Source: Henckelia pumila
Lineage: Eukaryota > Streptophyta > Magnoliopsida > Lamiales > Gesneriaceae
NCBI RefSeq assembly: GCF_033568475.1
Contig: NC_133121.1
Coordinates: forward strand, 1,612,001 to 1,676,000
Direction: 5' to 3'
DNA length: 64,000 nucleotides
The translations under genes were made by a program, and so were the position numbers. Shown one piece after another: positions 1-64,000 of the stretch. Positions within the stretch are counted from its first letter, which is position 1. Every line of letters starts with the position of its first letter. Below the pieces are notes generated by a model, which was given only the letters and a program-made list of their open reading frames with translations, did not search any database and had not been told where the DNA came from.

Positions 1-1000
1 TGCTCACTAATATCAATTATTACCAATTTAATTATCCATGCTAATCACATAATATATGGGGTGATTGTCTGACTAGTCGTGAGTTGAGACTCATTCTATT
101 CAAATGGGAAAAAATTAACATAACATTTTATTCTCTATTACTTTTTTTAATTCGATCTAAAAATAATCCATACTTGCTATATATAATTTGAGTCATATCA
201 TATAATTTTCATATTTTTCAACGACTAGTCTTTCTCTTTTTACACCCTGTTTATGTTTTTTTTTTCATGAAAAATTACATTTATTTATGTAAAAGTAAAA
301 AAAAAAAAAAAAAACTTATTGAAATAAGAAATTTTTAAATTTTATTTTAAATTTTTTGTAACGAGAATACATATTTAGAAAAATATGATTGGAACAAACA
401 CACAATACACGCGTGTTTATAATAACTAAAGTAAGTTATCTAATAGAAATTCTTGAATCCGTAGGACTAGCAAAATCAACATGGTTAATTCGACCGAATA
501 TAGCTCACAAGTCATAACTTTTAATTTATTATTTTATTTAATGCAATCGTCGTTTACACTGTAGCTATCACTAGCTGTCGACAAATTAATTAAAGATATT
601 AAAGATAGTATAAAATATACTACTTTATATATTACCAAAAAAAAAAAGGAAAAAAGGAAAGTTAGGTCCATCTTTTCATATAATATAATATAATTGAAAA
701 ATGAGATCCACCAATAAATACTAAACCAATCACCAAAAATCGATTAGCACTTATTTTTAATTAATGGAGGCACTTTTTTGCTGGTGACCACTTTGTTCAC
801 ATAGTAGATGGTCATCTTCTATAATTATACGCTGATATTTTAACAAATTAATTAATTTAAAAGATATTATTTACAATATTATTTAAATTAACATCCAGAG
901 GAAACAACTTGGACTTAAAAATTTAAAAAAAACCATGAAATATTGATATATTGAGAACCCAATATTTTTATTTTCTGATTAACTTGTAAACAATCAACTT
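1..1000. other. AT-rich intergenic stretch
   Basis: No reading frame, RNA gene or clear repeat structure was recognised here. The sequence is strongly AT-rich with poly-A and poly-T runs. The 3' UTR of the ribosomal protein S12 gene on the minus strand probably ends somewhere between about 1000 and 1364. Confidence 0.5.
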
Positions 1001-1364
1001 ATTTTAGCATCTTACAAGCCCTTCCGGAAAAATATCTGATCGTTTGGATCTTACTACGCAAGCAATATTATGCAAGTCTTCTGCAGCATCGGTATAGGGA
1101 AGTTGTCTGTTCCCAGATTCAATCAGATGACAAAAATATAACACTAGTTAAAAGATGATGCATCAAATTTGGAGTGAACAAATAGAAGTATTTCAAATGA
1201 TGTTATGATAAAATTAAGACAGCAAAAACATAAATATTTTCCGCATATCCAAAACCATGATCACTCGGAAAGAATTGTTCAAACAAACAACGCTTCATTC
1301 AAGTGTAGCCATACCCAGGCTCGGTAAAACCGGCACAACACGAGTTCCTTTGTGTTGAATCGAT

Positions 1365-3325
1365 CTAATGGGATTTCACGTACTCTTGAACTATATGAAG
1401 TCCCTCGCTTTCTTCCCCGTAGTCCTGCAAAAATTGTTATAGACCATGATTACGATTTATGTATATATATTATGTTCTATGGTTATTTTGAAAGGAGAAA
1501 AAATGAAGGTTAATAATATCTCCTTGTTGCATAATTCAATAGTGTTCTTGACTAGGATGAATGCAGGGAGAGATTTACCTTCACAACAACGCAGGCACAG
1601 CCGACCACCTTCCTTGCTTTTCCTTCAGAATCGATCTTGCATAGCTGAAAGCAAATATAGAGGAAACACATGTCATGCTAATGCTGATAATAAGAGAGGT
1701 CAGACCTATGACCGAGCCAAATTAATAAGCAGCAATACAATAACAAAACTTGAAGGCAAAAAAGGAGCTAGAAAACACTTTATAATTATAGTGTCTACTA
1801 TCTATCTTATGGAATTAATGTGATCACTCACTCCCATCAATAGTTGTAACATTAATAGAGAATTATACCAAAAACCTCAAGTTTCCATTCAGGCGTATAT
1901 GTGAACAGCGTAAAGGGGAATAACCATCAGAGAAGTAGGATAACACATCAGCAGCGACACTGAAAGATGTCTCAGACGACCGTCGTGAGATATTAAATCC
2001 TTAATCATCATTTGGCTTCCATTACAACATAGTGTTCAATCTCCAGGAAACCAAAAAAAAATTTGAGGAAAAAACCTACAGCTACAGCACAGGTCAGATA
2101 TAGAGACAAGTTAATTGCCAAATAAATTGCAAATTTCCATTTTTACCATTTTAACTCTCATATGATCCCAAGAAATGAACCTTGCACATTCCTAGTTGCA
2201 ACCTCACACACACATTTTGACAACCTGAGATTAAAATTATAATAAACAAGATAAAAATTGAACAATGTTTCCTCCTTAGATGTTCGGGTAGATACGAAAT
2301 AAACCTACACAAATTCAACTGAAGGATTTAATGATGTAGGGAGCTGCATTCATCTCTAAGGCATAGCAGTAAGAGCCGAAGAGTCAAACTCCAGTCCCAG
2401 AAACCCATTCTACAATACCCATTCTAAAAATCAACTCAATTACATATAGTGTTTTGTCACAATAGTCAATAGCAGGGGGTAACCATACAATTATACTTCT
2501 ACGAGGAGAAAATATTTACTATATGATTTTTTAAAAAAAAGGAATAAGATCATTAAAACATACCCCAGACCACTCGCCCAGGGTTTTAGCATTTGGAACA
2601 GAAATCAAGCTAACATTATGATCAGCACACAGAGCTTTAACCAATTTAACATAATCTGGTTGGTCACAGTCCTCCGCTAAAACACAGAGTTGAGCGGCGT
2701 GTTTCTCAATAACTTTGGCAGCTTCATGAAGCCCTCGAGCAAGGCCACCATGAGCACGTGATTTCCTAAGCACCAGTTGCAAAGCTGTCATTATATCCAT
2801 TGGCTCCCCAAGAGCAGGGGGGGCAGCAACTTCCACAGGGGCAGCTTCCTCACTGTAATATATATGGTAATATCATGGATTGAATAGAATGCAAACGGAG
2901 GAAAAAACATAAGCAAAAGAAAGAAACGCAAATTACAAATCTAATGTTTTCTTGTCAACCCAGAAACTTCTGTGGAGATGGAAATTATAACGTGTAATCT
3001 ATTTCACCTGACCTGGAACAGATCAAGATGAAACAGACCCAGGCTGTGCAAGTATCAAAGACCCAATCTAACAATAACATATTTCTAACAACACCAAGTA
3101 GAAATCGACTTTTTATCTTATCTAAGAAAACAATACAGAACGATCAGGATGTTTAAACATGAACAAAGGAAATAATCAAAACTAATCATCCATTAGGATA
3201 AAACCTGAACTTTGACATATATTCCAACATCACATTTGAAGAAAATGCAAGTGCATAAATAAACCATGCTTCAAGAATATTTTATATGAGCAAATAAAGT
3301 CCAAGACTTCCACTCACCCCGACAT
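1365..3325 (-). CDS. RPS12: 40S ribosomal protein S12 (eS12)
   Basis: This encodes a small-subunit cytosolic ribosomal protein. The coding exons on the minus strand are 3318-3325, 2564-2852, 1579-1644 and 1365-1424, giving 140 residues, close to the usual length of the family. The start codon lies in a tiny exon encoding only MSG. The body includes the family stretches [20 protein letters not shown] and [13 protein letters not shown], and the protein ends VQEYVKSH. All junctions are GT-AG and in phase. A non-coding first exon appears to end at 3772, followed by a short UTR and start exon beginning near 3357. The gene is intact. The intron between 1645 and 2563 carries a box C/D snoRNA, a common arrangement for ribosomal protein hosts. 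The promoter has a TATA box and a telo-box. Confidence 0.95.
1917..2020 (-). ncRNA. Box C/D snoRNA in RPS12 intron
   Basis: On the minus strand, from 2020 downward, the order is: stem GGAAGCCA, C box ATGATGA, an antisense element, D' box CTGA, C' box CTGATGT, a second antisense element, D box CTGA, and a closing strand TGGTTATTCC that pairs with the start (one G-U pair, a short bulge). The first element contains TCTCACGACGGTC, the exact complement of GACCGTCGTGAGA, which I recall as a conserved segment of 25S rRNA. By the D+5 rule the target is the first C of that segment, near the site of yeast snR69 (plant snoR69Y-like). The second element, GTTATCCTACTTCT, has no target I can name. The location inside a ribosomal protein intron and the transcript orientation fit a host-gene snoRNA. 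Confidence 0.75.
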
Positions 3326-3844
3326 TTTTCTTCAAGATTTGTATTCTCCGAAGCTTCTGATCTGTTTCCACAAGTAAAATAAGCATAACCAAAAGTTAAA
3401 AACAACATAAAAACCCAATAAATGATCATCATTAGAACAACCAAGCTTAAGAAAACATATTCTCTATGCTAAACAACTTTTCGATTGAACAATAAACAAG
3501 ACATAACAAGAACATAATCACTTAACAACGTCTAAACCTCATAAAACAAGAATGCACAAGCCATGTCCAAAGAAAACAACTCAAAAGATCTTTTCCGAAA
3601 AATTCAACGTTGACCCATTAAGGAATCAGCAATTTTGCACAGAATGCAACCACAAAAACTAAATCCAGACAATGATGTTAATAAAAGTCGAAATTTATAA
3701 ATCCAAGACGCTGTAGAAAAACATCATTTCGCTAAACAAATATATTCTACAGAGAAGTGGGATGCAGACCTGAAAATGGAAGCAGCGGCCGCAGCGGCGT
3801 AGCGTAGCAACTTTGTGTTGGAGAAAGGGTGAAAGGGTGGCGGT

Positions 3845-3876
3845 GTTATATAGAACTTCATAGCGATAAACCCTAG
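3845..3876 (-). promoter_or_regulatory. RPS12 core promoter: TATA box and telo-box
   Basis: Read on the minus strand, CTATATAAC at 3853-3845 is a TATA box just upstream of the first exon. Next to it, on the plus strand at 3868-3876, is AAACCCTAG, a telo-box typical of plant ribosomal protein and translation-factor promoters. The likely transcript start is a pyrimidine-rich stretch near 3815-3830. Confidence 0.6.
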
Positions 3877-5232
3877 CTAGTGGAAGCTTAAACCAACCAA
3901 TTTACTCAAATGCCCTCGCCTTCTTACCACAACAATGGAAAAAATCAATGTTCTAAAAAATTTGAAATGTTTTAAAAAATTTGATTAAACTTCGTTTAAA
4001 CTTGAAATTTGGCTAAAAATGGTAAAAAAAAATGGTCAAATATATGTTGATCATATGAAGTGTCATTAAATACGATTAAATAAAATTTTTTAAAATAACG
4101 AAATTGATTAATAACACGAAGATTAAACACGAATTATCAAATTTATTAGTAAGTAATGATAGCAATGTAAAAAATATATAATTTTGGATGATTAAGTGTA
4201 GCAATGATGAGTATATGGAGTACATACTAAAGAATATTAATACTAATATTTTAAAGTAGTATAGTTAAATTGAGTTTGTATTTGATGACAATTGATATAA
4301 AATGAATGATATAATAAATTGAATTAGACTTTGGCAAAAAATCAATGTATTTCAGTTAAATTTATTATATTTAGGCATTATTTACTCAATTAATTTGTGT
4401 TAGATATTTAAAATTTTAGTTTAAATTAGAAATGTTTTTTTTACGTTTAAGCTCGTATTAATACCACATACGCTTGCTTACTTTCACGTTTCGACGTGCT
4501 TCGTGCTTTTTAGAACATATTATTAATTGATAGTGAGCTTATTTTTATTATATTATTTTTTAGATATATAGGAAACTATTAATCAATATAATTTTAATAT
4601 TTTTATGTTATTTAAAACTTGAAATGGATTCGTTTAATATTAAATTTATGATAATAATTATCATTTTATTTATTATAAAGGTTCAAATAATTGCATACCA
4701 AAACCAATCCATGGCCCATGGGGGTTGGTAGCACTATATAGCTCTTGCATGCATGATTAATATCATATAAATTACTTAATTTATTTTATAAAAATTCCCG
4801 GATTTTAATTTTATATTACAATTAAAAATTTAAACCATGAATCATTGATGGGAAGATGATGGATGTAGCTGGATCAAATGCCTAAATTTCCAATGAAATG
4901 AAGTTACAGTTTCCAGTTGGATTATATATCCAAACCAGAACCTGCATTGTGGTCCATTTGGGTCACCAGCTTTAACAATTAATTGGGCTAATGTTTGCGT
5001 GTCGACTCTTTAAAACTTGCATGATCCATATTTGATAGTTGTCTTAATTTGTTCAAAAAAAATAATTATCCTATAAATTTCTAGCTATTTGACGCCACAT
5101 ATTTGCAATATTCTAACCTTAGGTTATATTATTTGAAATTGAATTTGAGGCTTTTGGAATCCAGTCATTGGAGGAAAACATTGACGTGTATGATTACGTT
5201 GATGAAAAGTTGTCATGTATTAATTGAAAAGT

Positions 5233-5440
5233 TGAGCCCGTTTGGATTTTGTAGTGATTTTTTAAAATAAGTGCTTTTTTAAGCTATAAATTTTGCCTTC
5301 TGAAAAAGTTTTTTTTTTACTTTAAAAAGTGCTTTTTTAAACATTTATTTGGTCATCCAAACACCTTATTAGCTGAAAAAACAATTTTTTTTAAAAAAAA
5401 ATTACTTTTTTTGCCTGGCTTTTTATACCAAACGAGGTCT
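5233..5440. mobile_element. Putative MITE with imperfect inverted ends
   Basis: The left side reads GAGCCCGTTTGGATTTT and the right end, read on the other strand, reads AAGACCTCGTTTGGTAT. Between them AGTGCTTTTTTAA occurs twice, with A/T-rich complementary stretches. This pattern fits a small non-autonomous DNA transposon of about 200 bp. No clean target-site duplication was seen, so the superfamily is left open. Confidence 0.4.
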
Positions 5441-6039
5441 TATACGTATTGGTGAAGTTCTTCATCGGTGAAGTTCTAGTCTACATCCGTACACTATCAC
5501 GTGATATTTGGACATAAGATACTTTAAAATCTGTGTCCGAATCAGAAAAAGGTTGACTGTGTCACATCATCATTATATTCATATGATATCCATATCCTCC
5601 GTTCAATATAATAATTATTATTATTATCATTATTGTTACTATCCAGTATCCATCAATTACAATTTGTGGGAATGTTTCCAACTGATGAAATTATTTGGAG
5701 CAAAGAAGACCGGACTCTGCAACCTGTTTATCTCCAATGGTTCTTCGAAGGATAGACATGAATATTTTCAAGAGCAGGAATATATAAGCAAGATTTTCAA
5801 AAGTCACATCACCAGTACAATACTATTTGTACAAGAATTCTTGCCACACATAAAATATACTGCGAATATTTCATTTATCAAAATTTTGTGATAAATTCAA
5901 TATAAAATCTCACAATGTAAATCTCTCAACATCGTTGATGTAAATATCGATGTATGATATATTTATTATACATTCAGCATTTATCATTATTTAATGCTCT
6001 AAATTGAAAATAATGTCACCCTCGGTGATCTAGTTCCTA

Positions 6040-6115
6040 GTTGCGGAGTTTACATAGGCTTATTGTGGGCGCTGCCCACACTGAGCCCAAAAAAAAAATC
6101 TTATATATATAGGCC
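6040..6115. repeat. Dispersed repeat copy (pair with 34030-34105)
   Basis: The segment around ATTGTGGGC, CACTGAGC, a poly-A run and TTATATATA recurs in the same order near 34030-34105. The two copies are clearly related but diverged. I do not know the family. The second copy sits just before a LINE fragment. Confidence 0.45.
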
Positions 6116-8397
6116 GGACCCAAGCCCACTATACACACTTGGCTCGTCGTCCAAATCATTTTTTTAAATACAGTTTCGCGTTATTCTTCATTTTGCGTTG
6201 AATCACATATCACTTCTTACTTAATTAGGTATGTAAAATTAGACGTAGGCAAGTTGTATTGTTTGTGATGAGATATTAGGTGTCAATTTAACCTCTTATT
6301 TATTGTTTAATAGAAATTTGGCAGTAACAAGGCTTCGATTGCTTCAAAATCATGAGTCAAGTTAAATATTTTTCAATTATTTCCGAATATTTGGAAAAAA
6401 AAAAAACCCTATATTTAGTTTTCCCAATGAAATCATTTTTCTTTTACTTGAACTAGTGAATAATTTTTTTTAGGGGATCACAAAATGAAATATAAAAATC
6501 ACTATGAAACTCCTCCATTTGTTTTTTTTAAAAAAATCATCTTCTGCGATCTACGATGAAAAAAATGTTTGTAACAATTGATAATTAATTATTGCATAAT
6601 AAATTATTTTAATTTTATTAATTATAATATATCATCGCCTGCACTAAATCAAAATCGAACCTAACTCCGACATGGAATTCAACTTCATCCCTGTTGATTC
6701 AAGGCAGATATTGCCACGTGAAATCTACCTATAAAATATGACTCGATCAAAACCCTACATCTAAATTGACGTGGATACATAGGTTAATAATGATTGAACT
6801 TAGATTTTTTGAATATTAAAATAAGAATACCTACGATGTTTCTATTTTCATCTTTACCACAAATTTCAGTTCTTATCATTGTCCAGTATTTTTGTGCGGA
6901 AAATACTCCCTATAACCCAGTGAATGTATCAATATTAGTAAAGGGCAATTTTACTATATTTTACTTATTAATGGATGCGATTGTGTTTAACATTTCTCTC
7001 TCATAAATTCATTGTTTTATTTTTTTCTATGTAAATATATATGATATAAAAATCTCAATTATTTGTGAAAAATTTACGTACTTATAACCAAACAATGAAA
7101 ATCAATAGATAAATTATTCCACATATATTCGTTATATGTAATAAAAACTAAAAATATAATAAGAAGGATCGAGAAGGAGATTTCATACAAAAGTTCGCAT
7201 AGATATTCTCAAATTAGACACTCGCAAAAATTAAGTTTATTTAATTAATTGTGTTACATGTATGTATCAAGCATTAGATATTGAGAGATGAAAAATGCAT
7301 GCACGTGTGACAACACATATTATTTGATACATAAATTTTCCATTGTGTGTAGTTATATATGATGTTAATTACTCAATAATTGATCGAATTCCGATGTGAC
7401 TAGTTATATATGTACTTTTCTATTATTACATGTTATCAATTAATATGTCACAAAATCTTTGCGATATATATTATTTGTTTTTACCTATTTTGCCAATTCT
7501 ATGTATCATATGCATGAAAGTGGCAAAAAGTAGATCTCGAATGTGAAACAGTACATATATTTTGCATCTTTTTTCATAGGCGAAATCTGAAGCGATTTGC
7601 TGTATTATATTTTGATTTATAATTTTGTGTAAAGCCCTTCATATTCACAACACACATGTCAATATATCTTATAAAGTCCTTTGTAATCCACCTTATAAAT
7701 TATATTACATAATATCCAAATAAATAATTTTGACTGAGTTATAATAAATGATATTTTGCGTTGACTAAATTATCGACAGAGTGTGAGACAACAAAAATTG
7801 CATGCCTTTTAGTTTTCGTAGAAAATTTTATCAACATATCAAATCACACTTAAAAGTAAAAATATCTACAATTCTGCCATCGTGAGAGTTTTATCACGTT
7901 GGGGTTCTCAATTGCATAGCATGTCAAGAATGTGGACTAAATTATAAATTAGAATTCTGGCATTTCACTCCCAAATTTTACATGAGTTTTACTAAAATAT
8001 AGTCGAAACGCCTTAATTAACAATATCATATTCTCCCCACGTCAAATGTGTATCTCTTGTGTTAATAACTAAGTTTTTCCATACAATTGTTATAAATTTT
8101 GTTAATATCGATGTTATAAATCTTTATCGATTATGTCGACGACAGAAAGATATATTCGAAGCTTTGAATAGACAATAAATGTGACGAATCAAATCCGCGT
8201 ATGAAAAATAACTCGTTATACTTATTTTAATACGTCTAAAACGTACATCTCAACTTAAATAATATTAATTTACCACGCATATTATAAAAAATTTAATGTT
8301 ACTAATTTTTTTATCGACTCATCGAATACGATAGTCATTCCTTTTATAATTATTATCTTTACATATATTTATTGTCCATATCATAATAAGTTTAGCC

Positions 8398-8523
8398 GCA
8401 CAATATTATTTTTAGTAACCCATCGAATGCAATGATATCATTATTGTCGTTATTTAGTATGCACAATATTATTTTTAGTAACCCATCGAATGCAATGATA
8501 TCATTATTGTCGTTATTTAGTAT
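8398..8523. repeat. Exact 63-bp tandem duplication
   Basis: The 63 bases from 8398 to 8460, beginning GCACAATATTATTTTTAGTA, are repeated without any mismatch from 8461 to 8523. The identity of the copies implies a recent slippage or repair duplication in non-coding DNA. Confidence 0.9.
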
Positions 8524-9016
8524 CTTCGTGTCGATGATAATATTTCAAATTTTATTAATCATCCGGCTAAATATATGTATGATGCCACATAGATATATAA
8601 GTTTATATATACTGCAAACTATTTACTAGAGGTCTAATTTTAATTGAAATGAAAAGGAGGAGTCTAATTTAATTTTTATTGAGAAAAAAACGCGAAAGAC
8701 TTCCAATGAGTCAATGACTTGATGACCAAATATATCAGTGGCATAACAGTAAATATGTACAAACTCAAGACCCAAAACCGACAATAACAAAAAATGGCTG
8801 CGGAAATCAGATTTGTGGAATTCTGTCTAATTTACCAAACTATAAATACACGCCCATCCTGTCGTGTGAAAGCCACTCTCTACAAAAACTCAAATCTGAT
8901 TGGTCCGTGGCAACACGCGAGAAGTCAAAGAATCCTTCACCAAAAAAGCCATATCGAGCATATGCCAACACATCATGCATTTAATTACCTTTCTCCAAAT
9001 ATACACTCAAAAATCT

Positions 9017-9025
9017 GTATATAAA
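9017..9025 (+). promoter_or_regulatory. TATA box ahead of the ERF gene
   Basis: TGTATATAAAGC near 9016-9027 is a good TATA match. It lies about 450 bases ahead of the upstream ORF and 920 bases ahead of the main start, which would give a long leader containing one intron. A later transcript start cannot be excluded. Confidence 0.45.
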
Positions 9026-9478
9026 GCACACTTTCAACTATGATTCAGCAACCCCACAGACATCACTATCATCCCCACAAGATGAATGAATAAATGTGTG
9101 TAAAACAATACATACAATATACGTATGAGTTGACATAGATTATTCCCCGATTTTTTTTAATATAAGAGGGTAAGGAACGATATTTTTATTGATCCTGTGT
9201 TTTTTTATCCTTTCTTGGTCAGTCAATTGTTGGTATTACACAAACAAAAGGAGAAATCTTTCTTGTTTCTGCAAGTTCGTCGGTGATTCGTGCCCTGGGT
9301 TTTGTTTTCGTTGTTATTCTGGCAAAATCGTGATCGTCGCTTTGAATAGATTGTGGGCTTTTTTTTTTTTCCTGCGAAACATTTCTTGTTTGTACTTACC
9401 CGATTTTTTTGTGTGTTTCTTTTTGGTGGTGTTATTTTATCTTTGTTGAAGTTTTGAGAAGAGAAAGCAAGAGATTTT

Positions 9479-9870
9479 ATGTCGGCAAGTTTTAATCTGG
9501 CTTTAAACTTTGGGGCTGTGTTGAAGCTCTGTTTTTCATCGATTCTTGCTGACTGCATGCCAGAATCTCTCTGCCTTGTGATCGAGCAGAGTGTCAGCTC
9601 TTTCTTCTCTACCGTTTCGATGCGTTTTAGGCCCAAAAGGTAAACAGTTCCTTTCATTCCCTTAAACCCTCTTAAGGGTTTTTGGATTTCATTGACGTGT
9701 GTTTTTTAGCGCTTTCTATGTTGATCTGAAAAGAGGAGTTGTTAATTTTTTTCTTCTGTTTTGATTGCAGGAGTTGCTCTGGCGTTGTTTATTTCGGGGG
9801 ATATCACATAAATCGATTGCTTAATATTTTTTTGTTCTTCAGAGAACCTCGTACTGAAAACACTCGCTGA
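9479..9870 (+). CDS. Upstream ORF in leader of CRF-type ERF gene
   Basis: An 86-codon upstream ORF runs 9479-9639 and 9771-9870, interrupted by a leader intron with donor AG|GTAAAC and acceptor TTGATTGCAG. It begins MSASFNLALNFGAVLK, contains ESLCLVIEQSVSSFFS and VVYFGGYHINRLLN, and ends in TGA 75 bases before the main ATG. It is an ordinary-looking peptide, not low-complexity leader, and it stays open across the splice. From memory, Arabidopsis relatives of this ERF subgroup (CRF10 and CRF12) carry an annotated conserved-peptide uORF. I infer that this is its counterpart and that it limits translation of the main ORF. Internal ATGs exist, so the exact start is uncertain. Confidence 0.65.
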
Positions 9871-9945
9871 TTTTTGGGGGTAAAAAATCGCTATCATTTT
9901 GTTTGTTCTGTTTGCACTACTATTTTGGGGATACCCTTGCTTGCA

Positions 9946-10983
9946 ATGAGGCTTTGTGACGCGGAGAAGCAAGAAAATTCGTCCGAGCCTCGTAAATTTG
10001 TCCCGATGAATCAAGAACAAAGTGCAAGCAGACGCCAAAAAAATAAGTTTCAATCGTCCAAACCCACAAGGAAAGTTCTACTTGTTTGTGACGATCCGGA
10101 TGCTACTGATTCTTCTGATGATGAAGGATCTCCAGATATGAAAAGAAAGCGGTATGTTTGGGAAATTTGTTTACCAATTCATGCTCCGAGCAGAGCAGCT
10201 AATGCCCCCAAAACAGAGATTTTGGTCCGAGGTAGCAACAATGATGATACGAATCTAAAAAACAAGAGTGTTGTACCCACGGACCTCAGCAGGCCAAGAG
10301 TCAGTGCAAAGAAATACAAAGGCGTTCGCCAACGGAAATGGGGAAAATGGGCAGCAGAAATACGTGATCCGATCCAACAAAAAAGGGTATGGTTGGGGAC
10401 TTTCAATAGCCCTGAGGAGGCATCCAAGGCTTACGAAACAAAACGAATGGAGTTTGAGGCATTGGCTAATAGCATCAGCTCCAATTCTACGAAAAATTCA
10501 AATGATGCTCACAAGAATCAGAAGAAAATTAATCTTGATGTGCCCGAGGAAGCAAGTCTCAGCGTTGTGTCGCCTACTTCTCGCGTACCTCCATCTTTGG
10601 TGGTTGAATTGAATTCTTTTGTCGCGGTTCCGGTTATAGAGTTCAAGTATGAGAATGAGAAAACTGATGAAGTCTTTGTAGGGGCTAGTGGGCTAATGGA
10701 TGAGGAGCTACTGTCTTTAGCAAAAAATGATCAAGAACTAAACCTGGACTTGGATCTCGATTCACACCCCATATGTGACGACGTTTTTGGGATACCAGTG
10801 GACGTCTCCCAATTTGGTTTTGATGATCTTCCGATTAGTGGTTTCAAGGTTGGTGATCAGCCTTGTGAGTTGCCAGATTTTGACTTCGACTTTGATTTCG
10901 ATGCTTATGGTGAAACATTTTCTTGGATGGACGAAGCACCACCTCTTAAAAGCGGAACCCCCCTTAATGTAGCTTGTCCTTAA
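9946..10983 (+). CDS. AP2/ERF transcription factor, CRF10-12 (ERF118/119) type
   Basis: This intronless 345-residue nuclear DNA-binding protein has an N-terminal CRF domain at about residues 42-61 ([18 protein letters not shown]) and one AP2/ERF domain at about 123-170 ([20 protein letters not shown], then RVWLGTF). After the WLGTF strand the helix reads [15 protein letters not shown] in place of the usual Ala-rich version, which is the mark of the CRF10-12 subgroup. The tail is acidic, with alternating DFDFDFD near residue 310, and probably activates transcription. The open frame extends further 5' but without an ATG, so the start is the first ATG at 9946. A long leader with an intron and a spliced uORF precedes it. 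A TKPR2-like gene lies tail-to-tail 595 bases downstream. CRF proteins act in cytokinin-linked development, but the role of this copy is inferred. Confidence 0.9.
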
Positions 10984-11578
10984 ATTTTTAAGCTAGTAAA
11001 ATTAGCAGCGGTAATGTGGACATCAATTTTTGACAAAACTAAACTATGTAGTTCATGCGAAGGTTTTGTTGTAATAAAAGAGTCTATTTGTTAGTTTGTT
11101 CAAGGGGATGTTGATTGTTAAATGGCCGTAGCCATTAATTCCCCGACGTTTCGCAGTTTTGTGATGACTAGATTATCATCCAAACGCAAATTCTATTAAT
11201 TTGTATCATTGATATGTAATGTTTCTTTGCAATTAATATTAAATAGATTTCATAATTAAGAGGTTCGATCACATATGAAAGATTTCTTGATTTCTCAGTC
11301 TTCCTCACTCTGGGTACGTACTAAAATATCTTCAAACAAAATTTCGATATGCATGTGATATATGATAACATTGCATTAATTTATCGTTAAATCAGGTCGA
11401 TTCATTCAGAACCACACGAGGAGGCCTAGATCTAACAGTAATAACTGCTTTACGGGTGTAATTCTATTACAATGTGGACCAGGAAACTTGAGGTTTCTCA
11501 CCGATTAATTAATTTATTTATCTAATGTGGAGTGAATTTGAATTGTAACAAATTAAATACGGTCACAATTCCTAAGTT

Positions 11579-13269
11579 TTAAAGGAATTCCTTGTGTTGG
11601 AAACTCTTTATGCAATCATCAAACATTTGATCTAACGTTTTGAAAGCTGGGAGACCCAATTCGATAATCTTGCCGCAATCCATGCTATGCTCGTTGTTAT
11701 CTCCTTCTTTATCGCTACATCTGGGAAAAAAATGAACAAACTTTTTGAATATTAATCCATTTTGGTTTTGTCTATGCTGCGTCAGGAGTGCTACACTCAC
11801 TGTAGTTGCATAAAACAAAACGTTTGGAGTCTGTTCGTATAAACATCTTATGAAAACTAAACCGAGAGCTATCCACGATCTTTTAACACCAATAAGGCTC
11901 AATGTTTAGATCATAGGGACTCACTTGGTTACGTATGGATAACTTGGATATCTGGACCTTAAAATATCAATAATTTCTGACCAGTGTGCAACAGAGCTTG
12001 AACATATAAGCCTGCCGGATGCTTTGGTTTCTTCCATGGCCAATATATGCGCATTCACTACATCTTCTATGTGCACGAAGCCTACCGTTGTGTTGGGGTA
12101 CTCTTCAATAAGGCCTAACAAAAGTAGCAGATCACGAACACACAAAATCATGGACCCAAAACGAACCCGAAATAGAAAACAGAGAGAAAATGTTAGGATA
12201 AATGTGTTCTCTTGAATCAAAAGGAGAATAAAAATACAACCTTTGACAATGGACAATATAATGACCAAAGTACTAGTTGGCTGAGGTGCAAGTAGTGGGC
12301 CAACTACAAATGAAGGGTTCACGACAACTAGATCTATCCCACTTTCCTTGGCCATTTTCCATGCTTCTTTCTCTGCTATGGTCTTCGCATAAGCGTACCA
12401 CAGCTGCACAAAGGATCGAGATCGATTTTGAAATAGTCTAATATCGATTTTTTGTGCATTATTGTGTGCTGGTGTTTGCATAAAAGGGAAATAAGTTAGA
12501 ATAGGATTTGGTTATACATTGTATCGTTGGCAATATTCTGTATCACTCCAGTGAGATTCGTTGAGAGGTGATACTGTATCGACGTCGTATCGGTATCTTA
12601 TGGAAGAACAAGACGAGGTTAATACGACCCTTTTCACACTGCTTGTTTTCTTGCACGAGTTGAGCACATTTAAGGTCCCTCTTATGCATGGATCAATCAA
12701 ATTTTCCTGCAATGTTCATTAGATGAATGTTACACTAAATCCAGGCATATGAAAGTTCATTATATTCACTAGTAGTACTTATTGACAAAAATATTCAGTC
12801 TACTCTCCTTAAATTAACTTGCCTTGACATTAGCATCGTATGCCACAAGCACCGGCGACGCGGTGTGGAAAACGCCGTCGACTCCAGCCACGGCTTCGTC
12901 GAAGCTTCCCTCCGCCAACAAATCAGCTTTTACAATATGAAGCCTCTCCTTGGCTCCATTTAGCTCCCAAAGATAGCTTATTTGGTCTACATTTTCTGAT
13001 GTAAAAACAAAGATAAAGACATTTGATGAGTGCAAACTTATTAATGTTTTTAAAATTGCTTTAAAAATTTTTTATATAATTAATATCATTATATATATAT
13101 ATATATATATATAAAAAAAAAAACTAGCCCAAGTCCTGATCATGATGAAACGATGTTCCGAACCTGGATTGCGTGCGGTGGTGACGACGGTGTGACCTTT
13201 TCCGAGCAACGACTTGACGAGATGTGCCGCGATAAATCCCGTGCCCCCTGTCACACAGTACTTGCCCAT
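11579..13269 (-). CDS. TKPR2: Tetraketide alpha-pyrone reductase 2-like (CCR/DFR-type SDR)
   Basis: This NADPH-dependent extended short-chain reductase has six coding exons: 13164-13269, 12823-12995, 12518-12706, 12241-12403, 11925-12114 and 11579-11720, giving 320 residues, the family length. [17 protein letters not shown] at the N-terminus is the Rossmann dinucleotide site. [10 protein letters not shown] and [14 protein letters not shown] supply the catalytic Ser and the YxxxK pair. The run [18 protein letters not shown] and the end [18 protein letters not shown] match TKPR2 (CCRL6), which reduces tetraketide pyrones for sporopollenin in tapetum. Junction phases fit throughout. The second intron must use a GC donor (AAG|GCAAGT), since the nearest GT would create an immediate stop. 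The gene is intact and convergent with the ERF gene. A broader CCR-like role is the alternative. Confidence 0.92.
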
Positions 13270-13344
13270 TGATTTCTCTTGGATGGATCAAATTCGTCCA
13301 TGATATATAATCTTGTGTGATTAATGAAGTTGGCAATCTCACGT

Positions 13345-14330
13345 TAGGTGTAAGTTTGGTGCGTCATGCCAACTATCATTATTATCCCCTTTGCATTGAT
13401 TAATTGTTAAACTAAATTCTAATATAAAAATGTTTAATTTGTGTTTGGTATAGAATCGATCGGCTTTGTTTCATAAACCAGACAAAATTGCCGATTGAAA
13501 ATGTTAATTTGCCCTAATTAATGGCAAACGAGACAAAATTGCGAATCTATTAAGTAAAGAGAATGGTTTTTTTTTTTTTTTTTTGGGATCATACATTATT
13601 ATAATAGAATAGTGAAACTCTTTGGTATCAAATCAAATATACATTTAAGTGGCAAATAATTTATTTCCTCCAGTCCAACATTAATTATGAAAATCCAGGG
13701 CTGGATTCAATTTATATATATAGCGGCTTCAATTACTTGGAGTTGAAGATTTTTCTTGTGACGCAGGAAGAACGAGGGGGGCCGATCGTGGTTATGTTGG
13801 ATTTCAGAGCTTAATTCTCCAGCTATGGCCATCACTTCTGATCTATGTTCAGCTTGATCCGGCCCCACATGTCCTTCTGGGTCTTCCCTTCTTCTTGTCG
13901 TCTGCTCCCTTGTGGGTTCTCACCACGTGGGACAAGAAGACGGCGGCGCCACCATGGCTCTTTCTTTAATTACCTATATCACCCCATCCCCGAAAGATTG
14001 AAGCTTTTGATATTGCTTCTCATTTTGTACACCATGGCTGTTAAAGAAGGTGTAGGGGAGAAAAGATGACAAGCACAGCTTCTTCTTCTGTAGAGCGACG
14101 CATGCATACTAAATTTTTTAATGAGGTGATGGATGTTATGTGCTTAAGGATAATAAGTTGTAAGAAAACCAACACAAGACCACATTGAATAAATTGTTGT
14201 TTCAAGGCTTATATCAATGCTGGGGGCATAATGGAGGTATATGCACTTAAAGATTTAAATGTATTTTTAAAATTGAACATAATGCATATAACGTGCACAA
14301 AAACAACATATAGATCCATTGGATGAAAAA
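13345..14330. other. Spacer with an unexplained GC-richer island
   Basis: Most of this is AT-rich. From about 13745 to 14070 the composition rises and a TATA-like TTATATATATAG lies just upstream at about 13709. GGGGCCGATC and GATCCGGCCCC could form a stem across about 60 bases. The open frames here are short and recall no family. It may be a non-coding transcript, but I cannot show that. Confidence 0.3.
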
Positions 14331-14999
14331 AGAGATTAGTAATCCTTTATCGTCTTATGTTCGAACCAAAAGAACATGCGGTGCCTGGCGCACGGATGAG
14401 GCAGGCATCGATATAACAGATACTGTTGCAGCACTCCATGGCGATTTTGTATTCGACGTAAATGAGTAGCTCTGGGAAGGTGCTTCAGTAATTTGAAGTT
14501 TCAGGGAAGTTAAGAGGACTACACTAATCAAACAAATTTATATAGCAAACTAGGGTAATTACACTTCAACATCTCCTTCAGCAATCAGCAGACAGAACTT
14601 AGATAAGGTTCAATCTCAGATATTTTCATCAAAAGGATAGATAATGCAATGGGAAAGTTCAAAAGTTTCTAATTAATCACCATACGCATTTGAAAGCCGC
14701 TAGCATCAACCCCGTTTGGGTAACCACCTCAGGCGAGTCATCGGCCAGAAGTACTATTTCCAGCACGGACTACCAGGCGCATGAGGAAACAAACGCTTAA
14801 CCTTACAAATGAAAACGGGAACCAAACAAAGATAAAGGAGCAACACAAGCAAAGCAAGCGAGGTTTATCATACAGCGCAGAACTACTGCACAAGTCTGGC
14901 TTTCGATAAAACATGAAGGAGACTGGTTATTGTGTCGTCGTCATCGCATTGGATCATCAGTTGAGGAATAGGTTGGGACATGGGATTTATGGGAAAAGC

Positions 15000-17900
15000 T
15001 CAAATATGAAGTTGGCCCGATCCAGAGTCACGTCCAGCACTTGCTTCCTTGTATTTTAGAGAAAGGTTGGCAAATTGTTGGTCAAGATCTCTGCTGTTGG
15101 TACGTCGAAGGCTGGAAGGAGTCTGTTGCTGCTGCTGAGGCTGCTGCTGTTGCTGATACAAGGTTCGTAGCCTCCCAACTTCTTTCTCCAATACTTCGTG
15201 TGCCACTGCACAGAGACCACAAACTTGATTATTGTAACAGTATTTATGCCATTTAAGAATTAACTATCATACAACCAAGATATATTTACCAATGACAATT
15301 GATTACTAGATCCAAGAAAATAGTAGGCATCAAGGCTGGATGAAAGAGTCTATACCAAATAGCAAAACGAAGCACTAACACTTTCAAGTATGAAGTTTTG
15401 CATGCCTATGTCAACCACATATTTATGCAGTTATAGCAACAAGTACATGAAGAACAGGTCAAGTAAAATGCGTTCCAGGACGACAATAAGTTGTATGCCA
15501 GCTTTGTGGTTGAAGATATCAAAGGAAATTGGTTTTCATTGAAGGAATAGAAGAAAAGGTGCCTCGACTGAGCTAAAACATTAAATATTAGGATTGCAAA
15601 TAGGGTTCAACTGGAGAACAAAATCAAAAGAACCCCATTTAGTTCATATGTCATGAACAAACATTGTTGTAATTCATTCGTATTGGGACTACATATTCTG
15701 ATTGGATCGTCGATCCATAGCCTGGACCGTAGTTTTTAAAAGTCGACCCAGTTGGAGCTGTGGGTCATCGGGTCACTGGTTCAACCGGTTAACCAATTGC
15801 TGAACCATTGGGTCAATTCTTTTTTTGAATAGAACAGACCATCGGGTCATTTCTGGTCACATAAAAAATTCAATATTTTATTGTATAAGAAAAAAATCAT
15901 GATATTGATATATATCGTGTATAAATTCAATAAAATCAACATTTACAAATCTTCAATACATAGAATATTTTCGACAATAACTATTGATTCATCGATAAAA
16001 ATGCATTAAACAAATAAAATATGAAAAAATTATGTGTGTTAATAATTTTCAATGGCTAAATCACTACAATGTACACGCAAGAAGCGTAAGGACCGCAAAC
16101 AAGCATCATGAAATATTTCTAGAATTCTTTTGAGTGTTTGGACAGCTCCCTGGGAATAAAAATGTTGTGGAGACTAATGTGTTTACCTATCTTATTTTAA
16201 AATAATAGTGATTACACTATCATTACATTTGTTAATATTTCAAAAAATTTCTAATAGGGAATAATCCAGTGGGTTTTTAGTAATTGGGTCACTGAGTTCA
16301 ACAAAAAAACCACCGGTTTTTACGAGTATTTTATGGGTCAAAGAAAATCACGTTAATTAAATGACTAGGACCAAAATGACACCAGTTCACATTCCGGTTT
16401 AACTACCGGTCCGGTTTTTAAAACCATGGCTTTGACAGATGGACCCGAAGTATACCTTATCCTCCAGTTGTCCATATAGATTTATCCATAATATATATAT
16501 ATATTCCCTGCAAAAAAATTACCAACTTGATGATATCTTAATATCAAATATACTTACTATATTTGATATACTGCTCCTGAGCTAAACTATCTAATCGCTG
16601 CTTCAGTGCTTTATTCTCCATGCTCAGAATGAGATTCTGTTGGTTAAGGAATTCGAGTTCAGCAGAAACTCCAGAGCCTTCAGCCTGAATTATACACAAC
16701 AAAATTACATCCAGGAATTCAACTTGTATAAGCTACAAAAAAATGTACCATAAGCTCCATCTAAAATATTTTACCTGTAGAGCTTGAACATTTCTTTCAA
16801 GTTCAGCAATGTATTGAAGCTTCCGGACCCGTGAACGTTGAGCGAATTGCCTACAATGAATAGTGTCTTAAGTTTTCGAGACTCGGATAACTTGATATTA
16901 TTTGTTTTTAAATGAATGAAATAGGATCGAGAATATATATTTCAATGCGGCGCAAAACATAACAATTTGAATAGGGTGTGAACTAATACGATGTTCAGGG
17001 GATTTTTCTCATTTTCTCACAGCAAAGTCTAGAAAGAACACAAAAGAAATATCAGCTTGTGTCATGCAATAGATCTGTCAAGAACATTACGCCAACTGTG
17101 ATAAAAATATATATAAACTATTGCGTGTGAAAAACATAAATATCTTCAGAACTCAGAAGTATAACCAACTTGATCATTTACAAATCTCAGGACCATGAGC
17201 ACATGCTCAACAAGCAAACATTTGGAACTCTTCTCCACCTCGTTCCTTGTGGGAGAAAGAATCATACTGGGTATCCAAGTTTTTAACTCAAGCATTATTT
17301 CCTAAGAGATTAATATTTACAACAAAACTTGTTTTTTAAATGCAGAGGCACGTAGAGAAAAATTTGCTACTCCAAAGTCCAGTAGCTAAAGAAATGACAC
17401 AGACGAGCATGGGAAACTTTACATGGAAAGCATTTCAGACATAAGCTTGGCATGCCGCATGTGGCATAACATAATGGGATTGTTTGAAAAATGATCTCGG
17501 TCAAACATTAATTTATTAAAAAAAAGTCAAACATTCATTTAGAATTTATGACCTTTCTTTTAACCTTTTTTTTTTTTTTTGCAAAATGACCTTCCAACAT
17601 ACAAGAAAAGCGAATACCAAACAAAGGTTAAGATTTGAAAATGTAAGATTTCAAATTCATGGTCAAAGAAAGTTCATTTACATAATTGCTCCATAACAAC
17701 ATCGCAAGAAAACAAAATTACAGCCTAAAACATTGCAATCACAAGAAGATGAAAATGGTTCCAGGGGGTTGGGACAAAATTGAGTACGTTTGCATCTCAG
17801 TATAAACTATTGTGGAAAGTAATTTGATTTGCCAACCAAGTTATCAACCAAAGGAGCAATAGGAAATTTCAGATAACAATATCATGACAAAGAGACTGAG

Positions 17901-18820
17901 AAATGAAAACTAAGAACAATCCTCAAAAAATTCAGTTTGCATCGATCATGATGTTATTACCAAATTATTATCATGCAACGTCAGGAAAGCTACAGAAATT
18001 CACATATCAAAACAGGCTAAATCCAGCAGCCTGGAAGTAAAAAATCAATCAACTTAAAAACCAATGAATATCATATTTCAGGTAAAGACAAATCAACATA
18101 CTGCTTGGCACGTTTTGTATCTGTTTCTGAAGCGGGAAGCTTGGCATGAGAAGAGTCCTTTTTTTCAGTGGAATCTTTTGGATCTTGAATACCAGATTTA
18201 GCATCCCGGTTTTCATTCAAGAATGGCGGATTCCATTCTGCATCTGGTGAAGTGCTTAATAGGCCTGCATTTGGAACAAGAGTCTTGTCCCTAGAAGGAT
18301 GGCCATGAGCAGGCAGGATTGAACTCACGGGTGCATTCCACCCCCTGTTCTTTGTTTTACCAGGTAGTTGGGGATCGACAAAGAAGGAACCAAGCCGCGT
18401 GTCCGCATATGTATCGAATTCTTGAGATCCCCACGAAGGCACTAGATTTATATTGTTGTTCTTGTTATCATTTTGAGCGACATAAACCATGCTTCCAACA
18501 TTATTTGCATCAAAATATGCAAATGAATCACTTGATGAGCGACGGTGACCTCCTCTACGCACAGGAGTTTCTGGCTCATTGAGGAGTTCATCAAGCCAAG
18601 AAGGTTGCTCCTCTATCAAATAACTTTCAGAGGAGGTCCGCTGATGGTGTGCATTTCCTTCTCTAGGCCTTGGAGGAGCTTTTGGACCAGTTGCAGAAGT
18701 GGGAACATAGTCGGTGTACCCAGAGGATATGCTGGGATATGGACTTTTAGGAGGTAGTAAAGTGTTCTTTCCAGCGTACATCACACTTCTAATGCTTGAT
18801 GGTCCTTTGGAGTTAGCCAT
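15000..18820 (-). CDS. bZIP-like protein with atypical basic region (At4g06598 type)
   Basis: Four coding exons, 18102-18820, 16775-16850, 16558-16684 and 15000-15205, encode 375 residues. The N-terminal half is Ser-rich and family-conserved ([20 protein letters not shown], then [15 protein letters not shown]). The basic region is [19 protein letters not shown] from about residue 236, followed by a long leucine zipper ([12 protein letters not shown], then [20 protein letters not shown]) and a Gln-rich tail. Against group E bZIPs, which read NRQSAQRSR, the invariant Asn is replaced and the region before AQRSR differs. This suggests altered or lost DNA binding, as I recall for Arabidopsis At4g06598. 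The start follows a likely 5' UTR acceptor at 18842. A leader exon probably lies near 19450-19640. The large third intron carries a transposon remnant. Confidence 0.88.
15715..16438. mobile_element. DNA transposon remnant in bZIP intron
   Basis: The left side (AGCCTGGACCGTAGTTTTTA) and the right side on the opposite strand (AGCCATGGTTTTAAAAACCG) form imperfect inverted ends about 720 bp apart. Internal blocks such as GGGTCACTGGTTCAACCGGTT and their complements near 16280-16410 extend the symmetry. It looks like a non-autonomous DNA element. No target-site duplication is clear. Confidence 0.4.
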
Positions 18821-19649
18821 AGCAGAAGAAGCCAATTCCTGAAACAAATCGATAAACAAGGTTAGTATCTTACGGGAATTGCAATTTAGCATTATGATTT
18901 TATTTTAATTCAGTTTGATTCTTAAACTTATCAGTTCCCTTATATCTGAAAACCATTAAACTACAAACTTTCTAAAAGACCAACATCATGCCTGAAAAAC
19001 AAAAAATCAACTCAGGTTTTTTATGCTGCAAGAACATTTAAAAACACCAATCAGGCACCGACCCTTAGTATCGTAATTTACATTCAATCATACAAGTACT
19101 GCAGTTAGTGAAGTGAACCAGATAAAGTCCCGCGCCTATCAATATCAAAACATCCTTCTAAATTGCACAAAGCTAAAAATAACAGTAACCCGTCACACAG
19201 TTTCCATCATTCCAGCTAAAGATGAAGCAATAGCAAAAACAATAGAAAATAGAAAGGGCCCTCTTTTCTCGAACAAAATGCAAGCTAGATTCAATTCCCT
19301 TTACTAATCTTCCTTCGCCATCCCCAACTATTCACACACGTGAACATATATATTCACAAGAGCCAAGCTTTCTTCATCCACATTTCATGAATCCAGATCA
19401 AATCGAACACAAATTGGGAACATAATTAGAGGAAAAAATATGAATGCTGACCTTCAAGAACTGCGAATAAAGATCTGTGGATAATGCAAAATAAAGCCAA
19501 CCCAGAGGCCAAAAATTGAAGGGTTTGCTCCCGTTTTCCCTAGGGTTTGTTCTATCCAGCTGTTCTTCTGTCTTGAGAGAACCCTTTCCTCGATTTGGAT
19601 TCTTGCTTCTGGTTTCTCTCTCTACACAAAAGTTGACATCTTATAAGGT

Positions 19650-21950
19650 GAAAAAGGTGCGGCTTTTAGATTAGAGTTTGTTGACAGCCCACAATTGCAG
19701 ATGCAAGCGCATTTGTCCCAATTCTTATATACTTTCATTCCAAAAAGATTCTTGCTCAACCTAAGATTCTATTATACAAACTACGAAATAAATACAGGAA
19801 CTCCATACATATAATTTTTTTAAAAAATAAACTCCATATATATATATATATATAAGTATAATTCTGATGTGTTGTCCCCCCGTCTTGCTCAGCCAATGTG
19901 TTCATCATTGAGGTGGCAATCACATGTTCGATGTGATGAATGTACATCCAATAATTAAGAGACACATCAATGGTGAACACATAGATAGACACGATGGATG
20001 TACAACATATTAAAACTCTTTATAAGTATATTAATGTTTATATATATTTTCCTATATATAAAGAATCTCACTTAGACACAATATTTTGTTTTGCCAAAAT
20101 TGTCCTTATGTTATAGAGATATTACAATTTTGTTTTCTTTTGTTTTTTTTTTAAATTTTGACATTTCAAATTACAGTTTAGACCTTAGATAATTTTTACA
20201 AGTGTGATATTACTTTTATTTGAATATAAATAAAATTATTTACAAAAATATTATACAAGTGCGTGCATCAATACATTAGTATATAATAATCTATGAACAT
20301 GTTTTACATTGTCGGCATAATTTATGTTGCAAATATATAGCAAGAGTAGGTATCTTCTAACATAAGCCGTTCGGTCTGTATCTGGAGTAAAAAATAGAAT
20401 TTTTAACATTAAATTCAATCATTTTAATGGGTCGAATAAGATATTTATCTTACGAAATTGACACATGAAATGCTTTCGTATGATTTTTTTGTGGTATAAT
20501 TATGTGTTGGCCGAATTTATTTATATTTCCTTCAGATTTATAAATCTATATATCTTATGCATGTCTTAATTCATTACTTACATGTGGTGACGAGCAAAAT
20601 CAAGAATTTATTATCATTCAAATTCAGTTCAGTAGGTCTTATTTCTCAGTAAACTTTTAATTCATTCATTATGATCGAAGTTCTTATACTTCAATAATGG
20701 GTAACTAGTGCCAATCTTCTCTCAAAATAGCGTGAACAAGTTAGGCAAGATTTAGACAGCTAGAATTGCGACTTTGAAAGGGGAGGAGTTTGGTGCCATT
20801 ATTAATGTCATAATAATTAAATCTCTTGCATTTAAAATCCACAAATTTAGTTGAACTTAAGATACAGTCCAGTGCCAGTAGGTTGATTTCCACCATGGTT
20901 CCACAGAGAGTATAACTTTCTCTATTTTTATCATCAATTACCACAACATATGCTAGGCCACTCATCAATTCCTCTCGTTGCTTATAGTCAATGGGTCAAG
21001 TTCTAGCTCTCTCCTAGGTAATGCCTAACCGTTTGATCTGATGATCGATGCTTTGTCACATTAGTACTATCGATATCAATATTATTCACGTGTTGAGGTA
21101 TGAATTTTTAGATATACGATTGAGATATTACCTAGGACATTAACCGTTTAATAGACTTTGATAAACTCGATATTGCAATGAAAAATGCACATTGTTTCCA
21201 CCATCACTTACTCTGATCTTGCGCGTATGATCATTATCGTTTGAACTAAGCATAGTGGCGGCCATCATGAGTTGCCCACCAGAGTCTTTAGTACAACATC
21301 GGTAGTTAATTGTCATTATCGACATAATTATCCATTATAATTTTAAATGAATTCGTGAAGAGGATCTGGTCTATATTTTAAATGAATTCGTGAAGAGGAT
21401 CTGGTATCCGATAGTGGAACAATTTCAATTTTCAATACTAGTGAAGCCGGTATCTTGTTCATGGAAGTAAAACTACCTAAATATTGAAAAGATTAAATTC
21501 AATGATGATGCATTTTTATCTAAGAGATGAAAGCCAATAATAAACTGCATCTGCATGATACATATAAGTTCTAGTTGGTTTTTTTCCCCTCCCAACAGCA
21601 ATCCACGACGCCAAAAGTATATTCAACCACGATATCATTTCCTTTGTGCGAAACAGAAAGATCCATTTGTTACGTTATCTCAACGCATGCTTGCTTCGGG
21701 AAGATGTTTAAGAAATGTTGCCACAAGAAAAGAACATCGACAATTTGAAGTTTTCGATGCTAAATTGTTTGGTTTCAGATCTAGTAGAACCATAGTAGGC
21801 TGAGAATATGATGGTACATCCAATGAGGAAAGCAACTAATTTCAGATGAAAATACAGACATTCTTAATGTGATCGGACATTCATTATGGAAGACGATGAA
21901 TGCATGTATAAAGAATGTACAGAATTCCCAACACGAAACCTGACCACATA
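19650..21950. other. Spacer between bZIP and B3 loci
   Basis: No supported gene was found. It contains an (AT)n microsatellite near 19836-19853 and a 35-bp near-perfect tandem duplication at 21341-21410 built on TTTTAAATGAATTCGTGAAG. It also holds a short inverted pair TCCTAGGTAAT / ATTACCTAGGA near 21013-21135. Confidence 0.45.
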
Positions 21951-21981
21951 CTAACTCTTTCCGTCGTTACGAACGTCCAGG

Positions 21982-22370
21982 ATCAGGAAATGGTAGCCCA
22001 AGTTTTCTGATCACAAAGTTCAAGCGGTCTCCTACATCGGTATGGGTAATTATCCATAGTCCTAAACTAAAATCTCACGGATGAAAATATGCATACAAGC
22101 GCTATTAAATCAATTGCAGATCTAATACCCTGGTTTCTTTGTTCCCAAGAAACCATATTACCAAAGACACCTACCACATTTGTATATCGACAAACAGAAG
22201 CCAGGGCAGATATGTCATATGTGAGGGAGTGCAGGTAGAGAATGCAACCCTCTTCGATGACACTTGCACCAACCACAACAGCTGGTTTGGGACCTGACAC
22301 CAGAGAACCGTGAGTAAGAACTTCAGAGTCTGAAAACAGCGACCTGAAAAATGTAATATACTTACGATGT
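21982..22370 (-). CDS. Two compatible exons of an unrecognised gene (3' end)
   Basis: On the minus strand an exon from about 22343 (acceptor TTTTTCAG) to 22129 (donor GG|GTATTA) encodes a protein-like stretch including SGPKPAVVVGASVIEEG, LYLHSLTYDISALASV and TNVVGVFGNMVSWEQR. A following exon from about 22055 to 21982, after acceptor TTTAG, continues in phase with GLWIITHTDVGDRLNFVIRK and ends LPFPDPGRS and a stop. The phase match and normal composition argue for real coding sequence. The frame stays open to 22370, so the exon may begin earlier. I do not recognise the family. No upstream exon is evident in the 600 bases before the B3 gene, so it may be the end of a longer gene, an alternative 3' end, or a fragment. 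Confidence 0.4.
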
Positions 22371-22965
22371 CAGTCATATGACGTCAAACCTAAAAGTACC
22401 CATAATTAAGATGGACGTGTTGTCCAATGTTATTCCATACTACACAAAACTAGTACCTTCACTGTTTAAAGATAATACATATCACAGAACAATACCACAA
22501 TATCACATAAGATAATCAGAAATAACTGGAAAGGCAAACCGATATCTATCGAGAGCTAAATATTACAAAACATAAAAATGATGAAGAATGATCCAAAGAC
22601 ACTAAAATTTATACAGGTAAAGAATGATTCTCAAGAATCCACAGGTCTGTAACAATTAACTTGCTAAATGTTCAAGTGCAACAATCATTAGCATCCTGGA
22701 CTAACACAGTAAGTTTGATCACGCCCAGCATGATAATAATTTCCAAATAAAGACGATCTGGAGATTTTGCTATACAAGTGAATCATGGGTCAATATAAAT
22801 ACAGAAGCGCTTGCTTACAGAAATGCTTTCTAAAGCAAACTATTTAAATTGTTGTTTTCAGAAAGTTACAAACAGTTCCAAGTTTGGATAAAGCAGTAAA
22901 AATAAACTGTCTAACTTTAAAAGCATAAAAGCGCTTTAGCTGTACCTATATCTGCACATGAACCA

Positions 22966-24084
22966 TCATTGAGAAACTGAAAAGATCAAGCAGCCATTGT
23001 CCCAGCGTACCCTGATCTCTCTCCCCACCTGGAGCCCCTTCTCTCTAATGATTTTGCCCCATTTACCAATTAGATTGTAATAACTTCCACGCCATTTCAA
23101 TTTCATCACATACAAATCACCAGTATCATCATCCCGAGCATTAATACCAACTTGATGTTCATTCCTCAATTGTTCTCGAGCTTGGGGTGTCCAATAGAAA
23201 AGAATATGGTCTTCGACTGCTTTCCCGGGAAGAGTAAGGAAAGGATGATTGGTATCCACATCAGACAATGTGAGAGCTTTTTTAACAGGCCAGCTATCGT
23301 GTCCCGATGATGCTGGGACATAACGCTCCTCTGGAACAGAGAAGTATAAGCAGTTATTCATCCATCGTATTCTAATCTCTTGGCCGACACCAAGCCCTTT
23401 ATGTCTTATTATGTTCGCCCACTTTCCAATAAGATTATAATAATTTCCTCGCCACTTCAATTTCATCACATGAGCATCACCAGTATCATAATCTCGTGCA
23501 GTTATGGATACCTGCTCTTCCTTTCTCAAGCTATCTCTTTCTTCAGGAGTCCAGTGCACGAGAATATGGTCCTCAACAGATTTGCGAGGCAACGGAAGGA
23601 AAGGATGATTAGGATCCACATCAGAAGGAGTTAATACCTTCTTAATAGGCCAGTGGTCCTGCGTAATATGTGTTGTAACAGCTCGAATTGGTGGAGCGGT
23701 GACAATCTGCTGTTGCGGAACTGAAAAGTGCAAGCAGCCATTAAACCACCCAAGTTTGATTTCCTGCCCAACTTCAAGTCCCTTCCCGCGGACAACTTTC
23801 CCCCATTTGCCAATGAGATTATAATAGCTTCCACGCCATTTCAGTTTCATCACATACGTTTCACCGGTATCATCGTCTTGTGCGTTAAAATTCACTTGGC
23901 CTTCAGCTCTTAAATGTTGCTCCTGTTGAGGAGTCATATACACCACAATATGAGCCTCGACTTGCTGCCGAGACAATGTCAGGAAAGGATGGGTGATATC
24001 AACATCAGAGTATGTGAGCGCTTTCTTGATAGGCCATTGATCCAGCACCTGGGCTACAGCTTCGTAATATGTTGTTCTCTTCAT
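22966..24084 (-). CDS. Protein of three tandem B3-like (DUF313-type) domains
   Basis: The 372-residue ORF is made of three near-identical modules at about residues 17-122, 145-250 and 265-370. Each opens WPxKKxLTxSDVDxxHPFL, has a central DDDTG or DYDTG turn, then VMKLKWRGxYYNLIGKW, and closes with an xxFSV strand. This is the plant-specific B3-like fold found in single copy in many DUF313/B3 proteins. Little else is present, so function rests on the repeats, presumably nucleic-acid binding in the nucleus. The start is the ATG at 24084, two bases after a splice acceptor (GTGTGTGTAG) that ends a leader intron. The upstream in-frame ATGs lie in that intron. The transcript probably begins in the GC-rich block near 25200-25300. 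Whether all three modules keep binding residues cannot be told from here. Confidence 0.8.
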   Translation of the reverse strand: MKRTTYYEAVAQVLDQWPIKKALTYSDVDITHPFLTLSRQQVEAHIVVYMTPQQEQHLRAEGQVNFNAQDDDTGETYVMKLKWRGSYYNLIGKWGKVVRGKGLEVGQEIKLGWFNGCLHFSVPQQQIVTAPPIRAVTTHITQDHWPIKKVLTPSDVDPNHPFLPLPRKSVEDHILVHWTPEERDSLRKEEQVSITARDYDTGDAHVMKLKWRGNYYNLIGKWANIIRHKGLGVGQEIRIRWMNNCLYFSVPEERYVPASSGHDSWPVKKALTLSDVDTNHPFLTLPGKAVEDHILFYWTPQAREQLRNEHQVGINARDDDTGDLYVMKLKWRGSYYNLIGKWGKIIREKGLQVGREIRVRWDNGCLIFSVSQ

Positions 24085-25189
24085 TCCTACACACACACGC
24101 AAACATAAAACTGCAACCATGAAATTGAGTACACGAGACAGTTGTACAAAATCTTTCCTTTTGGAAGAGACCACATAAGATACACACTAGAAATCCAATA
24201 AAATATTGCAAGGCAGAAGGTATTTTTCTATCACAAAAACAAACATTAACAACCACGTCTCATAAATGGAAGACCATCACTCCACGCACACTGATGCCAC
24301 GGATGTGATGCCATGGTGATCACTGATCAGGTTTAGAGAGAAGTTTTAGCAATTCCTGTGCTTGAGTTAGAACCTCGGAAACCAACATGATTCATCAACT
24401 GCCTGATCGGTAACAGCAATTTCTCTCCTTACCATTTGCATATTGTTTTTCAAGTTGTGGAATCACACTAGTTGCAAATATAGTAATATGAATAATGGTA
24501 ACAAGTAGCACCGATTCTTCCACCAAACAGATAAGCCTACTGTAAACGATTGAATTTATCAATAAACCAAGGAGAATCAGAAAAATCCAATTTTATCCGA
24601 GTATATCATAGTCTGACAAATAAAATCCACAAAATAAAATGACCACATTCTCTAATAATATATTAATGAATTGATATGGAAATCAGGTGCACTTTCTCAC
24701 CTCAGGCTGACCCTAGAGAGATAATGAATTACTACATATTTGGAGGAATTGCACAAAATCATCCGAAAAATAGAACCAAAAGACACAACATCGCCAACAG
24801 ATGCAGAAGCATATATAACATTAATATGTCGAGCCAGGGGAACACACCTATAATTCAAGCGAACTACCTAGTACATCCAATTATCCGACTAGCCACCACA
24901 TAAAGATTCAAAATTGAACCTTTAATCAATGAAAATAAGAAAAAGAACATTCTCTTACTGTTATATGACCCCTCTGCTCGATAATGTCGAGAAAAGCCCT
25001 AGATCCTTGCAAACTGAGAAAAATAATGCGATCCAGCGGGGCCAAGTATTACACAAAAAAGGAAACCAGGCGGTAAAATAGCTTAATTTTATCAATTTGA
25101 TTAAGAGTGAAATAATCAATCGAATCTGGGATTTAACAAGGGTTAGGAATAGCAACAAAAAACGGTGAACAACAGAGCTTCGGAGACTG

Positions 25190-25310
25190 TAGAATCCTGT
25201 GACGAGGCTGCGACAAAGTAGCGACGGTGATGGAAGCGATGGTGGCGGCGGGGACGGGGCAGCGGCGGGGACGGGGATGAGAAATGCGAATGCGATTAAA
25301 TTGGGAATCG
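25190..25310 (-). promoter_or_regulatory. GC-rich probable transcription start of the B3-repeat gene
   Basis: A short block with repeated GGCGGGGACGGGG and GACGGTGATGG motifs stands out from AT-rich surroundings upstream of the three-repeat gene on the minus strand. No ATG-led frame connects with it, so it is most simply a 5' UTR and start region separated from the coding exon by one or more introns. Confidence 0.35.
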
Positions 25311-25372
25311 AAGTGTGAAAATTACATTTATCTCCTCGCTCTATGGCTCCTCGTCATTTTTTTCCCCTTTTG

Positions 25373-26206
25373 GATAATGTTATACTTATATCTACATATA
25401 CTGGACAAGGTTACATAAGGTTAACACTAATACACAATTGTTAAAGTAGGAAATTGTTCCAAAAATTTATAAAAGTTGTTTATTTTCAAATTATAATTGT
25501 TTATTTCTTGCTAAGAAATATATACTTTTATGTATTTTTTAATATTTTACTATTATTTATTGTCTAGATTTACAAGGTTTAAATTGAGTGTCTTAATTAT
25601 ATGATATAAATTTTCAATTTTTGAATAATATTTTACTTTATGGCTTTAGTTTAATATCTTTTCATCGATTTTTTTCCGTAATTGGCCATTCTAGTTGAGT
25701 TATTTGAAAACAATAAATTTTAATTTTTCAAAATTTAATAAAAAATGTTCCGATCTCTTAATGATTGCATACAAATGTATGGTTTTAGTTTGATATTTTT
25801 CTCTTATTTTTTTTGTACTTAACCAATCAAATTGAACTATTTGCAAAAACAGTAGAACTCAACAATTTTTAAAAATAATATATATTATTGTATGCAATAA
25901 CTAAGAGATCACGATATTTCTCATCTAAATTTGAAAATTAAAATTAAATAATATATACCGTTGCATGTAATAATTAAGGAAAAAATATTATTCGAAAAGT
26001 GAAGTTTTCTATCATATAATTAAGACACTCAATTTGAATCTTGTAAAAAAAATTCATTAAATTATTTTTTAGCAAGACAAACAATCGTGGTTTGAAAAGA
26101 TACGATTTTTAGAAAGTTTTGGGATGATTTTTTAATTTAACATAAACATATAACCCACTATGTAACACTCTGTGTATACAATACACATAGAATTATCCAT
26201 AATCTG
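25373..26206. mobile_element. Long terminal-inverted-repeat MITE, about 830 bp
   Basis: The two halves are inverted copies of each other. AAATTGAGTGTCTTAATTATATGATA occurs forward near 25584 and in reverse near 26005-26035, and GATCTCTTA near 25753 matches the reverse strand near 25905. The outer ends are GGATAATGTTATACTTATAT at the left and, read inwards, GGATAATTCTATGTGTAT at the right, followed in both by GTTACATA. No coding sequence lies inside. It is a foldback-like non-autonomous element with arms near 350-400 bp. The arms have diverged moderately, so it is not very recent. Confidence 0.7.
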
Positions 26207-26209
26207 TTC

Positions 26210-27930
26210 CTAATTGTCAAAAAATTATGTCGTCCAAATTAAAGGTATTCATATATAATAAATTGACAGGTTAATATCTCTATTATTCTCTACTATTTTA
26301 TGATAGTTGAGATAATTATAAAAACTAACGGTTTGATGACACCATCTTTTCTTCCCGTTCTACCTTTTTTTTTTTGCAATTACTTTTATATTTTATATTT
26401 TTAAAATATTTTATCCACCTCTTCTATCTCACGTCTCAAGAAACTGCTCCACGCTTTCTCCATTTCTACTCAATGCACGGTTTTTCCCCGAATTTCCATC
26501 GTACTCATATTCTGAAATATGTAAGTTTGTGAATATCTTCCTCTCAATCTATACATTTGTTGTCGTTTTGGATTTACGATTTTGTTTTTCTCAACCAAAA
26601 AATGTCTTAGGGCCAAACCCTAGGCTTCTATTTTGTTTCAAACTACGAAGATCGTTCGCCATACTCAACTCCTAAGTACACAAGTTATTTCTATTTTTTG
26701 ATTTTTCCTTGATTTAATTATTTTCAAGGTTTTGCAGCAAATGGCCCGATGAAGCATATGATTTTCGTAATTACCGAGGTAATTACGGTTTTGTTTTGCA
26801 TATTTTTATTTTACAACACGATTTAATTTATACAAATGAGTTACCTATTTTTGTATATGTTTTTATCTTCTTTACACATCAAGAAGCTTCACCGTGAAAT
26901 TCTTTCAGCCCAATTGTTCGTTGCTTCTTGGACAGATCCAAATCAATTGCTTTAATAACCATATAGTATCAAGTATGTGTTAGGTTCTGAAAGATAATTT
27001 GTGTTTAATTGCGATGTTAATTAAATCAAATGTGTTTTTTAGGTAATATTTGATATGTGAATTGATGTTGTAATTTTTCTCATTGATTTAGTGATGCTCA
27101 AAATGGTGTCCATATTATGCTTAAAAAAAAATTTAAATGTACAATGATCAGGAAAAAAAAAATTGATGTCCATATTATGCTTAGAGGAAAACAAACTGAT
27201 GTCCATGTATGCAATATATAATATTTATCGTGTTATTATTAAATTTACGTGATTTTATATAATATCATAATTAAAATAAGTATTTTAAAACTAAAAATAT
27301 ATTACATGTATGTAATATATTATATTTATATACTATATTAGACACACAGCGCGTGCACTTCGGTGTCTAATATATATAATATATGAACTATTGTTATGTA
27401 ATAATTTAATTGGGTTGTAATTCAAATAAAAAGTCAGTTTTTATCCTATTATTATAATCTAGATTACTTTTAGATACAATTTTGTTAATAAATCATACGT
27501 TTCAATCCTCAAATAGATAATATAATTTTAATTAATAAAATCATATTGAGAATTAAAATAAAAGGTAAATTGACTTTATAATTTGATCACATACCAATTA
27601 AATAATTAAAAATAGTTCATGTACTAATTTGACATATTATCAATAATTTGTACACACAAATGAACTTTACTCGTTAATAATTTTACCATGGATTTTGAAG
27701 TGGATATGTGGTTTCCCAATACCGTGTGTGTTGTTTATATATAATTTTTTTTTAAATAGTATGTCGATATTTATCAAATTGCTCGGATATTTCCATTTTA
27801 TACATCCGTAGAAAAAAAAATATTTCCATTCTTTTTATTTGATTTAAAATTAAATCCCCGACTGTGTTTGTTTTAAAAAAAAAAAGATGATCCAGCTCTC
27901 AACAAAAAAATTAAAAAAAAGAAAAGAAAT
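26210..27930. other. AT-rich spacer
   Basis: No gene or RNA was recognised before the tRNA. TGTCCATATTATGCTTA occurs twice, near 27107 and 27167, as a local duplication. Confidence 0.45.
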
Positions 27931-27937
27931 TCTGAAT

Positions 27938-28011
27938 CGACCACAGTGGGAGTCGAACCCACGACCTTTTGATCCGAAGTCAAACGCGCTAATCCACTGC
28001 GCTATGCGGTC
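27938..28011 (-). tRNA. tRNA-Arg (anticodon TCG)
   Basis: On the minus strand a full cloverleaf is present: acceptor GACCGCA paired with TGTGGTC (one G-U), D arm AGCGCAGTGGATTAGCGC, anticodon arm TTTGA-CTTCGGA-TCAAA with TCG at positions 34-36, and T arm GTGGGTTCGACTCCCAC. The A and B box promoters are intact and no intron is present. A T-rich tract follows the 3' end and can serve as RNA polymerase III terminator. Confidence 0.95.
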
Positions 28012-28019
28012 GGATTTGG

Positions 28020-28880
28020 ATGTTGTCTGATTCAAATCTTATTTAATTAAAACAACATGAGTTGATTGAACTAACTCGACCTTGGTTTGGATGTTTTGCA
28101 GATCACAGTTTTAAAATATAGTTCTCGATTTTTATATTTGTTAATTTTAATTTTGAGAGAAATACGAGGAGAAAATTATGGAAAATCATTTTTATCAAAT
28201 AAATAAATAAACCAAACCTCTCTGTCAATTATTTAAAGTACAAAGATGAAAAGACTCACGAGGTCAAAAGTTAATAATGTTCTCATAATGTAATATAAGA
28301 ACAGAAAAAATATTCATAATTTTCTAACGTCGAATATTCATGTTTTTTTTTTGTTTGCGGCAATTCTAGCTCCTTGCATATACTATATTTTAATTCAATA
28401 GACAATAATCGTGATAAAAAAAATTGATTATATATAATATTCATCAAATACCAAATGATCTAACATGATATCGATTGTGAACTCCGATCTGAAAATTCAA
28501 TTATATATGTTTCAGAAGTTAATTTTTCGAATATATTTTATGTTTGAGTAGTTAAGTAGATTTGTGAGATGAGTTGATCAATCCATATTTATACTGAGTA
28601 GTATTAATTTTAACATAAAAATAATTTTTTTTTCAATAATGAATTAGGTTCAGTCGGAGATCTAGTCTGCATCAAAATTGAGTATAAATTAAGCAATAAA
28701 CAGTGTAAAATGACAAAATCCAAATAAAAGAAGAAGAAAAATCTTCAGTTGACTGTTTGATTGAATAAAATATAGCCTTCCCACAAATCTCATGTTTTTT
28801 CAACATGGTTGCTGCCATGCATGTGACCATCCCGACTGTTTGTATAATTATCTAATATACTATAATAATAATCGGTTTAT
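28020..28880. other. Spacer upstream of the MLO gene
   Basis: AT-rich DNA with no feature recognised. It probably contains the MLO-like promoter, but no motif was decisive. Confidence 0.4.
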
Positions 28881-29053
28881 TTAAATACTGAATAAAAACA
28901 TGTGCAAGGCCAGCATCCCACTTCACCATTTCATGTATCTTCTTCAAGAAAATCACACACATTTTCTTGCAAAAGAGCTGTACCGTTGGAGAAGAAAGAG
29001 CCCGTTTGCATTTCGCGGCGCGCCTAAGCTGTTGGATCGAATCGAGTGCACAA

Positions 29054-32000
29054 ATGGTGGAGAGTATCCAAAGGGAAGGGAGATCTTTGGAGGTGACACC
29101 AACATGGTCTGTTGCTACTCTCACCACTTTCATGGTTTTCGTCTGCTTGTTTGTTGAACGCTCCATTTTCCGATTCGGAAAGGTTGGTCGATCCGCGAGT
29201 CGCCTTTCTCTTCTTTGTGATAGTTTAGTTTATAATTGCTGCTGTTTTATGTGTGTGTTTTTCTAATGCAGTGGTTGAAGAAGACAAAGAGAAAGGCATT
29301 GTTTGCTTCTTTGGAGAAAATCAAGGAAGGTGCATGTAGTTATAATTTATATATATTAAAAAGCACATCTTTTTTTGTAATATATCGATCTTTTCAATCT
29401 TTGTCCTTTGTGCAGCGTAATGTCTATGTTGTTATAATTTTGTCTCCTATAATTGTGGAGTTGTTATATATATATATATATATGGTGAAAGATTAACCAA
29501 TGTTCCTCGCACTTGTAAATAAAGAATTTTAAATTTCACTTTATCATAGCATTGGAAATTCAAATACAAGTTTGCATTTCCATTTAAAATCTCAAGTGAT
29601 CAGCTATTAAAAAAAAAAAAGTGTGAGTCAGATATAAAATTTAATATGTTGATAAAGATTGCTGAAACTTGTATTGGAAATTTGGGGCAGAGTTGATGCT
29701 TCTTGGCCTTATATCTTTGTTGCTGGGGCAATGGTCAAAGTGGATCTCTCAAATCTGTGTAAACTCATCACTATTCACCAGCAAATTCTACATATGTTCC
29801 GAGGAAGATTATCCCGAGAATAAGAGAATCTTGTTCTCGGGGAAACTGGATTCTGTCAATGGGACTGATATTCCTCCGAAAGGATTGATTTACGGTGCAT
29901 ATCACAGCTGCGGTGAGGTAACGAAACGGATGGTGTTCAATGTGTTTTCTCGGAGAGAATTGTGGGAGAAAAGGGATACGGATTGAGGCGTTTGCTCGTG
30001 TTTTCAGGGGCGCGAACCGTTTGTTTCTGCAGAAGGACTCGAACAACTCAACCGGTTCTTGTTTGTTCTCGGTATAACTCATGTTCTATACAGTTGTGTG
30101 GTAGTTGGCTTATCTATGAGCAAGGTAGACATTTTCATCTTCATTTGCAATTTCAAATCTATCAGAAACTTTTTGCGAAAAATACCGGGTTGCAGAGGAA
30201 GGCTTAACATAAACCTTCAACCTGATCATAGTCCTAACTCGGTTCCTAAATGCAGATATATAGCTGGAGGAAGTGGGAGATTCAGGCAGGCCTGGTGGCT
30301 GAGGCGAATGCACAAGGTATTTCAAATTCTTGTGTAAATCAAATCCTTCATCCTTTTAACTACTCAAAAATTCACTATTAAGCACGAGTTTGGTTAGCAG
30401 CAAAGAACAAGGTGATGAGACGACAATCAACCTTTGCATTGCATCGTGCATCCCATCCATGGAGTAGGAGTCGAGTTCTCATCTGGATGGTATCACTTCT
30501 CATCACTACTTTCATGCCATCTCTCGATCATATATTCGTCTTTTGCGTATATTCAACTCCAACTCAAGCTTAGCTTACATGTCCACATTCAATATATGTA
30601 GCTTTGCTTCCTTAGACAATTTAGAAGTTCAGTGCAGAAGTCAGATTATATGGCATTGAGACTGGGTTTCATCACCGTGAGTATTCAGTCAAGAAACTAT
30701 AATATGATTTTTTTTTTTACTAAGAACAGGAGAAGTGAGTGAGCTTATCTGTGAATTTGCAGAATCACAGATTGCCTCAGTCCTACAATTTTCATAAATA
30801 CATGGTTCGCGGCATGGAAGACGAATTCTATAAGATCGTCGGAATCAGGTATTTCACACCACCTGTCCTTGACAAAAGGAACCAGGGAGTTTATATTAGG
30901 TGACTCTGAGCATCTTTTCTTGAGCTATAACTTTTTTGTTTTTTTTTTGAAGCTGCCCACTTTGGGGTTACGCCATTCTCTGTATCTTCATAAACGTGCA
31001 CGGTACTAAGTTCGATCACACATACATCAAGATCAAATGCACCAGTTTCTTGAAATAAATTAAAGTCCTTGTGCCTCTCAAAAAAAAATAAAAAAAAATT
31101 AAAGTCCTGGTGATTGTTTGTCGTGGTTCAGGGCTGAACATCTACTTCTGGCTTTCGTTTATACCCGCAATCGTAAGTTGTCTGCAGCTTCTTGTCTAGT
31201 TCCACTCGTTTACATTTCTAACGCGCACAGAGTTGTCATGTTAAAAGCTTGTCATGGTAGTGGGGACGAAACTCCAGCATGTTGTGTCCCTGTTAGCACT
31301 AGAAATTGCCGAGCCAAGAGATCCATCCATCGCGAATCAAGTGAAGCCCAGAGACGATCTATTTTGGTTCGGGAAACCCGAAGTTTTGCTACGTCTGATA
31401 CAGTTCATATCATTTCAGGTGAACCACGCATTCCGAGCTTTATGGCACACATGAAAACTTAAAAAGTATGGTACTGATCTTTTAGCCTATTTTTAGTGCA
31501 GAATGCTTTTGAGATGGCATCCTTTATCTGGACCTTGGTAAGAAACATCTGGAACATGGCCTAGCCTATCCTATCCTATCCTTAGATCAAATTAGGAGCC
31601 ATTGTGATTTGATTTTTTTCCTCTTTTCTTGCAGTGGGGATTCAAAGAAAGATCATGTTTCACAAACAACCACGTGATGATCGTCTTCCGGTTGATTACC
31701 GGGTAATTTCCTTTCCCCAAGCTTGTTCAACTTATTTCGAAAATCAAACTCACTCAAAATCAATGAGCAAGTTTTAGACAGAACTAGCTAGGAGGCATAT
31801 CAATCGTGATCAAGCTCAAATCAATCATCTATCGCGTAACATTCGCGTTTTTCTGCAGAGTCCTCGTGCAGTTCTGGTGTGGCTACAGCACGGTTCCTCT
31901 CAATGTGATCATCACAACGGTGAGTACTAAACAAACTTCTTAGCTAGTGTTTGAAAAAGCTCACACGAGAGCTTCTCAGTTTTTTCTTTAACAAAATTGT

Positions 32001-32387
32001 GGACGAAAAGCCGCCAATACACTACCTAAGAAGTAAAACAAGAATCGTCGCATTTTCGTTCACGTTTAATCAGCCCCCCCGCGGTTTATGATCCAGATGG
32101 GATCGCGTTTCAAGAAAGCTCTGATCGCCGAGAGCGTTCGAATATCATTACACAGCTGGTGCAAGAGGGTTAAGGAGCGGTCCAGGACTATGAACTCCAT
32201 CGCAACAAGGTCCACATGGTCCATCGACGAAGGAGACGAGACCAACACAGCCGCATCTGGTACCGTGTCTCCATGCTCGTCTCCAGGCTCAACTAGTGCC
32301 CCACTCGAGCTGCCTAATGTAGATCATTGTTTCGAGGTTTCCGATTTAGTAGACCATGAAAAAGGCAGCGAAGAAAAAGGTCCTTAG
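29054..32387 (+). CDS. MLO4: MLO4-like seven-transmembrane protein
   Basis: Fifteen coding exons give a complete 519-residue protein: 29054-29182, 29272-29329, 29691-29917, 30008-30124, 30256-30316, 30401-30489, 30602-30676, 30763-30848, 30953-31002, 31132-31172, 31248-31418, 31502-31537, 31635-31702, 31859-31919 and 32097-32387. All introns are GT-AG and in phase. Family marks include [37 protein letters not shown] in the first extracellular loop, and [14 protein letters not shown]. The C-terminal calmodulin-binding stretch is [21 protein letters not shown] proteins are plasma-membrane proteins, recently described as calcium channels. The closest remembered relative is Arabidopsis MLO4, active in root touch and gravity growth responses. 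The C-tail is shorter than in that relative. A small MITE sits in the last intron. Confidence 0.93.
31943..32026. mobile_element. Tourist-like MITE in the last MLO intron
   Basis: The ends GCTAGTGTTTG and, on the other strand, GGTAGTGTATTGG flank 84 bp with GAGCTTCTCAGTTTTTT inside, matching the element at 34611-34726. The flanks are TTA on the left and TAA on the right, as expected of PIF/Harbinger targets, though not identical. It appears to be a degraded, internally shortened copy. Confidence 0.5.
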
Positions 32388-32598
32388 AATTACCGATTAC
32401 GCTCTATACAATATTGTTACTTTGCTGTTGTTTAATGTTATTATATCTATTGAAATTGAATAAATTTCGAAACATTAACGGGAATCAAAAGGAGCTGCGG
32501 TAATCTAATTAAGTTACGAATTATCAATAATGTTATCAAGCACAAATATGAATCATTTATCATCCCAAGAACAAGTTTCCCCAATCCATTACAATACC

Positions 32599-33036
32599 TC
32601 AAGCTGTGAGTTCATCCTCCTTGTGCGTCTCAATGGTGACATCGGACTTGGGGTAAGCGACACAAGTCAAAACCCATCCATCTCCGATCTGATCATCGTC
32701 AAGAAAGCTGCCGTCCTCCTGATCCACGGTGCCGCTCAGCACTTTCCCGGCGCATGAGGAGCAAGATCCGGCGCGGCAGGAGTACGGCAGCTCGTACCCG
32801 GCTTCCTCCGCCTTTTCCAGGATGTAGACATCGTCTTCGCACTGGAAAGTGAGCTCTCCTTCGGGGGTCTTCAGTTTCACGTTGTAAGTGGCCATGCAGG
32901 TGACTCTCATTCCCTTGGAGGCGGCCCGCGGGAGCTTGGGGAGGAAGAGGGAGGTGGGTTGGGTGGTGGTTCTGGTGGTTGGGCTCCGGCGGGGGAGGAG
33001 GGAGGCGCTGATTACGGTGCCGGAGAGAGCGGCCAT
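32599..33036 (-). CDS. Chloroplast [2Fe-2S] ferredoxin
   Basis: This intronless gene encodes 145 residues: a Ser/Thr/Arg-rich transit peptide of about 48 residues, then a mature protein starting [12 protein letters not shown]. The iron-sulfur ligands are Cys87, Cys92, Cys95 and Cys125 ([10 protein letters not shown] and LTCVAY), the standard C-x4-C-x2-C plus distal Cys. The ending [10 protein letters not shown] is typical of leaf-type photosynthetic ferredoxins. It carries electrons from photosystem I to FNR, thioredoxin reductase and other stromal enzymes. The start follows directly on a 5' leader with no intron. The gene lies tail-to-tail with the MLO gene, 211 bases apart, and divergently from RECQ4. 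ATGATAAAAACC on its upstream strand resembles a light-response I-box, but this is weak. Confidence 0.95.
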
Positions 33037-33334
33037 TGTTGGGTTTATCTTTGAAGGGCGGTGATATGGTGGGTTTTTATCATATTAGCAGCCATGGACT
33101 GAGGTTGAGCTTGGAAATGTGTGGCTGTGGCCAATCTGTTTTTGACATTCTATTCTCGTCCACTCATTCGCCTCTGTGGCACTTGGATTTGGATGGGCTT
33201 CTGTATAATTTTCTAGAAACTTATTAGACCAATTTAAATCCCTCTCATCTAATATGGTTGTCAAATATTATAACCCAAAAAAAAAAAAAAAAATCCTAAA
33301 ACATGCATGGATTGCCATAAAGAAATGAGAAATC

Positions 33335-33615
33335 TGTAATTTTGGGTTTGTATATTTGTTATTTTTTGATTTTGATCTCTTATGTTTTTATATTTCTGTT
33401 TTTTTCGAAAAAGCTTATGTGGCAGTTGACATTATATACGTCAGCTCTACATCAACATTACATTGGTATTACGTGAATGTCACATCGTAAAAAGAACCAA
33501 AATTGTAAAAAAAACAAAGATAGATAACGGACTAAAACTGAAATCTGAAATATAAAAGACCGAAATCGAAAAGTGACAAATATTACATACTAAAAAAATA
33601 ATTTTTCCAGAAGAA
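33335..33615. mobile_element. Degraded inverted-repeat element
   Basis: TATTTGTTATTTTTTGATTT near 33352 and, on the opposite strand, AATATTTGTCACTTTTCGAT from near 33590 begin two arms that stay alignable inward (GGTCT or GATCT followed by TTTATATTTC). The centre is about ACATCAACATTACATTGG. It resembles a non-autonomous DNA element. A similar arrangement of motifs recurs loosely near 63690-63910. Confidence 0.4.
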
Positions 33616-34029
33616 ATTTAACCCTTAACTTTGAAAAATACTTTGAAAACATGGATTTTTATAATTTATAATTTAATTATTATAACTACAAGTGCTGTTA
33701 GTAAGATGATCAAAGAGGACTTGGTTCGGTTTTTAACAAAATAAATTGAATCAAGTTAATTCAATATTTTTTAAATTTACTCTTTTAAACTATTATATTA
33801 TATTATATAAGGAAATGGAAGGAAGAGTATATTAGGAATTTTTTTTTTTCAAATCGTAGAGATCATATAATATTTATTTGATTGAAATTAGCAAGTTAAA
33901 ATCGTGTTCAGATCCAATTATTAACTGGATTTTGAGTTTAAGAACTTTTTTTTTTTTTTTTAGTAAAATCCAAATTCATAGTTCTATCTATCTAGTCTGA
34001 ATTACTCCAAGTAAATGTAATTTCCAACA

Positions 34030-34105
34030 TAGGCGGAACTTATTCAAGTTCATTGTGGGCAACCACTCGCACTGAGCTAAAAAAAAAGAGTATTATATAT
34101 AGGTG
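34030..34105. repeat. Dispersed repeat copy (pair with 6040-6115)
   Basis: CATTGTGGGC, CGCACTGAGC, a poly-A run and TATTATATATAGG appear in the same order as in the copy near 6040. It lies immediately upstream of the LINE fragment, so the two may belong to one element or have inserted separately. Confidence 0.4.
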
Positions 34106-34149
34106 TTTTATATATATATTTTTAAAAATATTTGTAACATGCTATACAC

Positions 34150-34580
34150 GCGAAGCTGATGGGCTTCTGACTCATGTGGGATGGGGTCTCCTTCGGGGTC
34201 AACCCTTTTAAGAAGAAAGGTGGTGCTCGAAGCTATTATGTGGGCTATCTCGTTGGAGATTCAATATGTTGTATTTGAGACAGATTCTAAGTTGGTGGTT
34301 GATACGGTATTTTCAAATCAGATAGATTGAAGTGAGTTTGGAACATTAATTGGAGAATGTCGTTGCTATTTTCTCAGAGAAACAAATTTCAAGTTTCAAT
34401 TTGTGCGAAGACAAGCGAATATGGTAGCTCATTTACTTGCTAGGGCGACCAATTCTGATGCTAGTCCTTGTATTTTTTATGATGCCCCTTTTTTATTATG
34501 GATGTACTAATCTCGGATTGTAATAACTCTTTGATAGTTGAATGAAATCTCTGTTTTGTGAGTTATTCTTAAAAAAAATA
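34150..34580 (+). mobile_element. LINE 3' fragment with RNase H-like domain
   Basis: Translation of about 34226-34510 gives a plant non-LTR RNase H-like domain: EAIMWAISLEIQYVVFETDS, KLVVDTV, then FVRRQANMVAHLLARAT and a stop. One in-frame stop interrupts it after SNQID. The sequence is followed by short 3' DNA and an A-rich end (CTTAAAAAAAA). No reverse transcriptase or endonuclease part is present, so it is a 5'-truncated copy, the usual outcome of target-primed insertion. Confidence 0.65.
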
Positions 34581-34610
34581 CTATAGTTGTAAGTTGTAAC
34601 AATTGACTAA

Positions 34611-34726
34611 GGCAGTGTTTGGGAGAGCTTCTCGGCTTTTCCGTTAACAAAAATTTGAAATTTTGTGAAATTTTTGTTTATCGAAAAATTGAGAAGTACT
34701 TCCTAGAAACTCTCCCAAACACTACC
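34611..34726. mobile_element. Tourist-like (PIF/Harbinger) MITE with TAA target duplication
   Basis: The left end GGCAGTGTTTGGGAGAG and the right end, on the opposite strand, GGTAGTGTTTGGGAGAG differ at one base. Both sides are flanked by TAA (34608-34610 and 34727-34729), the standard three-base target duplication of this superfamily. The 116 bp interior is non-coding and itself palindromic around ATTTGAAATTTTGTGAAATT. Well-kept ends suggest a fairly young insertion. Confidence 0.8.
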
Positions 34727-35219
34727 TAAAGCAAGGATCCAAACCCGGATTGGGAACCATATTGCCGGGTGACCCGTATATGGCAACCCCCAAATTATGA
34801 ATCCCTAAAATGCATCCCGCCATTTTGATTTGAACCTTCCCCAATTCCTCACACACACAAACACACACACATTTCCTTCTATGGAGTGTAGGATTCATTC
34901 GTAACTTATGATCTCTGATTCCTAAAATTCCATCAAAACCACAGAATACCACCGCCGGTTGTGAGTGTACCTCACATTTGATTTCCATTTCTCATTGATT
35001 GAGGCATAAACAAGGGGATTGTTTATGATACGGTTTTCATTTTGTGGTCCTTTTTCCCCATTTTCAAGTGTTTAGAACGTGATTTCACGACATTTGAGTC
35101 AATTTTTATCTGGGACTTTTGATGTGATTCATTCATGTAACTCACACCTATGTCAGTGAGGATGAGTTTTTTGTGGACGACCAGAAACTTAAGAAGCTAG
35201 AGGAATTTATTTTCGGAGG

Positions 35220-46076
<10,857 letters not shown>

Positions 46077-46079
46077 TTA

Positions 46080-47500
46080 AATCGAGTCCACAACCATTTC
46101 TCAGATATTCTTTGGGAGTTGCGTAGTAGAAATGCTTTGTAGTCAGCTTTGTCTATTGCATGAATAGACGGATCCAATTGCAATCTTTGCAATTTAGCAA
46201 TTTAACATGATTGACATAATATCTGATAAAAGCTACGTCCAAATTAATTAATTAAGAAATAATAATGATACTTCACTAGGTAAATAAACAGTATTTACTG
46301 TATAATTTCATACATCTTACTATGCATGATGCAGGAATTTTGTATTTAAAAGAAAAAAAGAAATGATGATAACTAATTTGTTGGTTCGAGTTAGTATTTT
46401 TAATCAGTGTTTTAAAAACTTGCTTAAGTGACATTCAATTTGTTAAGTTTAATACATTTAAGCTCAATTAAACAATCGTCTTTTAGAATAAGATGTTATT
46501 TATGTTTTCGAATGAATATATTTATATAAATATCGTATAAAGAAATTGTGGACATAAATATAGCATAGTGATGGAGAATGATTTTTTTTAGATTTGTTGG
46601 AAGTTATTAATTATTTTAATTTTAATATCTTGATGTGTTTTTAACTTGAAATTTTTTCATTAATCTTAAATTTATGAAATTTCTATCTTTTTATTTATGG
46701 TTTGAATTAAATTAATTAAATTTATAGTAAAAATTGAAAATACGTTTTTAACCTTAAGCTTGTAGTAATCTTGCATAAATTTGATCTCTCTTATTCGACG
46801 TATTTTTTAGAACCTTGTCTTTTAACAATGCAGATTTATTGACTTAGACGATTGCACTTGGATTGAAGAATTTTAAATTCATGAATTTTGATTTTATTTA
46901 ATTGTTAACAATGAAACGATAGATCAAATCCTAAATCTATACACTACTTATTTACACATTAGTTATATAAACTAGAATACATTTCAAAATAAATCCATTA
47001 TTGGATGGACTTGAAATCTATCATAACTAACATGAAATATAATATAAACATTAAAAGAATAAATTTAAAATACATGAATTTGAAATCCATCTATCCAAAT
47101 ACAACCGAGTTTAGCCACCTATAACTCTTGTATTTGGTATTTGTAATTTGTAGATCATGGTACATCGAATAATATTTTATCATTATTTAAGTCATTTATA
47201 TTTATTATTTAATTTAATATAATATACTCATATGAAGATTTGCATTATTATAAAAAAAAAAAAAGAACAAGACAAAACAAAGAGTGACGCTGACCTGTAA
47301 TGGGGAAACGAAAAAGCCAGACGGATATATCCTTATCCTCCAACATTTTAAAAAGAGGCATTATATTATATTTATATTTATATTTATATTATATGGGACC
47401 ACTACTCCATATTACGCAACGTGTCGCCACATTTCCTACCTTAGTGGCATATCCGCGGTGAATGGAAAATGTTCTCTGCCGTCTCCCCATAATTCAAAGC
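46080..47500. other. AT-rich spacer between RECQ4 and the RING gene
   Basis: This holds the RECQ4 3' UTR and about 1.2 kb of AT-rich DNA with no gene recognised. The promoter of the RING gene probably lies in 47250-47500, where TATTTATATTATATGGG could serve as a TATA region. Confidence 0.45.
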
Positions 47501-47525
47501 ACGAAAATCTTGGAAGCAAACGGAA

Positions 47526-49811
47526 ATGGAAAGTAAAAATCTTGACTCCAAAAACTCCCACATGGAAGTTCAGACACACAAGAAAATGGGATTTCAGAAT
47601 GGGGATGATCTTGACATAGATTTCACTTCTCAAGAAATGGAAATGAAAATGGAGGCATGTGAAAAAAAATCTGGCTGTTGGGTGGAAGAAATGATGCCCG
47701 AGGAAGAAGAAAAAATGAAAGAAAATGGAGTTCTGGAGGATTTTCTTGGAGGTTGCAATAGAAATAATATTGCTCCAGTTGATGATGTTTGCCCCATCTG
47801 TTTTGATAAATTCAGCGTCCCATGTAGAACAAATTGCGGTCACTGGTTTTGTGGCAAGTTTTCTACCTTCTTTTAATTTTATTCTTTATCTTTTGAGAAA
47901 TTTTGGTATTTTTTTTGTTTGCTTTCCTCTCTGTTTTGTTTCTATGGGTGGCCTCCTATTCTTTTGTTGATGTTTTAGATGTGAAGTGCACTTAGTATTT
48001 TGATTATATATCTTTATGGGTTTCTAGTAAAGTTAAGATCTAATAGTTTGTTACTGAGGATATCTGGATTTTTTCCACGCAAGTATGCCCATTTTCACCT
48101 CAAAATCTGCCTCCTAACAGTGTTTCCATTTTGGAAAAAAAAAATATTTTGTTAAGTAGAAAGCATCAATCAAGGCCAGGGGGGGAGATTTTGCCGTCAC
48201 ACTTCGATTCTGTGGTGTGAAGTTTTTATTTTCTCTTGCTTCTGCATATACTCGTGATGGGCAGAACATGGAACGAGGAATTTTGATAGGGGATGTTTAG
48301 TGCTATAGTAAAATCAAAATATAGGTTTTTTCCCTTTGGGAGGGGGCAAACATTGAATTTCTTGATAAATTATGTGTCAAAGTTTAATGTTGTTTACGTG
48401 AGCGCCTGTGTCGGTGTGTGTATGGGGAGATTGCAATTGGTAATGTTGTTACTTTCTTGTCGAACCATATGCTTTTGCAGCTGGCTGTATCATGCAATTT
48501 TGGATGTATAGATCGTCGATTCAACAGTGTAAATGCCCCTTATGTTGTTGCATAATAAATAACCTGGCACCAGAGACGTCGCAGATCGTTCTTCCTACAG
48601 ATGATGATGTTGAGGTCCTTAAGAAAGTTCGGCAGTATAATGGGCTCTCCCTTGGTGGAATGCGAGGCCTTTTCCAGGTTAGGATCCATCGCTGAATCCA
48701 CAGTTATTTTATCTGCTGAGCTATCATTTCTAACATTCTTCAGTTCTCAGTCTTCTTCTCTAAGTGCCATGTTTGTCGCTTGAGAAAGGTGACAGCACGC
48801 CATTATCAGCATTTATGGAGACGAGCACACAAATCTTCATCTTTTAGAAGTTCAATACTTCATCACAATTATATTTTTTTGGTTGTTTAGTGAAGTTTCA
48901 CATAAACGTGTTTGCGTTTTCGTTAGGACAGATATGGATACTATAGATGCTATGCTGTTTTGGTTGCCTCTTTTATGCTCTGTTTTTTAAGTAATATAGA
49001 ATGTGTGCCATCCGTTTATGATGTCTTATGCATGATCCATACTTTAAGTGACAGTTTACACGGGGAAAATTGATGTCACCTTTTGTTTTGCAGAAAGTAT
49101 TAGCGTTACCACTGCTTATGAGCAGAATATTCAGAATATTGATAGCTCCCGATGGCGTGAGATGCATCTACTACGTGATGCGCTTTCTTGGGGTGAGCTT
49201 ATTGACCGGGAATAGATAAAAGAAAAAAAATTTACGTTCCTTGTCTTCAAATGATCAATGCTTGCATCTAGTACCTGGTTTCTACCGGTGGATGATATTC
49301 AAACAGTCCCATTATTGGCTATGTCCGGTCCAATTATATATTGGTAAACCATAAACTTCAGGATATCTACATCATTGTACAAAGTCAGCCGAGTAACTAG
49401 CACTTAATCAAGATTCTGCCTCAATTTCTGTCGATTGTGTTGCGTTTATAATTTGTGCTCTAGCTTCTGGATTTTGTGATTGTAAGGTGATGTGTTTTGC
49501 ATTTTTATTTGCAGTTGCTGCTGGCCTTGCTATATGAGATGGGCGAATATGAGTTCATTCCCACTGGTATTTTTAAGACATACAAGTGGCCTTAATGTTG
49601 TACTTAAATTTTCCAGGTTGATACGTTGTTTCGATGATCATGTAAAGTTTCAAGTCTTGCATCATATGCAGGAGGATTTGGGATTGAACGAGCGTTTCAC
49701 GTCGGTGCAAGCGTGCTTTCCGGCACTCTCCTTGTGATTGGGATCGCTTATAGATGCGTGCTCCGGTGCCGGGCGAGGCGTCTGGCTATGCTACAAGACG
49801 TGCATATGTAG
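47526..49811 (+). CDS. RING-finger E3 ligase with DUF1232 membrane region (RNF170-like)
   Basis: Five coding exons, 47526-47853, 48481-48677, 49094-49192, 49515-49566 and 49672-49811, encode 271 residues. An acidic N-terminus is followed by a RING-HC finger at about residues 89-131: CPIC, then CGHWFCAGC and CKCPLC, with all ligands present. The C-terminal half is the DUF1232 region with hydrophobic segments (LLLALLYEMGEYEF, VLSGTLLVIGIAYRCVL), as in the RNF170 group of endomembrane ubiquitin ligases. The first intron must use a GC donor (TGTG|GCAAGT): joining there restores Cys-Ala-Gly-Cys of the finger, whereas the nearby GT leads to a stop after a few codons. The remaining introns are GT-AG. 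No substrate can be inferred from sequence. Confidence 0.9.
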
Positions 49812-49946
49812 TCGTCTCGACTCCCTCGTTTTCTCCGAGTTTGTGTGTAGTTGGTCTAAACATCTGTATCTCACAATTTTTTAATATCTATATTGTATTT
49901 TTTTTTTAATATTTAGTATATATTTTCATAATTCGGTACAAACAAT

Positions 49947-50260
49947 TAGGGCTAGATACGGTACGGTATACCGTACCGAACAACGATACCGTATATCGTA
50001 CCGTACCAGTATGAAGAAATTCATACCGGTATCATACCGAAAATTCGGTACCGTGCCGGAAATTAAAAAAAATTCGGTATACCGAAAAAAAACTCGGTAT
50101 ACCGTGAAAAATTTTAAAAAAAAAATTCGGTATATTCGGCATATTCGGCATATCGAAATAAAAAATTTTATATATAGATATCGATTTTTCGATATATTCA
50201 ATAAATTTTTTGGTACGGTATGACGGTATTTTCGGCATTCGATATTTTTTTCCAGCCCTA
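49947..50260. mobile_element. hAT-type MITE with 8-bp target duplication
   Basis: The element starts TAGGGCTAGATACGGTA and its other end, on the reverse strand, reads TAGGGCTGGAAAAAAATA. It is flanked by CAAACAAT on the left and CAAACCAT on the right, eight bases with one mismatch, as expected for hAT insertion. The interior is packed with variants of GGTACGGTATACCG and TTCGGTATA, a subterminal repeat array typical of transposase binding. It has no coding capacity. Confidence 0.75.
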
Positions 50261-50907
50261 CAAACCATAGTTGTTATTGAAAAGTACTCAAAAAAATAGT
50301 TGGTATTGAAAAAGACTTGATTATAGTAAATAAATCGAGATATGGAATTATCTTAATCTTCTTTAAAGTTCAAAATATTATTATAGAATACAAAATCTAA
50401 AAATACATGGAATTATTTTATTTAAATAAGAAGTTCATCTAATCTTATATATATTTTTCAAAAAGACTGTCTCAAAATTATAACATTAATATAATATTAT
50501 TTTGTTTTTGGTAAGTGAAACTTATAATTGTATTAGGCATGAGATAAATAGTTCATTACCATATTTACTAGTCAGCAAGGAGTTCGGTGTAAATTGTAAT
50601 ATATATATATATATTTTAGGAAAAAAAAACTTTATTTGATATTTTGGTTAGTATTAAATAAAATTTAAAAAAATCCAAAACTAACACGTTACTTGTTGCT
50701 AGGAAAAATCGCGAGAGAATCAGAGCCCTGAATCTGCTCTCCTCCTCCATCCCAGTCTGGTCTAGGTTCATCCTCCCTCCAATTTCCCCAATTCCATTTC
50801 CATTTCCCAATCGGATCTTTGTTTTCGAGGCTTCTCAATCTCAATTCTTGGAAAGTCTTAATCTTTATCCTGTAAATTTATTAGATTTGATTGATTGACT
50901 TTCGTAT

Positions 50908-51012
50908 ATGGGAGCTGCACTAGTCTCGTGTTCACGCTACCTCGACGCCGCTTGTTGTTGTTTCCGCCGCCGCTGCCGCTGCCGGTGTACTTGTTATTGT
51001 TGTTGCTGCTAA
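50908..51012 (+). CDS. Putative Cys-rich upstream ORF of the SHM7-like gene
   Basis: A 34-codon frame lies 54 bases before the main ATG, in the same frame and closed by TAA. Its peptide has 14 Cys and several Arg (CCCFRRRCRCRCTCYCCCC at the end). It is the nearest ATG-led frame in the presumed leader. The DNA is built from short GTT and GCC repeats, which alone could create the Cys bias. It also requires that transcription starts upstream of 50908 and that no leader intron removes it (TTTTACAG at 51047-51054 could be an acceptor). Confidence 0.35.
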   Translation: MGAALVSCSRYLDAACCCFRRRCRCRCTCYCCCC

Positions 51013-51066
51013 CTCTTCGGGTTGTATTATTAGTTTGGACATTTGATTTTACAGCTTCCTTTTTTT

Positions 51067-54000
51067 ATGGATTCGACTTTGCTTCCAACGGCCAATGGGC
51101 TTTCTCTAGGGTTTTCATCTCATGGGTCGAAAATGGTTGAAGGTGCTCGTGGCTCCAAAATCGCCGACGACTCCATTTCCTTCCAGATCGAGTCGAGAGT
51201 TAGCGACCCTTTACATCCTGTGCCCTCGGTTCCACTCCAACTGTTGGACCAGGAGACGGCCAACAATCATCACGATTTGGATATTAATTCGAGTGGAAGT
51301 AAGGATAGACAGACCGATGAAGGAGAAAGAGATGTGGAGGAGTTTCGGATTTTGGGCCATTCTATGTGTTTGAAACGAAGACGCGACTGCGATTCTGGGT
51401 CTTCGGTCCCATCTTCCTTCTCAAAGGGATTTACGGTTTCTTCTCCGGATATGGAGTCGCGTAGGAAGATGGTCAAAGCGTGGGGAAATCAGCGATTACA
51501 AGATGCAGACCCTGATGTTTTTGGAATCATGGAAAAGGAGAAGCAGAGGCAGCATAGAGGGATCGAATTGATTGCTTCGGAGAATTTTGTGTGTAAAGCA
51601 GTAATGGAGGCATTAGGAAGCCATTTGACTAATAAATATTCTGAGGGAATGCCAGGGGCACGTTACTATGGTGGAAATCAGTATATTGATGAGATTGAAA
51701 CACTTTGTCAGGAGCGTGCATTGCATGCTTTTGGGCTTGATTCTGAAAATTGGGGTGTGAATGTACAGCCTTACTCGTGTACATCCGCAAATTTTGCAGT
51801 TTACACCGGTCTTTTGTTACCTGGTGATAGGATAATGGGGTTGGACACTCCATCTGGAGGTAATACAAGCCATGGGTGTTATTTGCCAAATGGGAGAAAG
51901 GTCTCCGGGGCATCAATATTTTTTGAGAGCCTGCCGTACAAGGTTAATTCTCAAACAGGGTATATAGACTATGAAAAGCTTGAGGAGAAAGCGCTTGATT
52001 TTCATCCAAAGATATTGATTTGTGGTGGGAGTTCATATCCCCGGGAGTGGGATTATGCAAGATTTAGACAAGTTGCAGATAAATGTGGTGCAGTTTTGTT
52101 GTGTGATATGGCTCAGATTAGTGGTCTTATTGCTTCTAAGGTGAAGTGTTTTGTGATTTTTATGGGCTGGCGTCAAGTTTTTGTAAAATTTTACCATTGG
52201 TTTGCTTTGTATTACCATGTATTCCCATTTGATTTAAGCACGTGTCTTGAATTGATTACTCTTCTTTGCGTCTTCTGATTTTGCAATGGTCTGCGTGAGA
52301 GAATGATTAATGAACGCCTGCTTGGATTGTAATTTGAAATGGAGCTTAGCATACTTCCAAAAATTTCATTGAAGGGTCTATGCCATGCTTTAGTGAAATT
52401 GCAGTTTTTGTCATTTGTTTTTCAATGTGTTCTTTTGTTTTGGATAATTTTTTATGGTTATTGCCAAAGGCTGCTCATATTTGCGTTTTCCGCTCTTGTA
52501 TCATTTCCAACTGATTTTGATGCCATATTTTTTTTTATAATTCCTGCTCTGCATTGTTGAATTGTACATTTGCATCTTGCTGGATTTGAGCTGACAGAAT
52601 TTGGTCCTTGCAAATGTTACGGGTTATGCAATTTTTTGTTACTGAAAAAGTAGCCTGATCTTGCATGCCCTTGAGCTTTAACTAACAAGACGTCAAATAT
52701 GAACCATAGTGTACTGCCTATTGCAGTTAGCTGCATTGTTGGATGAAATTGATCCATTCACATTCTTACTTGGAGAAACAAATTGTTTTGTGTTTAGCTG
52801 GATTTATTTTCGCAGAACAAAAATTTCTTGGTGATTTTTAGTTTGATTTCTGACATTAAAATCTAATGTTGCACTCACAGAACAGAACCATGTTTCACGA
52901 TGTACTTTTAGATATCTTCATCGATTCAGAAATCAGTATTGTGTGAATTTATATAACATGGTAACTACGGATGATGCTTTTCCTTCCTGTTTTGAGTGCT
53001 GTATCTCCTGTTTAAAGTCAGAGTTTGATGCATTTTGTTTTTCTCATTCAATAAATAGGCTTCTTGTATTTATCTAATTACACGAGTTTCTTTATTCAGG
53101 AATGTGCAAGTCCTTTTGAATATTGTGATATTGTCACCTCAACTACCCATAAAAGTCTCCGTGGCCCTAGGGGAGGGATTATTTTTTATAGGAAGGGGCC
53201 AAAGCAAAGGAAGAGAGGGACGCATTTAAATCAAGGTGATGGTATTGATAGGTATGACTTTGAAGAAAAGATAAATTTTGCAGTTTTCCCAGCACTGCAA
53301 GGTGGACCACACAATAATCACATTGCTGCCCTTGCAATAGCACTGAAACAAGTGGCTACACCTGAGTACAAGATATATATGCGACAAGTGAAGAAAAATG
53401 CTCAGGCTTTGGCTGCGGCTTTGTTGAAGAGAAACTGTAGACTGGTCACTGGAGGCACAGACAATCATCTGTTGCTTTGGGATCTGAGAAATTTTGGGTT
53501 GACAGGTATTGCTTTTCCCCCAGAATGGTTTCCACTGGTTTTGTTTCTTTGACTTATCATATTCAAGACTATGCCTTATTATATGTGTTGGAATTAAGTT
53601 ATGGTATGAGCTGTAAAAGAAGTATTGGTTTTGATAGTTTTGCGTATGGAGACTTCTTTAAAATGCTCCAATTTTTCATCGAGAAAAGAGATCGTTTTCA
53701 TTTTTTATCCTGCAATAATAGTTAAATATGTTTTCTTCGTATTTATTAGTTTGATGTTTGGATATCGTGGATAATAATTGTTTTTTGTGGGTCATGAATA
53801 TACTTTGGTCAGCGTTCTCAGGGGTTCAGTGACTTTTTTATCTTTTCTTTTGTCTTGGTCTTTCTTCTCTGCCCAACTGATAGGATTCTTTATCAATGGG
53901 TTTTAATTTGATGTTTTGTGAGAAAATATGGAACTTTTGAGCTGTGATTTTTAACTTAATGATATTGATAATGTTTATTTGGTAACATAATAAAGATTAC

Positions 54001-54549
54001 GGAATTATCCAAGCTCTGCCTTTTTGTTTTCTAGATGTGTGCTAGATTGGTTGTAGCGTGCTTTTGTCTATGGTTACATTCTTCTGCTGATACTCTCTTA
54101 ATTTTGCGACTTGTAGGGAAAATTTTTGAGAAGGTTTGTGAGTTGTGTCACATTACACTCAATAAAGTAACCATTTTTGATGACAATGGCAATATTACCC
54201 CCGGAGGTGTAAGAATTGGTAAGTAATTATATTGTCGAAATGAACAACTAAGGTGCATTTCCATAATGCGTAATGCAGTCATTATTTGTATGCTGTAATG
54301 AAAGTTTTCATGTTTCCTCCCACAGGTACTCCTGCAATGACATCAAGAGGCTGTCTCGAGGCTGATTTTGAGACAATGGCTGAGTATCTCGTAACTGCTG
54401 TACAGATTGCCACTTCAGTGCAGAGGGAACATGGGAAACTACCGAAACATTTTCTGAAGGGTCTTGATAACAACAAAGAGACAGTTGAGCTTCGAGCAAG
54501 AGTCGAAAATTTTGCATCCCAGTTTGCACTGCCAGGCTTTGATGAATAA
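51067..54549 (+). CDS. SHM7: Serine hydroxymethyltransferase, SHM6/SHM7 type
   Basis: Four coding exons, 51067-52140, 53100-53505, 54117-54218 and 54326-54549, encode 601 residues. About 130 N-terminal residues form a low-complexity extension with a basic patch (CLKRRRDC). The PLP-dependent core follows from [20 protein letters not shown]. The PLP lysine motif is [15 protein letters not shown]. The family normally interconverts serine and glycine with tetrahydrofolate. Here the usual GGH and DMAH of active SHMTs read SGGNTSHG and DMAQISG, which I recall as a trait of the SHM6/7 branch. The extension is also a trait of this branch. Arabidopsis SHM7 (MSA1) is nuclear and needed for sulfur and S-adenosylmethionine homeostasis. 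The first ATG of the frame is at 51067. Confidence 0.93.
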
Positions 54550-54559
54550 TCTGGTAACG

Positions 54560-55780
54560 TTACAGTGAAGATTGATTCTTTTCTGACCAAGTAGTCTATC
54601 AGGGCCTGTGAGGTGTAGCGTTTGTGCGTCAAACTTGTCCGTAGCAAGAGGCATTTTGCTTGTCCGCTCGTGCCTGAAAGTTGGTAGTCGGATCATGCCA
54701 ATCCACACCGATGATCTTGGCAATTCTTTCTTGCAAATTTGTTACAAAGGTTGTTTTAAATATGTCGGGATCACACTCGTGCGCTTTCACGTTTGCCCCA
54801 GTGTATAATATCGGAATCTTCCTGCACCATTTGGTAATTGCAAAGTCGTCGTATTTTCTACTGTAATTTTTTGCTCTTCTTTATGAGATTTAAAGAAAGC
54901 AAATCGTTGAAAGAGTTAACAATGGTTGGAACACCTTGTTATTGAAAGGGAACCCGTATCTTGGATGTTGGAAAGAAAAGCAAGAAAACGAAAGTTGAGC
55001 AATTATTATTTTCACAATTTTTTTTTTGTTTTGGAAAAAAGTAACGTGACGTCACAAAAAACTCGAAACCAATAATTTATTCAATGGAAAATTTTCTAAT
55101 TGTGAGTTTGTGACAGAAAAAGTTTTTTGTTTGGTGATTATTAGGAGATTATATATCTAACTTTACGAAGTTTCTAAATTAAAGAAAGCATATGCAAAGT
55201 TTGTTATTTACCAAGGAGGTGTGATTTCAATGGCATTATTATTGTTCACCCTTTTCTCTAACCTAACTTTATCTCAGCACTAGCAAATCCTTATATTTTG
55301 AAAAGATGTTACTACTTTCGAACGAATCAACCTTGTTATCTTTAAAAGACACGATCATAGGAAAGTGGGAGACGGAGATAGGACACATCTTATGCTTTTA
55401 CTATATATTTCTCTTATCTTTTTTCTTCACTTGAGATTGAGATAGTAATATGACTTTGTTTGAAAGATTTTTGGATACCGACCGGTCAAAATAAGAATAA
55501 AATTCGAATAATAATAATATTTATCATCCTAATTCAAAATAATAATAATATTCATGTGTATATTCACAGTCGAGTCCAACTAATAATCGATACAGTAGAG
55601 TCCATTCTCTCTGAATTTAATAGAATAGGCGAAATTTTTTTGTAATGTTTATATTTGAAAAAATTGAAGATAAAATTTCAACTTATAGTTTGAATTTACT
55701 TACCTATGCCAACTATTCTAAAAGAATATATAAAAAAAATTCTTGGCTTCAATTTTCAAATATCCTCTTCTATTCATTCT
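54560..55780. other. Intergenic region between two convergent genes
   Basis: This contains the 3' UTR of the SHMT gene (to about 54900) and AT-rich spacer up to the stop of the convergent BPS1-like gene. No further gene was recognised. Confidence 0.45.
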
Positions 55781-55786
55781 CTCTAC

Positions 55787-56850
55787 CTATGAGATTCGAG
55801 AACACATGTTCATGAGCTTCTCCCGAACCTCGACTATTTCATCAAAGAAGTCGTCAAGTTGCACAATCAAACTCTCAACTCCACTTTGCAAATCTCCAAA
55901 ACAACTCTTGAGGTTCTCAAGTTTGCATGTTTCCATTCTGAACCCGCCCCCAATCGCCTCGTCCCTCTCCGCTGCCAGCTCATCCTTGGAAAGCTTAATC
56001 TTGTGCAACTCATGAGCAAGAATTCCCGGCTGGGAGTCGAGTCGACTCAAGGTGTTCACCACTCTCTGATGCAATGTAGCTGCAGAGACCATAAAACCGG
56101 AGCCGAAAATCGAGTCCCCTCGGTGGAACCTGAGGCTAAAACTCGATTCTGGCCAACAATAAACAAGGCCACTCAGTAGAATCACTAGAAGAAATGTGCT
56201 CACACTCCTCGTCGCATACAAAACTCCTCCAAAACCATTGTGCTCGTTTAGCCTCGATTCCGACAGGAGATGGTTTTCGTCGAAATTCAGAAACAGAGTT
56301 TGCAATCTTCTTTGTGCCAACTCTCTGTTTGCCGATTCTAGATCCCTCTCCCGCATCTCACAAATGTCTATCACCCGCTTAATCTGCAAAACAAGCATGC
56401 ATACATATCTGCAAAATCTTGAAAATCATATGAAAAACAACAAAATCTCAAATGCAAAGATAATTATTAAACCTGGCGGGAAAGCTGATTGTTTGTAAGG
56501 AAGCGATGGGCGTCGAGAAGAACATCTATGCGAGCAGCTGCTGCTGAACAGTAATTTTCTACGCGGGACACCCCTGCTTTCATAACATGGCAAGATTTCC
56601 AAAGCCTCGCGCTCTCGTCCATGTATTGGTAGAGCCATTTGCCCCCCACCGGCAACTGCAGCTTCTGCGCTAAAGCCGCCGACTGCGAGTGGACGGATCG
56701 GACCGTGGATAGCACGGCCTCCAGGAACTTGAACGACATGAAGTCCCCAGACATGAAAAGGTTGTCGAGGTTTTCGAGTTCGCGGTGAAGGAACTCGTAG
56801 AAACCGGCGACCGAGGTGGCGTATGATGATGATGATGATGATGAAGACAT
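55787..56850 (-). CDS. BPS1-like (DUF793-type) single-pass membrane protein
   Basis: Two exons, 56473-56850 and 55787-56383, give 324 residues. The protein starts with a Ser run encoded by a TCA/TCG-rich repeat, then an alpha-helical region (VAGFYEFLHRELENLDNLF, LQLPVGGKWLYQYMDESARL). Next come a coiled-coil stretch (ICEMRERDLESANRELAQRR), one hydrophobic segment near residue 195 (STFLLVILLSGLVYCW), and a second helical region ending FFDEIVEVREKLMNM. The layout and LPVGxKW-YMDES-LW motif match plant proteins usually labelled BPS1-like. The BYPASS family affects root-to-shoot signalling, but this branch is uncharacterised, so function is left open. The start is the ATG before the Ser run. The upstream in-frame ATG lies in a less likely leader region. 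Confidence 0.75.
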
Positions 56851-56919
56851 CGTTCGATAGCAAGAAAACACTCGTAAATTTGGTTTACAGAGAATGGAGA
56901 TCAAAGGGTACGTATCGAA

Positions 56920-59900
56920 TCGAAGCCACTCGTAAAACGTAGTAGAATCTCGGGGTTGATATAATTCTTGATATCATATAAAATCTACACAATATATATT
57001 TAAAAAAAAAAAAAAGATTGAGTGATATCGTGGTTAAGTTAAGGTTTAATTTGTGATGGGAAAAAGAAATTTAATATGTTTGTTTGTTAGGTGCAATTAT
57101 ATAAGATATGGTGTTAATTGGAGTGGAGGTGATGATTGAGAGAATCTTGTAATTTGAAATTATTTGATAAGAGAAACAAATTAAAAAAGTTGGAGACTTG
57201 ATAAGGACAAAGACATGGATTGGGAAGTATATATAAAATAGGAAAGTTGTTAATTAAAAGGGTTCAAAAGTAAGAGCCCAATCTTCTAAAATATTCACCT
57301 TCTTTTTTGTTTAATTAATAAAAATAATTTCTTAAGATTTTGTATTTTTGGGTTCCAAAAGTTGACTAGTCTGACTGAGATTCGTTCTAAATTTACTTTG
57401 GTTATTTAAGGGAAAGAGAATGATTAAGTTTCTTGGTTTGGCATTATTGTTTTACGATAATTCCTTCTTCTGTAGCTTCCACAGATTACTAGTTTAGGCA
57501 TATTTCAACTTTATGGGTTATTAAAGACAGCGAAAAAAGGGATTGGAAAGGCTATATTTATTTTTTAAAAAATAATAATTTACTCATAAGTCAAGATTTT
57601 AATTACAATTGTATTCTTATCTATATGTATAGAATATATTAATAATAAGGTTTGTAACACAAAAAATTTATATAAATACATTAATTCAGCATATCATTAT
57701 GAAATCAACACCTAAATTTATTAATACATAAAAATTTCTATCCATACGTGCAAACGACACTAAAAAGCCGAAGCGATTTTTAAACATTTACTAATCTTCG
57801 ATTATTAAGATTCATTTATTATTATTTTTTAAAAAAAGGGGGAAATAAAGATATAAATTTGTACGTCGTGCGTTGATACTCTTCCTGCCATGTCCCAATC
57901 ACTCAAATGAGAAAAAGAAGAGACACATCAACATGGTTCATGTGGCTATTGAACAAATTTCACAAAAATAAAATGAAGCTTGTATTTTTTTTAATTAAAA
58001 AAACATATATAAAAACTTGCATATTTCAAAGCGAAAAATGATTGCCCACCTAGCTATTAGTTGATACGGAAGTTATGGAAAAGCGAAAGAAAAGAAAACC
58101 CATAATTTTGAGTATGAACACTAAAAAGCTATAGTACATGCTTTTAGGAGCTCTTCAATTATATATATATATATATTTTGGAACAAATTTCGTTTTCTTT
58201 ATATGTGGGGTTGCTAATACATATTCTTCACAAACACTTTTGCTATTTCTCATATATTTTTTCCGCGGAATTTTGGCTCAAAGCTGCACTCATTACTTGA
58301 GATAGCTAGTTAGGTGACTCCAAGTGGCCCTTTTGGGGTATACCTTTTACGAAGTTCAAATATGGCTAGCTTATAACAATTCTCTCTCTCTCTTTTTTAT
58401 AGTTCACGTACTAAAGAAGACATTTTTAATAAATTTGGTATTTCATTTTATATATAATACAATTTACAAATTTCATGCATGATGAAAATAAAATCTTGTG
58501 AGTGTAGTAGACATGCATGATGTAATTACACAAGGCAAGTGTTGATGTACTAGCTAATACACAAGAATAAAATGCCACTAAAACTCAATATTGTTAAAAA
58601 TCCAAATGATGATGGTTTTTGGTTGGGATCGGAAAATGCCAATTTACATGATTTTGAGCAAGGCAGGAGATCAGTCAGTCACTGCAAGCTTTCAGAGTCC
58701 ACACACACCAAAAGCATTTGCTTTGGGTCCCTTTGGGTTAAAAGTGCTTGGAGCCCAAAATTGTTCTTTTATTCTAAACAAGAAAGAAAAATTTGTTCTT
58801 TTCTTCTTCTTCTTCTGGATTTTGTTGTTTGTGATTTTGGTCCGTTGTGTTATAAGCGTTGAGTTTTATATCTATATCCTTCTTCTTCTTCTTCTTCTTT
58901 TTTTTTGTTGGACAGTTTTTGATCATATGTTTGTAATTTTTGTTTAATTTTTTAATAAAAAATGTGGTAATATGATACTAAACATATCAGCGTCACGTCG
59001 ATTCATATATTAGGAAAAAAATGACTTATTTTTTGAAATAAATGTAGCAAACTAAAATTTGATAACATAAATAACTGAAATCGAAAAAATAACATAAAAT
59101 ATCAAATATACAACTTTTCGTAAATAGAAGTGAGTACTAAGAATTGTTTGTTAATTTCTTGGATTGGACACCATAATGAACCTTCATGTGATGCATGCAG
59201 CAACTAAAGCTATTCCCATCAATCAAATCTCAAACTTCAAATATTTCAGTTTTCACCAAACAAAGTGATGCAGTGGGCAGCACTAACGCTACCATCAATT
59301 TACACAAGAACTTTTGGTGGTTTGACAAAATATTTTTTTTAAAAAAAAAAAATCAAAGATAACATGATCGAGACAAAGTAACAAATAATGAGGTTCTCGT
59401 TTTTATAAAAACGTTTTACAAATATTTACAAAACTCGCGAGATAATTGAATTTGTCGAAATAAGACGAGTACTTGTATCTCAGAAAATATCGGCATTTCC
59501 TCCATGAAGCTCAAAATGTATAACTTACAAGAAAAATAATGCGAATTCCATTTATGTATATGCTCCAAGCAAGTGCCTAAACCATTTTAGTATAACTAAC
59601 TCAATCAGATTAAAATTAATTATGGACAATATAATTAGTATAATTAATGTGAAAGGAGGAGGCCCAAACAATTATTAAATTACATTATCCCAAAAACGTT
59701 TCCACACCTTCAAGCCCATAATTCATTCGGACATGTATAGATAAAGAGTCATCTCCACAATCAAGTTACACTCACATTTTTACTCTATAAAAGCTCTCAT
59801 AATTTCTGAATATTTCGTGAAGTGATCGCTGACTAGAACGAAAGAATTCGAGAGTAACAGTTGAACTTAAATAATATGAGTCCCTTATCTAGTAACACTC

Positions 59901-59930
59901 AAGCATATAATATAAACTAATAAAAAAAGT
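56920..59930. other. AT-rich spacer upstream of BPS1-like gene
   Basis: No supported gene was found in 3 kb. Short CTT repeats near 58799-58815 and 58880-58900 and an (AT)n run near 58160 are the only notable patterns. The open frame around 58572-58862 has ordinary composition at first but recalls no family. Confidence 0.45.
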
Positions 59931-59935
59931 GCATG

Positions 59936-62900
59936 TCATAGAGGGAATCCAGGATTTTCAACTATGAACACTTTATCATTGTCTCTTATTACTTCAACAG
60001 AGTCTATTTCTGCAGCATCTTCGTTCATCACCGCTGCGTTTGTAGCATCAAATCCGAACTTTTTACCTGCCAAAAACAAGCATTCAAAACCAAGTAATGC
60101 AAATTCAGATCTCAAAAAATGGATGCTACCTGCTTCTGTTTGCATGATATGGCTTAAAGCATATATACGAACCTGCTATGTTCTTGAATTCTTCCATCGA
60201 ACTTGGCAACCGAATCAATCTCCCCGGCTCCGTGCAGCAAGTCTCTCTTCGGATCATTGGATGCCCTCTGTATAAACTCACCCTTGAAAAAGATGTCTTC
60301 TTGGAATTACTCCCCAAGTTTTCCTTCTGCTCGGTTTCGTTTAGTCCAAAAACTTCTCTATCAAGTGATACGGGCATGGAAATGCAGTGTCCAACTTCAC
60401 GTTTTCGCAAAACTTCATTCAAATTTGTGGAAGAAATCATGTTCTTGACCCTGTCATCTACTTGAGAGCCATTTAGCAGCAGATACTTCACCATCTCCAC
60501 ATGATTTTCCGAGGTTGCGATTTGTATAGCAGTGAATCCGTGGCGATCCTTGGAGTCCACGTATAATCCGTATTTCAACAGTTCTTCCAACACTTTTATA
60601 TCGTTTCTTCTTGCTGCCGTGCATAGAAGGTCGCCTGATATGTAAGGATCGGATACCGAAGCCCAATGGTATAGGATGTTGAATATGGTTTGATGCTTTT
60701 CTGCCACAGCATTCCATAGTGCTGTGTTTCCATTGAAATCTGCCTCAAAAGGTAGAATCTTTTTCAACAATGGATTGCAAATATAATCAATTTTGGTACA
60801 TAACTTGAAAGATTGTGGTAAAAGTGAGCTATAGGAATAGTACTTTACCTTTTAAATGCAAGCTACAAGCATGCTTTAGAAGCACCACAACACACTGCTC
60901 GTGTCCTCTTGATGCGGCTATATGCTAAGGTAATGCATAGGCACGGTTGTAATCACAAAAGCAACATGAACATAAACGAGACAGTGAAAATTTTCTAGAA
61001 GCCACATGTTTTTGGAAGTCAAGTTTTAATCGCAAGAGCGACATGAACATAAACGTACCAATGGGGTTCTTCCTTGAGAGTCCCCAACATCAGGGTCCAA
61101 CCCTGCCTTAAGAAGCTCATCAAGAAAGTTGGCGTTTCCTGTACCAGAAACCGTAAGCAAGTTGATAGACATGTTAGAGTCATCCTCTACTTCCCCACCT
61201 TCAAGAAATGCTTCCCCCAATCTTATATCCTTGAGATTTTTGTGATACTGCAACCATAAGATACACCTTTAATTCAAATTCCAAGAAACAGGAGCTTGAG
61301 TTTCATGGACTATATGTGAATCTTGAATTAGTTAACAAGCATGAAACCTGCAGGAAATTCTTGATTATGGTAGTATTGTCTTCTTGTCTAGTCCTCATTG
61401 CTTCAATTAGTAGACTTGTTTTGAGCCTGAGCAGTTGCGAGAGAGTCTTGGTTCGATATGTAAAGCTTTGTGGTTGAGAACACAAAGCTCCCACTTCTCC
61501 AAACATGTCTTCACATTTGAAAATCCTTACAAGATTCTCCCTTTCCATCTCAGAATCTATCATTTCAACTTCACCAGACACAATAATGTAAACATCGTCT
61601 GGTGCCTCGTTCCGTATTATAACATCCTCCCTTGGTGGGATGTATTCAGCTTTCATATTTGAAACCTAATCACATAAAATGTAGAGGGAATGGAAATTAC
61701 ATCTTTAGTTAAATCACACATGAAATATATGCCTTCATCATGTTCTTACCAAAAGCAACAGAGTTTCTCTGGAAACACCCTTAAAGAGATACACATTCTC
61801 AACAGTTGGAAAGAACAGGTGTTGCTGTATACTTTTGCATATTGTTTTTGGGAGCTGTTCGATGAGTTGCTGCTGGTTTAAGCTCTCAGCCTTGAATCTT
61901 AAGCACATATAAGCCACTATTTGCTCCTTCAACCTCACAGGCAACCGGTTCCGGGATACGAAACTAGAGGCAGCTTCAATGCTATTTCTCTGCATTTCCA
62001 AAAGAAAAGAATTCAGTAAGCATAGAAATTCAAGATCCCAATATTGTCCGAGACCGGCAATTTCTTTTGCTCTCCTATGTGACCACAACGACATAGCCAT
62101 AGAAAAGTAACTTTTAGGCTATTCCACATCTTAGATCTTTGCATACACCGTTATCACTAGACATAGCCTTTCGATATAGCATCATGCACTTGGTTATATG
62201 ATTTATGCTTCAGCCAATGTAAGATTATTGACCCTCATTAATTGCAAATTGATGTGAATAATTGGACAAAAGATCACGTCGGGGGCAGTGGTAGGATGAC
62301 TTGAGATGCACGTTACCAACAACTATAACTTTTAACATACGACAAGAAGTAGATACTACAAATATGACTAATCGAACTTGACATGATCCGGCACTGATTG
62401 TATGATGGAAAAACTTACAAATTCCATGGTTCTTCGAGTGCCCTCGACTACCAAGTTGGTCATGTTTCCAATGATATATGCAGTCAAGCCAAGGTTGAAG
62501 AGCATGTAGCAGCTAATGAAGGCCATCTCAATTGTATTCTCAGCATGTATGTCTCCATAGCCAACAGTAGTCATGGTGGTGATGGACCAATAAAGGGATG
62601 CAATGTATCTAACCCAGAGGCTCGTTTGTTTGAAATCTGGTATGGTGGATCCGATCCAAGTGTTCCCTTGGTTCGGATATCGGTCGGCTAACATGTAGGC
62701 TGCGCAAGCTGCACAATGGACTAATAGTAGTGTTACCTGCATGCACAAAACAAGTAGTTTGTTTGGATAAAGTTAAGATCCTTTTTCACATAAACATACA
62801 TAAATGAGGTTTAAGTTGTTTTTTTTTTTTTTTCGGTTACTTACAAACAAGAGCCTAGCACATCTGATCCAGAAGTAGCTAAATCTGATGTCTTTTTCGA

Positions 62901-63139
62901 TTCTGCGCGTGATGCCATGATTGGTTATCTGGTGTTTCAAGGCGAAAATGGTCGATATATGGAGTGAAGCATAGGCTTACCTAGTGAAGAACCTCTTGAC
63001 TCGTCGGAGACGCCAGAACCTGAGCAAGCCAAGGGCGGAGTAGGACAGACAGATACGCCGGTCGCCGGTGATCAAGAAAGAGATGGTGTCAAATGGGATA
63101 GTTGAGGCCACATCCATTAGGAACCATGTTGAAAGGTAC
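59936..63139 (-). CDS. AKT2: AKT2-type Shaker K+ channel (N-terminal exons outside window)
   Basis: Nine exons are visible: 62981-63139, 62845-62902, 62419-62736, 61750-61989, 61348-61665, 61059-61247, 60849-60924, 60173-60739 and 59936-60066, about 685 residues. They cover S3 to S4 ([27 protein letters not shown]), S5, the pore TMTTVGYGD and S6. The linker ([20 protein letters not shown]), the cyclic-nucleotide-binding fold ([20 protein letters not shown]), ankyrin repeats and the KHA domain ([17 protein letters not shown]) follow. TTVGYGD and [10 protein letters not shown] favour AKT2 over AKT1 (TTTGYGD). AKT2 is a weakly rectifying plasma-membrane channel of phloem and guard cells. The first visible exon starts at an acceptor, so the missing start, S1 and S2 lie beyond 64000. 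All visible phases agree. Confidence 0.92.
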
Positions 63140-64000
63140 CTACATTTGTTTTTGGTACATGTCTCCATTTAGCAGAAATCAACATTAATGCTGTTTAGTT
63201 TCAGTTTAAAACTTTTTTTTTACTAAATTTTGTTTACATTTTAAGCCAAAATTCCGACATCATTAGAGACATTTAGTACATTAATTTCTTTAATACAGTT
63301 ATATATGTGTGAATCTGCATTCTGGAAGAAAAAAAAATGACGCAATTAATGTTACTGATCATATAAGTTATATTTTATTCGATTTTCGTTAAAAATTAGG
63401 AGGATGATTTTCAAACATCAAATCCACTATTCTAGTTCGTAACATGCACAAATTTCCAATTATGAAGTTTTATATGCAATAATACATAAAACAAAGAAAA
63501 CACACAAGATTTAGGCCAAAATTCGTAAACGAAGAAAAATTCACTATTTCAAAAATTATATATGCTTTTCATACTCATAAGAAAACCTAAATTTATACAC
63601 ATAAATCCTGGCGAAGTTATATTTTTTTTATTCATGTAACTTATATGCTTTTTATTTGCAGTCTTGTAACTCTTGTTATCGTTCAATTCACAGTTTTGGT
63701 CCATCAATTTGTATTTTTTTTAAAATTGTTATTTTTCATCGAAGTGTTGACGTGACATCGAACGTGTCAATAAAATCCCATTTCACATCAACAATTTTAT
63801 GTGATCCGTAATCAATTCCAAGTGCATGTTTGCACTCCGATAATGACCGAAGTTGGGGAAAAAATGCCAATCAATTAATTAAGACCAAAAAAGATGTACA
63901 AAACATAATTTTACCTATAAATAAGTTTGTAAAAAAACCATGAAAGGTCAACACTGCGGCTAATGGTGACTTGTGCTACAATAATAGATCCACACGAAGT
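63140..64000 (-). other. Intron of the AKT2-type gene, running off the window
   Basis: No exon of the channel is visible here, although about 140 N-terminal residues are still missing, so this is intron. It is AT-rich. Between about 63690 and 63910 there is a loose inverted arrangement (TTTTGGTCCATCAATTTGTA against TTTTTTGGTCTTAATTAATT on the other strand) that may be a decayed DNA element. Confidence 0.5.

Follow-up and report, generated by a model that had tools for sequence, protein, structure and literature searches.

A putative homology group 21 upstream open reading frame in Henckelia pumila, with a selected peptide core encoded across a predicted leader intron

The ERF gene and its leader

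The window analysed here, a stretch of 64,000 nucleotides from the genome of Henckelia pumila, carries on its forward strand an open reading frame of 345 residues (9946..10983) that encodes an AP2/ERF transcription factor. The AP2 domain was recognized by Pfam in residues 123-172 (E 1.5e-12), and we take the gene to be of the CRF10/12 type. Convergent with it, on the reverse strand, lies an ORF (11921-12481) matching the NAD-dependent epimerase/dehydratase family (PF01370, E 3e-7). Upstream of the ERF frame there is a predicted uORF that comprises 86 codons once spliced, its frame remaining open across a GT...AG intron whose GT is found at 9640 and whose AG ends at 9770. The first exon (9479..9639, forward strand, as are all the leader features described here) holds codons 1-53 together with the first two bases of codon 54. 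The leader intron (9640..9770, 131 nt, GTAAAC...TTGCAG) is in phase 2, its splicing being predicted from the sequence, and the second exon (9771..9870) supplies the last base of codon 54 and runs to codon 86, followed by a TGA at 9868-9870. An intercistronic spacer of 75 nt, devoid of AUG (9871..9945), separates this stop from the main ATG at 9946. An initial annotation of this DNA had described an 86-codon frame crossing the intron and ending 75 bases before the main ATG, and its coordinates were all reproduced. The encoded peptide is made of an N-terminal extension (residues 1-47, 9479..9619), a conserved core (residues 48-72, 9620..9825, split by the intron), which reads MRFRPKR followed by SCSGVVYFGGYHINRLLN, and a variable C-terminal tail (residues 73-86, 9826..9867). 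The in-frame AUGs of the uORF correspond to M1 (9479), M27 (9557) and M48 (9620).

The length of the frame proves little. Transcription was assumed to start near 9050, based on TATATAAAG at 9018-9026, which was picked by eye as the presumed TATA box. In the assumed spliced leader of 765 nt the longest ATG ORF is the 86-codon uORF, and when this leader was shuffled preserving its dinucleotides, an ATG ORF of at least 86 codons appeared in 117 of 2000 shuffles (mean 51, maximum 166). Since that many shuffles attain 86 codons, length was rejected as evidence, and the case thus rests on conservation. Close to the presumed transcription start, between 9040 and 9138, five further upstream AUGs open frames of 2-17 codons, one of them nested in another. 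About 0.5 kb before that presumed TATA box, a 63-nt AT-rich unit forms a perfect tandem duplication (8398-8523, 2.0 copies, 100% match).

Related leaders and selection along the peptide

A search with the peptide across the 885-Mb host genome (133 contigs) yielded nine pieces, scored as nine candidates, and all nine lie immediately ahead of one or another of five related main ORFs, which stand well apart in score from the other AP2 genes of the genome. These copies are the window gene itself (C2a), C2b (C2:118.16 Mb), C1 (at 118.78 Mb), C79 (at 0.72 Mb) and C2c (C2 183.94 Mb). C1, C79 and C2c are older copies, and C2b is a recent one, 92-98% identical to C2a depending on the leader segment. 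A degenerate core pattern, built from those same copies, gave four matches in the host genome, all at the five related loci, C2b escaping it owing to one changed base; the reversed pattern, used as a control, gave no match on either strand. The core patterns found no match in viral and prokaryote sequence collections, as expected for such collections. A PDB search with the peptide gave a best E of 0.0097 (a GPCR homolog), with no stretch passing alone, and this hit was attributed to chance.

With the splice sites of the copies chosen by motif, the position of the leader intron was identical in all five, its length varying from 122 to 161 nt. M1 and M48, a start of the form ATGTCGG(C/A)A and a matching core are likewise present in the five copies. 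The frame opened at M1 reaches the core in four of them (86 aa in C2a and C2b, 85 in C1 and 79 in C79); in C2c an additional GAAG and a further difference in length shift it off the core, and it ends after 74 aa without reaching it. The core is followed by tails of 10, 14, 14 and 15 residues in C1, C2a, C2c and C79, respectively. Among the pairs of copies with an intact frame, the recent pair (94% in exon 1) excepted, identity amounts to 74-84% in exon 1 and to 49-69% in the upstream region, the intron and the spacer. Exon 1 of C2c is 65-72% identical to the others despite an M1 frame that misses the core. It is conservation, not length, that makes this predicted uORF real.

Selection was evaluated segment by segment with a GY94-type codon model, assuming the four-copy tree ((C1,C79),(C2a,C2c)), with C2b excluded from all model-based tests. 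In the core, omega was 0.076 with C2a, C1 and C79, and 0.107 when C2c was added (LR 24.3, p about 8e-7); pairwise counts gave 0.05-0.12, and third positions differ at 10 of 25 codons between C2a and C1 and at 11 of 25 between C2a and C79. For comparison, omega was 0.33-0.37 for the main ORF among the copies and 0.19 for its AP2 domain. Outside the core, peptide-level selection was not detected, either over residues 1-47 as a whole (omega 0.95, p 0.88, with C2a, C1 and C79 and no third-position excess) or in the tail (omega 2.0, p 0.27, not different from 1). Within the extension, omega for the same three sequences stood at 0.42 in residues 1-21 (p 0.10) and at 1.64 in residues 22-47 (p 0.35), and pairwise omega over residues 1-47 was 0.70 (C2a-C1), 0.89 (C2a-C79) and 0.48 (C1-C79). 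The initial annotation had treated the 86 codons as one protein-like peptide, which overstates the case: conservation of the peptide holds for residues 48-72, but neither for residues 1-47 nor for residues 73-86.

The extension has another peculiarity. Its silent-site divergence (0.32, 0.27 and 0.31 for C2a-C1, C2a-C79 and C1-C79) is lower than that of the main ORF (0.66, 0.69 and 0.56, in the same order), with Fisher p values of 0.00029, 2.4e-5 and 0.013 for pairs that share sequences and are therefore non-independent. In the core, silent divergence resembles that of the main ORF in two pairs and falls below it in the remaining one (p 0.6, 0.59 and 0.02). Slowed silent sites in the former and a low omega in the latter indicate that exon 1 appears to be restrained at the nucleotide level and the core at the level of the peptide. 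Some nucleotide-level constraint is thus likely to operate over 9479-9619, where silent and replacement sites are conserved alike.

Relationship to homology group 21

A uORF family with these traits has already been catalogued. Homology group 21 (HG21) was defined by At1g68550 (ERF118) and At1g25470 (ERF116), ERF genes of group VI-L, with a uORF of 87-90 aa that has a Ser/Thr-rich (ST-rich) middle and conserved lengths at both ends (Table 6 of PMC2075485, published in 2007). The pair has been named CRF10 (ERF118) and CRF12 (ERF116) (PMC3426882), their uORFs have been named CPuORF53/54, and the uORF was also reported in a physic nut gene (PMC4778941). The statement in the initial annotation that this ERF subgroup (CRF10-12) has a conserved-peptide uORF in Arabidopsis is therefore borne out. 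As regards the conservation in other eudicots on which that annotation had made its reading depend, the evidence is divided: HG21 gathers 16 sequences from eudicots and monocots, including Oryza, Hordeum, Allium, Beta, Glycine and Eschscholzia, but for groups 20-26, in four of which (out of seven) the rice genes have uORFs, these were too dissimilar to be picked up by the Arabidopsis-rice comparison of that study (PMC2075485). The main text of PMC7106846, in the sections available, names neither At1g68550 nor At1g25470, and the core peptide strings had no match in the paper text searched.

The window gene shares with HG21 an AP2/ERF main ORF, a long uORF (86 aa here, close to the published length) and a peptide under purifying selection. 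As for the terminal lengths, M1 is kept in the five copies, the frame to the core in four, and the tail spans 10-15 residues. The two cases differ in resolution: the published Ka/Ks of 0.47 (yn00) and 0.44 (codeml) spans the whole uORF and, like the main-ORF values of 0.11 and 0.09, derives from Arabidopsis sequences only (PMC2075485), whereas here the constraint was resolved to residues 48-72 and found in these only. A discordant datum, which counts against assignment to HG21, is that the At1g68550 uORF has also been given as 96 nt, at odds with 87-90 aa (PMC2527020). The same source describes a 117-nt uORF in rice AK102277, whose start context, TCTATGC, has T at -3 and is close to that of M48 here (TCGATGC). 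These two short uORFs, together with C2c, prompted the consideration of a short form starting at M48 as the sole real one, which was not adopted since 87-90 aa is the length given for Arabidopsis (PMC2075485). M1 and M48 may both be used as starts.

The case is genuine but largely an ordinary one, and it fits a family that is already known. What is new here, a modest addition, is that the peptide-level selection maps to 25 residues, 48-72, around the predicted splice junction. In the literature searched, mostly open-access text, we found no arrest experiment on HG21 and no report of an intron inside its uORF or of a segment-wise selection test, which is not a claim that such reports are absent.

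Possible mode of action and alternative explanations

The start codons offer some hints about how such a leader could work. In the spliced leader, from 9125 to the main ATG, M1, M27 and M48 are the only AUGs, and all are in one frame. Each carries a T at -3 and either T or C at +4, a weak context given the plant consensus A/GNNAUGG (PMC11062462); at the main AUG, position -3 is a G. The T at -3 of M1 and M48 is kept in the five copies. Counting from M1 to the main ATG, the AUGs that share the frame of the uORF number 3 of 3 in C2a, 3 of 3 in C1, 2 of 2 in C79 and 3 of 5 in C2b; in C2c they are in mixed frames, and the frame of the core is entered only from M48 and from an earlier AUG nearer M1 (offset 22). 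Such a putative arrangement is what would be expected if a repressive uORF were bypassed by leaky scanning.

Taking these observations together, the uORF is most probably a member of HG21, placed there by gene type and length, that is entered through weak AUGs, represses in a peptide-dependent manner, is bypassed by leaky scanning and is relieved by a signal. This reading is favored because the intron position and the core are common to the five copies, because of the selection on the core, and because the gene type and length fit those published for HG21; the AUG contexts and the derepression described for Arabidopsis CRF10 also speak for it. According to this model, some scanning ribosomes would start at M1, M27 or M48, all of which would feed one and the same core of 25 residues, whose codons span the splice junction. 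While still nascent, probably within the exit tunnel, this core would let fewer ribosomes through to the main AUG that follows after 75 nt, because it slows or halts them, blocks re-initiation, or both, and leaky scanning past the weak AUGs would sustain a basal translation of the main ORF. The leader peptide would thus probably hold back the production of the regulator. The notion that the nascent peptide controls translation of the factor, already present in the initial annotation, is consistent with the strong selection on the core and with HG21; the repression itself we infer, as we do splicing and translation in the plant, the arrest site and letter-level membership in HG21.

With regard to the point of arrest, the core ends 10-15 residues ahead of the stop, which at termination is about the depth of the tunnel constriction. 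The core would then lie near that constriction, and a stall right after residue 72 would set it beside the peptidyl-transferase centre. A variable tail next to the stop is unusual among termination-arrest peptides and counts against the model; arrest could take place during elongation or be absent. Both modes, termination and elongation arrest, have been discussed for CPuORFs (PMC9305500).

As to the relieving signal, phosphate status might be a candidate. A review, citing Bazin 2017, states that in Arabidopsis the CRF10 transcript, which contains the uORF, is derepressed when phosphate is deficient (PMC11062462), and the signal acting here could be the same. HG1 bZIP11, HG15 SAC51 and HG18 TBF1 have in common with the present case a conserved leader peptide on the mRNA of a regulator, and in the reviewed cases of this type a metabolite modulates repressiveness (PMC11062462); they differ in that their peptides and signals are other ones, the phosphate link of HG21 coming from the review only.

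Several other explanations have to be weighed against this proposal. The slowed silent sites of the extension, together with its omega of 0.95 and the lack of a third-position excess, could mean that exon 1 was conserved as DNA or RNA and that its frame is largely incidental. This reading applies to residues 1-47 only, is compatible with membership in HG21 and is a possible one, to which the similarity retained by exon 1 of C2c, with its M1 frame off the core, lends weight. However, M1 is kept in all five copies and the frame in four, and omega falls to 0.42 in residues 1-21 and to 0.48 between C1 and C79. Nor did the common fold reach significance. RNAalifold, applied to four copies (without C2b), paired UUUGGGGCU with AGGCCCAAA around M48, but a conserved structure was rejected because 43 of 500 shuffles scored as low (z -1.54); no pair had changed on both sides, single-sequence folding gave z of -0.46 and -0.79, and strong pairing of the two arms within the mature leader was limited to one of the five copies. 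A shared RNA fold does not account for the conservation of exon 1. A combination can also be conceived, rather improbable in our opinion, in which a splice-assembled 25-residue module is joined to a 5' exon kept for its nucleotides, the latter setting entry at M1, M27 and M48; if true, splicing would decide whether the arrest module is made, and how the leader is processed in the nucleus would then bear on how much of the factor is translated. Another alternative would be a passive uORF, in which upstream termination alone lowers the output of the main ORF and the peptide is inert in the tunnel. Weak AUG contexts and a short spacer suit plain leaky scanning, and neither the extension nor the tail is significantly selected as peptide, but the low omega of the core (0.08-0.11), with its many silent changes, demands a cause at the peptide level and makes this unlikely.

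The initial annotation had further proposed that splicing of the leader acts as a second switch, that is, that regulated retention of intron 9640-9770 drops the core and alters the output of the factor. Since the intron splits the core, the whole core would exist only in spliced RNA; the intron position is shared by the five copies, and retention strips the exon-2 part of the core in every one of them. Moreover, retention of a 5'-UTR intron can control uORFs in plants, as in PIF3 (PMC11062462). Here and in PIF3 a leader intron and a uORF interact, but there retention adds a uORF, and here it would shorten one and still leave a uORF in place. Retention brings the frame to a stop at the junction codon in C2a, C2b, C79 and, when read from M48, C2c, because the G of a phase-2 donor completes the codon and the TAA or TGA of a GTRA donor follows, so that the stop is automatic. 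Such truncation is expected of any phase-2 GTRA intron and hence is no sign of a switch; in C1, with a GTAT donor, retention reads on for 20 codons. The predicted truncation simply follows from the splice consensus, the proposal of a second switch was left unsupported, and regulated retention is distinctly unlikely. Finally, the core might work in trans, as a small protein made from a dicistronic mRNA and then released, as suggested for HG8 and HG30 (PMC3426882). An internal block under selection, with an end at the stop that is free to vary, would be in keeping with it. Nevertheless, the peptide was found only before related ORFs (9 of 9 pieces in the host genome), no Pfam family was matched at E 1 and no credible PDB relative emerged, and this explanation is regarded as highly unlikely.

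If the assignment to HG21 is correct, the locus would add to that family a member supported by evolution inside one plant genome. It would also confine the functional stretch to 25 residues on either side of the splice junction, and so point to the codons to recode and the place in which to seek a stall. Should the uORF respond to phosphate as reported for Arabidopsis CRF10, editing the core would be a direct test of the tuning of a cytokinin response factor by its uORF.

Two of the copies deserve separate mention. In C2c (C2:183944079-183945119) the core is kept, the main frame is open and its C-terminal motifs are intact. Its AP2 region gave no Pfam match at E 0.01 and has lost two of the three tryptophans that C2c's three counterparts share, both replaced by C. 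A uORF maintained while the AP2 domain decays was considered for this copy but goes no further than a remark, as the branch tests were not significant (p 0.07 for AP2, 0.25 for the main ORF and 0.45 for the core); the omega of its core is inseparable from 1 (p 0.60), and a comparison of counts was not significant either (11/41 vs 2/19, p 0.19). In C2b (C2:118163491-118165072), gaps of 1, 4 and 5 nt break the main frame, with a stop after 80 codons, and the core has W in place of G, the 86-codon uORF being still open. Between C2a and C2b, residues 1-47 show eight replacement changes and one silent change, as expected of a decaying copy, and C2b looks like a pseudogene.
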